The notes under the pieces are model-generated. The model had not been told where the DNA came from and did no database searches. It saw only the letters and a program-made list of their open reading frames with translations. From Bdellovibrionales bacterium CG10_big_fil_rev_8_21_14_0_10_45_34 (GTDB lineage Bacteria; Bdellovibrionota; Bdellovibrionia; Bdellovibrionales; 1-14-0-10-45-34): DNA of 64,000 nt. Each line of letters opens with the position of its first letter. The first letter of the stretch is position 1. A program made the translations under genes and the position numbers. The DNA is taken from positions 248,001-312,000 of the forward strand of contig PEZS01000011.1 of the NCBI GenBank assembly GCA_002778785.1, in the 5' to 3' direction. This document shows positions 1 through 64,000 of this stretch, piece after piece.

Positions 1-1
1 T

Positions 2-574
2 CTAGGCGCAATCTGTTTTGTTCTTCTATACAGAGTTATTAAGAAGCCTATTAAGGCACTCAAAGATCAAGTACATCAATCTCTCTCAGAAAAGATAGAT
101 ATGGTAAACGAGGAGTTTGCGCTAGACGAATTTAGCGATCTGGTAATCAATATTAAAGCAGCCATTCAAAAAGCAAACCTCCTTACAGATTCCAGCGACT
201 CATTGGCTTCTGCGACGGTTGATCACTCTCTTGAGGCCGAAAATCTATCTCGTTTGATTGCACAGCCGTGTATGGCAATATCGTCTGACAAAAAGATTTT
301 GGCAATCAATCAGGCATTTGAAGACATCTCTGGCCTACGATCATTGCAGCTCAACCAATGCGAGATATCTCAGATACCAGATCAATCGTTACTCCTGTCG
401 CTTGAAGAGCTTCTGGGTAACGCCACCCAAAATCCTACGCAAGTACAAAGTCAAACTTTGGACTTCAATGGAATTCCCTATAGCCTAGATGTTCAAGCCA
501 TTCAATCGAACCGAGGGGTCGAATACTATCTTGTAGTCGCCACCGACTCAACAGGAGCCCAAAATGTCATCTAA
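2..574 (+). CDS. Membrane-anchored PAS-like signalling protein (C-terminal part, cut by window edge)
   Basis: The reading frame is open to the left edge, so the gene begins outside the window. The first visible residues (LGAICFVLLYR) are the end of a membrane helix, followed by a basic, helical HAMP-like stretch ending near residue 60. Residues of about 80-185 look like a PAS-type sensor domain (pattern AISSDKKILAINQAFEDISG). No kinase or cyclase domain follows, because the protein stops right after the PAS region. It overlaps the next FHA gene by 11 bases, so the two are translationally coupled. I infer a membrane sensor or scaffold in the same FHA signalling unit; the output domain, if any, would be N-terminal and outside the window. 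An internal ATG at 101 is possible but would remove the membrane helix. Confidence 0.7.
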   Translation, partial: LGAICFVLLYRVIKKPIKALKDQVHQSLSEKIDMVNEEFALDEFSDLVINIKAAIQKANLLTDSSDSLASATVDHSLEAENLSRLIAQPCMAISSDKKILAINQAFEDISGLRSLQLNQCEISQIPDQSLLLSLEELLGNATQNPTQVQSQTLDFNGIPYSLDVQAIQSNRGVEYYLVVATDSTGAQNVI

Positions 575-1511
575 GGCTCTTGCTCCCAAGGATGTGTCGA
601 ACCAAGCCGTAATATTAATTGGGGTTGATCAGGGTAAAGTTTTCGATCTGAAAGAAGGGTTGAACTTTGCGGGGCGTTCTCTTGACAACGACATTGTTAT
701 CAATGATCCAAAAACGAGTCGCAAGCACTTTGTATTGAATGTCAGCGTCGGACAAGTTCACTTCAAGAATCTCAGTCCACAAAATGAAATCCTCATCAAT
801 GGGAAGTTTCTCCTTGAAGGGCGTCTCGAACCAGGCACCTTGATCCTTCTCGGCGATACGCAAATTAAAATTCAAACCTCTAACCTGATGAAGGCAATCC
901 CTTTTGGCGGACTCCCGGTAGAGAAGCCAAAAAACCAACGAGTATCTCTTTCGACTCCTCCCAAGCAGGTATCAAAGCAATCGCCCGCAAACCCAATCAA
1001 GTACGCAATATACGCGGCAATACTTATCGGAGTTGGCTATCTTGTTTTGAATTCACCCAGTACGATTCCGCAGACTTCCAATCCTGGGGCAGAAACCGAA
1101 GCAATTTCTCCTTCAGAAGATGCCTCGTCGACACTTCTTCGAGAACTGTCGGCATCCGGAAAAGACACACAGAACTACACAGAGGCGCAGGCCGCTTTTA
1201 TAAGAGGATTTAGGGATTATCGCGAGGGCAATTACAGAAGAGCCGCAGATTCTTTTGGCGCAGCTTTAAGTTTGTATCCCACCCATCAACTTGCTCAGAA
1301 ATACCTGGCGCTAGCGCAAAGAAAACACGACGAGTTGATTCAAAATACGATGGTCGAGGCCAGAAGACTTTTTGAGCAGGGTTCGCTGCGAAAGTCACAA
1401 GCTAAATATAAGCTTGTTGTGATTTTATTGCAGGACCCAAATCATTCGCTCTACAAAGAGGCGCATGATAAGTTTAACGAAATCGAACTTTTGTTGAAGA
1501 GTGAATTTTAA
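564..1511 (+). CDS. FHA-domain membrane protein with C-terminal TPR-like region
   Basis: A 315-residue protein. Residues 15-105 form an FHA phosphothreonine-binding domain with the conserved GR (37-38), SRKH (52-55) and NG (79-80) signatures. A single membrane helix follows at about 146-163, then a Ser/Thr/Glu-rich linker and a helical TPR-like region (about 205-285). The FHA domain would be cytoplasmic and the TPR part periplasmic. The start is set by an AGGAG six bases upstream of the ATG. It overlaps the previous gene and is followed two bases later by a second FHA gene, so all are one operon. Binding of a phosphothreonine partner is family knowledge; no Ser/Thr kinase is visible in the window. 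The partner is unknown. Confidence 0.85.
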   Translation: MSSKALAPKDVSNQAVILIGVDQGKVFDLKEGLNFAGRSLDNDIVINDPKTSRKHFVLNVSVGQVHFKNLSPQNEILINGKFLLEGRLEPGTLILLGDTQIKIQTSNLMKAIPFGGLPVEKPKNQRVSLSTPPKQVSKQSPANPIKYAIYAAILIGVGYLVLNSPSTIPQTSNPGAETEAISPSEDASSTLLRELSASGKDTQNYTEAQAAFIRGFRDYREGNYRRAADSFGAALSLYPTHQLAQKYLALAQRKHDELIQNTMVEARRLFEQGSLRKSQAKYKLVVILLQDPNHSLYKEAHDKFNEIELLLKSEF

Positions 1512-1513
1512 AA

Positions 1514-3460
1514 ATGTTGGTGATTCGCATACTTCTTGATTCAAATGAATTTAAGATTCTACCGCTCGATGGGGATCGGCAGTTTACTATAGGAAGAGAT
1601 GCTTCGGTAGATGTGATTCTACCCGATCCGACAGTCTCTAGAAAACATGTTGTCGTCAAGAAGGTCGACACTGAATGGGTTATTCAGAAAACCTCCCGAT
1701 TTGGAACTCTCACGCAGTCTGGTCGACCCGTCGAATCTGCAAAGATAAAAGCAGGCGATGTATTTGAGATCCCACCATTTACGTTTATGGTAGAGGAACT
1801 TGACGAAGAGAAAAGCAAGGTCCTTGCAGAAACGCGACTATTAAAGCAAGAGGCTACAAGCTCTCTAGTTTGGCAGGACCCACTAGAGTCTGAATTGTTG
1901 GGCTCCCAACCCGAAATTCAGAACTCCAATGGCAGTCTCGCTACATCTGATGAGGAAGAGGGCGCCAGCACTTTTGTTGGCGACAATCCCCTAGGCCTTC
2001 AAAAGGATCTGGTCCCCTGCCTGAGAATTACATCCCCAACCGATCCCGAACAAATTTACTTACTCAAAAGCGGGCCCTGGATTATTGGGCGGGCCCAATC
2101 CTGTGATATCGTTATTAACGACCCGAAATCTTCACGTACACACATTGAAATCAGTGTCTCCGGAGATAAGTACTACGCCAAAGATCTTCATAGCTCAAAT
2201 GGCACACTCTTCGGTGAAGCTGCCCTTTCGACATCAAAAACTCTCATTCAAAGCGGCGATTATTTGGTCGTGGGCGAAACCAAAATTTACTTCGAGATAT
2301 TAGATCCTGCCGCTCAGTCTTTGAGCCTAGAGTTGCAACAAAGTCCAATAACACACACCTCGATGGGCTCCACACGCTTGCCACGGAATCGATTTGCTAC
2401 ACTGCCGCATCTACAGGGGATTGATAAGAAGCATTACCTTCGAGGTGCAGCGGTTTTCATTGTGATTTTGGCTGTATGGCTCGGAAATCAAAAGAAAGAT
2501 ACAGTTAAGATTACACAAAGCCATAACAATCCCATCGATCTTCTTACCCCTGAGCAGAAGACGGCTGTTGAAACAACCTATCAGTTGGCAAAAAATCTTT
2601 ACATTCGCGGTAGCTACGAATCAGCATCTCTCGAACTTGAAAAGCTCCATCAAATAATCCCATCCTATAAAGACTCCACAGAATTGGCTAAGTTTTGTTA
2701 TGAAGCAATTCAGCTGCAGAGTGAGCATCAGAGAATAGAAGAAGAAGAGTCGAGAGTAAAAGAAGTACAGCAGAAGGTAGGCGATATCATTGAACGATGT
2801 GAACAAAACTGGTTGAAAACTCGACGATCTATCGAAGTTGAAAGTTGTCTGGCACCCGCCCTGGAGCTAGATCCTGCAAATTCGAAGGCCGCCAATCTTG
2901 TACAGATGGCGTCTTCGTGGGAGAGAGACGTCGACAATAAAGAGGCCGAAAAACACAGATACCAACAATTGGTAGCGCTTGGAGTAAAAAAATTCCAGAC
3001 TGCCCAAAACGCCCACAAAGCAGGCGAGCTACTAAAAGCTAAGTCACTTTACGAAGAACATCTTTCTTCAAGCTATCCTGATCCAAAGGATCTCAAAGAT
3101 CGTTCCCGAGAAGGGTTGTCGAGGCTTGAGCAACAAGTTTTAAAAAGAACGAAGGGTTTAAAAGAGGCGGCTCGAAATGAGTATAATAAAGAGAATATTA
3201 AACAGGCGCTCCTGCTACTGAGAGAATGCCTCAAGATTTCGCCCACGGACCCCGAGGCCAAGGACCTAGAACAGAACTGGAGTCAGGAGCTTTTTAGAAA
3301 CATGAAGCGCCTGTACACCGATGCGATCCTTGAAGAGAATCTCGGCCAACTCGAGGCGGCTAAAGCCAAATGGAAGAAAATCATAGCGTCCGATCTCAAT
3401 GGAAATGAGTATTACGAAAAAGCGCGCAGTAAACTCAAAAGAATCGGGGAAAGCTTTTGA
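1514..3460 (+). CDS. Twin FHA-domain membrane protein with helical/TPR C-terminus
   Basis: A 648-residue protein with two FHA domains. The first (residues 1-95) has GR 27-28 and SRKH 42-45; the second (about 167-262) has GR 192-193, SRTH 207-210 and SSNGT 227-231. Both keep the residues used to bind phosphothreonine. A membrane helix lies at about 311-325. The remaining 320 residues are charged and helical, with coiled-coil character at 395-440 and TPR-like repeats to the end. The order FHA-TM-TPR matches the gene just upstream, suggesting two paralogous scaffold proteins that work together across the inner membrane. It is third in the operon. FHA-rich operons occur near secretion or Tad pilus systems, but whether that holds here depends on sequence to the left. 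Confidence 0.85.
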   Translation: MLVIRILLDSNEFKILPLDGDRQFTIGRDASVDVILPDPTVSRKHVVVKKVDTEWVIQKTSRFGTLTQSGRPVESAKIKAGDVFEIPPFTFMVEELDEEKSKVLAETRLLKQEATSSLVWQDPLESELLGSQPEIQNSNGSLATSDEEEGASTFVGDNPLGLQKDLVPCLRITSPTDPEQIYLLKSGPWIIGRAQSCDIVINDPKSSRTHIEISVSGDKYYAKDLHSSNGTLFGEAALSTSKTLIQSGDYLVVGETKIYFEILDPAAQSLSLELQQSPITHTSMGSTRLPRNRFATLPHLQGIDKKHYLRGAAVFIVILAVWLGNQKKDTVKITQSHNNPIDLLTPEQKTAVETTYQLAKNLYIRGSYESASLELEKLHQIIPSYKDSTELAKFCYEAIQLQSEHQRIEEEESRVKEVQQKVGDIIERCEQNWLKTRRSIEVESCLAPALELDPANSKAANLVQMASSWERDVDNKEAEKHRYQQLVALGVKKFQTAQNAHKAGELLKAKSLYEEHLSSSYPDPKDLKDRSREGLSRLEQQVLKRTKGLKEAARNEYNKENIKQALLLLRECLKISPTDPEAKDLEQNWSQELFRNMKRLYTDAILEENLGQLEAAKAKWKKIIASDLNGNEYYEKARSKLKRIGESF

Positions 3461-3498
3461 CAGGCTCAAGATCGAATCCCCACAAGGAACTTTAAATC

Positions 3499-4173
3499 AT
3501 GAATCCTGGTGAACTGATCATATTTCGGGGAGACGAGTCCAAGTATCCGACCCCAGCGTTTCACTACTTCTCAAATTTAGATTTGTTTGTGGTATGCACT
3601 CCCTGGGGCCAACATTCTGAAGCAAACTATGTAATTGAGCGTACTGCCGAGTTTTTTGAAAAGTTTCAAACAGACTTAGAACTTACGTCTCCGGTACCCA
3701 TCGACACCTCATACACTTCTGAAGAAAATAGAATACGAAACACACTGTACCAACTGAATGCCGAGACTTTGGAGCGCTATAACCAAAAGGAATTCGATTG
3801 GGGCTGTGAAATTTTATTGGCCTTCGAGTGCCGTCATCAAGTTGTCATAGGAAGAGTCGGGCAAATTAATGTTTTCCATTTTTCAGCCGGTAATCTAGTT
3901 CAACCGATTTTAGGTTCGTCAGGGTTCAATCGGTGGAATTCTAGCGGTGAGCGTGCACCCTTTCCGAGACAAGTTTTGGGCATGGAGTCCTCTTTCGCCA
4001 GCGATATCACGACCTTTTCTAAAATACCGTCTTCAACAGTTCTTTTTTCGCAAAGCCCTTGGTATGCACACGAAACATTTAAACCCGCAATACCTGATCA
4101 AGCAGAAGAAACTTGGAGGTTAAACACCTCAATCTCGCAGAAACCGTACTGGCAAGTTTCCCTGAGCTTTTAG
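3499..4173 (+). CDS. PP2C-fold-like protein lacking catalytic residues (putative pseudophosphatase)
   Basis: A 224-residue soluble protein with no signal peptide. Its layout follows the PP2C phosphatase fold: a strand and motif at LFVVCTPWGQHSEA (29-42) occupies the place of the usual VVaDGmGGH, then helices, then WGCEILLAFE (101-110) in the place of GTTlvaa, and VVIGRVGQINVFHF (115-128) in the place of GDSRxY. The metal-binding aspartates of both motifs are replaced (TP for DG, GQIN for GDSR). I infer a catalytically dead PP2C relative that may bind phosphoproteins or regulate the FHA proteins encoded just upstream. AAGGAA lies 9 bases before the ATG. The assignment is by eye; a structure-based search would settle it. 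Confidence 0.6.
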   Translation: MNPGELIIFRGDESKYPTPAFHYFSNLDLFVVCTPWGQHSEANYVIERTAEFFEKFQTDLELTSPVPIDTSYTSEENRIRNTLYQLNAETLERYNQKEFDWGCEILLAFECRHQVVIGRVGQINVFHFSAGNLVQPILGSSGFNRWNSSGERAPFPRQVLGMESSFASDITTFSKIPSSTVLFSQSPWYAHETFKPAIPDQAEETWRLNTSISQKPYWQVSLSF

Positions 4174-4880
4174 TCGAAAGCACTTTCGTCGAATTCGCTA
4201 TATCCCCCATCATCAGAGGGCGTCTCTTCCTTTTCCTTTTCACTTGAAACTTCTTGGCGTTGAGGCTGCCCGAGATTTCTCTGTTCGTATCGAGTTGCTT
4301 TTCGAACTCTCCTCACTTTCCGCACCGGTCTCGCCTTCTTTTTGCCTACCACCTTGTCGCTAGAACCAAAGTAATAAGCCACGCCTATCATGCCAATAAT
4401 GCCGGCGGTGGTGCGTCCCGTGAAATACAAAGCCGGCCCCACCTCCCCTTTCAGGCTCCAAGGACCCCCGCTAAATAGATATTCAAATCCCCCGAAGCCC
4501 CTCACTCCCAGACGAAATTTATCATTTGTGTCTACAGTTCCAAGACCCAGACCTGACAATAGGCCAGCCCCAGCGTAGAACAAGAATGTATTCCAGTTAC
4601 GCCGACTGCGTTTCCATAAATCATCAACATCATAAAAATAATATGCGTGGCTTACGCCCGCTATGGCCACTTGTTCAAAATCGTAGCCAACGTCAAAGTT
4701 CCAGTTTTGTCTCCAGTTAGCCCAGGTCGTGTACCTAACTACTGAGGGCTTTCCCACCAGTAAGGCAACACCAGACTCGCCGCTGTCAAAACCGACAAAC
4801 CTTTGTGCGTATGAGTTCGAGGTAAAAATCGTTACAAAAACAAAGCATAACAACAACAAACGTCTTGTATTACATAGCAT
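4170..4880 (-). CDS. Putative outer-membrane beta-barrel protein
   Basis: A 236-residue exported protein. It starts with a clear signal peptide (basic n-region, long hydrophobic core, likely cut after SYA near residue 25). The mature part has alternating aromatic/Gly-rich strands (for example GVALLVG, LFYAGAGLLSGLGLG, RLGVRGFGGFEYLF, AGIIGMIGVAYYFG), typical of a small outer-membrane barrel. The last 60 residues are Lys/Arg-rich and then Glu/Ser-rich, probably a periplasmic tail. Its stop overlaps the stop of the convergent PP2C-like gene by 4 bases. No SD is evident before the ATG. The function is not recognised. Confidence 0.7.
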   Translation of the reverse strand: MLCNTRRLLLLCFVFVTIFTSNSYAQRFVGFDSGESGVALLVGKPSVVRYTTWANWRQNWNFDVGYDFEQVAIAGVSHAYYFYDVDDLWKRSRRNWNTFLFYAGAGLLSGLGLGTVDTNDKFRLGVRGFGGFEYLFSGGPWSLKGEVGPALYFTGRTTAGIIGMIGVAYYFGSSDKVVGKKKARPVRKVRRVRKATRYEQRNLGQPQRQEVSSEKEKEETPSDDGGYSEFDESAFD

Positions 4881-4933
4881 ACGTTGATTGTAACTTTCAG
4901 CCGGTTAGAATATCAATACATAGAGGAAATATT

Positions 4934-5737
4934 TTGACCGCGCTGAGAAAGAACACCTTCACCGAATTACCGCGCTTTTTTGCCGAGTCACCTGTTTATG
5001 GTCCTTTTAATAGCCGACGCTACGGACCTTCCTTGGGAATCAACTTATCAAGTCTTAAAGAGAAGGCCTGTTCGATGAACTGCGTCTTTTGTGAAGCTGG
5101 GCCTACAAATATCCGACTAAAAGAGATGAAGGCCTCTTCTCTACCAACCCCCGAAAATATTGTTGAAAAGTTAAGGATTAAAATTGAGCACAGTTTACGG
5201 ACGGAAAAGGTCCAACTTCCAATACATTTTTCTGGAGCTGGCGAACCCACGCTACATCCTTATTTTGATGAAATTGTCGATGCCGTCATAAACTTACGAA
5301 ATACCGTGACTCCAGATTCACCAATAAGAGTCTTTACCAACGGTACATTCTTCGACCAAAGAAAAGTAATTTCATCGCTAAACAGGGTTGATGAAAGGAT
5401 AGTTAAGGTCGACTGTGGTCGCGATTCGACAATGAAGAGTCTCAATCGACCTCTGAAGCGTTTCACGACGGCCAAATTGTCATCCGGCTGCAGACTGTTG
5501 AAAAATTGCATCACACAATCTCTATTCGTAAAAGGCCCCGCATCAAACCTCAGCGACGATGAGATCGAATTGTGGATTGAACTCATAGGCATTATAAAAC
5601 CACTTTATTCGCAAATTTATTCGATAGAGAGACAACCGAGTGAACCCTTCGTTGTCGAGGCTACCGAAGATGAGCTTGAAATGGTTGCCGCGAAACTTCG
5701 AAAACGCACTGGCATTGAATGCCGAGTATTTATTTGA
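4934..5737 (+). CDS. Radical SAM protein (COG0731/Tyw1-related)
   Basis: A 267-residue protein with a CxxxCxxC cluster (CSMNCVFC) that would bind the [4Fe-4S] cluster and S-adenosylmethionine. The preceding segment (VYGPFNSRRYGPSLGINL) and the following SGAGEPTLHP and KVDCG motifs match the COG0731 group of radical SAM enzymes related to wybutosine synthase Tyw1. The substrate in bacteria of this type is not established. I chose TTG at 4934 because AGAGGA lies 6 bases upstream and this start leaves the divergent gene free; an in-frame ATG at 4865 would overlap that gene and has no SD. It stands alone, convergent with the sulfatase-like gene downstream. Confidence 0.8.
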   Translation: MTALRKNTFTELPRFFAESPVYGPFNSRRYGPSLGINLSSLKEKACSMNCVFCEAGPTNIRLKEMKASSLPTPENIVEKLRIKIEHSLRTEKVQLPIHFSGAGEPTLHPYFDEIVDAVINLRNTVTPDSPIRVFTNGTFFDQRKVISSLNRVDERIVKVDCGRDSTMKSLNRPLKRFTTAKLSSGCRLLKNCITQSLFVKGPASNLSDDEIELWIELIGIIKPLYSQIYSIERQPSEPFVVEATEDELEMVAAKLRKRTGIECRVFI

Positions 5738-5746
5738 CGGAGCAAA

Positions 5747-7549
5747 CTACCATTTAGGGGCAGGAATTTTTTTACGGAAATAAGGTAGAGCAAGGAGCAG
5801 GTCTAGCGAAGTGGGATACCCACCCAGCTTGTCAAGCGGACCCCACTCTTGATAGAGTCTTTCGTTTTCAAGCCAAATCATTCGATCTAAAATCCGGTAG
5901 CGGTAACTCCTCATAAACCTATCCCGATACTCATCCGTCTCTTCAGATTTTGACTCCATTGCAAAATACCACGCCAGTAGTTCAAGCGCCGACATTTCTT
6001 TGCAGGTTCGGTACTGCGATAGCACCTCTTTAGGACTAACGTTGGAGTTCAAAACTGCGAAGCAGGCGGATGGAGGCTCATGAATCTCCTTGAAATTCGG
6101 AAGATTAGACCGGGCAACATATGTCCACTCTTGGTTTTGAGTGGTCCTTCCAAGAGTAAGTAAGTAATCCCAATCCTCCAGTAAAATCGCCCAGATTGCC
6201 AGAAGGTCCGCAGACACAGTACCCGGCTTCATAGCCTTTGCTCTCTTCCAGGCAGACGCCCTATCTTCCGTCTTCGCTAGCAAACTTCTTATTTCGATCT
6301 CAAAGCTGTTTTTTGACTTGGTGTATGAATCATATCCAGCACTTTCCAAATACTTCGCAAAATCTGCGATATACTTTTGAGTAGTGGGCTCTCTACCCAA
6401 GAGGGGACTCACTTGGAATCGATCGATCAAGTCGTTGAAGAGCCGTGGAGTTTCACCACATTCGAACGTGATATTGTCGATCCTCGCCGAACAGGAAATA
6501 CTCTCTGGCCAGTACCCGGATTCACCAAATATAATGCTTTGCTTATTTACGACATTTCTATTCGAGCGAAAAAGAGCGACTAAACTTTGACCTACCTCTG
6601 ACGAGGTTTGCAGCCCAAAGTCATCTGTTAGTAAATCAAAAATTGTTGCACCAGCATCGATTAAACTCACATTAAAATCTACAGCCCAATTGATTCCTTC
6701 ATCTCGTTTCTTTTGCGCCGGCTTTAAAAGAAACACGATCTGTGATCGTTCATTTAAAAGGTTTGTCATTGGGAACCGATACTCGTTAAAACCTTTCAAA
6801 GGACCGTTCAGACCCACTAAGAAGATATTTGTAGAATCAAAACGATCCATCTCATCGAGATTTTCAAAAAGCAAACTCAATTGCTCATCGAAATTTTCAA
6901 TTCGAGCGGTGTGAAGAACATCTTGAGCGCTTTTGCCAGCCTTCAGAAGAGTTTCCTGCGTGTACATCAAATCTGAGACGTGAATTATAGCAAAGAAAGC
7001 ATCCTGCGGATCAACATCTGACTTTAGCCAGGCTTGGAACAAGGGATTTGTTTCTTCAAAAAGTCGAAAAAAACCCTTTTCGGTGACAGATATGTTGTCA
7101 TCGAAAATCTCAAAGCCCTGATTGATGCCTGAACGCCTCCAAACAGGAGGTCCGCCACTGAAGAACGCTGTTCGAAATCCCCTAGAGACTGCAACTTCTG
7201 CAGAAGTTACCTGCTCTTCTGATAGCCAACCCATTCGATTGTTTCGTACTTGCGTCTGAGGGGGAATTTTGCTGGTCAAAAGCGATGCAAGAGCCGGCAC
7301 GGTGAGAACACTTGGAGTAAAGGCGTGGGTGAATCGAAGTCCAGTCTGGCAAAGTCGCTGAAATCCCGATTTTTCGGCGCTCATATCTGACCCACACGAT
7401 ACGAAATTGTTCGAGAGTCGATCTACAGCAATGACAAGTATGGAGTCTTGCGGCCTGTGCTGAGCCTGACAACCCAAAAGACCAGCAAAAACTGACACCA
7501 TAATTGCCAGCTTCGAAGGTAAACACAATTTCAACATAGCAATTATCAT
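5747..7549 (-). CDS. Sulfatase/alkaline-phosphatase-fold lipoprotein
   Basis: A 600-residue protein with a lipoprotein signal (lipobox LLGC, Cys 27), so it is probably anchored in an envelope membrane facing the periplasm or outside. The next 200 residues follow the sulfatase/phosphodiesterase fold: ILVIAVDRL carries the metal Asp (43), and TPSVLTVPALASLLTS occupies the nucleophile loop. Where sulfatases have Cys or Ser, this protein has Thr (83), as in LtaS-type phosphotransferases. The C-terminal 250 residues match no family I know. The ATG at 7549 is chosen because the signal peptide begins there; a longer frame to 7711 would run through the divergent ExbB-like gene. MLK at 7537 is an alternative start. 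The substrate is unknown. Confidence 0.65.
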   Translation of the reverse strand: MIIAMLKLCLPSKLAIMVSVFAGLLGCQAQHRPQDSILVIAVDRLSNNFVSCGSDMSAEKSGFQRLCQTGLRFTHAFTPSVLTVPALASLLTSKIPPQTQVRNNRMGWLSEEQVTSAEVAVSRGFRTAFFSGGPPVWRRSGINQGFEIFDDNISVTEKGFFRLFEETNPLFQAWLKSDVDPQDAFFAIIHVSDLMYTQETLLKAGKSAQDVLHTARIENFDEQLSLLFENLDEMDRFDSTNIFLVGLNGPLKGFNEYRFPMTNLLNERSQIVFLLKPAQKKRDEGINWAVDFNVSLIDAGATIFDLLTDDFGLQTSSEVGQSLVALFRSNRNVVNKQSIIFGESGYWPESISCSARIDNITFECGETPRLFNDLIDRFQVSPLLGREPTTQKYIADFAKYLESAGYDSYTKSKNSFEIEIRSLLAKTEDRASAWKRAKAMKPGTVSADLLAIWAILLEDWDYLLTLGRTTQNQEWTYVARSNLPNFKEIHEPPSACFAVLNSNVSPKEVLSQYRTCKEMSALELLAWYFAMESKSEETDEYRDRFMRSYRYRILDRMIWLENERLYQEWGPLDKLGGYPTSLDLLLALPYFRKKIPAPKW

Positions 7550-7601
7550 AACTTGACCACTATTGATCGTCACAAAGATAATAGAGCTCAGGAGTGCAAT
7601 A

Positions 7602-8258
7602 ATGCTTACACAACAAATCTTTTCAAGTGCACAGAACGGCGCAGAGTTTATTTTGTGGTTTTTACTTCTATTGAGCGTCGTTAGCTTAACATTTATCATA
7701 GAAAGAGCCATATCGCTAAGATCGGCAAGGCAGTCATCGTTAAGGTTTCGAAAGAGAGTCGAGGAAATACTTCAAGCCAATCAGCTCAAAGATCTTGAAG
7801 AACTCTCTCGCGACAGAGAGTCTCTTGAGGGGCGAGCGCTGGCTTATGCGATCAGACATATGGAGAGCAGCAATCCTGCTTCCAATGAAAATGGAATCGA
7901 AGAAGTTTTTAATTCCTTTATACTAAGCCAACGACCATATCTTGAGAGATACCTCGGTTTTTTGGCAACTGTTGGTTCGAATGCTCCTTTTTTAGGTTTG
8001 CTAGGTACCGTTCTTGGAATTATGCGGGCTTTTCATGATTTAGGCCTAAGCCAAGGGGACGCGAGCCTGGTGATGGCAGGCATCGCAGAAGCTCTTGTAG
8101 CAACCGCTGTAGGTTTGTTTGTCGCGATCCCCGCTGTTGTTGCCTACAACATATTTCAAAAGCAAGTAAGGCAAATCATCTCAGGAATTGAGAGTTTAAG
8201 GGAATTGTGCGTGGCGTATGCGAAACAAAAAAATGGCCAAGTTTTAAAGGCAAACTAA
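7602..8258 (+). CDS. MotA/TolQ/ExbB-family proton channel protein
   Basis: A 218-residue inner-membrane protein with three helices: about 17-37, then a pair at 124-148 and 163-190. The signature TVGSNAPFLGLLGTVLGIM before the second helix and ATAVGLFVAIPAVVAYN in the third are typical of TolQ/ExbB. With its ExbD/TolR partner it would form a proton-driven motor that energises outer-membrane import or envelope processes. AGGAG lies seven bases before this ATG; an upstream in-frame TTG at 7563 has no such site. The ExbD-like gene follows 18 bases later. No TonB or TolA gene is in the window, so import (ExbB) and envelope (TolQ) roles cannot be separated. Confidence 0.88.
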   Translation: MLTQQIFSSAQNGAEFILWFLLLLSVVSLTFIIERAISLRSARQSSLRFRKRVEEILQANQLKDLEELSRDRESLEGRALAYAIRHMESSNPASNENGIEEVFNSFILSQRPYLERYLGFLATVGSNAPFLGLLGTVLGIMRAFHDLGLSQGDASLVMAGIAEALVATAVGLFVAIPAVVAYNIFQKQVRQIISGIESLRELCVAYAKQKNGQVLKAN

Positions 8259-8276
8259 TCAGTAACGAGGATAACA

Positions 8277-8684
8277 TTGGGCGCTTCAACTCAGAATGAT
8301 GATCAGGAACCGATTTCACAGATTAACGTTGTGCCATTTGTAGACATTGTTCTTGTTGTTCTTATCATATTCATGGTCACGACTCCCATTATAATGAAAC
8401 CAAGTTTAAACATTGAACTTCCAAAAGCCGGAAACTCAGAGAGTTCCGAGGCTGGCTCATTTGTCATATCGATAGATGCTGCCGGACAAGTACAGCTCAA
8501 TGGCTCGCCTACAAACGAAGCGGCAATAGCAGCTCAAGCTCAATCACTTTCCTCGAACAATCCATTGGCACAGGCAACTATCTCGGCTGACAAGGATGTG
8601 CCTCACGGGCGCGTCATAGCCATCATGGATGCTATTAAATCCGGTGGAATTAAGAAATTTGCAATCTCCACCGACAGAAAGTGA
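8277..8684 (+). CDS. ExbD/TolR-family protein
   Basis: A 135-residue protein with a short cytoplasmic N-terminus, one membrane helix (about 22-40) and a periplasmic domain. The motif NVVPFVDIVLVVLIIFMVT contains the membrane Asp that carries protons in this family. The periplasmic part (IELPKAG and onward) follows the ExbD/TolR fold and ends near AISTDRK. It starts with TTG, supported by GAGG six bases upstream. It is the partner of the preceding ExbB/TolQ-type gene in a two-gene operon. AT-rich sequence follows before the histidine kinase gene. Confidence 0.88.
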   Translation: MGASTQNDDQEPISQINVVPFVDIVLVVLIIFMVTTPIIMKPSLNIELPKAGNSESSEAGSFVISIDAAGQVQLNGSPTNEAAIAAQAQSLSSNNPLAQATISADKDVPHGRVIAIMDAIKSGGIKKFAISTDRK

Positions 8685-8778
8685 AAGAGCTGTTCGTGTG
8701 ACAGTGGGTCTTGTTTCGAAAATGAGAATTCAGAGTCGCTTCAGTAGATAATCGACATTTCTTAAAAATTAAATTTTT

Positions 8779-8808
8779 TTGCGTGATCTTTATTTTTATT
8801 TATATAAA
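8779..8808 (+). promoter_or_regulatory. Putative sigma-70-type promoter of the receiver-kinase gene
   Basis: In a strongly AT-rich stretch, TTGCGT (8779-8784) and TATAAA (8803-8808) are separated by 18 bases and lie about 70 bases before the kinase start. This is the only obvious promoter-like pair in the gap after the ExbD gene. AT-rich sequence often gives chance matches. Confidence 0.4.
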
Positions 8809-8878
8809 CAATATAATTTGATATGAGACTTTGTCTTATGCCAACTTTCCGTTGTATTCTGCGCACTGGAGACCGCCT

Positions 8879-10159
8879 ATGCCGAGAGGTCAGCGAACAG
8901 TTTTAATTGTAGATGATGAAAGTGAAATGTGCGACGTTATCAACGATTGTATTGGTCAGAACCATAGAGTTTTTTTGGCAACAAGTGGCAAAGAAGCTCT
9001 CGAAATTCTTGAGAGTAAAAAAGTTGATTTGTTGATCACCGATATTTCAATGCCGGGCATGAACGGCTTAGAACTCATAAGAAGTCTTCGCGAAAGAAAT
9101 ATATCCGCCGAAGTGATCACTCTTACTGGTGCCGGCTCTAGTTCTGATCGACAAACTGCCGAGTCCTTGAATGTATATGAGTACCTTGTGAAGCCAATTA
9201 AAAATGAACAACTCAAAAGCCTCATCACCGAATGTTTGATTTTTTCCGAGGCATCTCGGGCCTCTCAACATCTCGCAACGAAGCGTGTTCATAGCTCAAG
9301 GTTTGATAATCTGACGGTACCCGTAGAAAAAGAGAATATTGCGATTCTGCGTGAACTGGCCAAAGAACACGAGGTCGCCATGGGAACGATCATCGATCGC
9401 GCACTCGCTCTCTACTTGAAAGATTCAAGGCAACACAGCCCTACTCTCGATGAACCAGAAAGTCGCATTGAGATGGATAGACTCATAGAGCTGAGTCAGA
9501 TTTCCTCAGGTATTGCTCACGAAATAAACAATCCCCTTTCGATAGTTTTCTCTAAAATCAGTTTGTATCAGGATCGCCTAAGAAGCGGTACTGTTCCTTC
9601 GGCGAATGAATTTGTAGACTTTCTTGATAGGATTAATCACAACCTGCAAAGGGTCTTTGAAATTGTACGCGGGCTAAAAAGCCTCTCTAGAAACAACGAA
9701 ACGGATACTCCCCAAAGTGCGAGCGTCAAAGAAATCATTAATGAAGCCCTCGCTCTAAAACGCAAAGACCTCGCTGAGCTCTCTGTAAGAGTTCACTTAA
9801 ATTTGGAGAACGTGAACGTCAACATCCAATGCCGCAAAGGCCAAATACTACAGATTTTCAACAACCTGATCTCTAACTCTCTCTACGCCTTCAAGAACGT
9901 AACTATTCCAGAAATAACTATCGATGTTGTTGAAGAAGCAGAAACCATTAAAATTTTCTTCAAAGACAATGGCCCAGGAATACCCGAAAATATTCAAGAC
10001 AAGGTTTTCTCTCCGTTTTTTACAACAAAGCCACAAGGAGTTGGGACTGGCCTTGGGTTAAGTGTTTGCTCTCAAATTGCGAGCCAGCACGGGGGCCGCC
10101 TGCTTCTGGATTGTAGTAAGGGTAAGTCTTGTTTTTGTTTGGAACTTCCCAAACATTAA
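8879..10159 (+). CDS. Receiver-histidine kinase hybrid with ribbon-helix-helix-like linker
   Basis: A 426-residue cytoplasmic protein. Residues 6-122 are a response-regulator receiver with acidic pair D12-D13, phospho-acceptor D55 and Lys 105. Residues 142-182 (FDNLTVPVEKENIAILREL and onward) resemble a ribbon-helix-helix DNA-binding unit: a short strand, two helices, and the ALALYL end. Residues 205-275 are the HisKA dimerisation domain with H214 in the GIAHEINNP box. Residues 310-424 are the ATPase domain with N, DNGPGIP and GTGLGLSV boxes. I chose ATG 8879 because GGAG lies 7 bases upstream; an in-frame TTG at 8831 is weaker. It lacks membrane helices, so it is probably fed by another kinase. 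It converges on lipB with a 4-base overlap. Confidence 0.85.
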   Translation: MPRGQRTVLIVDDESEMCDVINDCIGQNHRVFLATSGKEALEILESKKVDLLITDISMPGMNGLELIRSLRERNISAEVITLTGAGSSSDRQTAESLNVYEYLVKPIKNEQLKSLITECLIFSEASRASQHLATKRVHSSRFDNLTVPVEKENIAILRELAKEHEVAMGTIIDRALALYLKDSRQHSPTLDEPESRIEMDRLIELSQISSGIAHEINNPLSIVFSKISLYQDRLRSGTVPSANEFVDFLDRINHNLQRVFEIVRGLKSLSRNNETDTPQSASVKEIINEALALKRKDLAELSVRVHLNLENVNVNIQCRKGQILQIFNNLISNSLYAFKNVTIPEITIDVVEEAETIKIFFKDNGPGIPENIQDKVFSPFFTTKPQGVGTGLGLSVCSQIASQHGGRLLLDCSKGKSCFCLELPKH

Positions 10160-10767
10160 ACCAGCGTCCGGTACTCCTCTTTAAGACTTTCTATCCAAAG
10201 TTCTTTAACTTCTTCATACGATACATCTCTTTGTAGTAGCGTACTAAGATCAGACATCACATCAGCATTGAAACCACACGGATTCATGCCTTCAAAGGCG
10301 ACATTATCTTTTTTGAAGTTCAGAGCGACCCCATGAAACGAGATCCAGTGCCGAACAGCAATTCCAATTGAGGCGACTTTTTTTTCACCTACCCATACTC
10401 CTGTTGAACCATCCACTCTGGCCGCTAACAAATCCAATTTACCCAGCACTCGCAGGACTGTTTGCTCAAGCGATCTCAAATACTTGTGGATGTCACGCCC
10501 GCGCTGTCTAAGATCCAGAATTGGATAGCACACGATCTGCCCCTGACCGTGATAGGTAGCTCTTCCGCCGCGCTCAGTTTCTTCGATTTGGCCATGCCAA
10601 TTAAAGACATCACCCGGTTTTGTACCTCGGCCTAAAGTCACGACCGAGGGATGCTGACAGAAATAGATTACTTCTGATGTGGGGTTGTCTCGCACTTGAC
10701 TGACTGTATTCAGCTGAAGCTCATTAGCCTCTCGATAATCAATAAGCCCGAGATCGTGAATTCGCAT
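10156..10767 (-). CDS. lipB: Octanoyltransferase LipB
   Basis: A 203-residue enzyme that transfers octanoyl from acyl carrier protein to the lipoyl domains of 2-oxoacid dehydrogenases, the first step of lipoate biosynthesis in the cytoplasm. Family motifs are present: GGRATYHGQGQIVCYPILDL, the region GVWVGEKKVASIGIAVRHWISFHG with the catalytic Lys, and the NPCG motif with the catalytic Cys. The length matches the family. It is the last gene of lipA-E2-E3-lipB and lies 29 bases after lpd. Its product modifies the E2 encoded two genes upstream, and LipA then adds the sulfurs. Confidence 0.95.
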   Translation of the reverse strand: MRIHDLGLIDYREANELQLNTVSQVRDNPTSEVIYFCQHPSVVTLGRGTKPGDVFNWHGQIEETERGGRATYHGQGQIVCYPILDLRQRGRDIHKYLRSLEQTVLRVLGKLDLLAARVDGSTGVWVGEKKVASIGIAVRHWISFHGVALNFKKDNVAFEGMNPCGFNADVMSDLSTLLQRDVSYEEVKELWIESLKEEYRTLV

Positions 10768-10796
10768 AACTGTGGCCTTCTCAGCAAGTCATATGA

Positions 10797-12260
10797 CTAT
10801 CGAGGGGTCGCCTCTTTAGAGCGCCCATTTGACTTTGAAAGCGGTCGCTGAATGACGTGAATAGCGTGGCCTAGAGTTGCCTCTGCCGCCTCCATCATAG
10901 TCTCACCAAGTGTTGGGTGTGGATGAATCGTCAACGCAATGTCCTCAAGTCTAGCGGACATTTCAATGGCTAAAGCCGCCTCACTAATAAGATTGCTCGC
11001 CTCCACTCCGACAATATGAACGCCTAGAATGATGTTTGTTTTTGCATCTGCTATCATCTTAACGAAGCCGTCAGTCTCCATGAGAGAAACGGCCCTTCCG
11101 TTAGCTGCCAAAGGAAACTTCGCAATTTTAAGATCGGCGTAGCCCGCTTGCTTAGCTTCTTCCTCAGTCATGCCCGCGGAAGCAATTTCTGGATCCGTAA
11201 ATATGACTGCCGGGACTGTTTTCACGTCATACGCACGATTCGTACCCGCCATCACTTCGGCAACTAAAACACCTTCATAAGAAGCCTTGTGTGCCAACAT
11301 TGGCTGACAAGCGATATCGCCGATCGCGTAGACTCCCGGTAGGCTTGTCCTTCGTTGAGCGTCTACCTTAACGAAACCCTTCTCATCGATCTGAATGCCG
11401 ATTTTTTTTAGGTTCATCTGATCCGAATTCGGCTTGCGGCCTACGGTCACAAGGATTTTATCCCCTTCGAATGTTTTCTTTTCTCCTGCAACGATCGCTT
11501 CTACAACAAGTGCTTTGCCAGACTTTTTGTACCCATTCGCTTTTGCCTGGGTAACCAGTTCGACTCCCAATTTTTTTAATTTACGAATCACAACCTGAAC
11601 GCATTCTTTGTCAGCTACCCCAAAAAGAAAATCTTGGGCTGCCTCAAGTACGGTGACTTTTGACCCTAGTTTCGCCAAAAAACCCGCTATCTCTAAACCG
11701 ATGTAGCCACCACCAATGACGACAAGCTTTTTAGGTAATTCGTTTAAAGCAAGGCCGCCTGTTGATGAAAGCACATTCTTTTCATCAAACGCAAAGCCTG
11801 GAATCTCGATGGGCCTTGAGCCTGTGGCAATAACGAAATTCTTCGCGAGTATTGTTATCTCACCCTCTGCCTGCGACTTCACTACAAGTTCTTTTGACGA
11901 AGAAAAATGCGCTTCGCCCTCTATAATCTCTACGCCGTTTCCTTTAAGTAGTTGCTTAACTCCTGATGACATTCTTTCGCAAACTGATGTTTTCCATTTT
12001 TGAAGCTGAGGCATATCCAGCTTCACTTCTGAGCTCAACTTCAAGCCCATCTCTGCGGCATCATGATTCATACGATGAAAAAAGTGGGCCGCCGAGATCA
12101 TTGCCTTTGAGGGAATACAGCCGACGTTCAAACAAACCCCGCCCAAATATTCTCGCTCAATTACACAAGTGGACAACCCTAGCTGCGCTGAGCGAATTGC
12201 AGAAACATATCCACCTGGCCCTGCGCCGATGACACACACATCAAAATTTTTAGTACTCAT
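10797..12260 (-). CDS. lpdA: Dihydrolipoamide dehydrogenase (E3)
   Basis: A 487-residue FAD enzyme that reoxidises dihydrolipoamide on E2 with NAD+. Visible features are the N-terminal FAD fold (VIGAGPGGYVSAIRSAQLG), the redox disulfide motif GGVCLNVGCIPSKA, the NAD fold (VVIGGGYIGLEIAGF), the ATGSRP and AIGDIA boxes, and the C-terminal dimer domain with HPHPTLGE, whose His is the catalytic base. The extra basic tail after the domain is unusual but short. GAGG lies before the ATG. It is 7 bases downstream of the E2 gene, so E2 and E3 are co-translated and would assemble in the same complex. Confidence 0.96.
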   Translation of the reverse strand: MSTKNFDVCVIGAGPGGYVSAIRSAQLGLSTCVIEREYLGGVCLNVGCIPSKAMISAAHFFHRMNHDAAEMGLKLSSEVKLDMPQLQKWKTSVCERMSSGVKQLLKGNGVEIIEGEAHFSSSKELVVKSQAEGEITILAKNFVIATGSRPIEIPGFAFDEKNVLSSTGGLALNELPKKLVVIGGGYIGLEIAGFLAKLGSKVTVLEAAQDFLFGVADKECVQVVIRKLKKLGVELVTQAKANGYKKSGKALVVEAIVAGEKKTFEGDKILVTVGRKPNSDQMNLKKIGIQIDEKGFVKVDAQRRTSLPGVYAIGDIACQPMLAHKASYEGVLVAEVMAGTNRAYDVKTVPAVIFTDPEIASAGMTEEEAKQAGYADLKIAKFPLAANGRAVSLMETDGFVKMIADAKTNIILGVHIVGVEASNLISEAALAIEMSARLEDIALTIHPHPTLGETMMEAAEATLGHAIHVIQRPLSKSNGRSKEATPR

Positions 12261-12267
12261 ATTTTCC

Positions 12268-13581
12268 TCATAACATATCCATCATAAGTCGACCCGGGCT
12301 TTCTAACCTCGCCACAAAAGCTTTCAGAAAATTCGCAGCAACGGCGCCATCGATAAGTCTATGATCTGCAGTAATTGTAACATTCATGACGTGGGCAGCT
12401 TGAACTTCTTTACCAACAAACACCGGTCGCTGAGAAATTTTGTACATACCAAGTATAGCCACCTCCGGGTGATTGATAATTGGCGTTGCGTAGGTACCAC
12501 CAATGCTTCCGATGTTTGTAATGCTAATGGTCGCTCCCTTTAGTTCATCTAAAGCCAGTTTTCCAGCACGCGCTTTTTCGCCGAGCTCTATAATCTCTTG
12601 GCTGAGTTCAACGATGGTTTTTTGATCAGCGTTCTTAATCACAGGAACAACTAGCCCCTGTGGCGTGTCAGCCGCAAAGCCGATATTGAAATAGCTTTTA
12701 TAGACGATTTCTCCTGCTGCATCATCGATGCTGGCATTAAACATCCTAAAGTCTCTCATTGTGGCAATGAGGGCCTTAATAACAAAAGGCAAATAGGTTA
12801 ATTTGATTCCCTGTTTTTGCAGCTCATCTTTCATTTTTGAACGAAGCTCTACCAAATCTGTAACATTGGCTTCATCCATCAGTGTAAAGTGTGGCACTAT
12901 CTGTTTGCTAAGCTGCATTTTTTCAGCAATCTTTTTACGAATCCCTTTCAAAGGCTCTCTCACTTCAAGCTGCGAACTGTCTGATTTATAAGGAACTCTT
13001 GGCATCTGCGATTTGGCGACTGCAGGGCTAGATGTCGTCCCATTTCGCCCACCAAGAACGTCCTCTCTTGTGACTCTTCCCGCAAGTCCGGTTCCATTCA
13101 GTGTATTAAGATCGACACTCAGTTCTCGTGCCAATCGTCTAGTAGACGGAGTCGCTAACACGCTCGAGTCTGCAGCAGGTGGATACACATCAAGCCCACC
13201 TGAGGAAAAAGCTTGTACGGCTGCACCCGCTGAAGGTCCACTGGTGCTTGGGGGTTTTTGCGATTTCGCGGCAAAGGCGGTGGTGGCTACCGAAGGGCTT
13301 TGTGATTTTGGAGTTTCCGCCTTAACTGCCGCGCTCTTTACCTTCGCTTCGATCGTCGCCAATGTTGTACCGACTTCGATAACATCGCCTTCTTTTGCCT
13401 TCAGCTCTTTGATGACGCCATCAAAAGGGCTTGGAACCTGAACCGTTGCTTTATCAGTCATTAGGTCTGCAATAGGTTGATCTGCTTTTACAGCATCGCC
13501 TTGCTTTACCAGCCACTTTACAAGTTCACCCTCTGTGACTCCTTCACCTAATTCGTTCAGCTTGATTTCGTCAGATGCCAT
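12268..13581 (-). CDS. pdhC: Dihydrolipoamide acyltransferase (E2) of 2-oxoacid dehydrogenase complex
   Basis: A 437-residue core subunit. Residues 3-78 are a single lipoyl domain with the target Lys 44 in TDKATV. An Ala/Pro/Ser-rich hinge follows, then an E3/E1-binding domain (about 144-180, ATPSTRRLARELSVD), a second hinge, and the catalytic domain (about 207-437) with the active-site motif DHRLIDG. The ATG at 13581 has AGGAG seven bases upstream; this site and the start lie inside the 3' end of lipA (11-base overlap). The complex could be pyruvate or branched-chain specific; a pyruvate role is favoured by the AceE-type E1 at 26.5 kb. Only one lipoyl domain is present, where E. coli AceF has three. 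Confidence 0.93.
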   Translation of the reverse strand: MASDEIKLNELGEGVTEGELVKWLVKQGDAVKADQPIADLMTDKATVQVPSPFDGVIKELKAKEGDVIEVGTTLATIEAKVKSAAVKAETPKSQSPSVATTAFAAKSQKPPSTSGPSAGAAVQAFSSGGLDVYPPAADSSVLATPSTRRLARELSVDLNTLNGTGLAGRVTREDVLGGRNGTTSSPAVAKSQMPRVPYKSDSSQLEVREPLKGIRKKIAEKMQLSKQIVPHFTLMDEANVTDLVELRSKMKDELQKQGIKLTYLPFVIKALIATMRDFRMFNASIDDAAGEIVYKSYFNIGFAADTPQGLVVPVIKNADQKTIVELSQEIIELGEKARAGKLALDELKGATISITNIGSIGGTYATPIINHPEVAILGMYKISQRPVFVGKEVQAAHVMNVTITADHRLIDGAVAANFLKAFVARLESPGRLMMDML

Positions 13582-14488
13582 TTTCAATCTCCTTTGAACT
13601 TGAACGATTCTTTTCGATGACGCCTTTCATGAAGTACTCGGCTGCTTTGTAAGAGCTTCGCACTAAAGGCCCACTTGCTACATACAAAAAGCCCATCTGC
13701 TCAGCAATCACTTTCCAATTATCAAACTCCTTTGGCGAGTAAAAACGCTCTACTTTGAGGTGACGTTTGGTTGGCTGCAAATATTGGCCGAATGTGACAA
13801 CATCGCATCCCACGTTTCTTAGATCCTGAAGCGTTTGAACGACTTCTTCTTCATTTTCGCCAAGTCCCAGCATAATGCTGCTCTTTGTATAGCGAGTTTC
13901 ATCAAAATCTTTTACTGCCTTCAACACATCCATTGTCTGTTGGTAGCCAGCCCTTGGGTCACGCACTTTTTTTGTTAGCTTCTCAACAGTTTCGATGTTT
14001 TGCGCAAAAACGTCTGGCATTTCATCGACGATCACCTTTATAAGATCCTTATTCCCCTTGAAATCTGGAGTCAGCACTTCGATAAGAAGCTTCGGATTGT
14101 ATTTTTTAATGGTACGAATGCACTCAGCAAAATGACCTGCACCTTCGTCGGGCAAATCATCGCGATCTACCGAGGTAATAACAACGTAGTCCAATTTTAG
14201 TTGAGCAATAGCCCAACCAACTTTCTTGGGTTCATCTAAATCGATTTTGCCTTTAGGGTTGCCTGTTTTTACAGCGCAGAATCGACACCCTCTGGTGCAT
14301 ACCTCTCCCATGAGCATGAAAGTTGCCGTGCCACCACTCCAACACTCGCCAATGTTTGGGCACTTAGCCTCTTGGCACACCGTGGCTAAGTTGAGGTCTT
14401 TCAGCATCGATTTTATTTCGGTGTATTGAGGCCCACCTGGTGCCTTCACGCGGAGCCACTCTGGTTTTGGCTGAAATCTAGCCGTCAT
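13571..14488 (-). CDS. lipA: Lipoyl synthase LipA
   Basis: A 305-residue radical SAM enzyme that inserts two sulfurs into octanoyl groups on lipoyl domains. It has both cluster motifs: C38/C43/C49 (CQEAKCPNIGEC), the auxiliary cluster that donates sulfur, and C64/C68/C71 (CTRGCRFC), the radical SAM cluster. Also typical are VITSVDRDDLPDEGA, the EVLTPDF motif, and GLGE. The length matches the family. It is the first gene of the operon and overlaps the E2 start by 11 bases, tying cofactor synthesis to the complex that needs it. The promoter should be in the 200-base gap shared with the divergent AsmA-like gene. Confidence 0.97.
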   Translation of the reverse strand: MTARFQPKPEWLRVKAPGGPQYTEIKSMLKDLNLATVCQEAKCPNIGECWSGGTATFMLMGEVCTRGCRFCAVKTGNPKGKIDLDEPKKVGWAIAQLKLDYVVITSVDRDDLPDEGAGHFAECIRTIKKYNPKLLIEVLTPDFKGNKDLIKVIVDEMPDVFAQNIETVEKLTKKVRDPRAGYQQTMDVLKAVKDFDETRYTKSSIMLGLGENEEEVVQTLQDLRNVGCDVVTFGQYLQPTKRHLKVERFYSPKEFDNWKVIAEQMGFLYVASGPLVRSSYKAAEYFMKGVIEKNRSSSKEIENGI

Positions 14489-14689
14489 TTTTTACTCCTA
14501 GACTCTTGAACTTGTATCGAGGGGAGTCGGCAAAGTCTATGAATTTCCCTCCGCAATTCATGTATTGGCCATCAGGCTGAGAATTCGAAAAAAGATTTGC
14601 TACCTTTCGGATCGGTTTGAGACCCTAAAGGAGACTCAGTGACTCTGCCTCAAAGCTTTCAATTCAGGCTCGTAAAGGAATGACATTTC

Positions 14690-17600
14690 ATGAAGCGATT
14701 TTTGATATGGTTCGTAATTTTCTACGTGGTTTTAGCTGCCGTCGTTGTATTTGTGGGACCCAAGATAGCCAGTCCTTATCTTAAACAATTGATCATCGAA
14801 AAGGCCCAACAAGAAGCCGGAGTTGAGCTACAGATTGGAGCTCTCAACCTTGAAGTGCTGCCCGCACCACGAGTGGACCTATCAGATGTGAAAGTAACAC
14901 ATCCCACATTTGGTTTCTCTGCCGATCTCAGTTGGGTGACACTTCAATCTCATTGGAACAAAGAACTTTTTGAAGGACGTCCAGATATATATGTGACAGT
15001 TCAAAAAGGAAGTTCTGTGATTAAATATGCGTCTTCACCTGACGCAGAAATCCCACCCGCCCCGGAGCCAACTACTTACACAGCCATTGATACTTCGCGG
15101 CTACCTGTTAAGCCCAAAATTCACTTCAATTTAACTCAGTTTGCGCTGGATGTCCTCTTTAGCGACCCAAAAGAAGAGTCTACGCCCTCGGATCCTGATC
15201 CAAAAGACGACGAAGCTCTCACCCCAGATTCTAGTTCGACGCCGCAGAAGGGAACCCGCGCTGCGAACATCTTCATAAGAGAAATCGACATAACACTTGA
15301 TACGCAAAACAATTCTCTTAGCCTAAGTCTTGACTCAGAAATAAAGTCAAATTCTCCAATCGGCCCCATTGACATTCCAATTAAATGGCAAAGTGAATGG
15401 CTTTTAGACAGCATCAATAAAATTGAGATTCAAAAAAGCAAACTGACAGTTGCTGACTTGCCAATCAATGTCAGCGGACAATTTCTTCCGCCAAAAGACA
15501 GTCACAACTGGGTGATTGGAATTCCCTCGCTCGATCTCAGCTCCATCAGTTGGCAGCCAAGCTTCTTGCCTTTGAAGAACTGGACGGGGCATTTGATATT
15601 TTCTACGCAGCTCAGAAAAGACGAAATGGGTTGGTCGGCCGCAGGCGGGCTAGAGGCGCGAAACATCGGTGCCGTTGTTGGTTTGGCACAGACGGACTAC
15701 GAGGTAAAAGGCCCGATTTCGGCAAATATGAAAGTGAATTATTCTTTTAGAAAAGAGGAACTTACAGTCGAGCCCTTTTCTCTCAGCGTAAATGCCAGTG
15801 AGCTGGCGATAAGACACGGTCAGATTTTTGAAAAACCTGCAAACACACACCTTTCTCTAGAAACCAGTGGTCGACTCGATCGAGAATATCTCACCGTCCA
15901 CATGTTTCGAACTCAACTTTCTAAACTACGGGCACAAGGATCTCTGAGATGGCCAATGAAAAATAAGGTCGTGCCGTTTCAATCAACATTTGAACTCGCA
16001 GAAACTGATTTGAAAGGGCTCGAAAAACTGTTTCCGCTGGCGGCAAAGCATCCCTTAACGGGAAAGATGAAAATGCAGGTGTCTGTGAGCGGGCGCAAAG
16101 TTGACCCTTGGACTGCTTGGACAACTACCATTGAAAGCCTCGAACTTGACAGTGTTTCAGGACGACTAGACTACGCAGATCAAAAAACCGAGATCAGAGG
16201 TCCGTTTACGGCTGATGCCAATATGCGGGGCCGTTTATTGGGCTGGATACCCCTGCAATCCGCCCTTACGGCGAAAATAGATCTTAGCTCTCTTTCCATA
16301 AGGGACTCACAGTTCCTTACAAAAAAACAAGGGCTGCCGCTGAGAATTCAAGCGCAGTGGAGTTCAAAACGAAACCTACTCAGCGTCAAAAACTTTCAGG
16401 TCATTACCCCGGCAGGCACCGCAAATATTATCGGCGAGATTTCTAACTTGTTATTGAAACCCGGCATGAACTTTTCTCAGCTTCAGCCTCATCTAAATGT
16501 GAAACTAAAGACATCCCCCATCGACCTTTCAGCGGCTCAAAATCTTTCTCCAATGCTTAGTAACAAACGACTATCAGGAAAGGTTCAGTTAGAACAAAAT
16601 CTCATTGGACAGTATTCCTCCAAAGATACCTTTTTAGAGCAAAACCTAAGGTCTACTGGAACAATCACCTTTCTCGCTGATGAGTTAATCATCCCTCAAA
16701 ACAGTTCGGCGCAAACAGGTGGGCTAGCAGGATCGACAGACCCTCAACAGAAGAAACGCGAGCCATTATTTGAACTCCCTGAGGGGAAATTTATAGACCA
16801 GATGTCTCAAGCCTTAAATATCGAAATTAAAAAAATGAACTTCGGATCTATGCAAGTCAAAAATCTTAAGACTAAATCGACATTCAAAAACCGAGTGGCG
16901 ATGACGAGCGGATCTGTGTCTGAAGTCTTCGAAGGCCAACTTGTATTAAACGGGTTTCAAATAGACATGAAAGGAAAATTCCCTCAAAGCCAAGGGGCGA
17001 TTAAGCTCACGCAGCTAAATATAGAAAAGGCCTTACATTGGTGGAACCCAGAGTGGTCAAAATACTTTGCCGGGAGCGCCACTGGCGAAATTCAGTGGAA
17101 ATCGAGCCTGGAGACTCCTGTGAATGTGGATTCGGTGGTAGCCCGAGGATCAATGACAATTGAAAATGGACACTTTAGAACGCTGCCATTTGAAACAATG
17201 ATCGATGAAAAACTGGCACAACTTCCTGGGGTAGGCGAGAAAGCACGCCTACGAACGGGAGGGGCACGACTGAAACTGCTCGCGCCTTTTACGGTGAAAG
17301 AAGGCGCTATTCATTTAGCCTCCTTCAGAGCTATAAGCCCCGAAAAAAATGAATTGCTCTTAAACGGAAAGATGGGGTTCAACAAATCTCTCGATCTTGA
17401 GGGAACAGCCTATCTCGTCGATGCGCCTATAAAAGGAAGCGTTCGAGAGGCCAACTCCGACCCTCAAGGTCGCCTAGAGGTTCCTATTCGAATCACTGGC
17501 AGAGTCGACAAGCCTGACTTCGACGTTCAGCAGACTATTCTCACACAGTGGACGAAGCGAACTTTAGCTTTCGAAGCCAATAAAGTGAAGAATGTGGTAA

Positions 17601-17701
17601 ACGACAATATAGAGCAGGGTAAACAAGAAATTCGAAATCGCGCCGGAGAAGAGCTCATCAAACAACGCAACAAAGTACTCGAGGACTTACTCAAGCAGTA
17701 A
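14690..17701 (+). CDS. AsmA-family envelope protein
   Basis: A 1003-residue protein with an N-terminal membrane helix (residues 4-25) and a very long beta-rich periplasmic part. The first 100 residues (GVELQIGALNLEVLPAPRVDLSDVKV) match the AsmA N-terminal domain, and the C-terminal 250 residues (GSATGEIQWKS, GRLEVPIRITGRVDKPDF) match the AsmA C-terminal region. AsmA/TamB/YhdP-type proteins are bridge-like and linked to lipid transport and outer-membrane integrity; that role here is inference. A Pro/Asp-rich insertion sits near residues 160-190. It is single, with AAGGA before the ATG, and is divergent from lipA. Confidence 0.85.
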   Translation: MKRFLIWFVIFYVVLAAVVVFVGPKIASPYLKQLIIEKAQQEAGVELQIGALNLEVLPAPRVDLSDVKVTHPTFGFSADLSWVTLQSHWNKELFEGRPDIYVTVQKGSSVIKYASSPDAEIPPAPEPTTYTAIDTSRLPVKPKIHFNLTQFALDVLFSDPKEESTPSDPDPKDDEALTPDSSSTPQKGTRAANIFIREIDITLDTQNNSLSLSLDSEIKSNSPIGPIDIPIKWQSEWLLDSINKIEIQKSKLTVADLPINVSGQFLPPKDSHNWVIGIPSLDLSSISWQPSFLPLKNWTGHLIFSTQLRKDEMGWSAAGGLEARNIGAVVGLAQTDYEVKGPISANMKVNYSFRKEELTVEPFSLSVNASELAIRHGQIFEKPANTHLSLETSGRLDREYLTVHMFRTQLSKLRAQGSLRWPMKNKVVPFQSTFELAETDLKGLEKLFPLAAKHPLTGKMKMQVSVSGRKVDPWTAWTTTIESLELDSVSGRLDYADQKTEIRGPFTADANMRGRLLGWIPLQSALTAKIDLSSLSIRDSQFLTKKQGLPLRIQAQWSSKRNLLSVKNFQVITPAGTANIIGEISNLLLKPGMNFSQLQPHLNVKLKTSPIDLSAAQNLSPMLSNKRLSGKVQLEQNLIGQYSSKDTFLEQNLRSTGTITFLADELIIPQNSSAQTGGLAGSTDPQQKKREPLFELPEGKFIDQMSQALNIEIKKMNFGSMQVKNLKTKSTFKNRVAMTSGSVSEVFEGQLVLNGFQIDMKGKFPQSQGAIKLTQLNIEKALHWWNPEWSKYFAGSATGEIQWKSSLETPVNVDSVVARGSMTIENGHFRTLPFETMIDEKLAQLPGVGEKARLRTGGARLKLLAPFTVKEGAIHLASFRAISPEKNELLLNGKMGFNKSLDLEGTAYLVDAPIKGSVREANSDPQGRLEVPIRITGRVDKPDFDVQQTILTQWTKRTLAFEANKVKNVVNDNIEQGKQEIRNRAGEELIKQRNKVLEDLLKQ

Positions 17702-17826
17702 AAGTATACATTCTTAATGCCTGTAAGCATTGCGCCATTTTCTTGAGATGATTATGATCGCTCTCCCGCCTCCAGTAGGTCTTTTTGAGCAAACTCTTCG
17801 GGCAAATAACTTTATAGTCTCTGTTT

Positions 17827-18660
17827 ATGACGGTAAAAGAACCTATGCAGAAAATAGTAAAAAATCATAAAGATGTGCAAAAAAGTCAAAACCGCTTAGA
17901 GCCTTTTGATTCTTTTGTTTATGTTTATCCTAGCCCGCTCATCGAGGGTGTCTTTGTTAAACGCTACAAAAGATTTTTCGCCGACATTGAAATTGACGGA
18001 AAAGTCGAAGTCGCAGTCGTGCCCAACACCGGAAGCTTAAAGACCTGCCTAGAGCCAGGCGCTCCGTGCCGAGTTAGCCGCAGCAATGATCCAAAAAGAA
18101 AATTTTCTCTCACGCTAGAGCAAATGAGAGCGGCTCATTCATGGGTTGGTGTGAACACACATTTACCCAACAGAATGGTAGCCTGTCTTTTAGAGAACGA
18201 AAGTTTTGCCGAGTGGATGAGCTTCAGAAGCTTTTACCCCGAGGTAAAAATCTCGGCTCAAAGCCGCATAGACTTTGTTCTTACAAAGCAACCATCAGAA
18301 AAGAAGCGTATCACGATAAATGATCTAGAAGTTAATCCGCACAATTTTCGTTTGATTGAAGTTAAGAACGTAACAATGGGCGAGAAGGGCTGTGCCTACT
18401 TTCCGGACTCTGTAACTGAACGTGGGCAAAAGCATTTAAAAGAATTAATGCAGTGGAAAGCTCTCGGCGCTGAATGCGAAATGATTTATTTAATTCAGAG
18501 GGATGACTGCAGCAACTTTGAACCCGCCAGCCTCATAGATCCGGTCTACACAGAATTATTTCACCAAGCAAAAAAGGTGGGGGTTAAAATAACCCCACTC
18601 TTCGCCAAAATTGATAGCGTAGGAATTTCTCTAAAAACAAACGGTGAGAGCGCCTCATAA
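17827..18660 (+). CDS. sfsA: SfsA family protein
   Basis: A 277-residue protein of the sugar fermentation stimulation (SfsA) family, with an N-terminal OB-like part and a C-terminal nuclease-like fold. Family motifs seen: PLIEGVFVKRYKRFFADI, VPNTGSLKTCLEPG, SRIDFVL, LIEVKNVTM and CAYFPDSVTERGQKHLKELM. The last two regions contain the Glu/Lys pair of a nuclease-like site. SfsA was described as a DNA-binding regulator of sugar use in E. coli; the real biochemical role is unclear. The first 25 residues are basic and not conserved, so ATG 17827 is uncertain; ATG 17845 is an alternative, and neither has a strong SD. It is convergent with a DsbA-like gene. Confidence 0.88.
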   Translation: MTVKEPMQKIVKNHKDVQKSQNRLEPFDSFVYVYPSPLIEGVFVKRYKRFFADIEIDGKVEVAVVPNTGSLKTCLEPGAPCRVSRSNDPKRKFSLTLEQMRAAHSWVGVNTHLPNRMVACLLENESFAEWMSFRSFYPEVKISAQSRIDFVLTKQPSEKKRITINDLEVNPHNFRLIEVKNVTMGEKGCAYFPDSVTERGQKHLKELMQWKALGAECEMIYLIQRDDCSNFEPASLIDPVYTELFHQAKKVGVKITPLFAKIDSVGISLKTNGESAS

Positions 18661-18694
18661 AGACGCTCAGTAACTCGAGGCGCTTATTTCTTTT
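18649..18694 (+). terminator. Probable terminator after sfsA
   Basis: AGCGCCTC (18649-18656) and GAGGCGCT (18677-18684) are exact inverted repeats with a 20-base loop, followed by TATTTCTTTT. The left arm lies inside the last codons of sfsA and the right arm at the end of the convergent DsbA-like gene. The interrupted T tract makes it a moderate terminator. Confidence 0.45.
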
Positions 18695-19442
18695 CGAGAT
18701 GGCGGTCAATGATAGTAACAAAATGTGAAGTTGGGTAAGCACCCTTAACAGAGACACCGTTGACCAAAAATCCTGGTGTACCAAAAATCTCAAACTTGTT
18801 AGCCTCAGCCATATCCGCTTCGATGTTTTTCTTCACTGAATCCGCTTTCAGATCTTTTTTGAGCTTAGCAAGATCAGCACCGACTTTTTTAGCCGTCTCT
18901 TCCATATAGGACTTGCTCAGCTTCGACTGATTCTCGAAAAGAAGGTCGTGAAATTTGTAGGCCTTTTCAACGCTTTGAAGTGCTATAGCCTCAAAATACT
19001 CCGCAGCAGGTTGAGCCAATGGGTGATTTGGAAGCGGTAGATGCTTGTAGATAAATCGAACCTTGCCTTTGTACTTCTCTTTTAATTCATTGATCGTGGC
19101 GTAACCGCGACTGCAGAACGGACACTGGAAGTCAGAGTATTCCACAATAGTTATCGGCGCATCAGCTGGGCCCCATGCGGCTCGCCCCTCAAGTGCCGGT
19201 TGTTTGGGGTTATTAAACTCTTCTTCAGCAGCTTTCTTAGAATCCTCTTCCTGACGTTCTGCCTGCTTCTTTTGAGCTTCTCTTGCGGCATTGTTGAGTG
19301 CATCTAATATCTCTACAGGATTCTTTTCAAATGCATTGGTAAGAATCTCGGGGTTCTCTTCTAATACTTTCTTGAGTTGATCTTTCGATGGGCTACACGC
19401 AACCAAAGCGAGTGGTAACAAAAACGCGATAAACTTCTTCAT
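18684..19442 (-). CDS. DsbA-family thioredoxin-like lipoprotein
   Basis: A 252-residue periplasmic or membrane-anchored oxidoreductase. It has a lipoprotein signal (LALVAC), then a Lys/Glu-rich helical stretch (about 20-90), then a DsbA/Thioredoxin_4 domain with the active site CPFC preceded by VEYSDFQ, and the cis-Pro region FGTPGFLVNG. Such proteins oxidise or isomerise disulfides in exported proteins; this one resembles the BdbD/ScsC-like group. AGGAG lies seven bases before ATG 19442; an in-frame upstream ATG (19484) is not needed. It lies 94 bases downstream of ygfZ on the same strand. Confidence 0.88.
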   Translation of the reverse strand: MKKFIAFLLPLALVACSPSKDQLKKVLEENPEILTNAFEKNPVEILDALNNAAREAQKKQAERQEEDSKKAAEEEFNNPKQPALEGRAAWGPADAPITIVEYSDFQCPFCSRGYATINELKEKYKGKVRFIYKHLPLPNHPLAQPAAEYFEAIALQSVEKAYKFHDLLFENQSKLSKSYMEETAKKVGADLAKLKKDLKADSVKKNIEADMAEANKFEIFGTPGFLVNGVSVKGAYPTSHFVTIIDRHLEKK

Positions 19443-19536
19443 TTTATATCTCCTAATTTGTTCAACCAAAATATTGTGACACAAAAGTAAAAAGGTGCCA
19501 CCTAACTTTTTGCGACAGGGTGCATCTGCAAGACCA

Positions 19537-20448
19537 CTAGGTTTCTTGAAGCAGCTCGGCTTCGACCTCGAAACCCGGCAAGAAACAACGAACTGGTGGA
19601 GCGGAATCTTTCTCTCTTAGCTGGGAGCTAAGTATTCTTGCTAAAAACACAGTGCCGCCAAATGTATCCAGCGCACCATCTTGGACAGTCCCAATCTTTT
19701 TTCCCTTTTCAAAGCAGACTTCTGATTCGTAAGATTTAAACACGACTTCCATCGAGGTCCAAAGTGGAACCCAGACGTTCGGGCGCCTTCCATAGCTGCG
19801 AACTTTTTCAATAACTTCTTGGCCTGGATAACAGCCCTTGCTTTCATGACAGAGAGATTCGAAGGCGGAAACCTCTGGCGCCATAAACTCTTTATAGTTG
19901 GACTCGGGATCTGGAATTCCGCAACTCAAGTAGAAAGCACGAGCTTCTTCAGGATTTGCGAACTTGAATTGCTCTGTCGAAAGAGTCGACTCATAAGAGG
20001 CGCCACCAAGCTGCCAAGATGACTTCCAATTGCCAAAAGCAAACTTACAATCAAACAGCATCTCAATTGGTGGTTTTTCCCGCTGATACCGAAATTCAAA
20101 AACAGATCCCTTGCTTGCTTCTGCCCGCCAGCTCACCTTCTCACTAAAGTGGTATTGGTCTAAAGTAGCCAGCACCTTCGACTCGAAAGAAGGCGGTACG
20201 ATAAGATCAAACCCAGAATCCATCTGGCGCACTAAAAACCAAGCGACTAAACTTCCGTTGGCGCGTAGAAAAGCCGTCGGAATCAGCTCACTGTCTTCGC
20301 GCCTGCGATCAATCGGAAATTTTTGTGTTGAAATTCTATTGAGGTAATCCGCCGAATCTGGCCCGACAAGCTTAATAGTTGGCCAGTGGCTTCGATCAAG
20401 GGCAAGTGTTTCAAACTGTTTAAATACTTGCCCCCGCAAATTGATCAC
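19537..20448 (-). CDS. ygfZ: YgfZ/GcvT-like folate-binding protein
   Basis: A 303-residue protein of the YgfZ (IBA57) family, which uses folate to help assemble or repair [4Fe-4S] clusters in certain enzymes. The diagnostic motif KGCYPGQEVIEK is present near residue 205 (family pattern K-G-C-[YF]-x-G-Q-E), with the GcvT-like fold before it. Radical SAM enzymes such as LipA are known clients in other bacteria, which fits this window. It starts with GTG whose bases overlap the TGA of the upstream GH15 gene (GTGA), so the two are translationally coupled, although no functional link is obvious. Confidence 0.88.
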   Translation of the reverse strand: MINLRGQVFKQFETLALDRSHWPTIKLVGPDSADYLNRISTQKFPIDRRREDSELIPTAFLRANGSLVAWFLVRQMDSGFDLIVPPSFESKVLATLDQYHFSEKVSWRAEASKGSVFEFRYQREKPPIEMLFDCKFAFGNWKSSWQLGGASYESTLSTEQFKFANPEEARAFYLSCGIPDPESNYKEFMAPEVSAFESLCHESKGCYPGQEVIEKVRSYGRRPNVWVPLWTSMEVVFKSYESEVCFEKGKKIGTVQDGALDTFGGTVFLARILSSQLREKDSAPPVRCFLPGFEVEAELLQET

Positions 20449-22634
20449 CTCTTAATTTCGCGCCTAGGAATGTAGAAGCTGCGCCCATCTGCAATGCTTC
20501 TTTTAAACAAAAGATATGCGCCATGACTCCATCCGAGCGGACGTACTGCCACAGTATCCTGCTCGCCTATCAGCCCTGCAGGAGTGGCAATATTAGCGAT
20601 GAATTGTAAATGCGCGCGATAGTCTTCTTTTCGTTCAATAGCGGCGATTCCTCGCTCCGCACTGAGCAGCGGCCATGCGCCACCAATGTGGTTCTCTCCG
20701 TAAGCATCAAAATTGTATCTGTAATATCCGACACCATACCGAGTTGATTTAGAAACATGTCGATCATACAGATTAAGGGTATTCGTGAAGTCCGGATCGA
20801 AAGGACTCACTAATCCTGCCATAATCCACTCTAAAAAACCTCCGTCAAGCACTCGGTCTTCGCGATAGTAAGCCGTCTCTCCTGGTCTTTTGTTATGAAT
20901 AAAAATCATGTGGTGATCACGCGGATTCCACCCATTGCTATCACCAACCTCCATGCGCGCGAAGTAGTTGTCTCCGTAATAGCCATTCTTAATAAGCGCC
21001 CAATCTTTGAGTTTTGTCGTCCATTCAGTGGCGCGATTTAAATAAGCGTCGCTCGCGGTAGGATCGGTCGTAAGCCCCGGCTGAGCTTCAAGCCATGCGG
21101 CAGCTTTTAATCCCTCAACAGCGGCCGCCAAGGAATTCGGGCTCAGTCCCCGATTCTCTTCCCAGCGCTCTTGATCTGTATTTGGCCCAGCAACTAGAAT
21201 AAATTCTGCTGCGCGAATCACCATATCTCTGTAATCGGAGTACCTAATGGCCCCCAACTCAACCAATCTCGAGACGAGAACTATAGGGAAACCAACTTGA
21301 TCGAGCTGAAAGGCTTGCCATGAAGGGTTACCGTCCACCCACATATTCTGCGCCCACGCGCCGTTTCTGTGTCCCCTTAGCTGAACTCTTTTAAACCATT
21401 GCGCTACATTTACTGCGGTTCTTAGGTCTCCGACGGAAATAAATGACAAAGCTTTGTGATACAAGTCCCTCGGCCAAACTCGTGTGTATCCACCATTTGA
21501 ATCCCCGATGTGGCGCCTGGAGCTCTCGTAATCTTGCTCGGTCATTCCCAATTCCCAAGGAATCCCCGGCTTTGCGGGCGCCGCAATTAAAGCTCCAGGA
21601 TTTCGCTTATCTTCGCTGGCCTTTAATACCAGTATGCTCGATTCAGCCAAAGAGTCCGATCTGTCGTAAACCAAACCGCTCAAATAACGAGACCACTCGT
21701 TAATCTGAGGCTTTACAATTTGGGCGTAACTTTCTTTAAATATAGACGCCACCTGAGACTCAAGCTGAGAACGCCAATTCGCATCTTCCGTAAATGCGAT
21801 CACCACTCTCGCCTCAATTGACTTGCCATTCTGTTCTGCGCTGAGTGCTCCTTCTACGTTTCCAAATTCAGCACGGTCCCAAGGGGTCGGCCATTGACCT
21901 GAGCGAATAATTTGATCGGGGGCGTTGACTCCCTCAAAACCGACACCCGCTGAGGAGCTGGGTAGACTCCATGCAACTATATGTTTAGAAAACGGTTTAA
22001 AAGTATTCGGCTCGTCGCCACGCACATCTCCCTGAAAATTAAGTAGCGCCTTGCCAAAAAGAGCGTCGACTACTTGCACTGTGTCGCCCCCGGGCGTGCT
22101 TTCTGCTGCTGGGTTGTGAACGAGATAGACGGTCCGCTCACCTGCGCTATGAAAATCTATTCTGTAATCGACGATGACAGCGGAGTACTCAGTATGGGCA
22201 GTGTAAGTCTTGTAAATTTTTACACCGGGGCCTGCGCCAATCATCGTGTAAACCAAAGAGGCAGGTTCACGCACGGTTGTGTATTTGAAGTCGAATCTTT
22301 CATCGATCAATCGATTCCCGTCTTTGATCATCAAAAAAGTGTTGCGAGTCTGAGCCCTATCTATTCGCGGGTAGTACACCTCTGAAAGTGCCCCTTCCGA
22401 CACCGTAAACCAAACTGGCGTAGAATAGGTTGTGCCAAATGCGTCTTTGTCAGGCCGATTCCAGTCCCCTATTTTACCTGGAGCACCGGGCGCGAAATTT
22501 GAGGGCTGATTGTTAAGCTTTTTTTGGATACTTGGCGGTAAATTGTAGGAGTATTCCAGAGTCTGTCCAAATGCGTTTACAACTGAAAAAATGACTCCAA
22601 CGCATGCCAACAGACTTAAAAGTGACTTGCTCAT
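20445..22634 (-). CDS. Secreted GH15 glucoamylase-type glycosidase
   Basis: A 729-residue exported enzyme. A signal peptide (MSKSLLSLLACVGVIF, cut near AFG) precedes an N-terminal beta domain (about 25-290, PVWFTVSEGALSEVYYPRID) typical of bacterial glucodextranase/glucoamylases, then an (alpha/alpha)6 catalytic domain (about 310-725). GGYTRVWPRD, the catalytic motif QERWEE, and the late ENHIGGAWP region are GH15 signatures. It would release glucose from alpha-glucans in the periplasm or outside. ATG 22634 is preceded by AAGGGGG and is the start of the signal peptide; a longer frame to 22730 lacks support. It is coupled to ygfZ. Confidence 0.9.
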   Translation of the reverse strand: MSKSLLSLLACVGVIFSVVNAFGQTLEYSYNLPPSIQKKLNNQPSNFAPGAPGKIGDWNRPDKDAFGTTYSTPVWFTVSEGALSEVYYPRIDRAQTRNTFLMIKDGNRLIDERFDFKYTTVREPASLVYTMIGAGPGVKIYKTYTAHTEYSAVIVDYRIDFHSAGERTVYLVHNPAAESTPGGDTVQVVDALFGKALLNFQGDVRGDEPNTFKPFSKHIVAWSLPSSSAGVGFEGVNAPDQIIRSGQWPTPWDRAEFGNVEGALSAEQNGKSIEARVVIAFTEDANWRSQLESQVASIFKESYAQIVKPQINEWSRYLSGLVYDRSDSLAESSILVLKASEDKRNPGALIAAPAKPGIPWELGMTEQDYESSRRHIGDSNGGYTRVWPRDLYHKALSFISVGDLRTAVNVAQWFKRVQLRGHRNGAWAQNMWVDGNPSWQAFQLDQVGFPIVLVSRLVELGAIRYSDYRDMVIRAAEFILVAGPNTDQERWEENRGLSPNSLAAAVEGLKAAAWLEAQPGLTTDPTASDAYLNRATEWTTKLKDWALIKNGYYGDNYFARMEVGDSNGWNPRDHHMIFIHNKRPGETAYYREDRVLDGGFLEWIMAGLVSPFDPDFTNTLNLYDRHVSKSTRYGVGYYRYNFDAYGENHIGGAWPLLSAERGIAAIERKEDYRAHLQFIANIATPAGLIGEQDTVAVRPLGWSHGAYLLFKRSIADGRSFYIPRREIKR

Positions 22635-22789
22635 AACACCCCCTTGTTTCCCACTTTGCAATTTTCCAAAACAGATAAGCTGCCAGAAGCAAGTGCCCAT
22701 CTCTTCAACCAACAAAGAATAAAAGCTCAAATTCTCTGTTTACGCAAATCTATATTGCACTGCTCTCGTTTAAGACTGATATTAATAAT

Positions 22790-23356
22790 ATGAACAGAGT
22801 TTGTTATTTACTCAGTGCAGTAGCGGTTACCTTTACTATCTCATTCCATCCAGACAATTCCTATTCGAATTCAACCGAGTGGACATATCGCAACCTAGCC
22901 CTTAAAGATTATACGCATATCAAAATGATGACTGATAAATTGGTTCGCAGTGACAACGCTACAGATAAAGATCGTATTGAAGCTCTCACGGTTTTGTTGT
23001 CTCGAAAAGACAATGACGGAACAAGAGGAAAATTATTTTTGCCCATTTTTTCTGACCTCGAGTCACCTAGCGAAAGTCTTAAATTATTGCTAGAAGCTGC
23101 TATAGAGAAGTCCGCGGATAAGACCCTCACCAATGAGCTTCGAGCAACCCAGTTTGTCATTATTGGAAATCTCATGGATGAGCTCATTAAGAACGCACCC
23201 AAAGAATCCCAGTTCCTTTTTGAAATTATTCGTGACAAGAGTCTCAAAGCGGATGGTCGGGTCGCGGGTTACATGGAGTTAAATGGTCTAAAAAAAGACA
23301 CCCAGCCCAGTCAGAGAGCCCGCAAGCTTCTGGCTCCGCCAGAAGCTGCTGACTAG
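22790..23356 (+). CDS. Exported helical protein of unknown function
   Basis: A 188-residue protein starting with a signal peptide (hydrophobic core at 5-18; cleavage near NSYS). The mature part is alpha-helical and charged, with HEAT/ARM-like regularity (DRIEALTVLL, LKLLLEAAIEKSA, LRATQFVIIGNLMDELI, VAGYMELNGL). I recognise no family. It is divergent from the GH15 gene, with a 155-base shared upstream gap. A strong hairpin overlaps its last codons. Confidence 0.6.
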   Translation: MNRVCYLLSAVAVTFTISFHPDNSYSNSTEWTYRNLALKDYTHIKMMTDKLVRSDNATDKDRIEALTVLLSRKDNDGTRGKLFLPIFSDLESPSESLKLLLEAAIEKSADKTLTNELRATQFVIIGNLMDELIKNAPKESQFLFEIIRDKSLKADGRVAGYMELNGLKKDTQPSQRARKLLAPPEAAD

Positions 23357-23364
23357 ACTTTTTT
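23325..23364 (+). terminator. Terminator hairpin overlapping a gene end
   Basis: A perfect 10-bp stem AGCTTCTGGC / GCCAGAAGCT (23325-23334 and 23338-23347) with a 3-base loop lies inside the last codons and is followed, 11 bases later, by TTTTTT (23359-23364). The spacing from stem to T run is longer than usual, so efficiency is uncertain. Confidence 0.5.
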
Positions 23365-23365
23365 G

Positions 23366-23998
23366 TTAGTACTTCACTGAACAGCCGTAGGGAGAGGTCG
23401 CCGTAAGAGTTACCGGTTTACCGCCCTTAAGAGAATCTAGCGCTTTTGAAACATAGTTTTCTGCTTTGGCAATATCTTCTTTGTCTGCACTCTTAATGCT
23501 GTCAATCGCTCCCATGTAAGCCAGATTTCCAGCTTTATCTATTACAAACATGTGGGGAGTTGTTTTGGCTCCATAGATTCTTCCTACCTTACCGTTCGAA
23601 TCTACTAGAACGGCGGTCGGAGCAGCCCCTTTTTCTGTGGTGAGTTTGTTGGCCTCCTCTGATTTGTAAAATCCTTCCTTTCCCGGCGCAGAGCTATTTA
23701 CCGAGAGCCACACAACTCCGTCTGCTGTGTATTTCTTCTGAAGAGTCTGCATGTTATTAGATTCGTAATGTTTTTTCACAAAGGGGCAATCGTGAGATAG
23801 CCACTCTAACACGACGGTTTTGCCTTTATAATCTGACAAGCTATGCTCTTTTCCGTTGGTATCAGTCAGAGTAAAACCGGGGGCCAAAGATCCTACCTTT
23901 AGAGACCCCACATCGGCGCTTTTTTTGGGGGCCGCTGCTAACTGAATAAATGAAGCCAAGGTCATAAGTCCGACAAGTAAGCTGATTCTTTTTCGCAT
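23366..23998 (-). CDS. Periplasmic redoxin (AhpC/TSA-like thioredoxin fold)
   Basis: A 210-residue exported protein. After a signal peptide (cut near QLAAA) comes a redoxin domain: GSLAPGFTLTDTNGKEHSLSDYKGKTVVLEWLSHDCPFVKKHY. The Cys in DCPFVKKHY is in the peroxidatic/thiol position and there is a second Cys near the C-terminus (YGCSVKY). KTTPHMFVIDKAGNLAYMGAID is typical of this thioredoxin-like group. AGGAGGAGG precedes ATG 23998, and the longer frame to 24058 is unlikely. It lies about 160 bases downstream of the DsbD-like gene on the same strand and would be a natural acceptor of its electrons. Confidence 0.85.
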   Translation of the reverse strand: MRKRISLLVGLMTLASFIQLAAAPKKSADVGSLKVGSLAPGFTLTDTNGKEHSLSDYKGKTVVLEWLSHDCPFVKKHYESNNMQTLQKKYTADGVVWLSVNSSAPGKEGFYKSEEANKLTTEKGAAPTAVLVDSNGKVGRIYGAKTTPHMFVIDKAGNLAYMGAIDSIKSADKEDIAKAENYVSKALDSLKGGKPVTLTATSPYGCSVKY

Positions 23999-24159
23999 TT
24001 CTTCCTCCTCCTGAAAGTTAATTTTTCTGTGGCTAGGTGGCTGCAATGCCATCTTCACGGCACTCTTATCTATATAGAAATCCGCACAGTGCCATCGCGC
24101 CTTTCTACCCAGAAGACCAGATCAGAGCGTAAACTCTTTTTGCAAAAGAAAAAGCATTT

Positions 24160-26394
24160 TTATTTTTTCTTAGCTGCCTCGAGGGCCTCTAAAACTATTG
24201 AGGGTGTAAGTATTGAAGGCAAAATCAGGGGCTCAACTAGGCCCGGACCATAAACAAGGTTGAGAGGCACTCCGCTTCTGCCGAAGCGGGTGAGAAATTC
24301 AGTTATTTCTGGGTTTGCGTTTGTCCAATCGCCTACAATCAACTTTACATTATTGTTTTTAAAATATTCGATGACCTCGTCTGAAGTAAAAACGGTTCTC
24401 TTGTTGACCTGACAAGTGATGCACCACGCGGCGGTGAAATCGACAAAAATCAATTGGCTTTCATTTGCCAACTTTTCGGTTTCGTCAGGAGAAAACTTGA
24501 TCGCGCTTAAAGAGCCATAACTTGACGTGAAAGACCCCGACGCCGAACCAGACACCGAGTTAGAGCTAGAAACTTGAGAAACCTTTTTCAATTCTACAAA
24601 GCCGTAATAAAGAGAGAGAATCACCGCGATCCAGCCTGCCCACTTGAGCCACTTAAGCTTTTTCGACTCTTGCGTCTTGGCTATCAACCAAAGTGAAAAC
24701 CAAATAGATAAAGAAACCAGCATCCATACAGAAATTGCAGAAAAACCAGCTTGAAGATTCAAAATCCAAAGAAGCCAGACAACAGTTGCAAATAAAGGGA
24801 AGGCCAAAAATTGTTTGAAAGTTTCCATCCAGCTTCCGGGCTTAGGAAGCCATCCCAGTAATTGCGGACGAAGCGCCAATATCAAAAACGGAAGTGCCAT
24901 ACCCAATCCTAGCCCCATAAAAATAAGAAGCGCAAAAAAGGGCGGGGAAGCTAAAGCGGTACCGAGCGCCGTTCCCATAAAAGGAGCCGTGCACGGCGTG
25001 GCAACTAATACAGCTAAGACACCAGAACCAATTGCACCCCATCGAGAATGACTAGAGGAAAATCGAGAAGTCAGTCGGGCGACAGAATCACCCATGCTAA
25101 GAGAGCCTATGAAGATGAGTCCCATAAGTGCAAACAGCAACGCCAAAGCTGCCACAAAAAGAGGCGACTGCAGCTGGAAACCCCATCCCACCGACTCCCC
25201 CAAAAGCCTGAGCACGAGAAGCGCAAAACCCATCACAAAAAATGAGCTAACAACACCGATGGAAAAGTAAAGTCCTTCAGAGCGCAGCTGATTTGCTTCT
25301 TTATCATTCTTTTTAAGCGCTTGAAATACGCCAAAAACTTTTATGGCCAGGATCGGAAACACACAGGGCATGAGGTTTAAGATCAGTCCGCCCAGCAGAG
25401 CAAAAATAATCGAGGTAAATATCTCAAGCCAACTGACTGTGCCGTCTGAAAAGTAGAATAAACGCTGAAATGACAATGCATCACGAAAAGTATTTTCGAG
25501 CTTCAAAGTAATTTCGCTTGTTCTATCAGAGGGATCAAGTGGGTGGCTATCCGCCCAAATTGTTGTCACACCTTTTGCGGCATGCACCTTCACTATGCCT
25601 TTAAGTCTCGCCGGCGCTTCTAACAAGAGCGGTGATTTTTTGAGCTCCAACAAGAATCCCGAAGGCAGTGACTTCCAAACGACAGGAGCCGCCGCTTCGA
25701 TCTGCCCTTCCCTGTCTGCGAAAAAATCTACATTTTTAATTTTTTCAAAACGCCTATCCGTATTGACAAAAACCTTGAGCATGTCACCTTCAGTTCCCTG
25801 AATATCAATGGGCCATGTGGGGCGCAAAATCGGCAGAAGCGAAAGGTATCGTGATATCAGTTGAACGGATTTGGAGTCTTCGGCTCCGAAAACATCTCCT
25901 AAAGAAATTTCCCAAGAACCTTTTTCCGGTAGGCACGTTGATTCGCACACTAGCCAGTCAGCATCAATTTTTATTGTTTTACCGTTTGCCACCGCTCTTG
26001 AAGGCAAATGAGCCTTCCAAAGGTAGAGAGTTTCTCCTGAGTATCCAAAATTGACTAGTGGTCCGTAATCAATGCGCTCCGGAATTGCGTAGAGCAACTC
26101 GTCTACTCTCCACTTTGATGGAACTCTCATTTTGATTTTTGGTGCTAAACCCGAGTCTCCAGGATTCATCCAGTAGACATGCCACCCTCGAACCATTTCA
26201 ATTCTCAATGCAAACCATATTGCCTGATGTGATAGGTCTGAGCCCGCCGGAGATTTTGCGGCATCAAGTGCTCGAGCATCCACTGCCAAAATTTGCGCCG
26301 ATGTTCGCTCGGTAGTTACTTTAACTGATTGAACGGCATCCAATGGAGGTGCCACAAAGAAACTTAAAAAAAATGCGAAGCGAAATAAAACCAT
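24160..26394 (-). CDS. DsbD/ScsB-type thiol:disulfide interchange protein
   Basis: A 744-residue inner-membrane protein that passes electrons from cytoplasmic thioredoxin to periplasmic thiol proteins. Residues 1-22 are a signal peptide. The N-terminal periplasmic domain (about 25-290) has CESTCLPEKG with a CxxxC pair, as in ScsB-like members. The central part (about 330-610) is the multi-helix CcdA-like channel with its two Cys in LMPCVFPILAIK and ATPCTAPFMG. The C-terminal thioredoxin domain has CITC. The ATG at 26394 has AAGGAG ten bases upstream; the in-frame TTG at 26415 lies beyond that SD. A Ser/Gly-rich linker precedes the last domain. It probably serves the nearby redoxin and DsbA-like proteins. 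Confidence 0.92.
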   Translation of the reverse strand: MVLFRFAFFLSFFVAPPLDAVQSVKVTTERTSAQILAVDARALDAAKSPAGSDLSHQAIWFALRIEMVRGWHVYWMNPGDSGLAPKIKMRVPSKWRVDELLYAIPERIDYGPLVNFGYSGETLYLWKAHLPSRAVANGKTIKIDADWLVCESTCLPEKGSWEISLGDVFGAEDSKSVQLISRYLSLLPILRPTWPIDIQGTEGDMLKVFVNTDRRFEKIKNVDFFADREGQIEAAAPVVWKSLPSGFLLELKKSPLLLEAPARLKGIVKVHAAKGVTTIWADSHPLDPSDRTSEITLKLENTFRDALSFQRLFYFSDGTVSWLEIFTSIIFALLGGLILNLMPCVFPILAIKVFGVFQALKKNDKEANQLRSEGLYFSIGVVSSFFVMGFALLVLRLLGESVGWGFQLQSPLFVAALALLFALMGLIFIGSLSMGDSVARLTSRFSSSHSRWGAIGSGVLAVLVATPCTAPFMGTALGTALASPPFFALLIFMGLGLGMALPFLILALRPQLLGWLPKPGSWMETFKQFLAFPLFATVVWLLWILNLQAGFSAISVWMLVSLSIWFSLWLIAKTQESKKLKWLKWAGWIAVILSLYYGFVELKKVSQVSSSNSVSGSASGSFTSSYGSLSAIKFSPDETEKLANESQLIFVDFTAAWCITCQVNKRTVFTSDEVIEYFKNNNVKLIVGDWTNANPEITEFLTRFGRSGVPLNLVYGPGLVEPLILPSILTPSIVLEALEAAKKK

Positions 26395-26487
26395 AGAAGT
26401 AACGCTCCTTGACAAAACGACCCTCGCTCATGATAACACAGACACGTTCATTTCATACCCCAACACTTTGAAATGCCAGAGGAATTC

Positions 26488-29280
26488 ATGTCCAAAGAAA
26501 AGATAGATTATTCCATCTTAGATTCAGTTGCTCGTCGTGCCCATTATTACGCCATGCAAATGATTCATATTGCAAACCATCGAGAAGACAAGCAACTCGG
26601 CGATCCAAAAGTCGGGGGACACCCTGCCGCCTCCGCAAGCGCTCTGCATATTTTGGGCGCGCTTCACCTCGTCGTGAAGTCGGGCTTCGATCATGTTGCC
26701 ATAAAACCGCACGCATCGCCGGTAGATCATTCCTACAACTATCTACTTCGCCTCTTGCTCGACAAGAGTCTTCAGCCGCTTACTCAAAGCGAAATGGAAA
26801 CCGCCATGCACGGGCTCAGAAAATACTCTCACGATGGGGAACCCGTATTTCAGAGCTACCACTCTGCTTATGACAGTGATCATCACAATTTTCTTCCGTC
26901 TGGGACTGTTGGGATTCCTCCGGTGAATGCAGGCTATCTTGCACTTGCTTACCGGTATGCTGCAAAACACGGATACGAAACTCCGAAAAATGCCCACTTT
27001 TGGGCTCTCATTGGAGATTCGGAGTTTCGAGAAGGTTCACTTTATGAAGCGATGCCAGACTTCGGAGAGCGAGAGCTTGGCAATGTTACCTGGATCGTCG
27101 ATTACAATCGCCAGAGCTTAGATGGTCAGCGAATCACTAACAAAGAAGCTATGCACGGAAACGATGATTTTCGATTGCAAAGAACCGCCGAGGCCAATGG
27201 TTGGGAAGTCCTACAAATTCGCCACGGATCTTTAAGAAAGGCACTCTTTAAACAAGCAAACGGCGAAGACTTTAAAAAGTTTTTAGAAGAAACCGTTGAA
27301 GACTATGAGCTTCAAGCACTTCTGCTAATATCCGACGCGGAAAAACTTAAGAAGGCCCTTCTTGAAATAGACGCTCGCCTCAAGACTTTTTTATCAAAAG
27401 TGAAGTCAGCGGACCTATGGGCAGCGCTGCGCGACTTAGGGGGTCACGATTTTGCCGAGATCATTGCTACCTTAGAAAAGAGCAAGGAAAACACCCGCCG
27501 TCCTACATTGGTCATCGCCCATACTCTCAAAGGATGGGGGCTGAGTTCCGCCGCCGTCTCTGGCAATCACTCCTCTTTACCAGAGCAGGAAGAAATCGAT
27601 TCCTTGCGACAGGCTCAGAAAATCTCCGCCAACAGCCTTTTCGCCAGATTTGCAGATGCGTCCGCCGAAACGAAGTTTCTTGAACGAAGACATAAGCAAT
27701 TGTTAGGCGATATTAAAGAACAGGCGCAAATCAAGCAGCGCAATCAGCAAGTTCTATTGGAGTCTATTAATAAAACGGGCGAAATTCCTGATTCGTTCAA
27801 AATCAATGTAAAGCTAATGAGTTATCCGCACACTCAGTGGATGCTCGGGCAAGCGACAGCGAAACTTACAAGAATTGGGAACACGCCGACAAGCGACGGC
27901 AAACTGGCTAAAGGGCAAAAAGCGCTCACAGAAGAAGAGCTTAAATGGAGAGTCGCTTCGGAACTCTTCGTTTCTATGGCGCCCGATGTGGGCACTTCTA
28001 CAAACCTCAATCCCGCAATGGATGGAAAAGTCTTCAGTGCGACAGATACCGCAGACTATGAAGGTGAGTTTGAAGTGAGAGATCGCAAATCTCCCAATCT
28101 TATCCCTAGCGAGGAAAAGAGCGATCGATTTTTAAGATTCGACATTTCGGAATGCAATGTCATGTCTTGTGTCGGAAGTTTTGGAAAGATGCGAGATATT
28201 CTTGGTATATCCATAATCCCTCTTATGACCGTCTATGATTTCTTTGTGAAAAGAGCCCTTGATCAGTTTTTCTACAACCTCTACTGGAAGTCGAGCTTTC
28301 TCCTAGTTGGTACGCCCTCTGGAGTTACGCTTTCCCCAGAAGGGGCCCAACATGGCTGGAAGTCTGACATTCAGATCCCAAATCAAATCACGTGGGAACC
28401 CTATTTCTGCCAAGAGCTTGACTGGATTCTTGCCGATGCAATTCGCCGGCATATCCAAAACGACAACGAAGGAAGGAACGGAGTCTTTATCCGCGGAGTC
28501 ACTCGCGGCGCCGATCAAAGCGAGCTCATGAAGCGCCTCAAGAGACAGGTTCGATTTAAAGGGGAGCCCGGTGGCGCGCTCCATCTGTCAGAATTTCCAC
28601 TTGAGGGAGCTACCGACGAAGCTCAGGTCGATCCACTTGGGGAAGAGCAAATCTATGAGCAGTTAAAGTCTGATGTCTTAGCCGGCGCTTACTACCTTAT
28701 CGATTATCAGGGTTACGCCGGATACTCGCCTGGTGATAATGTCGTTAATATTATTTCAATGGGAGCTCCGACAGCGGAGGCTATTCAAGCTTCGGATGAA
28801 CTTTTAAAAAGCGGCATTTATGCCAATGTAATTGTTGTTACCAGTTCAGATCTTGCCGTCGGAATTCAAGCTCACGAATCCGATTACGAACTATTGAAGG
28901 GTCGACTGGGCCTATCGGACAAACTATATCTTACAGCCCCCGACGAGCTCAACTCCCGCGCAGGAATTGTTACCTTAGCGGGGCGACGAATACCGCTTGT
29001 CAGTGTTCATGATGGTGAAGCTGGCCTTCTTGATAACGCCGGATCAATCATTGGTGTAAAACAAATTTCACTTGCTGTGCGAAAACACTCGAAGTGCGGC
29101 AGGCCGACGGATGTCTATAGTTATCACGACATTGATTGCCCTGCTATCGTGGCTGCCGTTCATAATGTCTTAAGAGACACTGCACTTGAGAATGTCGAGA
29201 TCAATGAAGGCCTACTTCAAGAAATCCGCAATTCCAACGGCCATACTCGCTTAGCTTTCGAGCCCCGAACTGAGCACTAG
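26488..29280 (+). CDS. aceE: Homodimeric-type pyruvate dehydrogenase E1 (AceE-like transketolase)
   Basis: A 930-residue thiamine diphosphate enzyme, similar in length to AceE (about 890). Residues 35-300 form the first TPP domain with the histidine-rich start and GDSEFREGSLYEAM (about 176), in which the usual GDG of the TPP motif is GDS. RPTLVIAHTLKGWG is typical of AceE. The middle (about 480-740) is the Pyr domain (SVGTSTNLNPAM-like stretch, SPEGAQHGWKSD), and the last 190 residues are the transketolase C domain. It decarboxylates pyruvate and acetylates the lipoyl group of E2. It is unlinked to the E2/E3 genes at 10.8-13.6 kb. ATG 26488 follows AGAGGA; ATG 26473 upstream lacks an SD. Another oxoacid substrate is possible. 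Confidence 0.85.
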   Translation: MSKEKIDYSILDSVARRAHYYAMQMIHIANHREDKQLGDPKVGGHPAASASALHILGALHLVVKSGFDHVAIKPHASPVDHSYNYLLRLLLDKSLQPLTQSEMETAMHGLRKYSHDGEPVFQSYHSAYDSDHHNFLPSGTVGIPPVNAGYLALAYRYAAKHGYETPKNAHFWALIGDSEFREGSLYEAMPDFGERELGNVTWIVDYNRQSLDGQRITNKEAMHGNDDFRLQRTAEANGWEVLQIRHGSLRKALFKQANGEDFKKFLEETVEDYELQALLLISDAEKLKKALLEIDARLKTFLSKVKSADLWAALRDLGGHDFAEIIATLEKSKENTRRPTLVIAHTLKGWGLSSAAVSGNHSSLPEQEEIDSLRQAQKISANSLFARFADASAETKFLERRHKQLLGDIKEQAQIKQRNQQVLLESINKTGEIPDSFKINVKLMSYPHTQWMLGQATAKLTRIGNTPTSDGKLAKGQKALTEEELKWRVASELFVSMAPDVGTSTNLNPAMDGKVFSATDTADYEGEFEVRDRKSPNLIPSEEKSDRFLRFDISECNVMSCVGSFGKMRDILGISIIPLMTVYDFFVKRALDQFFYNLYWKSSFLLVGTPSGVTLSPEGAQHGWKSDIQIPNQITWEPYFCQELDWILADAIRRHIQNDNEGRNGVFIRGVTRGADQSELMKRLKRQVRFKGEPGGALHLSEFPLEGATDEAQVDPLGEEQIYEQLKSDVLAGAYYLIDYQGYAGYSPGDNVVNIISMGAPTAEAIQASDELLKSGIYANVIVVTSSDLAVGIQAHESDYELLKGRLGLSDKLYLTAPDELNSRAGIVTLAGRRIPLVSVHDGEAGLLDNAGSIIGVKQISLAVRKHSKCGRPTDVYSYHDIDCPAIVAAVHNVLRDTALENVEINEGLLQEIRNSNGHTRLAFEPRTEH

Positions 29281-29285
29281 TTATT

Positions 29286-30020
29286 ATGTCGAATTACAAA
29301 GTACAGACTTATCTAGCTTCCGAAAAGAAATTTGATGAGTCTGTGCTCATCGTACCATTTTTCGGCGCGGAATTGAGTCAGCTTCGAAGGCACATTCAGT
29401 TTTTGAATGAGCTTGGCTTCGATGTTTACGCCATTCAGTTTAGTGAGCCGAGACCAAGACATTGGTTCACATGGAATGGTGGGTTTAAGCTTGGCCTTAA
29501 ACACAGATGGGCCAGAGAAATATCTCTCGCCCTTAACCGCTTACCCGGAAAGAAAATCATATATGGGTTCTCCAATCCCGCCTCGTCGGCGATTGAAGCT
29601 GTCTCCATCCGCCGCGCACGCGATGTCGTTGGGGCCGTCTGCGACAGTGGCCCTTTTATGTCGCTTTGGAAGTGCAATTGGAGATACCTAACTGAAAGCT
29701 ATGGAGTAACCAGTCCCACTGCAAAGTTTCCTCTCGCGGTTGCCACTTTGTTTCTTTGGGGAGCTGATCATGAGACTTCGCTGAGCAAAGATTTTGAAAA
29801 GCTTCCAGGCGGATTTCCAATCCTCTCGATTCGCGGTTGGCGAGATAAAATTGTACCTGTCTCTGCTATTGAAGAGGCTTTCAACCATGCTCCTCAGGTC
29901 GACCTGACGATTCTCTCGCTGCCGGATGCTGACCATTTAGACGGACTCAAAAAGTTTCCTGAACTGTATGAGAGCAAGGTTGCTGAGTTTATGTGTCAAA
30001 TCGCTCAAAAAACCCAATGA
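29286..30020 (+). CDS. Alpha/beta-hydrolase-fold protein
   Basis: A 244-residue cytoplasmic protein with an alpha/beta hydrolase layout: ESVLIVPFFGAE with the oxyanion region, IIYGFSNPASSAIEA carrying the probable nucleophile Ser in GFSNP (a changed GxSxG elbow), WRDKIVPVSAIEEAF with the acid Asp, and LPDADHLDGLKKFPE with the His. No signal peptide is visible. It follows the AceE gene after 5 bases and may share its transcript; a link to pyruvate metabolism is only inferred. The substrate is unknown. Confidence 0.7.
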   Translation: MSNYKVQTYLASEKKFDESVLIVPFFGAELSQLRRHIQFLNELGFDVYAIQFSEPRPRHWFTWNGGFKLGLKHRWAREISLALNRLPGKKIIYGFSNPASSAIEAVSIRRARDVVGAVCDSGPFMSLWKCNWRYLTESYGVTSPTAKFPLAVATLFLWGADHETSLSKDFEKLPGGFPILSIRGWRDKIVPVSAIEEAFNHAPQVDLTILSLPDADHLDGLKKFPELYESKVAEFMCQIAQKTQ

Positions 30021-30232
30021 CATTCCCAGCATTTTTAGTTCAATCCCCCATTTACCAGAGCCCTAAGCCTCGGAAATTTTTGCCTTTTTTTGCCGAAAAG
30101 CTAGCTTTTGGCCAAGAGAAAGTAGGAATTTCGCCTTACCAATGTTCTTTTTTTCAATCCTCTTTTTAAATGAGGTGGGTTAGTCATATTATTAGTATTA
30201 AGACGGGGTAAGTACATCAGGTGGGGGCCTTT

Positions 30233-31180
30233 TTGAAACTAAAACTAACCAACACTTCCGCAACATTTTTGATAGCCATCAGCTTGTTCGTAGGTGCAAG
30301 GGGGCTGTCTGACAGTCTCAACAAGAGCTCCACAATGCTAAGCCTTGGTGACTCTATAACAGCAGGTACAATTGCGGGCTGGGTCGGGCCACAACAAATT
30401 GTTTCAAGAATCATTGGTTCGGATGTGCTCTTTCCAAACCCGGGGGCCAATTACTTCTTCAATTTTCAAAGCACTTTTTCATGGGCAACGGGGCAAGACA
30501 TTGCCTCACATTACGTGCGACTTGAAAATGCATTGAAGAGGCAAAGTTCCTTGTCACATCTATATGCCATCAATGCGGCCGTGCAGGGTCAGGAGTTCTC
30601 TCACTTACCGGGGCAGGCGAGATTCGCTGTAGACCGAATCTTAGAATACAATATTGGCTCAATCCCCTATATGACACTTCTGATCGGGAACAATGACATT
30701 TGTTATTACGGAGAGGCTTCTGAGTGGCTTCATGCAAGGCTAAAAAAATATCTCAATGAAGCTTTCGACACACTCAATCGGGTGCAACTTGAGGGAAAAA
30801 CGCGAGTCCTCGTATCAGGGCTTCCTCCAATATGGAAGCTTGGCTCAAAGAAGATTCGCGAAGCGAGAAGCGTCTTAGCTGTTAGATGCGAGTGGATAAG
30901 AGATCGCATTTTGGGAGTGTGCAAGAGATCCTTGCGATGGGACACGCCAGAGCAAGAAGCTTGGGCTAAGCGGCAAGTCATTACTTTGAACCACTGGCTG
31001 AGTGATTGGGTTAAGCAAGCAAATCATCGCTACCCCAATTTTGAATTTTATTTTAGCGACTCGCTTCTTCATGAAGAGATTCGGCCCAACATGCTTTCAT
31101 CGGATTGTTTTCATCCTAACTCTGAAGGTCAAAAAAACTTTGCGGAAAGACTTTGGAATGCTCAACCGTGGTTTCGCTAA
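30233..31180 (+). CDS. Exported SGNH/GDSL-type hydrolase
   Basis: A 315-residue protein with a signal-peptide-like start and the SGNH hydrolase blocks: LSLGDSITAG (block I, catalytic Ser), the Gly of AVQGQE in block II, LIGNNDIC (block III, GxND), and DCFHPNSEGQ (block V, Asp-His pair). Members cleave esters, for example lipids or acylated polymers, in the envelope. I chose TTG 30233, seven bases after AGGTGG; the in-frame GTG at 30221 overlaps that site. It follows a 200-base gap containing long T/A runs, and ends convergent with a large lipoprotein gene. Confidence 0.82.
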   Translation: MKLKLTNTSATFLIAISLFVGARGLSDSLNKSSTMLSLGDSITAGTIAGWVGPQQIVSRIIGSDVLFPNPGANYFFNFQSTFSWATGQDIASHYVRLENALKRQSSLSHLYAINAAVQGQEFSHLPGQARFAVDRILEYNIGSIPYMTLLIGNNDICYYGEASEWLHARLKKYLNEAFDTLNRVQLEGKTRVLVSGLPPIWKLGSKKIREARSVLAVRCEWIRDRILGVCKRSLRWDTPEQEAWAKRQVITLNHWLSDWVKQANHRYPNFEFYFSDSLLHEEIRPNMLSSDCFHPNSEGQKNFAERLWNAQPWFR

Positions 31181-31293
31181 CGGTAGGGCTTTTCGCCCCA
31201 AGCCTTCTTTGACGATAGAACCCTTCGCTTTGAGTTTTCACTGAGGGCAAAACCTTCTGGCTAAAGTTGCAGCTTGGAACAGATTAAATTAAA

Positions 31294-33327
31294 TCAGTTC
31301 CAAACGGGAGAAAACGAACCGACTGCGTCCATAGAACCACAGCTGGATTCAGAAGCTTGAGTTGCTTGGCGTGGAAAGACTTGAAACGGTTCACTGTAGA
31401 GTGTCTTTTCCCAGGGGAACAAGGGGTTTACTACATGGCTACTTCGAAAGGATTTTAGTTCATCTAGGCTCATACCGTAGACGCCTTTCATCGTAGGGAT
31501 CATTGCCCAGGATAAACCGCTCTCAGGATGAAAGTTACATCCGGTAAACTCCATTAGAAGATTCATATAGCCCTGAATCAAAGCGTCGTAGAATCTCTGC
31601 CTTTTTAGGTCATCTGAATCATCAAGAGTTGAAAGCGCCATATTCGTTTGATTTTGCGCCACGAGATAGTTGCTCATTGTTTTGTGAAATCGATCAAGAA
31701 TAACGCAGGCACCTTCACTGATCGGTCGGCCTAAGTCTCCCTCGATATAACACTTAGTTGTGTCGCCGCTATTGGGATATGTAATTCGATCAGCACTAAT
31801 TAAATCTTTCATCCAACTTTCTGTCGATGCGACATCGATAAGCCCCGCATGCAGCCAATAAACCATACAGCGAGTTAAGCGAGAAAGCTCTACATTCGTA
31901 CTGCCTCCAGAGCTCCCCGAACTGAGTGTTATTTCACCCGCCGTCGAAGCGTTCGCTTGTGATGGGTCGCAAGGACTGCCTCCCACACCGCCGCTGATCT
32001 GAAAGAGACGATATAAAAAGGTTCCCGTGTTTTTGAAACCTGGCAAGCCCCCGCTTGAACTGTAAAGCACAACACCGCGACCGCTTTCAATACTCTCGGT
32101 AAGACCGAGAAAATTTCTCATATAGATTCTCAGTCCAAAAGCCTCACCGCTTTGACTTGTTTTGCGAGATTCAGGTGAAGTTAGATTGTTGACGTCAACC
32201 GGCCTGACCGCTGCCGCAGTCCTGCCCATAGCGAGAGTTTCGTGTAACTGCGATAAGAACTTTTGTGCCACTGGCACACTCCAGCCCCCACCTTGATCGT
32301 AATCGACAAATCGAAGGTCAAGCCGCTTCGCTTTCGCGCTTCGAAACTCTGTACCCTTATAGTCTTTTTGCGAAAGAAATATTTCGTAAGTGCGAGAATT
32401 GCTTTCGATGCCGTCGGCCGTCTTTCGCCAAAAATTGTAGCCTCCCCTAGAAGGAATTGTGCGAACCCCTGTGCTTGCTGAAAAGTAACCATTGTAACTG
32501 GCGTTCGGAGGCTGAGTTGATCCTGCCGGCAATGGCTGACAAGGAACATTTTCTATGAGCGCAAAATCAATGCTTTGGTTTGCTGAATGAACTGGGTCTT
32601 CACGAATGAGCACATTGACTTTATTTGGCGATAAACCATTCGGGTCTCGATGGCAAAAGCCCGTAATGGAACTTCTTTTGACCCCGTTTTCTTGAAACTT
32701 GAATTCAAAACGGTCACCAATAATTTTTTCAACCCGAATAAAATCATAAGACCAATAGTCACCTAAAACATTTGTTTGGCCCGCCCGGGTGTCCAAGTAA
32801 GGCGATGGGGGAATAGCTTGCGTCAAAACGCTCATTTCGTCCCGAGAGCCGGGCCCCCGAAACGGATTGTCTAGATCATCTAGCCCTAAAAGTGCCACTT
32901 CGAATTTAGCTTGGCCGTTACCCGACAAATTGAGTTTGTGAAATTCTGTTATGACGATCTCAAATCGTCCTCGTTCGCATCCTTTAACACCCATTTCGGA
33001 ACCACTTTTAACAACTCTTCCATCCGAATCTAAGAATCCCCAGTCGAGCCGAGTCCTTTTGAACCCACCGTCGTCGCAGTTTCCTCTAAATGCGACCTCA
33101 CTATCGGTAATAGAAACGATGCGAGAGGGCGAGGTTTGATTAGCGTCCGTCTCTACTTGAATGGAAAGCTTATTTGGGTCGCCTGTACCATTGGAACAGT
33201 CCTGCCCAGTACAAAATGAACCTACTCCTACGGCAGCCCAAGGACTGTTACCGCCCACTTCTGCACAATTCTGATATATAAGGGCTGATGAAAACAATCC
33301 TATTAAGAAAATTGCCAGTCTCACCAT
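31294..33327 (-). CDS. Large secreted protein of unknown function, probable lipoprotein
   Basis: A 677-residue exported protein. The N-terminus (hydrophobic core at 3-17 then QNC at 19-21) resembles lipoprotein signals of related bacteria, where the Cys follows an aromatic/Asn residue, although the lipobox is poor. The mature protein is Cys-containing, Ser/Gly-rich and beta-like in the first half; the second half has helices and mentions of paired Cys (CDPSQ, CMVYW, CYIE, CVIL). I recognise no domain. It starts with ATG after GGGGGAC. A sigma-54-like element and a terminator lie in the upstream 300 bases on the opposite strand. Confidence 0.55.
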   Translation of the reverse strand: MVRLAIFLIGLFSSALIYQNCAEVGGNSPWAAVGVGSFCTGQDCSNGTGDPNKLSIQVETDANQTSPSRIVSITDSEVAFRGNCDDGGFKRTRLDWGFLDSDGRVVKSGSEMGVKGCERGRFEIVITEFHKLNLSGNGQAKFEVALLGLDDLDNPFRGPGSRDEMSVLTQAIPPSPYLDTRAGQTNVLGDYWSYDFIRVEKIIGDRFEFKFQENGVKRSSITGFCHRDPNGLSPNKVNVLIREDPVHSANQSIDFALIENVPCQPLPAGSTQPPNASYNGYFSASTGVRTIPSRGGYNFWRKTADGIESNSRTYEIFLSQKDYKGTEFRSAKAKRLDLRFVDYDQGGGWSVPVAQKFLSQLHETLAMGRTAAAVRPVDVNNLTSPESRKTSQSGEAFGLRIYMRNFLGLTESIESGRGVVLYSSSGGLPGFKNTGTFLYRLFQISGGVGGSPCDPSQANASTAGEITLSSGSSGGSTNVELSRLTRCMVYWLHAGLIDVASTESWMKDLISADRITYPNSGDTTKCYIEGDLGRPISEGACVILDRFHKTMSNYLVAQNQTNMALSTLDDSDDLKRQRFYDALIQGYMNLLMEFTGCNFHPESGLSWAMIPTMKGVYGMSLDELKSFRSSHVVNPLFPWEKTLYSEPFQVFPRQATQASESSCGSMDAVGSFSPVWN

Positions 33328-33450
33328 ATTTAAAAAGTCCCCCGAATAGCACGTCAGTCAAATCGATTATATGCGACTTGAGAGTGTCGAACTGGTGTCT
33401 ACCTACTAAGTATCGGATTGATCCGTCCCAAAATTGAGCCCGACTTTGGG

Positions 33451-33467
33451 TTGGCACTGCATTTGCT
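33451..33467 (+). promoter_or_regulatory. Sigma-54-type -24/-12 promoter
   Basis: TTGGCAC (33451-33457) and TTGCT (33463-33467) match the sigma-54 consensus TGGCAC-N5-TTGCT exactly. The GG and GC pairs are 10 bases apart, as required. Transcription would begin near 33478. It lies in an intergenic region between a divergent lipoprotein gene and oppA, where such a site would be functional. A bacterial enhancer-binding activator is expected but no site was identified. Confidence 0.55.
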
Positions 33468-33477
33468 CTATATATTT

Positions 33478-33531
33478 GTAACCCCCCTGAGCGGCTTGGT
33501 CTCCCCCCCTTTGCCAAGCCGCTTTTTTTTT
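33478..33531 (+). ncRNA. Candidate 54-nt sigma-54-dependent small RNA
   Basis: The predicted transcript begins at the +1 of the sigma-54-type promoter and ends at the rho-independent terminator, so it would be only about 54 nt: a short C-rich 5' end (CCCCCC), a 10-bp stem, a 14-base loop with seven C, and a U tail. C-rich loops can pair with purine-rich ribosome sites; the divergent lipoprotein gene has GGGGGAC and several genes here have similar sites. This is a prediction from sequence, with no evidence of expression. Confidence 0.35.
33490..33531 (+). terminator. Strong rho-independent terminator
   Basis: AGCGGCTTGG (33490-33499) and CCAAGCCGCT (33514-33523) form a perfect 10-bp stem with a 14-base loop (tctccccccctttg), directly followed by nine T (33523-33531). 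It reads on the + strand, where no protein gene lies upstream (the upstream gene is on the - strand). It would separate transcription starting in the gap from oppA, whose GTG lies about 95 bases further on. Confidence 0.85.
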
Positions 33532-33626
33532 GCCAAAATCACCCCTCAGACAGCTAAAATTCTAATAGTTTTGAAGATTTAGCGTTTTCACAACTATGGC
33601 TAGTCTACTGATAGGGGAAAAATCTC

Positions 33627-35390
33627 GTGAGGCTCTTCGGTTCCAAACACAGACTTCAATTAGAAATTATTTCAAAAACGTTACGAAAAATGTCGCTGCT
33701 GGCTGCCGCATCGACACTCCTTTGTGCCTGTTGGGATGCGGAACAAAGGCCAGAGGGATTTGTTCGGTTATCTCTATCACAAAGCTTAAGAAGTTTAGAT
33801 CCGATTGATGCGACCGACTACTCCAGCCAACTTGTGCTGTCCCAGATTTACGAAACCTTAATTAGTTACGAAAACACTCAGGCTTCCTCAGATCGCAGAA
33901 AACTTAAGCCCCAACTGCTTGAAAAAATGCCGACCTATTCGGACCGGGGCAAAAAGGTACATCTTTCGCTCAGGAAAAATGTCTTTTTTCATGATCACGC
34001 CGCATTTAAAAAGTCTAACGGTAGAGGTCGCAAGCTAGTTGCCGGCGATATAGTTTATTCTTGGAAGCGATTGTGGTTGTCCTCTCAGTCGAGCTCTGAT
34101 AGTCGCGCGTTCTTTAGTAAAATAGTTGGCCTCTCTAAATGGAGAGAGGGCGTGAAAAGTGGAAGTATAAGATTCGATGACGACATTGAAGGTCTCATTG
34201 CTACAGATGAACAAAATCTCGAATTAGAATTCAGCGAACCCTTTAGACAGTTCGAGTTGTTACTTACGCAAGTGATGACCGCTCCAGTCCCCTTTGAAGC
34301 TTTGGCAGAAAGCCCAAAAGCGCTCAACTTAACGAGTGTAGGGACTGGGCCTTACAAACTGAAATCAGCAGATTTGGAAAGTCAGATTTTGTTAGAAAAG
34401 AACGAGAGCTATTGGGGATCTGTCGAAAACAATGGTGTGGAGTTTTACAAGATGTCTGACTCACAACCTAGATGGCTGAATTTTATGAAGGGAGAACTTG
34501 ACTGGATCACTGTCGATGAAGAAACCTCCATGACCGCCTACGAAGGAGGCCAACTCCAACCCGCAGTCAAAGAGATGGGTATCTCAGAAGTGACTGTCAA
34601 TTCCCCCGATATCGTCTACCTTGCATTTAACATGGAAGATGCAGTTGTTGGTCGCAGTCGCGCCCTTCGGCAAGCCATCTCTATGAGTATAGACAGAAAT
34701 GCCATCCTGAGCTCGGTATATATGAACTTGGGATCTGAGGCCCACGGGCCCATACCTATAGGCGTCGAGGGGTTCCGTTCGGATTTTAAGAATCCTTATT
34801 CGACCCGCGATTTAGAAAAAGCAAAGGAACTCCTTGCTAAGGCGGGCTACAACGACGAGCACCCGGTACCGACGCTAACAATTGAAAGTTTGTCCGATGC
34901 AGCTAATAGGCGATTCGCTGAGGTGTTTAAGAGTCAGCTAAAAGAAGTAGGGATCGAAGTTAAGATATCCTTGAACTCCTGGCCCGAACTCGTCCGCAAG
35001 CAAAAACAAAAAGAAGGGCAAATCTACGGCCCCATCGCTTGGATCGCCGATTATTTAGACCCGGCCAATATATTTCAGTTGTTCTTATCTTCAGAAGAAA
35101 GTCCGGGGCTCAACGTCTCTAATTACAACAACTACGAATTTGATCGCCTGTTTCGAAAGTCGCTCAAAGAGGAGGGGCGCAGCGAAAGAACTGAGGTTTA
35201 CGAAAAAATGTTGGAGATTATAATCGAGGATTCTCCTTGGGTGTTTTTGGTTCATCGAAAAATTCGGTATTTGGTTCACCCTTGGATTTCCAATTTCTCT
35301 CCGGATCGGGTTGACCTGTCGTTTATTAAGAATGCGAAGGTTGACCTTGGTGTAAAGAAAAACCAGAAACAATCTCTCTTTAGAAGATGA
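33627..35390 (+). CDS. oppA: Peptide ABC transporter substrate-binding lipoprotein (OppA-like)
   Basis: A 587-residue SBP_bac_5 protein. The N-terminal hydrophobic segment ends in LLCAC, a lipobox, so it is a lipoprotein. LSLSQSLRSLDPIDATDYSS, LRKNVFFHD and SMSIDRNAIL are the usual regions of peptide-binding proteins of the Opp/Dpp family. It would capture peptides and deliver them to the permeases encoded next. The GTG at 33627 follows AGGGGA at nine bases; ATG 33690 is inside the signal. It overlaps the oppB start by 4 bases. Peptide uptake suits a protein-consuming, possibly predatory, lifestyle. Confidence 0.92.
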   Translation: MRLFGSKHRLQLEIISKTLRKMSLLAAASTLLCACWDAEQRPEGFVRLSLSQSLRSLDPIDATDYSSQLVLSQIYETLISYENTQASSDRRKLKPQLLEKMPTYSDRGKKVHLSLRKNVFFHDHAAFKKSNGRGRKLVAGDIVYSWKRLWLSSQSSSDSRAFFSKIVGLSKWREGVKSGSIRFDDDIEGLIATDEQNLELEFSEPFRQFELLLTQVMTAPVPFEALAESPKALNLTSVGTGPYKLKSADLESQILLEKNESYWGSVENNGVEFYKMSDSQPRWLNFMKGELDWITVDEETSMTAYEGGQLQPAVKEMGISEVTVNSPDIVYLAFNMEDAVVGRSRALRQAISMSIDRNAILSSVYMNLGSEAHGPIPIGVEGFRSDFKNPYSTRDLEKAKELLAKAGYNDEHPVPTLTIESLSDAANRRFAEVFKSQLKEVGIEVKISLNSWPELVRKQKQKEGQIYGPIAWIADYLDPANIFQLFLSSEESPGLNVSNYNNYEFDRLFRKSLKEEGRSERTEVYEKMLEIIIEDSPWVFLVHRKIRYLVHPWISNFSPDRVDLSFIKNAKVDLGVKKNQKQSLFRR

Positions 35391-36274
35391 CTACCAAGAA
35401 AAGGCTTCTTAACATTGTCAGAACAGTTCTTTTAGGCGGCATTGGAATAGCTTCAACCGCCCTACTATCTCACATTTTGTTTCGTTACTCTTTCGGAAAA
35501 CCGGAACAGTTCGTCCCACACTTTAGTTCACTTGCTTCACAAATTGATTTGTCAAAATCAAGCTTGAACCTTCTTACCCTTGGCGGCGAGAACGCATTTG
35601 TAAAATCACTTGAGGCGGCGCTTTTTAGTGTTGCTTATTCTGTCCCCGGATATTTCGCTGCGCTATTTTTAAGCTATTTTGTAGCAGGGATTACCTTTTC
35701 TTGTACTTCTGAGTTCATTAAAAAAGCCACTCTGTCTCTTGTGCAAGGTTTTTCAGCAGTTAGTTTGGTCTTATTTGCCTTAGCATCACAATACTTTCTT
35801 GCGTACAAACTCGGTTGGTTTCCACTTACCTATTCTTATAAAAACCAGTTCGCCTCGACTCTGCTATGTGGCCTCACATTGTGCCTGTACTTAATCCCGA
35901 CAATGTTGATTCGGTTTCACGGAATGATAGAGCAAGAGTATTTGGAATCTTACCACCGGGTGAGTCGATCGAAGGGAGCGAGCCATAGACGAATCGTATT
36001 CAGACACATTCCGAGAAATCTTTTGCCACATTTTGTTTCAATGATGACCTATCATTTACCGGCAATTGCATTTGGTGCCTTCATTATCGAAGATATTTTT
36101 TCAGTGCCTGGTTACTCAAGCCTTATCTTGTCAGCAATTCGCAATGCCGATATTAGTTTACTTACTGCCTTAGTCATAGTTTCAGTGACCTTTTACGTTG
36201 TTATTCAGACTATCTATCAATCGTTCAAGAGCGATGGCTCCCCCGATGCACCTCACGTAAGGATGCTCAGTTGA
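35387..36274 (+). CDS. oppB: Peptide ABC transporter permease (OppB-like)
   Basis: A 295-residue inner-membrane protein with about six helices and the EAA-like loop that contacts the ATPase (YHRVSRSKGASHRRIVFRHIPRNLLPHF). The first helix is followed by a short periplasmic part (FGKPEQFVPHFSS) that is shorter than in E. coli OppB. Start and stop overlap the flanking genes by 4 bases, so the transporter operon is translated in coupled fashion. Confidence 0.9.
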   Translation: MTTKKRLLNIVRTVLLGGIGIASTALLSHILFRYSFGKPEQFVPHFSSLASQIDLSKSSLNLLTLGGENAFVKSLEAALFSVAYSVPGYFAALFLSYFVAGITFSCTSEFIKKATLSLVQGFSAVSLVLFALASQYFLAYKLGWFPLTYSYKNQFASTLLCGLTLCLYLIPTMLIRFHGMIEQEYLESYHRVSRSKGASHRRIVFRHIPRNLLPHFVSMMTYHLPAIAFGAFIIEDIFSVPGYSSLILSAIRNADISLLTALVIVSVTFYVVIQTIYQSFKSDGSPDAPHVRMLS

Positions 36275-37098
36275 AAGAAAGCTCCTTTAAAACTTCTACG
36301 CAGCAGAAGTTAGCGGTGGCCATTGTTTTTGTTTTTATTTCTCTGGCCATCGCCGCGCACTTGGGGCTTGGGACCTCCGCCCACCAGAAAGTTGACTTCT
36401 CTAAAGCTCGTTTAGTCCCAAGCGCCATTCACTGGCTAGGTACAGATCAGCTAGGCCGTGATGTTTTTCACAGAATTATTCAAGCAACGAAATCCTCGGT
36501 AACTGTCGCGTTTATTGCTGCAGCTCTCGCCACTACGTTGTCTTTGCTTTTCGGAATTTGGAGCAACTTTGACAAGAAAGGTTTTTCGCCTTTCGTTACA
36601 ATCTTGGAATCACTCATAGTGAACACTCCGTTCGTACTTCTTGTGGTAGCGCTAAAGGAAGTTATGCCGCAAAATCATTTATCAATGGGGCTTGCACTAG
36701 GATCACTCACATGGATGACGGGTTTCAGGTGGATTCATTCGGCCACACACAAGATTTTGCAAACGCAGTATGTGGAGGCCGCACAGTTTATGGGCGCTAA
36801 TCGTATGAGAATTTTTAGCAAACATTTGATGCCTAATCTGATCCCGATCGTTTTCATTCAGTTCGGCATTACTTTTGCTTTGGCTATCAAGTACGAAGCT
36901 GTTCTGAGTTTTCTTGGACTTGGACCAGATCCGGGGTCATTTGTCTCCTGGGGGACAATGCTTCAAGACGGTCGTCACGAAATTTTAGCGGGAATCTGGT
37001 GGCCAACTGTCTCCAGCGGCGCTTGTCTTACGTTGATCGTGCTTTGCGTTTACACTTTAGTTGACGCAGCTAGAAAGAAAACCAATAGCCAGCTGTAG
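36271..37098 (+). CDS. oppC: Peptide ABC transporter permease (OppC-like)
   Basis: A 275-residue inner-membrane protein with the OppC N-terminal helix and the motif HWLGTDQLGRDVFHRI before the transporter domain, which is diagnostic for OppC/DppC. The EAA loop (YVEAAQFMGANRMRIFSKHLMPNLI) and the final GPDPGSFVSWGTML are conserved. It starts with TTG, overlapping the oppB stop (TTGA). It forms a heterodimer channel with OppB. Confidence 0.92.
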   Translation: MKESSFKTSTQQKLAVAIVFVFISLAIAAHLGLGTSAHQKVDFSKARLVPSAIHWLGTDQLGRDVFHRIIQATKSSVTVAFIAAALATTLSLLFGIWSNFDKKGFSPFVTILESLIVNTPFVLLVVALKEVMPQNHLSMGLALGSLTWMTGFRWIHSATHKILQTQYVEAAQFMGANRMRIFSKHLMPNLIPIVFIQFGITFALAIKYEAVLSFLGLGPDPGSFVSWGTMLQDGRHEILAGIWWPTVSSGACLTLIVLCVYTLVDAARKKTNSQL

Positions 37099-37137
37099 CA
37101 GATATTTGCTAAAAGCAACTTGGGGGCGGGAGGAAGC

Positions 37138-38148
37138 TTGTCGGCAATTCTAGAGGTAAAAAACTTAAAGACTCAGTTTCACACAGATGATGGCAAGTTT
37201 CTGGCCGTCGACGACATTACCTTCTCATTAGAAAAGGGTAAGACCCTGGGGATAGTTGGTGAATCAGGTTGTGGTAAGTCGGTCACATCGCTTTCGATAA
37301 TGCGCCTTATTCCTGATCCTCCTGGCAAAATCGTTGGCGGCGAAATCCGATTTGAAGGCAGGGATCTACTTAAGCTCTCAGAAAGAGAAATGCGATCCGT
37401 TAGAGGGAACGACATTTCGATGATTTTTCAAGAACCAATGACATCTTTAAACCCCGTGTTCACTATTGGCGAGCAAATCTCTGAGGCTATTGAACTCCAT
37501 CAAAAGGAGCTTTCGCGCGATCAGGTAAGAAAGCGCACCGTAGAGATGCTCGACCTTGTGGGAATTCCCGCACCCGAAAAACGGGTGAAAGAGTTTCCTC
37601 ATCAGCTTTCTGGCGGGATGAGACAAAGAGTTATGATTGCCATGGCCCTGAGCTGCAATCCGAAGCTATTGATTGCTGACGAACCAACAACCGCCCTTGA
37701 TGTGACGATTCAGTCACAAATTTTGGATTTGATTCGAAAACTTCAACAAGACTTGGGTACATCGATGATCCTTATCACTCACGATCTGGGTGTAGTTGCT
37801 GAAACCTGCGACGATGTTGCGGTTATGTACGCCGGCAAGATTGTGGAGTATGGCTCGGTAAGAGATATTTTCTTTAGGCCTCAGCATCAGTACACTGCGG
37901 GGCTGCTTCGGTCTATACCGCACTTTGAATCTGGTCACCGACGCGAGCGTCTCGAAACCATACCGGGGATTGTACCCAGTTTGCTCAATTTACCTAAAGG
38001 CTGCCGATATCAAGATAGGTGCCCTGCCGCACAAAATGACTGCCGCACTGTTGAGCCCACACTAAAAGACACTCACGGGCATTTGGCAGCTTGTTATCAT
38101 CCGGTAGGACCTGGCAGGCCAAACACTGAAAAAACCCTCACCCCTTAG
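37138..38148 (+). CDS. oppD: Peptide ABC transporter ATPase (OppD-like)
   Basis: A 336-residue ATPase with Walker [10 protein letters not shown]-loop [12 protein letters not shown], signature LSGGMRQR, Walker [13 protein letters not shown] and the His switch LITHD. The C-terminal oligopeptide module with four Cys ([19 protein letters not shown]) can bind an iron-sulfur cluster in this family. I chose TTG 37138 just after GGGAGGAAGC; the in-frame TTG at 37120 lies before that site. It pairs with OppF. Confidence 0.94.
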
Positions 38149-38161
38149 GAGCCGCGACTTT

Positions 38162-39211
38162 ATGAGCAATCCAAATTCTCAAGCGTCGAGCCCATCTGAT
38201 GAGCCTCTTATTCGAATACAAAATCTTTCAAAAGAGTTTTCTATAAAAGGCGGAATTTTCTCTCGAGAGATTGGCGCTGTAAAAGCCGTTCACAATGTAT
38301 CGCTGGACATTAAAAAAGGGGAAACTCTAGGACTCGTGGGTGAATCAGGCTGTGGCAAATCGACTCTTGGTAGATGTCTTATACGCCTTCTTGAACCAAC
38401 TTCGGGTAAAATCTTTTATCGCGGCAATGACATTACAGACATCACCGGCGAGGAGCTTCGTGCCTATCGCAGAAAAATGCAGATTATTTTTCAAGATCCT
38501 TACGCAAGTTTAAACCCGAGGATGACTGTCGGCTCCATTATTTCAGAGCCGCTTGTTATTCATAAGCTTTTTCACAATAAGAAAGAGAGAGCCGATCGAG
38601 TGGCTCAGCTCCTTGAACTTGTAGGTCTAAGAAAAGAAGCAATAAACAGATATCCTCATGAGTTTTCAGGTGGTCAGCGCCAGCGCATTGGAGTCGCTCG
38701 CGCGCTAGCGGTTGATCCCGAGTTTATTGTTTGCGATGAACCCGTATCGGCACTTGATGTGTCTATTCAAGCACAAGTTATTAACTTGTTAATGGACCTT
38801 CAACAGAGGCTTGGTTTGACCTACCTTTTTATTGCTCATGACTTGAAAGTTGTTGAACACATTTCGACAAGAGTCGCAGTTATGTACTTAGGGCGAATTG
38901 TCGAAGTGGCAGACAGCGATGAGCTTTACCTAAAAACCATGCACCCTTACACCAAAGCTCTCATGTCTTCGATTCCGGTTCCGAACCCAGATCGAAAAGG
39001 GCATAGGATCATTTTGCAGGGAGATGTTCCCAGCCCAATGAATCCTCCCTCTGGTTGTTACTTTCATCCTAGGTGTCCATCGCGAGGTGAAGGCTGCGAC
39101 ACGATATTCCCGCCATTAGAGGCTAAACGGCCAGACCATCTTGCCGCCTGTATCAAGGTACCAAGTCATTTGTCGTCATCGGACCAACCCAACGGAAGCC
39201 AGCTATTGTAG
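38162..39211 (+). CDS. oppF: Peptide ABC transporter ATPase (OppF-like)
   Basis: A 349-residue ATPase, partner of OppD. It has Walker [26 protein letters not shown], signature FSGGQRQR, Walker [15 protein letters not shown] and LFIAHD, then the oligopeptide C-terminal module ([15 protein letters not shown]). AGGAG lies before the ATG, 13 bases after oppD. It is the last complete gene of the five-gene transport operon. Confidence 0.95.
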
Positions 39212-39239
39212 TTGGTTTCAAAACACGTCTTTGATCAAC

Positions 39240-39560
39240 AAGACACGCTTCGCTAACTCTGCTAGTATTGATCGACTCTGCTCGTCCTTGGACAACGGTG
39301 GGTATTTTTGCTTTACCTTCGAAGAGTTTGTTGAAGGGCATGAGCTACAGGGTGATCGCCAATCTCACAGTGGCGTCGGGACAATTGGCCCTGGAATACC
39401 ACTTGATTTCAATCATCACCGGCATAGTAAAACGGAAATCGACGAGATTCTTGCTTCTCAGGGTCTTACGACTATCGAAGCGAAGCGCTTTCAAGCTTAT
39501 TATAAAACGGCTAATATGATTCCAATTTATTATTGGATTGTGCTGGCAAAACTTCCGTAA
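39240..39560 (+). pseudogene. Remnant of a SAM-dependent methyltransferase (C-terminal fragment)
   Basis: A frame after oppF (entering from inside it) contains SIDRLCSSLDNGGYFCFTFEEF and ends IPIYYWIVLAKLP. This is the pattern of the last third of class I methyltransferases (final strands after the GG of the substrate loop, then a closing strand and LAKLP). No Rossmann SAM-binding start is found in frame, and the frame begins inside oppF, so I read it as a decayed fragment. The stretch 39561-39771 after it shows nothing recognisable. Confidence 0.4.
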
Positions 39561-39771
39561 CTAAAACTCCAGGTTCTTAAGCCAGAGCAAGATCACTTGG
39601 TCACTGGTTAGATGATCGTGCCTAGGTTCTGCCCGCTAGCGTCTAGTGTTTTCATTTTGATATTTAGCCACATAATTCGTTCCAAACGTTTTCATTGCAG
39701 CACGCTGATTGCACCTGATCACTGTTGTTCAACTTAGCATCGGTTATTACCGCTACCGAATTCTATATCCC

Positions 39772-40266
39772 TTACTCAGAAGTGAGCTTCAGAAGAGTTC
39801 TTACACTTCTTTTTAGCTCGTCCGGATCAAATGGCTTTGTTAGATAGTCACTTGCACCCACAGCGAATCCTTGTTTTATGTCTCTTTCGTTTTTGAAACC
39901 TGAAACAAAAATGAAAGGAACTTCCTTTAGCGCTTCTTGTTCTCTAATCAGTCCTGCTAACTCAAATCCGTTAATCCAAGGCAGCCCGACATCTAAAACA
40001 AACAGCTCAATTGGCCCTTCATCGATCACGCGCCCCAGCTGAGTTGCATCTGCTGCGGTCAATACGCGAAATCCTTCGGTTTCAAGAGTTCTACGAATCG
40101 CTTTTCTTACAGTTGCGTCGTCATCGACGACTAATACGGTATGTGGCTCCTCACGAGTTTTTAATTGCCTGTATTGATCTAATGAAACCACTTGCTCACG
40201 AGAAAGTTTTTCGCGAGTCACTTCATCAATTCTTTCCGCAAGTTTTTTTAAATCAACTCGGTTCAC
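39772..40266 (-). CDS. Single-domain response regulator with helical N-terminal extension
   Basis: A 164-residue receiver protein. Residues 1-40 are a charged helical extension (MNRVDLKKLAERIDEV); the receiver (about 42-162) has the acidic pair in VVDDDA, phospho-acceptor Asp in LFVLDVGLP, the Thr/Ser in FVSGF, and the Lys in YLTKPFD. There is no output domain, so it would act by protein contact or be a target for a kinase such as the hybrid at 8.9 kb. It stands alone, with a strong signal in AGGGGAGT upstream of its ATG. Confidence 0.9.
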   Translation of the reverse strand: MNRVDLKKLAERIDEVTREKLSREQVVSLDQYRQLKTREEPHTVLVVDDDATVRKAIRRTLETEGFRVLTAADATQLGRVIDEGPIELFVLDVGLPWINGFELAGLIREQEALKEVPFIFVSGFKNERDIKQGFAVGASDYLTKPFDPDELKRSVRTLLKLTSE

Positions 40267-40426
40267 TATGACTCCCCTTTTGTGCCCTTTTGAGAGATCT
40301 GCCTCAATTAACTTTTCGTACTACTCGCAAAATTAAGTGAAACAGTCCATTTACTGGCCCTCGTTCGAATGAACATTCTAAATCTTTAATTGGTCTCATT
40401 CGAAAAACATCCTCGAACACAATATT

Positions 40427-41356
40427 CTATTGCCCCTGCGCCTCTAACCAGCGCTCTGCCTCAATCGCAGCCATGCAACCCGTCCCCGCCGCCGTCACAG
40501 CTTGACGGTAGGTTGGATCTTGTACGTCTCCTGCGGCAAAAACCCCCTCAACGCTAGTTCGCGTGGAGCCGGGAACTGTTTTAATATAGCCCGTCTCATG
40601 CTTTTCAATGTCTTTGCCAAAGACATCAACGTTAGGTCTATGGCCGATCGCTATAAAAAGGCCTTGAAGTTTAAGCTTCGAGGTTGTTCCTTTTACCGTG
40701 TCTTTCAAAGTTACACTTTCTATTTCTTTTTCGCCATGGATCTCTTCAACAGCAGCGTTCCATACAAATTCGATCTTCGGGTGATGCATAGCTCTCTCTG
40801 CCATAATCTTCGATGCTCTTAATTCTTCTCTTCGGTGAATGACGTAAACTTTCGAGGCATATCTTGTTAAGAACAAAGCCTCCTCCATCGCAGTATCACC
40901 ACCTCCGACAACTCCGACTTCGACATCTCTAAAAAATGCACCATCGCATGTGGCGCATGCCGACACACCTTTACCCATAAGTCTCTTCTCTGATTCGAGT
41001 CCTAAGAGTTTTGCCGTTGCTCCGGTTGCAATGATAACGGTTTGGGCTTGGTATTCTTTGCTACCTTCCCAAACTTTGAACGGCCGACTTGAAAAATCGA
41101 CTTTAGTAACTTTTTTCGTGATAATTTCTGTTCCAAATCGGGCGGCCTGTTTTCTCATGACTTCCATCAAGGCCGGTCCCGTAACGCCCTCGGCAAACCC
41201 CGGATAGTTTTCGACATCAGTAGTAATCATCAACTGCCCACCAGGTTCGTCGCCCTCAAACATGAGTGGTTCAAGTCTTGCTCGCGCAGCGTAGATGGCC
41301 GCAGTAAACCCCGCGGGGCCCGATCCGATAATAATAACTTTACGCTCTTGGCTCAT
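40427..41356 (-). CDS. trxB: Thioredoxin reductase TrxB
   Basis: A 309-residue flavoenzyme that reduces thioredoxin with NADPH. FAD motif IIGSGPAGFTAAIYAARA, redox motif CATC (ACATCDGAFF), NADPH fold GVVGGGDTAMEEA with HRRxxxR (HRREELRASK), and C-terminal GVFAAGDVQDPTYRQAVTAAGTG are all present; the length fits the family. AAGGAG precedes ATG 41356; GTG 41362 is not favoured. It supplies the electrons that DsbD would pass to the periplasm. Confidence 0.96.
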   Translation of the reverse strand: MSQERKVIIIGSGPAGFTAAIYAARARLEPLMFEGDEPGGQLMITTDVENYPGFAEGVTGPALMEVMRKQAARFGTEIITKKVTKVDFSSRPFKVWEGSKEYQAQTVIIATGATAKLLGLESEKRLMGKGVSACATCDGAFFRDVEVGVVGGGDTAMEEALFLTRYASKVYVIHRREELRASKIMAERAMHHPKIEFVWNAAVEEIHGEKEIESVTLKDTVKGTTSKLKLQGLFIAIGHRPNVDVFGKDIEKHETGYIKTVPGSTRTSVEGVFAAGDVQDPTYRQAVTAAGTGCMAAIEAERWLEAQGQ

Positions 41357-41421
41357 ATTCACTCCTTAATCTACAACTATCACATGTTTCTCAACAGAGG
41401 CTATATTGGTTTGTGCTTTCC

Positions 41422-42099
41422 TTAACTCAAAAGAGGGGAATTAGAATCTTGTAACACCATATGTGAATTGCAATGATTTGGATCATGTGTCCACTTAAAC
41501 AATGCCTGCGCCACTAAATTTGGGTTAAGCAGTTTAGCAGAATGGCGTGGCCAAGCGTTCTTTGAGAGTAAGGGAGTATCCATGTATCCCGGGCTGAAAA
41601 GGCGAACATCAAACGGAGGATTCTCGGCCTGCACGCTCGATATCAGACCCTTAAGTGCATGTTTCGCCGCGGCATAACTTGCTGCATTTGGATCCGGTTC
41701 AGCTTCGGCAACGGCCGAGCCGACAGCAATAAATTTTTTGAGCTTCCCCGGAATCATCAGCTTTCTATGCAGAAAAAACGCTGGAGCCATAAAGGAAACT
41801 TGAAAGGCCCAAAGGTGGTCCTTCCATTCATGACGGCCGTATTCCCCCCATGGACCCCCTGCCGCAAAGTAAATTATATATGTTGGATCGTGCTTTTCGA
41901 CTGACTCCGCAATTTGCTCCCACGTTTCAGTCTGCGAAAGGTCGCCACCGATATACGCGCTTCTGTCGTCGCCGGCTGGAGCTTGTTTTAGGTAGGTTCG
42001 AGATACAACAGCTACCTTCGCGTCGGTTTGCTCAAGTACGAGGTCTCGAAATGACCTCCCTAAACCGCGACTTCCACCAAAAAGTAAATATGTCGACAT
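41422..42099 (-). CDS. Short-chain dehydrogenase/reductase family protein
   Basis: A 225-residue SDR protein. The N-terminal LLFGGSRGLGRSF is the nucleotide-binding GxxxGxG motif, FAAGG takes the place of NNAG, and the catalytic motif is SYAAAKHALKGL (YxxxK). It would be an NAD(P)-dependent oxidoreductase; the substrate is unknown. GAGAGG precedes the ATG. It is divergent from the ferredoxin gene with 59 bases between. Confidence 0.85.
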   Translation of the reverse strand: MSTYLLFGGSRGLGRSFRDLVLEQTDAKVAVVSRTYLKQAPAGDDRSAYIGGDLSQTETWEQIAESVEKHDPTYIIYFAAGGPWGEYGRHEWKDHLWAFQVSFMAPAFFLHRKLMIPGKLKKFIAVGSAVAEAEPDPNAASYAAAKHALKGLISSVQAENPPFDVRLFSPGYMDTPLLSKNAWPRHSAKLLNPNLVAQALFKWTHDPNHCNSHMVLQDSNSPLLS

Positions 42100-42158
42100 A
42101 GGCCTCTCATCGATTTTCTGCTATTCTTCGCAAATGGAAAGAATAGCGTGAGGTGACC

Positions 42159-42446
42159 GTGCCGACTATTAGTTTTCAAAAGAGCCTACCTTCGATAGAG
42201 GTGCCCAAAGGTAAAAAGCTTATGGACGCCTTATTTGACGCAGGTATACCAGTAGCAAGCAGCTGTGGCGGCGTTGGCTCATGCACAAAGTGCCGCATCA
42301 CCATCATTGAAGGCAGTCAGAATCTTTCGCTACCCAACGAACTCGAAGAAGATCTGCGAGAAATGTACGAAATCCCGACAAATGAACGAGTTAGCTGCCA
42401 GACGGAGGTGCTCGGCGACATTCGGATCGATACGAGTTACTGGTAG
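42159..42446 (+). CDS. [2Fe-2S] ferredoxin
   Basis: A 95-residue plant-type ferredoxin with the cluster motif SSCGGVGSCTKC and a distal Cys (SCQTEV). It would shuttle electrons in the cytoplasm, for example to an oxygenase or reductase not in this window. I chose GTG 42159 because GAGG sits five bases upstream; an in-frame GTG at 42153 overlaps that site. Confidence 0.9.
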   Translation: MPTISFQKSLPSIEVPKGKKLMDALFDAGIPVASSCGGVGSCTKCRITIIEGSQNLSLPNELEEDLREMYEIPTNERVSCQTEVLGDIRIDTSYW

Positions 42447-42479
42447 CCTTCAACCCCATTTAGTGCAGTTTTCGTTTTT

Positions 42480-42521
42480 GCCCCCGGCCTTTAGTTAACA
42501 ATTCTATTCGGGGGCGTTTTT
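42480..42521 (+). terminator. Probable terminator after ferredoxin gene
   Basis: GCCCCCG (42480-42486) and CGGGGGC (42509-42515) form a 7-bp GC stem with a 22-base loop, followed by GTTTTT. It lies between the ferredoxin gene and the next lipoprotein gene. Confidence 0.55.
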
Positions 42522-42568
42522 GATGGTACATACGGATGAGACGCCCCTGAATCCGCCCAGGAGGCTAA

Positions 42569-44197
42569 ATGAAAAAAACAACATTCTCTCGAACTCCCGC
42601 ATTGCTATTAACATGTTTGGTTTTGGTGAGCTGCCAACCAAAATCGGAATTTTCTCCGCCAGCAGTACCAGCCAACAAGGATACTCAAACCGCAGACGAG
42701 AGTGGCAGTGGCGATGGGAGCGGCCAACAGGGGGCCGAAACAGATGGCAGCCCTACCTCTTCCCCTTCTGCAGACGACCTAGCTAAGAATTATCGTTTTC
42801 GAATTTTTAAAAAATCACTCAATCGCCCAGATGCTAACAGTCCCCGCACCGTTTCACCAGAAGATGACTTGGTTTTAGAGAGAGTCGACCTTCTCCCCGC
42901 CGGAAACACAGGTGAAAACAACTTTAAGCAATCAGATAGTCCCATTCAAAAAAACAGCAGTGGCTCCGTAGATTCAATGACAGTCCGAATTCACTCTCTT
43001 TGCCGCTTGGGTTCACAATCACTCGAGAGAACACTCGCGTTTACAGATCAAAGCAAAATTCAGATTGCGAGTTTTTTGCCTCTAGAATTTTTGGTTACTG
43101 ACCAATTCTTTGAATGCCATTTTGACGCCGCCCTAGAAAGAGACGAAAAGGAGCCTGTTGTTCATAGACTTGGGGCGTACAGAATACAGCCAACACCGTT
43201 CATTAAACCAGCGATTGTCGTTTGGCCAGACCACAATCCCGTTTCGCAGGCCATCCCAATTATTCGCACTTCTCAACTCTCGGAGTTAAGTCTTGTCGGG
43301 GGCAACAACATAGCGAAGCTTGCAATTGGATGTACTTCCGCAGGTACGGGAGAAACTCTGTTTCAGAAATTTCACACTTCTGAGAATGGAAACAATCTTA
43401 CTTTCGACAAGGCGACTTTTTTGAAGGTCATTGCCGCCGGCGCAGAAGTAAAAAGCCATCCGGTTCAGATATGCCGCATTTGGACTGTTAACAAAGGTGG
43501 CGAGACACACGGATCCAATTACTTCTATATGGTTTTTGACGCGACGATAGACTATCAAGCCAACCATGAGCTGCTCTTTCCTTCGGCTCATGGGTACAAC
43601 CATGGCCGCCTCACACTTTGGAAAACACGCTGGACAAATCCGTTTATGTCGCCCGTTACAGTCTCTGTACAAAAGGAATTTGCGACAGACAGTCATTACT
43701 CTGTGACATTTCAGATCTATGCGCTCCCGCGAGTTGAATATAGTAACGGCATTATTCATCGACGCTGTTATTATGAAGGGGAATCAAAACAATTGATGGC
43801 TAATTTTGCAACTTCACGACTTCGAGCAGAATCAGTAGGGGGAAGCCTCATTGCCTCAACTGCAACTTCAAACATACACGTGCTAGCCCCAGGAGAGGGT
43901 ATTCAGGTGAATTATTTTACAAGCGCTCAGTTTAGCTGCGCAGCCCCTCCATTGAATGCAACACCATTTATGCAGAACCACGCTATTTATTGGGACAGAC
44001 CCGAGCTGATAGATGTCTCGCTTCATACTACCGACGGAAAAAAAATGAGCGTTGGATTTTTCGGGCTAAAAGGTAATTTAAGCGCGACGGGCTATGGATA
44101 CCATCATGAATTTGCACCTCGCGTACCACAAAAGCCGTCACACAACTGCCACCCCGATATCAACAACCCTCCGCCGGTTTCAGCGACCTGCACTTGA
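42569..44197 (+). CDS. Secreted lipoprotein of unknown function
   Basis: A 542-residue protein with a lipoprotein signal: a basic start, hydrophobic core, and lipobox VLVSC (Cys 22). A Ser/Gly/Asp-rich linker follows to about residue 70, then a large mostly beta domain with aromatic residues and scattered Cys. AGGAGG precedes the ATG. No family is recognised. It lies after a terminator-like hairpin, so it probably has its own promoter. It is convergent with trmB. Confidence 0.65.
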   Translation: MKKTTFSRTPALLLTCLVLVSCQPKSEFSPPAVPANKDTQTADESGSGDGSGQQGAETDGSPTSSPSADDLAKNYRFRIFKKSLNRPDANSPRTVSPEDDLVLERVDLLPAGNTGENNFKQSDSPIQKNSSGSVDSMTVRIHSLCRLGSQSLERTLAFTDQSKIQIASFLPLEFLVTDQFFECHFDAALERDEKEPVVHRLGAYRIQPTPFIKPAIVVWPDHNPVSQAIPIIRTSQLSELSLVGGNNIAKLAIGCTSAGTGETLFQKFHTSENGNNLTFDKATFLKVIAAGAEVKSHPVQICRIWTVNKGGETHGSNYFYMVFDATIDYQANHELLFPSAHGYNHGRLTLWKTRWTNPFMSPVTVSVQKEFATDSHYSVTFQIYALPRVEYSNGIIHRRCYYEGESKQLMANFATSRLRAESVGGSLIASTATSNIHVLAPGEGIQVNYFTSAQFSCAAPPLNATPFMQNHAIYWDRPELIDVSLHTTDGKKMSVGFFGLKGNLSATGYGYHHEFAPRVPQKPSHNCHPDINNPPPVSATCT

Positions 44198-44239
44198 GAA
44201 AATGTCAGTTGTATGTATTTTGATCGTTAGCATATCGGG

Positions 44240-44920
44240 CTACTTTTTAGCTTTTAGATAGTTGGTCTTAAGGCCTTTACTGGTCCATAGCTTTTCAAAG
44301 TGAGTCTCGAAGTTATTCTGATTGTAGATTGAGCTATGCAGATCATATGTTAAATCAACTACCTCAAACTTAGACTGCTCAAAGCGAATTTTTGTCCAAT
44401 CAAAGTAATCTAGGTTGTCGGTTTTAAACTCTACAGAAGAGCCCGGTTTCACAATATCAAAAAGCTCATCGAGAAAGTCTCGCTGAATCAAACGATGTTT
44501 GTGAGACCTCTGTCTTGGCCATGGATCCGGAAAGAAAATAAAGACATCGTTAATTTCTTGTTCGCCAAATAGATCCGATATGCGGCCCGCTTCATAACGA
44601 ACGATTCTGGCATTCAAGGCGCCTTCCACTCGAGCCCTTCGAATCGCCTGAACCAGTGGCTTGTACTTAAGTTCAATGCCTACAAGTAGTCTCTCAGGCC
44701 GCGATATCGCTCTATGGGCAAAAAACAAACCGTTGCCGCAGCCTATCTCAAGATCCAGCGGAGAAGATTTCGAGATTTTGAAAGCAAGCTCTCGCCATTT
44801 ACCCTTAATCGCGGGGGCCTCGTCCGCATCGTAAGCCCACTCGGCGTAATCATGGTGCATCAGCCCCACATATGGGTTGATACTTCTTAGATCTTGCACA
44901 CGGTTCAATTCCGATTTCAA
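44240..44920 (-). CDS. trmB: tRNA (guanine-N7)-methyltransferase TrmB
   Basis: A 226-residue methyltransferase that makes m7G46 in tRNA. The SAM site is LDLEIGCGNGLFFAHRA, with VGIELKYKPL after it; DVFIFFPDPWPRQRSHKHRL is the conserved active-site motif, and FKTDNLDYFDW follows. The length fits the family. It starts with TTG; GGAG lies seven bases upstream, inside unit 1 of the 28-bp repeats. An in-frame TAA just upstream rules out an extension through the repeats. Confidence 0.93.
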   Translation of the reverse strand: MKSELNRVQDLRSINPYVGLMHHDYAEWAYDADEAPAIKGKWRELAFKISKSSPLDLEIGCGNGLFFAHRAISRPERLLVGIELKYKPLVQAIRRARVEGALNARIVRYEAGRISDLFGEQEINDVFIFFPDPWPRQRSHKHRLIQRDFLDELFDIVKPGSSVEFKTDNLDYFDWTKIRFEQSKFEVVDLTYDLHSSIYNQNNFETHFEKLWTSKGLKTNYLKAKK

Positions 44921-44922
44921 AT

Positions 44923-45147
44923 GTGTTCTCCATCTCTCTTATTCGAGAAGGCGTTCTTTAACCACTCTGTCTTGGGAAAGCGTTCTCAAGTTCTCTGAGC
45001 CGAGAAGGTGTTCTTTAGCCACTCTGGCTTGGGAAGGCGTTCTCTAAGCACTCCGAGTTGATTTAGTGTTCTCCGGTCTCTGAATCGAAAAAGTGTCCCC
45101 CGTCTTCAGAGGTGAGAAAGCATTCTCAAGCTGAGCCGAGATGGAAA
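44923..45147. repeat. Eight degenerate 27-29 bp tandem repeats upstream of trmB
   Basis: Consecutive units start at 44923, 44951, 44980, 45008, 45037, 45066, 45093 and 45120. Consensus is GYGTTCTC followed by a variable middle and GAGAAG. The ends TTCTC and GAGAA are reverse complements, so each unit or unit junction can fold into a hairpin. Two sub-types (gagccGAGAAG and ctTGGGAAG ends) alternate in units 1-4, giving a 57-base super-period. There are no spacers. The last ~115 bases of the gap (45148-45261) hold no repeat and lead to the next gene's SD. Confidence 0.8.
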
Positions 45148-45261
45148 TAACCTTAGTTTTAAAGCCATTCAAGAGTCTTATCTGCCCTCTCTTGGCTTAT
45201 GAAAAAAATGCATTTGATAAATGTTGTTTCCATGCTAGACCCTCCGGAAGGGGGAGGGCTT

Positions 45262-45762
45262 ATGAAAACTTCTGTTGGACCTATACTTGAACAAATCAAG
45301 ACTGGCATGAAAGACATTGAGGCCATGAAAAATGTTGTCAGGTCTCAGGTTGAAGAACGGGTCAATACCGCAATCTTTCAAGTTAAAAACTACAAAGAAA
45401 ATCTCGAGAGGTTGGAAGAAAAAGCAAAAGCCGTTTATGAAGCCCAAAAATCAAGTAACGCCGTCAAAGATTACGTACTTCCTGTTCTGCAAAATGAGCG
45501 CACCGAAATAGCTTTAGACGTCATTCAAAATAGACTCGGAGCCAAGAAGTTTGGCGGGATGCTCGCCCGTTTGAGACAAGACCTCATCACTAGCAATACC
45601 ACCGCTGGAAGTGCTGTTTCCGAAACAATCACAGTTAAAGCTGTCAAAAACAGTGACTCGTCCAAAGCTAGCAATACTTCTGGTAACACCTCATCAGGCA
45701 AAAAAAAAGCGAGAACAAGGAAAGTAAATTCTGATTCTGGTGGAGTCGACGCTAGAAAATAG
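45262..45762 (+). CDS. Coiled-coil protein with basic, lysine-rich tail (unknown)
   Basis: A 166-residue protein. Residues 1-105 are amphipathic helices with coiled-coil pattern (MKDIEAMKNVVRSQVEER, YKENLERLEEKAKAVYEAQ); the last 50 are Ser/Thr/Lys-rich with KKKARTRK, like a nucleic-acid- or polymer-binding tail. It recalls phasins or histone-H1-like proteins by composition only. GGGGGAGG lies before ATG 45262; an upstream ATG at 45199 is less supported. Function unknown. Confidence 0.6.
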   Translation: MKTSVGPILEQIKTGMKDIEAMKNVVRSQVEERVNTAIFQVKNYKENLERLEEKAKAVYEAQKSSNAVKDYVLPVLQNERTEIALDVIQNRLGAKKFGGMLARLRQDLITSNTTAGSAVSETITVKAVKNSDSSKASNTSGNTSSGKKKARTRKVNSDSGGVDARK

Positions 45763-45932
45763 GTCTCTCTTCGCCGCCGAAGTCGCAGCCAGAATTTGCA
45801 AATAGGAAACATTTTTAACCATCGTACCAAGGGTTGCTCCTACCGTGGCTTACCGGCAGACAAGGCGCCGCTGAGTTTGTTTGCGAGCAGTCTTATCGAC
45901 AGAGATTGCCAATTTGTTGTGGCGGGAGCCGT

Positions 45933-47648
45933 ATGAAACCGTACCTGTTAGAGAAAGCTGAAATCTTAGCTTTCAACTTTTGTTTTTTCTTAACTTTCAA
46001 TTTTTGCTTATTCGCATTTAGTCAATCGGCTTTGGCCCTGCCTGTTAGCTCTCAAAAAATTATGATCTCTTCTGGAAGCAAGTTTGCAAATGACTTAGGC
46101 CTCAAAGTGTACGATCGCGGTGGCAATATTGCAGATATTGCTATCGCTGTCGAACTCGGGCTCGCTATTTCAACACCCTACAATGCTTCCATCGGCGGAG
46201 GCGGTTTTGCCGTCTTCAAAATAGGTGAAGCGATAGGCAGCATCGATTTTAGAGAAGTGGCTCCCTCTAAAACGCATCCAAGCTTTTTTGTGGAAAGCAA
46301 AAAATCATCTAAAACAGGTGGAGCCGCCATCGCAGTACCCGGAATTGTTGATGGGCTTTGGAAGCTTCATAGACGATTTGGAAAATTGGGGTGGAGAGAA
46401 ATCTGGAGCCTTGCCGCCGATGAGGCAGAGAGAGGATTTGCAGTTACTACGGAATGGTATGAAGCCACCCAGGGTGCGTTCAATGAACTCGATTCCGCCA
46501 CTAAAAAGTTCGTGCTTGGCCTCAATGAAATTAGCTCGAAAGATCCGTCTCTTCTTAGCAAACCAGGAACTGTTATAAAACAAAGAGACTTCTCAAAGAC
46601 ACTTCGATTGATTTCAAAAAAGGGAAGAGACGGGTTTTATTCAGGATCCATAGCGGATGATCTCGTTACATCAGTCGAAAAAGCTGGCGGGGTCATTACC
46701 AGAGAGGATCTGAAAAACTACGAATCTAGGTGGCTAAAACCTATTATGTTCAGTTACCACGGCCATGATATTTATTCTATGCCGCTACCAAGTAGCGGAG
46801 GAATTGTTATGGCGATCGCGTTTGGAGTTTTACAAAAGGTTTTGGCAAGCGAAGCACCAATGGCACTCTCAGCGCGAGAATTTCATTTAATTGCTGAAAC
46901 TCTCAAGCAAGGATTTCAATTTCGTCCAAGCTTAGGTGACAAGGAAGAGCTCAACAATATCTCGGATCTGTTAAAGGAAAAATCTCTCAACAAGATGGCT
47001 CAAAGGATTCGCAAAAACAGCGCCTCCAAAGTAGAGCCCAATTTCAATTGGACCCCTACCCCCGAAAGTAAAGAAACTACGCATTTTAGTATAATCGACT
47101 CTCAAGGTAATACGATCGCGATGACCGTAACTTTAAATGGACGATTCGGATCAGGAGTTACGACCGCCAAATCCGGAATTGTTTTAAACAACGAAATGGA
47201 TGACTTCACGACCATTCCCAATGAGCCAAATATGTTTGGCCTTATTCAAGGTCAGCGTAACGAGGTGTCGCCCGGAAGACGTCCACTCTCATCAATGACA
47301 CCCACAATTGTTTTAAAAGATAATCGACCTGTTCTCGCTGTAGGAGCTTCTGGTGGCCCCAGAATTATTTCTGCAACCTTTCAAACCATCTACCGTTATC
47401 TTTTCAGAAAAACCAATGTCGATACGGCGATTCAATCCATCAGAGTACATCATCAAATTCTTCCGAATATGCTTTACATTGATGCCGATAGAACTCCTCA
47501 CGAGCTCCTGGAAGCCTTGAAAAGTAAAGGTCATAACGTCGAGCCAAGCTGGACCGCTAATGTGAAGGCCGTAGGATATGACTCAGAAACAAAGGTTCTT
47601 ACTGGTGCTTTTGATTCTCGCGGAGAAGGCGCAGCTTCCGGACGCTAA
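45933..47648 (+). CDS. ggt: Gamma-glutamyltransferase (exported)
   Basis: A 571-residue Ntn-hydrolase. A signal-anchor-like hydrophobic stretch (about 12-36) directs it to the periplasm. Family motifs: SIGGGGFAVF, DFREVAP, and the processing/catalytic site ETTHFS with nucleophile Thr 382, then FGSG and RPLSSMTPTIV. It would cleave gamma-glutamyl bonds such as in glutathione. It is self-cleaved into two chains before Thr 382 in the family. CGGGAG precedes ATG 45933; a frame to 45834 is not favoured. Confidence 0.92.
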   Translation: MKPYLLEKAEILAFNFCFFLTFNFCLFAFSQSALALPVSSQKIMISSGSKFANDLGLKVYDRGGNIADIAIAVELGLAISTPYNASIGGGGFAVFKIGEAIGSIDFREVAPSKTHPSFFVESKKSSKTGGAAIAVPGIVDGLWKLHRRFGKLGWREIWSLAADEAERGFAVTTEWYEATQGAFNELDSATKKFVLGLNEISSKDPSLLSKPGTVIKQRDFSKTLRLISKKGRDGFYSGSIADDLVTSVEKAGGVITREDLKNYESRWLKPIMFSYHGHDIYSMPLPSSGGIVMAIAFGVLQKVLASEAPMALSAREFHLIAETLKQGFQFRPSLGDKEELNNISDLLKEKSLNKMAQRIRKNSASKVEPNFNWTPTPESKETTHFSIIDSQGNTIAMTVTLNGRFGSGVTTAKSGIVLNNEMDDFTTIPNEPNMFGLIQGQRNEVSPGRRPLSSMTPTIVLKDNRPVLAVGASGGPRIISATFQTIYRYLFRKTNVDTAIQSIRVHHQILPNMLYIDADRTPHELLEALKSKGHNVEPSWTANVKAVGYDSETKVLTGAFDSRGEGAASGR

Positions 47649-47820
47649 TAGAGCCTTTTTCGGGCCGGCGCTGTCCAATTTTGATACAGGCTAAACACCC
47701 GTAATTACAAATGTTTTTATCTCTACGGCGAAACCGCCAACTGACACTCCCAGGAACTTTAAGTGTTTTTCTTCTGCTTTCGAAAAGACTAGTCTCTTCG
47801 GCTACTTACGTCTGCCTCAT

Positions 47821-47837
47821 TTGGCACAACCCTCGCT
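47821..47837 (+). promoter_or_regulatory. Near-consensus sigma-54-like site
   Basis: TTGGCAC (47821-47827) and TCGCT (47833-47837) have the correct GG-N10-GC spacing; the -12 box is TCGC in place of TTGC. It sits about 30 bases before the ATG of the next gene. One mismatch in the -12 box lowers confidence. Confidence 0.3.
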
Positions 47838-47867
47838 CTAAGAGTTACGTAGTAGGGGGTTAACCTT

Positions 47868-49040
47868 ATGAGAGAAAAAAAAGAGACTTTAATTTTAATT
47901 TCGTTGGCAGCTTTAACTGCGTTTATTTGGCTCGGCCTAACTTTGAAGCCAAGCTCTGAGTCCGCAGTCGGAAATAACAAAATCCAAGATGATCTCATTG
48001 AAGAACAGAACCGCGAAATTAGGCCCGAACTGGTCGGAATTAAGCGGAAGAAAGATAACTTTGGCTTTCAACGATTTGCCATAAACCCGCGATTAAAAGC
48101 GCAGTCCTCTGCCAAAGCGGCAGTGGCTAAGGTTTCTGATAAAAAGATTGTAAAGAAGAAGCCCGCTAAAAAGAAAAGCGCGCAAAAGAAAAACCCTGGC
48201 TTCAATCGAATCGCTTATAGGCCACAACAAAAGGTGGAGCGGCACCCAGAAGATGCTCATAAGCAGGAATTTCCGTTTGTTGGTCTTCAACCTTCCTCCG
48301 ACCAACTCGATAATGAGAACGATGAATCCATTAAAACTCCTGCATCAGTAGAAGAGCTGGTTGGCGAGTACTTTCAAAATTTTTCAAATGAGTCTTTAGA
48401 GCGGTTCTTTCAAGACTACGCCGGTAAGAAAATTTCTAGTGAGTTGTTTTTCGCTACTCTCGATTGGTTATTCAAGAACTCTTCTGAAAGTTTTCAGAGT
48501 TCTATTGTCATCGCCACACGAAATCTGGCTGAGACTGATGCTTTGACGTCTTTAATCAAGTGGCACATCTCTCCTCAGGCTGGCGAACGAATCAAATACG
48601 CTCTTAGCGTTGCTATTTCAAGCTACGCAACACTTGAGAGATTCGACATTATCAGCGGTTTGTTCTCGCAGCCAGCTTCAGACTTTAATACACGTTATCT
48701 TATTGAAGGCTCTTTACTGGTACAAAATATCATCAGAAATTCTTTTGGTGCAGCCCAACGGCCACCTTCTGAGGATGAAACCAATGGCCGAAACCTGAGC
48801 TCTACTTTCAATCAAGAAAACCTCAACCTAATCAATGAATTTGAAAGTCAAAACAGAAACCCCGTCACCATTGGTCGCGGCTCATCACGCACTCCCGGCA
48901 CTGCGATGGTCAATGAAAGTCAACTCTTTGCGAGATTCTTAAACTTACTGCCGGCGCTACAATCGGCTTTAGCTGTCGCAAACTCTCAAGTTCATGGATA
49001 CCTCTCTCAAACCATCAACATGATCGAGCAACTGGGCTAA
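47868..49040 (+). CDS. Membrane-anchored protein with lysine-rich linker (unknown)
   Basis: A 390-residue protein with an N-terminal membrane helix (residues 7-26) and an extracytoplasmic part. Residues 70-110 are Lys/Ala-rich (KKIVKKKPAKKKSAQKK), like a polymer- or peptidoglycan-binding linker. Residues 160-390 form a helical domain (EELVGEYFQNFSNESLERFF). No family is recognised. AGGGGG lies nine bases before the ATG, after the sigma-54-like site. It is the first of four unlinked exported unknown genes on this strand. Confidence 0.6.
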   Translation: MREKKETLILISLAALTAFIWLGLTLKPSSESAVGNNKIQDDLIEEQNREIRPELVGIKRKKDNFGFQRFAINPRLKAQSSAKAAVAKVSDKKIVKKKPAKKKSAQKKNPGFNRIAYRPQQKVERHPEDAHKQEFPFVGLQPSSDQLDNENDESIKTPASVEELVGEYFQNFSNESLERFFQDYAGKKISSELFFATLDWLFKNSSESFQSSIVIATRNLAETDALTSLIKWHISPQAGERIKYALSVAISSYATLERFDIISGLFSQPASDFNTRYLIEGSLLVQNIIRNSFGAAQRPPSEDETNGRNLSSTFNQENLNLINEFESQNRNPVTIGRGSSRTPGTAMVNESQLFARFLNLLPALQSALAVANSQVHGYLSQTINMIEQLG

Positions 49041-49314
49041 GCTAAAAGAACCAATTGTTGTAATCATTTCACTTTCAGTGGAGTCACTTATCTGGTAGAC
49101 TCTTCCAATCTTCTAGCGCCCGCTAGTTTTCACGGGCCAGATTCTCACCTTTGTTTTTATTTTTAGGTTTTGATTTTTTAGCTACACCAAGAACCTCCTT
49201 ACGAAAGTATTGGTACTTAGTTCTGCGGGTTTTAAGTGGTTACTCAAAGATTGCGCCATAGGTTTTTGTTGAAGATTTTTTAATTGAATTTTAACCACGA
49301 AAGGAAAGAACGTT

Positions 49315-49926
49315 ATGAACTTTAAAAACCCCAATCGAGGATTGTTTGGCCTATTCTTCGCCCTCGGCCTCACGTCTACAATGTCATTGCCCCATTACGC
49401 ACTTAGCGCAGAATCAGAAGACAACACACGTACGCAAGAAGTAACCGCAGAAAACGTTGATCCATTTGCCAATCCTTGGTTGTCTATGCTTTCAGATGTT
49501 GTTGGTGTGGTTGTGTCAGCCCCTGTTTCGCAGGATGCGTCGAATGCAAGTAAGTCTGAAGAGTTTGGAGCAAGAGTCATTGAATACTCTAGTGGCGACT
49601 TACCCTTTAACCCATCGCAAGGCCTGTTGAGACTTGAATACAATCGAATGGTCTCACTCTATCAGTTCCCCAAAGAGCTTGCTTTCGAAAAGGTTATTTC
49701 CGTTGTATATGTCAAGCCGAAACCGGAGACCACTTATTCTTATTCTTTAGAGATCACTTATTCTTATGGAACGTTTGACAAAGATTACACGAGGAGAGTG
49801 GAAGTGAGAACAGCACGAGTAAACTATAATATTGAGGACGGAGAGCCCTCAAAGACAATTCAGTTTGAGTTTTTGGATACTACAGGTACAGGTGCTCGTT
49901 CTAAGCATGCTCTTGAGGCCCAGTAG
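49315..49926 (+). CDS. Exported protein of unknown function
   Basis: A 203-residue protein with a signal peptide (cleavage near LSA at 29-31). The mature part has a linker and then a beta-rich domain (about 85-200) with many Tyr/Ser strands (TYSYSLEITYSYGTFDK). GAAAGGAAA precedes the ATG. No family is recognised. Confidence 0.55.
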   Translation: MNFKNPNRGLFGLFFALGLTSTMSLPHYALSAESEDNTRTQEVTAENVDPFANPWLSMLSDVVGVVVSAPVSQDASNASKSEEFGARVIEYSSGDLPFNPSQGLLRLEYNRMVSLYQFPKELAFEKVISVVYVKPKPETTYSYSLEITYSYGTFDKDYTRRVEVRTARVNYNIEDGEPSKTIQFEFLDTTGTGARSKHALEAQ

Positions 49927-50308
49927 TCTGATACAGTCACTCTAAGTCAGCCCGTTGTTACATCAACATCAGCCGAATTTTTACATCGGTTTTGTGAATT
50001 GCCCTGTGAATTGCCTAACGTTACCAAGGTTTCGTACTTTGGGCGATTTCTCCCCCGGTAGCCCGGGGGTCCTAATTTTAATCTACAACGATTGATTGAC
50101 CTATTGTTGGCGGCAGTTCTTGCCATCCGAATTGTTCCAAGGTCCATTGTGCGTACCAAAAAAATCCAGGGTGCAAAATCGAGTTGAGGCACCAATGCTA
50201 TTCAGAGATGATTAGGTGGTTGTAACTCTTTCACCGACCACTCGGAACCATTGCGGAAACAGGAGCCTTTCGATACCTTTGTCTGCAGCTTGGTGGAGGT
50301 TTAAAAAA
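49927..50308. other. 382-base gene-free gap with a hairpin and a short tandem duplication
   Basis: The gap holds a 10-base unit GTGAATTGCC repeated with period 12 (49994-50015), and a strong GC hairpin CCCCCGG/CCGGGGG with loop TAGC (50052-50069). The hairpin is followed by TCCTAATTTTAAT, a poor T tract, so it may be a weak terminator for the upstream gene. No tRNA, ORF with an SD, or clear promoter is visible. Confidence 0.4.
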
Positions 50309-50797
50309 ATGGCATTTTTTTCTTACATGTATTTTCCTACGGTAGTTGGCTTAGCCTCGCTATTAAACTTCGCTCACGCAGATGGTAGAGTCGAAGTGGG
50401 CGGTTTTTTGAGTAGTCGCAATGAAGTTGTGATTTCGGACTTCTCTAGCGGCTGGAATGAAACTTGCCTTACTATTTTTGGAAAATCCAAAAATATTCCC
50501 GTTGATCCCAAGAAACTTCATTTTCGTGTGAACCAACAGGTGGTCCCCAATTATCAGTTGCTCGAACTGAAGACGGTCACTACTTTGTCTGATAAAGTTT
50601 ACAGTGGAAGAGACTTTACGGGGGCGCCCTACACAATTAAGACTGATCGGCTGACTGAGTTTGAATTTTGCTTCGAAATGCGCTGGTTGAAACCTGATCG
50701 CAGTTATTCGATTGAATTTTATACCTCTTCAAAAGATGCCGATGAAGGCAATGGCCGCACTTTAGGATCAGCGCGGCTTCCGGGAAGCACCAACTAA
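50309..50797 (+). CDS. Exported beta-rich protein of unknown function
   Basis: A 162-residue protein with a signal peptide (hydrophobic 5-20, cleavage after AHA). The mature part looks like an immunoglobulin-like beta domain with two Cys (CLTIF, CFEMRW). TGGAGG lies nine bases before ATG 50309; an in-frame start at 50216 has no SD and would break the signal peptide. Function unknown. Confidence 0.55.
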   Translation: MAFFSYMYFPTVVGLASLLNFAHADGRVEVGGFLSSRNEVVISDFSSGWNETCLTIFGKSKNIPVDPKKLHFRVNQQVVPNYQLLELKTVTTLSDKVYSGRDFTGAPYTIKTDRLTEFEFCFEMRWLKPDRSYSIEFYTSSKDADEGNGRTLGSARLPGSTN

Positions 50798-50900
50798 AAC
50801 ACTTATCCCCAGATTAACTCGAACTGGACCATATATTTAAACTGACTGCGCTGACTGCTGCGCTTGGGCGTGAAAAGTGGCCCACTCAAGTTAGATTGTC

Positions 50901-51641
50901 ATGATGTGCAAATGGCTCATCCTAATCGTTTTTTCTCTTTCACTAGGATCGCAAACTCACGCCGAAGTTCAGATACCTACAGGTCTTTTAGAAAACGAAC
51001 AGCTCGAGGTTTTAGATCTCTTGGGCTCTCAGCTGGGACATCGCTGGGCCGGTGATCCTTTTGGTCTAGGCGCCTTCCCTGGAGTAAATGCCTCTTTCCA
51101 AGTTACCCAGGTTCCTATTCAAAAACTCAATGATCTTGGCGATCGCAACACGTCCAATGAAGGGCGCCAGCTTATTCCTCGGTTGGTAGTGGCAAAGGGA
51201 CTTTACGCCAACATCGATGCATTTCTTCATTTCACTCCCTTGTTTGAATCCATCGGCTACGCTGAGTACGGCGGCGCCCTTCGAATCCCTATTCATGAAG
51301 AAGACTCTACGCCTTATATTTTTTCAGTGATTGCCCACGTTAACAGCATCAATGTAAGGAACCTTCTATTTGCGATCAACTTGGGTCTGAGGCTTCAAGT
51401 TGGCTACAGAATTGGCCAGTTGGGGATTTGGGCCGGAACCGGAATATTGCGAACTCACGGGCGATTTGAAGGTGGAACGAGTTCTGTTACTCACAACCTA
51501 ACTCGCAGCGACCAAAATATTGAGCGCACAGAATATCTCGGCGGTCTTAGCTATATTGCATGGGATAATTTTGAGTTTGGGCTGGAAGCGTCTGCCACGT
51601 CTGCGCTTTGCTTAACCTTTCAAGCTGGCTATCGCTTCTAA
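50901..51641 (+). CDS. Putative outer-membrane barrel protein
   Basis: A 246-residue protein with a signal peptide (cut near THA, 19-21) and a mature part of alternating Gly/aromatic beta strands ending in a Phe (FQAGYRF), a typical outer-membrane end. The start has no strong SD. It overlaps the end of the convergent heptose adenylyltransferase gene by 4 bases. Function unknown. Confidence 0.65.
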
Positions 51642-52198
51642 GGCAACTTCGACTTCTCTATGATTCTTGTGGTTGAGCGTCCGTCGATGAAAGACAGCGA
51701 TTTAACGATACCGCCATAAGAGTGAACGAAATCATACCCGACAATTTTCTCGGGCGCCCAGTCTCCGCCCTTCACTAAAATATCGGGACGAACTTTTTTA
51801 ATCAGCTCAATCGGTGTCTCTTCTGTAAAGAGACAAACCAAATCGACACATTCCAGCGAGCTGAGGATTTCTGCACGATCATTTTCATTCTGTATGGGTC
51901 GACTCGGACCCTTCAAACGTTTGACACTCGAATCCGTATTTACTCCTACGACTAAAATGTCACCTAGACTTCGCGCTTGCTTGAGATATCGCACGTGCCC
52001 CACATGTAAGAGATCAAAGCAGCCATTCGTGAATACAACTTTTGCCAAACGATCTGGCTCTCGATATACTACGTTCTTATTTTCAACTGTGGGGGGCTCA
52101 CACGAAGAGATGTTTTCTTGAGTTTGAACTCTTTCTCGCAATTGTTCTAGAGTAGCCACCAGATTGGTAGACTCAACGACTTTGCCCATTTCGTCCAT
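51638..52198 (-). CDS. rfaE2: Heptose-1-phosphate adenylyltransferase (stand-alone HldE C-terminal-type domain)
   Basis: A 186-residue nucleotidyltransferase. The first 50 residues are a leader; the rest is the RfaE domain II with [16 protein letters not shown] (the HxGH site), [17 protein letters not shown] and the [11 protein letters not shown] region, used to make ADP-heptose for lipopolysaccharide. The kinase half of HldE is absent, so a separate HldA-type kinase is expected elsewhere. It lies one base after the RDD gene's stop on the same strand, at the end of the long flagellar/translation run. Confidence 0.9.
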
Positions 52199-52199
52199 T

Positions 52200-53315
52200 C
52201 TAGATCGATCGTCTCAATGAAAGCCCTGTCAGTTTTGACAACAGATCTGTTTTCATGGCGATTGAAAGAGGAATCAAAATCCAAAACAGCAACATAGAAA
52301 CGAGACCTCGCCACGCTACCCAAATAGGGTAAATAGCTGAAGATTGCTGTGCGGGAGTTCCTAGTTCGACTTCTGTAGCCCACTCTCCCAAACTCGCACC
52401 AAAGATTCCGCGCGAAATAATTAGGTAAAGCTCAGTTACAGAAAGCAATAAAACCAATGATCCAATTTGCGTTGGTAAATCAGTACGAACATTTGAAATA
52501 AGCAAACCAAAATCAATCTCTGCAACCACGACGAGGACTACCGCAAAAAGCGTGGTTAACCCCACTACAACCAATAAATCGGTAAACAAGGACAGCAGAT
52601 TAGGAGCGGTGGTCTTTCCGGCCGACTGATTTTCTTTAGGGTGTGCTGCAACCTGCGAATCTACCTGAGTCTTATTTGGAATTTTATCGAGTCGACCACT
52701 TATTGCAGAAGAATTAAGAGGGTTCGAAGTTTTTAAAGCGGGATTTTGGATCTGCGGCTTCGCTAACGCGGGCGGCGGGGTTCTTTCACTTTTTCTAACT
52801 GGCTGTGAAGACGGTCCACCTGTGGTCTGAGTAGGCAACGCCGTGCTCTTTAGTTTGGTCTCCGGTGCTCTCAGTTGAGTCGTCCCAACTCGTGAGTTCG
52901 ATTCACCTCGAAAGCGTTCAAATTTAGCAATTGGAATTGAAGTACCGTCCACCCTGTTGGCATTGGTAAGTGAGTTAAATCGAGAATCAGCTGCAGAATC
53001 TGATCCTGTTCTGGATTTCACGGTGTCGCCGGGAGTTTCGAGAAAGTCCAATCGCGGCATTCGGTTCATTAGATCTCTGATTGCATCACGAGACTTATCG
53101 GCGGGCTCTTCTTTGAGGTCGTTAGGTTCAAAGCTGATAGTGTGCGCTTTTGCATCAGATACGTTGCTATTTTTTGCAGGTGCCCGAAACTCGCCATGCT
53201 CCCTATCCGAAAAGGTTTCTTGTCGCTTTGCTGCAACCGACTTCTTATGAAACCCTAAACCCTCTGTAAGAGGTCGAAATTGAAATTCATCGTCTGTTAA
53301 ATCTTCAAATGCCAT
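52200..53315 (-). CDS. RDD-family membrane protein with long disordered N-terminus
   Basis: A 371-residue protein. Residues 1-235 are Ser/Pro/Thr/Lys-rich and probably disordered; the last 140 contain three or four membrane helices of the RDD family ([45 protein letters not shown]). RDD proteins are sometimes ion transporters; the role here is unknown. ATG 53315 sits just after the rsmE stop (overlapping GTGA at 53321 is an alternative). Confidence 0.75.
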
Positions 53316-53317
53316 AG

Positions 53318-54067
53318 TCACCCGGCCGGATTATCGAAATGCCCCAGCCAATACTTTATGACGCTCAAAATCGTCACGCAAGCCGTTTCAACTCTTAAAA
53401 TTTGGGGACCAAGATGAATGGGATTAATTCCTTTAGATCGAAATAGGTCGATCTCGCTCGAATGAAAGCCCCCCTCGCTACCTACAAAGATATTTAGCCA
53501 CCGCTGAGACCCCTCTGCCGGCGTACCCAAAGACCGCTTTATGGACTCCCCGCCGTGTTCATAAAAGAGAATACTGCGCCCATCTAACTCATCGAGCAAA
53601 GTTTTTAAGGACTTGGGAGGGGGCAGGCTCATTAAATCCCCCCTTCCAGTCTGTTGACTTGAATTAGTAATGATTTTTTCAAAGCGGGGATATTTTTTGA
53701 TGACAGAGGTGTCGATTTTCTTAACGTGGCTAAATTCGGAAGTAAATAGCTGAATTTCGCAAACTCCCAGCTCGACAGCCTTTTCTAAAATTATCTCAAA
53801 TGTCGAGAGTTTTGGTATTGAAAGGCACAAACGCAAATGTGGTAAAGGTTGCGGGGGCAGCACGCGGCTATCAACTACTTCAACCTCTGCAGAATGATTT
53901 TTAAGACTTTTTGCCCTGCACACATAGGCATTTCCATCACCAATGATCACTTCGAAAAGTTCATTTTCTTCTGTGCGACATACCTTAAATATGTGATGGA
54001 ACCGATCACCACCTAGCAGAAAAGTAGGCCGTACAAACTCTGATCTATCAAGCCAATATCTTCTCAA
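53318..54067 (-). CDS. rsmE: 16S rRNA (uracil1498-N3)-methyltransferase RsmE
   Basis: A 249-residue SPOUT-type methyltransferase. N-terminal PUA-like domain (HHIFKVCR), then the knot region with KAVELGVCEIQLF, VGSEGGFHSSEIDLF and LGPQILRVETACVTIL, which are the conserved RsmE blocks. It methylates U1498 of 16S rRNA. Its start lies 20 bases inside prmA, so the two genes are translationally coupled; both modify the translation apparatus. Confidence 0.93.
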   Translation of the reverse strand: MRRYWLDRSEFVRPTFLLGGDRFHHIFKVCRTEENELFEVIIGDGNAYVCRAKSLKNHSAEVEVVDSRVLPPQPLPHLRLCLSIPKLSTFEIILEKAVELGVCEIQLFTSEFSHVKKIDTSVIKKYPRFEKIITNSSQQTGRGDLMSLPPPKSLKTLLDELDGRSILFYEHGGESIKRSLGTPAEGSQRWLNIFVGSEGGFHSSEIDLFRSKGINPIHLGPQILRVETACVTILSVIKYWLGHFDNPAG

Positions 54068-55058
54068 ACGTCATCCCCACCCATTCCGTTTTGATCAACT
54101 GATTCTTTAGTTGAAACCCAGAATTTTCGAAAACTCTTTTTACGTCCTCTCGATTTTCGCAAAGAATCCCACTTAAAATCAAGAATCCACCTGGCAAAAC
54201 TTTCTTGTTAAACTCAGGAGCCATCTTTATCAATATGCCATCGACAATATTTGCCACAACAAGAGGCAGACTTTCATTTAACTGTTCGATAGATCCCAGC
54301 TGAGAATCAATTTGCATATTATTAATTTCAGCGTTTTCTCGGCAAACTCTAACGCACTCGGGATCGATATCCAAAGCCAAGACTTTCGATACTCCAAGAT
54401 GTTTCATCAACATGGCCAGCACGCCCGTGCCTGATCCAATATCGGCGGATACTGACGGAATCTCCCGTGGATTGAGTTTTTTTGTAAGTAGATCAAAAAT
54501 CAATGAAGCTACTATTTGTGTTGTTTCGTGTGTGCCTGTTCCAAAGGCCATTCCTGGATCTATCTTGATGACTTTTTGCACCTCTTTTGGAGCCGTAAGC
54601 CAGCTCGGGACAATCCAAATTCCACCAACTAACTCGAACGAATTGTAGCCCTTCTTCCATTCCGAAAGCCAATCCTTAGGAACGACCTCATTAATTTCTA
54701 CACACCAATGATTTCGACTTCTCAGCTCATTCAAAAGTTCCGCGCTTGGTTCATGTTCGTAAAATAGCTGAATTTTTCGAGGTTGATTTGACTGAAGTTT
54801 AGCTTCCCATTCGAGAGACTCTTGGATGAAGGGCAAGTCTTCGCTCATGCCCGCACACTGGTGTTCGAAAGCAATCGTTGTGATGAGCTCTTCTTCGTCA
54901 TCGTGAAATCCAGCGACCGACACAACGTACGTCTTCGGAGCGATTTGCGTTGGCTCTATTGTATTCCGTAAGAAATTTTTATTGCTTGAGTTTGAATCCA
55001 TGGCGCAAACATTAACTGATTTTGAATGCGAATCAATCGACATTCGTAGGTTTCTCAT
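54048..55058 (-). CDS. prmA: Ribosomal protein L11 methyltransferase PrmA
   Basis: A 336-residue methyltransferase that trimethylates ribosomal protein L11. DPGMAFGTGTHETT, ADIGSGTGVLAML, LALDIDPECVRVCRENAEINN and VVANIVDGIL are the conserved blocks, and the length (with the L11-binding N-terminus) is usual apart from about 30 extra N-terminal residues. No SD supports 55058; ATG 55001 or 55043 are alternatives. It overlaps rsmE by 20 bases. Confidence 0.92.
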   Translation of the reverse strand: MRNLRMSIDSHSKSVNVCAMDSNSSNKNFLRNTIEPTQIAPKTYVVSVAGFHDDEEELITTIAFEHQCAGMSEDLPFIQESLEWEAKLQSNQPRKIQLFYEHEPSAELLNELRSRNHWCVEINEVVPKDWLSEWKKGYNSFELVGGIWIVPSWLTAPKEVQKVIKIDPGMAFGTGTHETTQIVASLIFDLLTKKLNPREIPSVSADIGSGTGVLAMLMKHLGVSKVLALDIDPECVRVCRENAEINNMQIDSQLGSIEQLNESLPLVVANIVDGILIKMAPEFNKKVLPGGFLILSGILCENREDVKRVFENSGFQLKNQLIKTEWVGMTFEKILA

Positions 55059-55170
55059 CTGAAGTTTGAGCTGTAAATGTGTGGTCGCCAGTCTGCATTC
55101 TCAAAAAAATAAATATTTTGTTTTGCTGGATATTTCGATGCTAAGCCCAAGCCAGTACTATGCTCGCTGG

Positions 55171-56172
55171 CTATCGCGGCGTTATGACCGCCGTCTCTCC
55201 ATTCGCCTGTGCCGACTTTGGAGAGGTTTCGACTGCATTTTTTACTTCATTTTCAGCTTGCGGGGCCCCGTTAGATGCAGTTGTGCGCGGAAGTATTTCC
55301 CCCATGGCGGTAGGTTTTTTTAACATCGAAGAGGTAAACTTTTCCTTATCGGTAGTCCCATCTACTGATGGTTTTTCCTTAGCCGTGGGATTTTCGGCCT
55401 TAAGGTTTTGCGGCACTGGCTTCGTCAAGTTAGAGGTCTCTTTTGGAGCAAGACTTTGAGAAGCTGATGCGCTGGCTTCAGCCCTACCAGACTCTTTTGA
55501 GGCAGTGTCAGTTTTAGGATCCTCTGAACGCTTCTGTTCGTCTACTTTTGCACCGGCTAACTCTGAAGAGGTTTTTGAAGCCAAATCACCTGCGTCACCG
55601 GCTCCCTTCAAGCCCTGCCCAACAGATCCGCCAGATGGCCCTTCGCCTTTAAGCACTTCTTCACCGGTACCATCGAGTCCCGCTATTGACCCAATCTCGA
55701 CTTCATCACCAACCATAATACCCTCGTAATTGAGTACAACCGGAGGGCTAAAATTCACTTCGTTGATTTTCGCTACCGACGCATGTTCTGTTGTCCAGCT
55801 CACCTTTATTTCACCTACTGGCACCAAGATATCGCTAACCGTTGTTCTGCCAGCATTGTCATGAATAGGTAGCCTGCGATGAACGACAAAGGTTGTTCCT
55901 ACTTTGATTCCATCGGATGAGCCTCCGTTGAGGTAGTAGTCATGTTTAGCAAGATCCGATTCATGCATCTGCAGTCTTTTGTTCACCTGAACAACGTAGA
56001 ATTTGTTTTTTGCGTAGGCACCGTCTCCGAGCAACACGGCTCCCGCTACTACACCTGCCGCCGCAGCTTGCTTGGGTAGAATTCCTTCGAGCCATTTAAG
56101 AAAATCAAGAAGACTCGTTGGCTTTTTTGATGGAGAAATTGGGATACTATTCGTCCCTGGCACTTTAGACAA
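55171..56172 (-). CDS. Membrane-associated protein of unknown function, in flagellar run
   Basis: A 333-residue protein. A hydrophobic segment (about 35-55, AAAAGVVAGAVLLG) is followed by a compact beta domain (about 58-165: YYLNGGSSDGIKVGTTFVV, LVPVGEIKV, YEGIMVGDEV), resembling beta domains of flagellar ring-assembly protein FlgT or similar, and then a long Ala/Lys/Glu/Pro-rich tail without domain. It begins with TTG after GAGGTGA. It lies between fliW and prmA on the same strand. Function unknown; a flagellar role is inferred from place only. Confidence 0.5.
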   Translation of the reverse strand: MSKVPGTNSIPISPSKKPTSLLDFLKWLEGILPKQAAAAGVVAGAVLLGDGAYAKNKFYVVQVNKRLQMHESDLAKHDYYLNGGSSDGIKVGTTFVVHRRLPIHDNAGRTTVSDILVPVGEIKVSWTTEHASVAKINEVNFSPPVVLNYEGIMVGDEVEIGSIAGLDGTGEEVLKGEGPSGGSVGQGLKGAGDAGDLASKTSSELAGAKVDEQKRSEDPKTDTASKESGRAEASASASQSLAPKETSNLTKPVPQNLKAENPTAKEKPSVDGTTDKEKFTSSMLKKPTAMGEILPRTTASNGAPQAENEVKNAVETSPKSAQANGETAVITPR

Positions 56173-56322
56173 AACTCACCTCGTCCTTGGTAGGTAACCT
56201 TCCGTAGCTTGTCTGTGCCATCCTGGCTTAATACTTTACGGATCAAAGCGAGACAAACTTGAGGCCACTGGCCGTTAGCCGAGTGCAATAGTCACTCTTG
56301 GGACGATTTCAAATTATCTAAT

Positions 56323-56853
56323 CTAAGGATTTGATTCGGGCGGCTTTACAGAAACTGAAGAAAGACGAACAGTGATGCCGTCTAAAATGGGTTTTGCCCA
56401 GTTCGGCGAGGCCGCTAATTTCTTTTGAAGAATATCGAAAATAGATTCTTTGATTGAAAGATCATTTTCTTGCATCACACATTGGCGCGCAACTTTTGTT
56501 TCAACGTTGACGACGATGGGCGCCTTTACGTTTGCTGTCATTTTTTTAATGTCACTCGGAATTGTGATGATTAAGTAGTATCTGGCCTGACTTTGTTCAG
56601 TGAGACCGAGCGTTGCTAAATCAGTTTTTGTAAGACGAAGTTGAGAATTTAGCCCGAGCAATTCAGGTTCAATAAGAGGAAGAGCTACGTTTTCATCATC
56701 AACACTTTGAAGCCAGAGAAAAACGTCATCCTCAGGATCATCAAGAATGGCAAATGACCGCAAACTTTCGAATCCAAGAATTCCTTCGGGGAAGGAAACT
56801 TTTTCATCCTCTCGGATTTGGATTCGGCCAAATCGGCTTGATCGAACTTCCAT
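56323..56853 (-). CDS. fliW: Flagellar assembly factor FliW
   Basis: A 176-residue protein that binds CsrA and flagellin; it frees flagellin mRNA from CsrA when flagellin levels are low. Family features: the FGRIQI start, FPEGILGFESLRSFAIL, FLWLQSVDDENVALPL and the C-terminal region NVKAPIVVNVETKVARQ. AGGGGGT lies before ATG 56853; a frame to 56901 is not favoured. It follows csrA after a repeat-containing gap of about 310 bases. Together they form the CsrA-FliW switch known from Bacillus and Campylobacter. Confidence 0.93.
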   Translation of the reverse strand: MEVRSSRFGRIQIREDEKVSFPEGILGFESLRSFAILDDPEDDVFLWLQSVDDENVALPLIEPELLGLNSQLRLTKTDLATLGLTEQSQARYYLIITIPSDIKKMTANVKAPIVVNVETKVARQCVMQENDLSIKESIFDILQKKLAASPNWAKPILDGITVRLSSVSVKPPESNP

Positions 56854-56977
56854 CTGACCCCCTACACTTAAAAGGATGCCGATAAAGGTTAGACACGGCA
56901 AGACAAAATACAGGTGTAAAAACTAGACCTTACGCCCAGTGTTATTTTTAGAGTGGTCGAGGTTGATAAGGCTTCGT

Positions 56978-57162
56978 ATGCAAGGCGGCAGGTTTAAAAG
57001 CGAACGAGGCGCTTAAGCACTGCTGCGTAGAAGCGTGATTTCGAGGGGCTCTTGAAAAGGTACTAGATGCAAGGCCGCAGCTATAAAAGCGAACGAGGCG
57101 TAGTCCTCTACGTCGAGGAGCTTTTATAGCGAGAACGCCGCAGATAGTATCTTTTCAGAGTC
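56978..57162. repeat. Palindromic element between csrA and fliW, with a partial second copy
   Basis: The gap 56854-57164 holds a ~115-base near-palindrome (57047-57162): CTCTTGAAAAGGTACTA...TAGTATCTTTTCAGAG, inner CTATAAAAGC / GCTTTTATAG, and CGTAG/CTACG closing on TCCT (57104-57107). A 34-base block (57067-57100) repeats at 56978-57011 with 31 of 34 bases equal, but that copy lacks the second arm. Such elements are known as intergenic palindromic repeats in other bacteria. No gene is in this gap, and no T tract follows. Confidence 0.75.
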
Positions 57163-57164
57163 AC

Positions 57165-57398
57165 TCAGGATTTTTTGAGGATTTTGGCTACTTGCCGTGT
57201 ATCCGCGGACGCCGCAGCCGACACGGATTGACGATTTTGCTCTAAAATTGCGGCGTACACTTCTTCGCGATGAATTTTGGTTTCGGATGGGGCCTGTATG
57301 CCCAGACGAACTTGCTTACCTTTAATGGAGACAACCGTAATTTTGATATTGTCGTCTATGGTGATGCTTTCACCCAATTTTCTTGTCAGAACCAGCAT
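57165..57398 (-). CDS. csrA: Carbon storage regulator CsrA
   Basis: A 77-residue RNA-binding protein that binds GGA motifs in mRNA leaders and blocks or alters translation, controlling motility and metabolism. [23 protein letters not shown] and GKQVRLGI are the family core; the REEVYAAI helix contains the RNA-contact region. The C-tail (about 57-77) is 15-20 residues longer than usual. GAAGGAGT lies before the ATG. It follows flgL in the same direction and precedes fliW. Confidence 0.96.
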
Positions 57399-57513
57399 AA
57401 TGTCGACTCCTTCAACATCGTCGAACTAACCAACTGCGACCACGCAAACGAAAACCCTAATGGCTCTCAAATTGTTTTACGGCAACTTTCGGTTGGAACT
57501 GTAGCTATTATTT

Positions 57514-58617
57514 CTATCTTAGGAAGTCAAGAAGACTTAGTTTGGACATTTTACTAGAACTATTCAAAGTAGCCTCTAATTGAGTTTGGTTTTTACTCAT
57601 GTCTGAAAAAACTTGATACACGTCTGCATCTTCTTGCGATGACACAAGCGCTTTAGCATCGCCAGAAAGTCGTTGATTTGTTTGAAACGCACTATCAAGC
57701 GCCATTACGCGAGAACCTACCTGCGCTCTAGACATGACAACTTGGTTGATTGCATCGTCTACACGCTCTAAGGACTCTTGAATAGTTGTTGTGTCGTTGG
57801 ACTTTAGACCAATTGAAAGAGAGCGAACAACATTGAATATATCACTGCCCTCTGGTTGCAAGCCTACGCCATCGTCTCCCACTGGAACTTCAGGATGTGC
57901 AGCAGACAAAACAGACGCAGGACCTCTCACCTCAGGACCTTTCAAACCCTGTGTTTTTTTCAATTCAGCAATTTCTGCTTCTTGCGCCTCGCGAAGTTGA
58001 GTCTGTTTAATACCCTCTGGTGTTCGATCTACATTTTTGCCTTCAGCGAAGGCCGATCGTGAAGCGGCGTCCTGACCTAAAAATACTTTATGGCCTGGCA
58101 TATTCATCGCTATATAGCTGCTTTTATCAATCTCAATCATTATCTCGCCATCATCGCCATGATACTCGCCCCGTGAACTGAACGGAGCCGCCGTTGTTTT
58201 GAAACCTCCAAATAAGTAGCGCTCACCTATTCTTCGATTTCCGATTTGTACAACTTGATTGAGGATTTGGTCTATTTCGGCAGCAACTGTTTTTCGAGTG
58301 ATTGCATTTGCACCAGCTTCATTCGCCTGACCAATTGCTAACTCTTTAACTCTGACGAGAGCTTCGTTAAGATCACCTAATGATTGTTCGGAGTATTCTA
58401 AGAAGGCTCTGGCAAGATTGATGTTTTTTTCATATTGATCCATACCTGCCATATCAGTCTTTGCGGTGAGAGCCCGCGTCGTCGCCACAGGATCGTCTGA
58501 GGGCTTAGTTACTCGCTTAAGTGTAGCAGCTTGATCTTGCAGCTTGGAGGATTCAGAACGATTTTTCATTATGTTCTGATTCATTTGGGTGTAGTTCATG
58601 TTATCTGCAATACGCAC
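57514..58617 (-). CDS. flgL: Flagellar hook-filament junction protein FlgL
   Basis: A 367-residue flagellin-like protein that joins hook and filament with FlgK. The N-terminus MRIADNMNYTQMNQNIMKNR and C-terminus QTQLEATLNSSSKMSKLSLLDFL are the conserved helices that pack in the axial structure; the middle part is variable. It is secreted by the flagellar export system. It follows flgK by 9 bases. Confidence 0.93.
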   Translation of the reverse strand: MRIADNMNYTQMNQNIMKNRSESSKLQDQAATLKRVTKPSDDPVATTRALTAKTDMAGMDQYEKNINLARAFLEYSEQSLGDLNEALVRVKELAIGQANEAGANAITRKTVAAEIDQILNQVVQIGNRRIGERYLFGGFKTTAAPFSSRGEYHGDDGEIMIEIDKSSYIAMNMPGHKVFLGQDAASRSAFAEGKNVDRTPEGIKQTQLREAQEAEIAELKKTQGLKGPEVRGPASVLSAAHPEVPVGDDGVGLQPEGSDIFNVVRSLSIGLKSNDTTTIQESLERVDDAINQVVMSRAQVGSRVMALDSAFQTNQRLSGDAKALVSSQEDADVYQVFSDMSKNQTQLEATLNSSSKMSKLSLLDFLR

Positions 58618-58626
58618 TGTCTACCT

Positions 58627-60048
58627 CTAAACCATGTTAATCACTGTCTCTAATAGCTCATCAGCTACTTGCACCATCTTTGCCGATGCTTGATACGCCT
58701 TTTGAAACTCAATCATCTTGACGGTTTCTTCGTCTAGAGAAACTCCGCTAATACTTTCACGTACGTTATTTAACTGAGACACGATACCCTTCTGGTGCTC
58801 CGTTACGGAGTTTGCTTTTTTCGTTTGTACAGCAAGCTTGCCAACAATTCCGTTATAATGGTCGTTAACCGTGCTCTCTCCATCCCCCATAATGCGTCGA
58901 TCTTGAATAGAAGAGATGAGCAGCGCTATTCGGTTGTCACCTGGAGCGTCTGGCCGAGCACCGGCCGAAATGCGGTTCAGATCCCTGTGAATTTCTGCAG
59001 ACAAATCCATTTGCTCAGCCGCATCTCTCACTTGAGCAAGAGGACTAAAAAAATCTAAACCGGTCTCGCCCTTGGCGTTGTATCCTAAGCGATGCGCTTC
59101 ATTTACTTTCTCTGCGAGAACAAACGCCATCTCATCGAGGGAATGCAAATTATCATTTAAAGCGCCATCTCGAACATGAATCGCTGCTCCGATTGCACCA
59201 CCACGGATGCGCTGAGTAATATCTGTCGGCGCAGACTTCTCTGCAGGAGTAAAATAAATGCTATAATTAGACTCTCGCTTGTTACCCATCTCCGCCGATG
59301 GAGCAGCTTGTAACTGTCCGTAAGAGTATCCCGAAACCAGAACCGCTGTGCCTCCGACAGTTACGTTTAGTTGCCCATCCTCTGACTCAGAAACATTCAT
59401 ATCTATCTTCTGTCCTAAGTCTTTGAGAACTTGATCCCTTTGATCTCTTTCATCGTTTGCGTAGCCGCCATTCAACTCCACCATTTGGATCTTCTCGTTG
59501 AGATTTGCAATCTCTTGCGCCATCCCATTGACCTCTTGAACCTGACTGACAATCTGTTGATCAAGTTCACTTTGTATCTTCTTCAATTGCCCACTGATCC
59601 TTGAAAAGTCTTTTGTTAAGAAAGCGGCAGCTTCTCTCACTTGCGTTCGTGTCGCCAAACTTTCCGGATTATTCGCAAGTTCGCGAAATGAATTAAAGAA
59701 ATCTGATACAAAATTGCTTAAGCCTCGATTTATCTGTTCGTTAAAGATTTGCTCTACTCTTGAGAGCGCGTCCGACTCACTCTGCGAGTAACCAAGTTTG
59801 GAACCTTCACCTAAGATTTGCTTTTCAAGAAAGGGATTGTTAGTCCGAGTGACCGAGGCTGACTTGGCGCCCATCCCAATACGCAGCTTCCCAAGACCCA
59901 CCGGCTCGCTTGTTTGCATTTCCACTCGTTGGCGCGAGTAGCCCTTGGTTCCTTGATTCGCGATGTTGTGCGAAACGGTTTGAAGTGCGGTTTGGCTGTT
60001 CGCCATAGAGCGTTTGCCTATGTCGAGCATTGAGCTAATTTTAGACAT
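58627..60048 (-). CDS. flgK: Flagellar hook-associated protein FlgK
   Basis: A 473-residue junction protein. The N-terminus has the axial motif SNSQTALQTVSHNIANQGTKGYSRQ-type pattern (ANSQTALQTVSHNIANQ), and the C-terminus has the helix EFQKAYQASAKMVQVADELLE with the LLETVINMV end. It is shorter than Salmonella FlgK, lacking part of the exposed domain. It follows flgN on the same strand. Confidence 0.94.
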   Translation of the reverse strand: MSKISSMLDIGKRSMANSQTALQTVSHNIANQGTKGYSRQRVEMQTSEPVGLGKLRIGMGAKSASVTRTNNPFLEKQILGEGSKLGYSQSESDALSRVEQIFNEQINRGLSNFVSDFFNSFRELANNPESLATRTQVREAAAFLTKDFSRISGQLKKIQSELDQQIVSQVQEVNGMAQEIANLNEKIQMVELNGGYANDERDQRDQVLKDLGQKIDMNVSESEDGQLNVTVGGTAVLVSGYSYGQLQAAPSAEMGNKRESNYSIYFTPAEKSAPTDITQRIRGGAIGAAIHVRDGALNDNLHSLDEMAFVLAEKVNEAHRLGYNAKGETGLDFFSPLAQVRDAAEQMDLSAEIHRDLNRISAGARPDAPGDNRIALLISSIQDRRIMGDGESTVNDHYNGIVGKLAVQTKKANSVTEHQKGIVSQLNNVRESISGVSLDEETVKMIEFQKAYQASAKMVQVADELLETVINMV

Positions 60049-60085
60049 TCAGCGTCCTTGCTTAAAGTAGGGCAAGTTTAAAAGA

Positions 60086-60616
60086 TCAAACTTGCTTTCT
60101 CACCAGGCTTCCTGCCAGCGGCGTCGTTTTATCGAGCTTTCCTTTCTTTTTATATGTGACATTTTCTCCCAAGTACTCAGCTAATGACTTTAGCGCCCCT
60201 TCAACTGATCGAAGCGCCGAACGCGTTAAAAGCTGATTACGTCGATTCATTTCAATGACCTCTGATACCAGCTTTTCAAGCGACGTTCGAAAAGCCTCTA
60301 AAGAAAGAACTTCCTTAAATTCGTCTGACTCTCTGTTAGCCTTAACCCACGCTATGAGATCTTTTAATTTCACAGCTTTTTCATCCATCTTCATTTCGCG
60401 AGCGAGAAACAACATCTGCACTCGCCTTTGCTTTTCGAGTTCACTTGCTTGGCGAAGCAAGAATTCTTTTTGCCCAGAAACTTTAGGCATCTCAGATATA
60501 TTGGTCTCTATCAGTAGCTGGTTTTCACGCAAAAGTAGTACACGCAGGGCTTCATAAACTTTGCCCTCTCTCTGGAGTATGCTTTGAATCTCGCTCAAAA
60601 CATGCTTTAGACTCAC
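60086..60616 (-). CDS. flgN: Flagellar chaperone FlgN
   Basis: A 176-residue helical protein. It has the FlgN size, all-helix content, and position between flgM and flgK; such proteins bind FlgK and FlgL before export. Coiled-coil runs (REGKVYEALRVLL, QKEFLLRQASELEKQRR) match the family. Its start overlaps the flgM stop by 4 bases. Confidence 0.85.
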   Translation of the reverse strand: MSLKHVLSEIQSILQREGKVYEALRVLLLRENQLLIETNISEMPKVSGQKEFLLRQASELEKQRRVQMLFLAREMKMDEKAVKLKDLIAWVKANRESDEFKEVLSLEAFRTSLEKLVSEVIEMNRRNQLLTRSALRSVEGALKSLAEYLGENVTYKKKGKLDKTTPLAGSLVRKQV

Positions 60617-60942
60617 TCGTCATCCGATCCGGCATCGAATATCAAATGGTCGTCAACCATACGATCCGCAATTGCCTGCGCATCTACTTTGTACTTTCCA
60701 GAATCAATCAAACTTTGAAGTCTGGCTACTTTTTCTTCGTCGACGTCACTCGTATTCATGGCAATTTCTTTAGCCCTTAAAATGTCTTTCGCTCTTTCCG
60801 AAAGATCTACCTTTGCTGATTCATTATTTAGCAGGGCATCTGCAGAGTTCGCATTCGAAGATTTTTCACTGCCCTTTTGTTGCTCCAGGCCTTTAGCATT
60901 TATTCCTGCAGTTAGATTAGATATATTGCCATTCACCTTCAT
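60613..60942 (-). CDS. flgM: Anti-sigma-28 factor FlgM
   Basis: A 109-residue protein. The C-terminal half (DLSERAKDILRAKEIAMNT, VARLQSLIDSGKYKVDAQAIADRMV) matches FlgM, which holds sigma-28 (FliA) until hook completion lets FlgM leave the cell. The N-terminus is low-complexity. AAGGAG lies before the ATG. Its leader contains an inverted repeat and two GGA sites. Confidence 0.9.
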   Translation of the reverse strand: MKVNGNISNLTAGINAKGLEQQKGSEKSSNANSADALLNNESAKVDLSERAKDILRAKEIAMNTSDVDEEKVARLQSLIDSGKYKVDAQAIADRMVDDHLIFDAGSDDE

Positions 60943-60960
60943 GAGTCTCTCCTTAGTATC

Positions 60961-60979
60961 CTCATTGTATCACAATGAG
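60961..60979 (-). promoter_or_regulatory. Inverted repeat in the flgM leader
   Basis: CTCATTGT-ATC-ACAATGAG is a perfect 8-bp inverted repeat 19 bases upstream of the flgM start. The RNA then reads GAGGAUAC and AAGGAG before the ATG, giving two GGA sites, one being the SD. These could be CsrA sites; CsrA is encoded four genes downstream. This is a prediction. Confidence 0.4.
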
Positions 60980-61014
60980 ACAGCTTCGTGTGCGGATATC
61001 GTTGCAGCTGGCCT

Positions 61015-61746
61015 CTAAAAGTCCATTCCAGCCCTTAGGCTATAGGGGTTTTTAGAGATCTTAAACACAACCTCTCTTCCCGTTGGATGCAATGTACCTA
61101 AAGAAGTTTGAGGGGTAAAACTTTCAGCATCAAGCATGCCCGGATCTAGCGATCCCTGATAAGTGATCTCCCCCTTGAGATCCTGTGAGATGTTAAAGGT
61201 AAATTTCTTTATTCCATCGGGCAGCATTGAGATACTAAGATTGCTGCCTTCGCTGGGAGCCAAGATTCCAACGGAATCCCCTATTTGTTTGTTGGTATCT
61301 GACCTTTTGTACCTAATCTCTACAGCGCCATCGTTTACGGGCTTTACACTCGCCAGAAAGTCGTCTTTTTGTAAAGGGATCGGTCCACTAATCTTTGAAG
61401 GCGACGAACCAAGCTCCGGCATATATCTTTGTACTATTTGGTCGTAAATGATGTCAGCAAGACCTATACCCCCTTGGGTCGCCCAATCATCCGCATAGTG
61501 GTCATCGAGTTGTTCGCGAAATATTTTTTCTCCCATAGATGCAGGCATCCATTCGCTTTCTGGAACTGTTGATCTCATTTCTTTAATCATTTGTCTGAGA
61601 AACTGCGATTCGAACATCTTTGCTGCGCCTGCAATTTGCGGATTCTTAGTCGTCTGCGTGTTCGGGCGCGCAGCTTGTTTTTGGCTCTGAGTAACATCCT
61701 GATTTATCGTTCTCGTAATAGGCATTTGAGCTTTGCTAACGTTCAT
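61015..61746 (-). CDS. flgJ: FlgJ-like rod-binding protein without peptidoglycan hydrolase domain
   Basis: A 243-residue protein. Residues 30-110 are the rod-binding (FlgJ N-terminal) domain: AGAAKMFESQFLRQMIKEMRS and AFLADIIYDQIVQ-type ending (GIGLADIIYDQIV). In place of the muramidase domain there is a beta-like C-terminus (about 115-243) unknown to me. It is thought to cap rod assembly. Its start overlaps the small gene upstream by 4 bases (ATGA). Confidence 0.88.
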   Translation of the reverse strand: MNVSKAQMPITRTINQDVTQSQKQAARPNTQTTKNPQIAGAAKMFESQFLRQMIKEMRSTVPESEWMPASMGEKIFREQLDDHYADDWATQGGIGLADIIYDQIVQRYMPELGSSPSKISGPIPLQKDDFLASVKPVNDGAVEIRYKRSDTNKQIGDSVGILAPSEGSNLSISMLPDGIKKFTFNISQDLKGEITYQGSLDPGMLDAESFTPQTSLGTLHPTGREVVFKISKNPYSLRAGMDF

Positions 61747-61997
61747 GTGCTCTGCCTAAGAGAAAAAATAAAAGAGGGAGATGGATCAGACGTCCGTGCA
61801 TCCTGCACTTCGCTCCGCAAAATGGGCTTAGCCTGCTCTGGCGTGCTGACATCTTGCCTCTGTTTCCTGCTGAGAAACTTTAGCGTCCATCCTTGGTCTG
61901 AAACCTCTAACCCACCCCCCGGGCCATGACGCGTCCATGTGTCAGGGCCATACTTAGATTCTATATTTGATTCAAAAACTGCCCAACTTTTTTTCAC
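61743..61997 (-). CDS. Small unknown protein between flgI and flgJ
   Basis: An 84-residue protein, GTG start overlapping the flgI stop (GTGA), and its own stop overlapping the flgJ start (ATGA). It has no signal peptide or membrane helix. Its first half is Gly/Trp/aromatic-rich (GPDTWTRHGPGGGL, GWTLKFL), the second charged. Coupling on both sides strongly suggests it is real and translated with the ring and rod proteins. I recognise no family. Confidence 0.65.
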   Translation of the reverse strand: MKKSWAVFESNIESKYGPDTWTRHGPGGGLEVSDQGWTLKFLSRKQRQDVSTPEQAKPILRSEVQDARTSDPSPSFIFSLRQST

Positions 61998-63064
61998 AAA
62001 ATGTCCAGTTCCCCGTGCAAAGCTCCAGCTGATTTTATACTTTGCAAGATGACGATCAGGTCCTTAGGCGTAATTCCTAGACCATTAAGTGCATTGACAA
62101 GCTCACCCACATTGGCTTCTGGCTCCAACAAGAAAACATTTTGTGATTTGCCGTCTTTCTTTTTCTTATCTCCTCCGCCCACTGTTAAACTCAGTCCTTC
62201 GTGAGTCAAAGCCACTTCAGAAATGCGAACGTGCTTTCCCATCACGATGGTGCCAGTTCTTTGGTTTACAACTACTTTTGCTTTTTGATCCGGATGAAGC
62301 TTCAAGTTTTCGATGAGAGCAAGAAACTCGACTGCATTGCCTTCGTATTGAAAAGGAACAACCATATCGATAGTTGAACTATCTTTTGCTGTTGCATATT
62401 GCCCGCCCAGGTCAGCATTGACAGTCTTCACCAGTCTAGCCGCGGTGGTAAAATCAGGGTTGTGGAGTGTTAATCTAAACATTTTCTTTGAAGCGAAATC
62501 CGTATCTAAATCTCGCTCAATTATCGCGCCCCCGCTGATTCTGCCCACGGTTAGATGTGGCTTTGAACCTTTGGATGTTTCGCCCACAATTACTGAGCCC
62601 TGCGCCACTGCGAACACTTGTTGATTGGCCGCACGCAGAGGGGTTTGGACCAATGTTCCGCCTCTTAAGCTGGAAGCATCGCCGATTGAGTTCACCGTTA
62701 TGTCTAAGGTATTGCCTGCGCGAGCAAATGGTGGAAGCTCTGCAGTTATAAGTACTGCAGCAACATTCTTGCTGACCACTTCCTTTGAATCGAGCTTAAG
62801 GCCGAGTGACTCGAACATACGCGCCAGACTCTTAGAGGTGAATTCCATTTTGCCATCACCCGTGCCGCCCAGTCCTACCACAAGCCCGTAACCAATTAAC
62901 TGATTTGCCCGAACGCCCCGAACATTGGCGAGGTCCTTAACTCGTATGCCATCACTTATAGTTGTCTGTTCATTAAGTTTGACCGCATCTGGTGGTGGCG
63001 CAACCGCTACTCCTGCCGCAAGCAGAACTTTCGCGAAGGGTTCTTTTAGTTTGGTGTTTATCAT
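61994..63064 (-). CDS. flgI: Flagellar P-ring protein FlgI
   Basis: A 356-residue protein of the periplasmic P-ring. Family blocks: RVKDLANVRGVRANQLIGYGLVVGLGGTGD, VAAVLITAELPPFARAGNTLDITV, and the C-terminal TPKDLIVILQSIKSAGALHGEL. The signal peptide at the N-terminus is poor (VLLAAGVAVA). It overlaps flgH by 4 bases and the small downstream gene by 4 bases. Confidence 0.96.
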   Translation of the reverse strand: MINTKLKEPFAKVLLAAGVAVAPPPDAVKLNEQTTISDGIRVKDLANVRGVRANQLIGYGLVVGLGGTGDGKMEFTSKSLARMFESLGLKLDSKEVVSKNVAAVLITAELPPFARAGNTLDITVNSIGDASSLRGGTLVQTPLRAANQQVFAVAQGSVIVGETSKGSKPHLTVGRISGGAIIERDLDTDFASKKMFRLTLHNPDFTTAARLVKTVNADLGGQYATAKDSSTIDMVVPFQYEGNAVEFLALIENLKLHPDQKAKVVVNQRTGTIVMGKHVRISEVALTHEGLSLTVGGGDKKKKDGKSQNVFLLEPEANVGELVNALNGLGITPKDLIVILQSIKSAGALHGELDIL

Positions 63065-63825
63065 TTGAAGTCCTTAGAGAGACTAACAATATCAAAGCGC
63101 GGCTCTATCATCTTAGTCGCGAGAACTTTAGTATCGTTGATATCTTTTGAGTGAACGGTGCCTGCCATGATTACTCGAAACTCGTTTTTACCTATCATCA
63201 AATTCTGATAACCTTTAATTCGGTAGCTCCCATTATCAAGCTGTTCAACAATCTTTCCGGGTATAGCTGACACATCAAACTTGAAATCTTCTTGGGGCTT
63301 CTTGTTGGCCGCCTGGGCTGCAGGTGCCGCTCCTTTATCATCTTTCTTTGCGCCTGATTCGGCTAATTTAGGATCAGCCTCTTCGCCTCCTGCCTCTTTG
63401 AGAGAAGCCAATTCGCGCTCTTTAAGAAGGCTTGCAATAACTTGCGCTTTTGCCTCAATTTGTTTCTTCGGTTCACCGTCTAATTCCACACTGATTGGGT
63501 CGCCCAGCAAACGAACAGAGTTGGGCGCAAACAGATAGCTTGATTGACCGTCCATAACCCAAAGTGAACTGGAGTTTCCATCAAGATTCGCCTCTGACTC
63601 AAAACGATCTTTAGTCATGCGGCGATATTCAACTATTTCGTCATCGACCGGAAGATAGTTGTTCTCTGAATATAACGTGCCCGGCTTCGCATTTGGTTTA
63701 TAAGTCTGACTATTGACATCTTCGGTATCGCCCGAAAAAAATGATTTCATCTTCCTGCCAAAACTTGAACATCCGCAGAGAGTAAACAAAAGTGTCGTGA
63801 TTAGAAAAAATCTACAGAACTTCAA
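63061..63825 (-). CDS. flgH: Flagellar L-ring lipoprotein FlgH
   Basis: A 254-residue outer-membrane lipoprotein with signal and lipobox LCGC. LWVMDGQSSYLFAPNSVRLLGDPISVELDG corresponds to the FlgH core, with an Ala/Lys/Glu-rich insertion (about 120-170) not usual in the family, then NGSYRIKGYQNLMIGKNEFRVIMAGTVHSKDI. TTG 63825 is chosen because GGGGAGGGG is six bases upstream; a TTG at 63840 has no such site. It forms the L-ring around the rod with FlgI. Confidence 0.93.
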   Translation of the reverse strand: MKFCRFFLITTLLFTLCGCSSFGRKMKSFFSGDTEDVNSQTYKPNAKPGTLYSENNYLPVDDEIVEYRRMTKDRFESEANLDGNSSSLWVMDGQSSYLFAPNSVRLLGDPISVELDGEPKKQIEAKAQVIASLLKERELASLKEAGGEEADPKLAESGAKKDDKGAAPAAQAANKKPQEDFKFDVSAIPGKIVEQLDNGSYRIKGYQNLMIGKNEFRVIMAGTVHSKDINDTKVLATKMIEPRFDIVSLSKDFK

Positions 63826-64000
63826 CCAGCCCCTCCCCAATAACCTTCGCCTTCAATACCGAAGCCCCGCTGGGACTGGCCACATTCACCCAATCTCCAA
63901 TCTGCCCACTGCTTTTTGAAACTGTCTTCAGTTCAACCTTCATTTTTGAACTCTGATAGATTGCAGAAACAGGAGCGCCCTTTTCTACTAAGTAGACAGG
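63812..64000 (-). CDS. flgA: FlgA, P-ring chaperone (C-terminal part, cut by window edge)
   Basis: The frame entering from the right edge encodes 62 residues ending at a TAG (63812-63814). It reads GAPVSAIYQSSKMKVELKTVS and IGDWVNVASPSG, the C-terminal SAF-like region of FlgA, and ends with AKVIGEGLVEVL. FlgA chaperones FlgI for P-ring assembly. Its end overlaps the flgH start by 14 bases, so flgA-flgH-flgI are coupled. Confidence 0.82.
   Translation of the reverse strand, partial: PVYLVEKGAPVSAIYQSSKMKVELKTVSKSSGQIGDWVNVASPSGASVLKAKVIGEGLVEVL

Follow-up and report, generated by a model that had tools for sequence, protein, structure and literature searches.

GlmY and Qrr are sigma-54-dependent small RNAs (sRNAs). 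They are larger than the RNA considered here, adopt other folds and work with other partners (Hfq, RapZ); the likeness lies in a small RNA with a sigma-54 promoter of its own, predicted in the present case, and an Rfam search found no sequence relation. Other described sRNAs resemble it in their C-rich loops. RepG (HPnc5490) of Helicobacter pylori pairs through its C/U-rich terminator loop with the G repeat of an mRNA leader (PMC8295292). The Xanthomonas RNA sX13, which also exposes C-rich loops, represses mRNAs that carry G-rich motifs close to their start codon and has been reported to act without Hfq (PMC3771888). In Actinobacteria, 6C RNA/B11 (RF01066) has loops with C runs, among them a terminator loop that is used for target pairing (PMC12395582).

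For the predatory bacteria, a 2013 transcriptome of Bdellovibrio bacteriovorus described eight attack-phase sRNAs, and no homologues were reported outside that species; only RNAs with higher levels in attack phase were listed in this survey (PMC3627812). RNAs of 54 nt can be lost from such libraries. A search of open PMC papers found no sigma-54-dependent or C-loop sRNA in Bdellovibrio.

The RNA analysed here is encoded in a 64-kb stretch of Bdellovibrionales DNA, called the window below, and is probably a new family of a known kind in minimal form, in which a single hairpin, presumably driven by sigma-54, serves as terminator and probable pairing site. It would share with RepG the form of a short stand-alone sRNA and, like it, has a C-rich terminator loop, but RepG has two stem-loops and belongs to an unrelated phylum, whereas here there is one hairpin, the 5' tail carries an additional C run and the sigma-54 promoter is conserved. 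Three stem-loops distinguish sX13, and a second RNA of the source genome (type II, below) is closer to it in layout. With 6C/B11 the RNA has loops with C runs in common, but not layout, promoter or phylum. Because its own promoter, its terminator and its two C runs match the layout of RepG, sX13 and B11/6C, the mechanism of a C-loop sRNA is proposed. With a probability of about 0.62, we read it as a minimal, stand-alone, sigma-54-driven sRNA of about 54 nt, whose C-rich loop would act in trans to repress mRNAs with G-rich ribosome sites.

The locus and its predicted transcript

The features of the locus and its two flanking genes are the following.

31294..33327, minus strand: divergent gene with a lipoprotein signal (IYQNC), leader GGGGGACTTTTTAAATATG, no Pfam family
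33451..33467, plus strand: sigma-54 -24/-12 promoter element, TTGGCAC-N5-TTGCT, an exact match with GG at 33453-33454, GC at 33465-33466 and GG-N10-GC spacing
33478..33531, plus strand: predicted sRNA of about 54 nt, a single genomic copy (covariance model R1, 72 bits, E 1.3e-14)
33482..33487, plus strand: single-stranded C6 run of the 5' part, first putative pairing site; a C run lies 3-5 nt past +1 in most relatives
33491..33524, plus strand: hairpin AGCGGCTTGG / CCAAGCCGCT, doubling as terminator stem (fold z -5.1; covariation)
33501..33514, plus strand: terminator loop TCTCCCCCCCTTTG, which includes C7 and is the second putative pairing site (loop composition of 108 relatives)
33523..33532, plus strand: intrinsic terminator T tract, preserved in almost all relatives
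33627..35390, plus strand: oppA-like solute-binding protein gene (PF00496), 93 nt downstream, not a conserved neighbour

The start site is a prediction, G33478 lying 12 bases from the C of the promoter GC, so that the predicted 5' end stands about 12 nt after a -24/-12 element with GG-N10-GC, as sought in a sigma-54-dependent sRNA. From there to the end of the T tract (approximately 33478-33531) the RNA would read GUAACCCCCCUGAGCGGCUUGGUCUCCCCCCCUUUGCCAAGCCGCUUUUUUUUU. RpoN is encoded in the source genome. The preliminary description had reported an exact -24/-12 element with GG-N10-GC spacing at this place, and it proves to be the sole exact match (TGGCAC-N5-TTGCW) in the window; shuffled windows contain 0.09 sites on average, and genome-wide there are 8 exact sites, as opposed to 1 in a reversed control. 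Since 9 of 100 shuffled windows hold at least one site, the match taken by itself is moderately surprising at most. This count is what speaks for a chance, non-functional pair of promoter and terminator, an extremely improbable reading, contradicted by the fact that promoter and spacing, the C runs and a covarying stem have been kept throughout the order.

The runs of six C in the 5' part and seven C in the loop, both announced in the same description, are read at the locus. Its perfect 10-bp stem followed by nine T is present as well, but in the predicted fold two further pairs close, which makes 12. The RNA folds as one hairpin of -20.1 kcal/mol (z -5.1 relative to shuffles).

Rfam 15 returned nothing at gathering level in the window. 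At loose thresholds, 6C, ncS54 and LhrC scored weakly, far under their cut-offs; membership of 6C RNA (RF01066) was rejected at 20.9 bits (E 0.91), compared with a gathering score of 47. The earlier suggestion of an undescribed regulatory RNA is supported, since the order has kept the whole set of promoter, C runs, stem and terminator, and neither an Rfam family nor an open PMC paper that describes it was found.

Hairpin, loop and C runs among relatives

In an alignment of 98 distinct sequences, which was fitted to the structure and hence leans towards a paired result, 99.3% of the stem cells are paired and five pairs are altered on both sides. There are 55 double-changed cells, against 21.6 in shuffles, and none of 500 shuffles was equally good. 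Stem position 7 is T-A or A-T at roughly 50:50 among genomes. Judged from this pattern of substitution, selection acts to keep the stem paired.

The loops of 108 relatives comprise 978 C, 233 U, 206 A and 15 G. The longest C run of the loop measures at least 5 in 98 of the 108, and the C7 of the locus agrees with the run of about six C that characterizes 6C RNA; an unpaired C run in the terminator loop is likewise what is seen in RNAs of the RepG/sX13 kind. A coding role was considered and rejected, the ATG that follows the C run in HD100-type sequences being absent from the window and from several other families.

Ten genomes (G129, G118, G124, G127, G103, G139, G031, G123, G125 and G015) carry CCUCCUUA inside the RNA, the sequence of the 3' tail of 16S rRNA, the anti-Shine-Dalgarno. 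The loops that bear it look like copies of the anti-Shine-Dalgarno sequence, identical to the 16S rRNA 3' end.

These features bear on a different reading, in which the C-rich tail and loop act as a decoy that titrates an RNA-binding protein (for example Rho, or one of the KH or cold-shock type) or as a general brake on translation. It would account for the conservation of homopolymer C without fixed flanking bases, which is not that of a defined seed, for the occurrence of the anti-Shine-Dalgarno sequence in the ten genomes, and for a stem in which GCG..CC is conserved beyond the needs of pairing. Nevertheless, both C patches are placed like the pairing sites of known C-loop sRNAs (PMC8295292, PMC3771888, PMC12395582), and we consider the decoy rather unlikely; pairing of the two patches with mRNAs is the reading preferred here.

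Conservation and distribution

A DNA search of 39 genomes, the source and its relatives, recovered promoter, C run and hairpin in ten other genomes, an eleventh match (L013) consisting of the terminator only. Covariance model R1 was then applied, which was built (alignment A1) from the RNA alone, with the promoter left out. R1 matches occur in 113 of 140 Bdellovibrionales genomes (90 of the 102 of good quality) and in 54 of 65 genera, the genus Bdellovibrio among them, and nearly always as one copy; the runner-up in the source genome reaches 17.8 bits (E 0.6). Inspection of weak second matches within a genome (L120 in G023, L122 in G139) revealed no promoter.

Upstream of the best R1 match, GG-N10-GC is correctly placed in 105 of 108 genomes, when chance would be estimated to supply it, in the stretch examined, in about one genome in ten. 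All 11 bases of the -24/-12 consensus are present in 44 of these genomes and at least 9 in 96; G is the commonest base at the predicted +1, and in 85 genomes the C run begins 3-5 nt later. The exceptions that lack a placed GG-N10-GC are G034, G119 and G005, the last of them cut by a contig end. Because the promoter is absent from the model, its coupling to the RNA is independent evidence, and the promoter-hairpin pair, whose search in related genomes had been proposed at the outset, is found order-wide. Promoter and hairpin at fixed spacing, kept throughout the order, are, on these alignments, not chance.

When 84,980 species of bacteria and archaea were scanned with a sequence pattern, 79 matches emerged, and the complementary arm is present in 51. 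All 51 belong to Bdellovibrionales/Bdellovibrio kin, including B. bacteriovorus kdesi (NZ_CP102930.1), and their T run is unbroken in 48 and short in 3. The other 28, which lack the second arm and the T run, are scattered over unrelated groups and were discarded. In a search of the phylum, the only convincing copies outside the order came from two genomes of a sister order (G269, G270), both with the sigma-54 element. Matches outside the class (G278, G301, G343, G168) were set aside, as they have no proper sigma-54 element and resemble chance terminators.

RpoN is present in 126 of the 140 genomes of the order. Loss of RpoN as an explanation for absence of the RNA was rejected, since several genomes without the RNA retain rpoN. 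Small-genome lineages (G105, G106, G112-G115) gave no RNA match and have kept RpoN, which is strongly diverged in G112-G115.

The G030 copy lies at 2,620,000-2,620,058 on the minus strand, and for the comparison of coordinates G030 was assumed to be equivalent to B. bacteriovorus HD100 (3,782,950). None of the eight attack-phase sRNAs maps to 2.62 Mb, where G030 carries the RNA (PMC3627812).

Neighbouring genes and the upstream region

The flanking proteins cluster as a conserved block composed of a coiled-coil gene, the RNA, an amidase gene (PF01520), the RNase PH gene rph (PF01138) and rdgB (PF01725). The RNA is directed at the amidase gene in most families and, inverted, at the coiled-coil gene in the genus Bdellovibrio, whereas oppA adjoins it in the source genome (G000) and in G002 only. 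An attenuator-like leader of oppA, which had been entertained in the preliminary description, is thus not borne out: oppA is a neighbour in just these two genomes, amidase-rph-rdgB is the usual arrangement, and the RNA is inverted in Bdellovibrio.

A broader form of this proposal is a cis-acting attenuator or insulator, that is, a leader made from the sigma-54 promoter and terminated at the hairpin, some transcription continuing into the amidase gene, the coiled-coil gene or oppA. It draws on the observation that a co-directional gene begins 20-120 nt past the terminator in most genomes. A conserved downstream gene in the same direction, as a cis leader would have, was not found; instead there are three different genes, and in some genomes, for example G011, G025, G061 and G069, the next gene is convergent. 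The RNA has its own predicted promoter and terminator, and its orientation to the neighbours flips. No alternative antiterminator fold was seen, the terminator looks strong everywhere, and this model leaves the conserved C runs unexplained. Because neighbours and orientation vary among families, a leader or attenuator of one gene is unlikely, and for the cis model as a whole the odds are clearly low; the stand-alone, trans-acting sRNA is retained.

In the genus Bdellovibrio, a conserved block about 70-120 nt before +1 holds the palindrome CGACAATTGTCG and TGTC-N9-GACA (for example L066 and L068). The CGACAATTGTCG block recurs in g44 (L124), and no shared upstream activator site was found outside the genus and g44. 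The block is a likely activator site.

Type II RNA and other C-loop RNAs

A second RNA of the source genome, here called type II, follows another of the eight exact sigma-54 sites (G000:C1:279877-279892, minus strand). The predicted transcript spans G000:C1:279866-279781 on the minus strand (L318, L340), about 83 nt, and consists of a C-rich 5' tail, a hairpin around ATCGCCCCACGAT whose loop is GCCCCAC or close to it, and a terminator hairpin with the loop CCCCUCC. Type II RNA with its upstream sigma-54 element is also present in L341 (G004), L342 (G012), L343 (G018), L344 (G002) and L345 (G007), and in most loci it sits between M16-peptidase-like and FliL-like genes, which were named by eye and not by profile. 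Therefore, a sigma-54-driven C-loop RNA is no one-off in the source genome.

More hairpin-terminator RNAs with a CCCCUCC loop were observed (L346, L347, L350, L351, L355, L357, L358, L361), such as AAAGCCTCTTGGTCCCCTCCACAGAGGCTTTTTTTTT, with no sigma-54 element directly upstream. In Bdellovibrionales, the CCCCUCC loop apparently recurs as a module.

Candidate targets and Hfq

In the source genome, the duplex energy of the two C patches is at or below -12 kcal/mol for 12.7% of leaders, compared with 2.3% of coding pieces. Any C-rich RNA should show this preference for leaders, since ribosome sites are G-rich. fliW and the divergent lipoprotein gene, which had been put forward as targets, are plausible but not outstanding, with ranks 27 and 38 of 361 leaders by duplex energy.

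Runs of G5 before the start codon are found in 18 of 130 envelope genes of the source genome and in 14 of 231 others (p 0.02), the envelope class, secreted proteins and lipoproteins, having been assigned by a home-made signal-peptide rule. The bias was not replicated in a G030 sample (9/142 versus 12/215, p 0.8). Among 39 G7 genes from six genomes, 21 are envelope genes (p 0.03 against a background of 38%). Given the home-made rule and the lack of replication in G030, envelope targeting is held as a lead only.

Lipoproteins that combine an xNC-type lipobox (QNC, TNC, INC) with a run of 5-7 G immediately ahead of the start codon turn up repeatedly, in different genomes (L132, L175, L180, L181, and the gene starting at 33327 on the minus strand of the window). 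Separately, the exact sigma-54 promoters of several genes (L330, L329, L334, L335) are followed by very short leaders with G4-G8 ribosome sites, for example GCATTAGGGGGCTTTATG. The RNA could therefore act within its own sigma-54 regulon.

A search of six genomes of the order found no Hfq, a result in keeping, by analogy, with the Hfq-independent sX13.

Proposed mode of action

The model supposes that, once a sigma-54 activator is switched on, RNA polymerase would start at G33478 and stop at the T tract of the hairpin, as we infer from promoter, spacing and terminator. The C run of the 5' tail and that of the terminator loop would both be exposed in the product and would pair in trans, without Hfq, with stretches rich in G that lie at the ribosome-binding sites of several mRNAs or close to them, and this pairing would block translation of these messages. 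Repression of G-rich messages is argued by analogy, starting from the conserved transcription unit. Secreted proteins and lipoproteins would probably be among the targets, as the G-run counts tentatively suggest.

A wider and doubtful extension is that the 54-nt RNA, type II and the CCCCUCC-loop relatives might constitute a dedicated set of sigma-54-driven C-loop RNAs. Working without Hfq, they would compete as a regulatory layer with the ribosome for G-rich sites complementary to the anti-Shine-Dalgarno, and might reshape the envelope or flagellar proteome at the phase switch of the life cycle.

Significance

The regulatory RNAs of predatory bacteria are nearly unexplored, with one paper and eight sRNAs (PMC3627812). 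The RNA described here is tiny, is kept by almost the whole order and has a predicted promoter of a known type. It offers a direct handle on the role of sigma-54 in these predators and on the chaperone-free action of C-loop RNAs.
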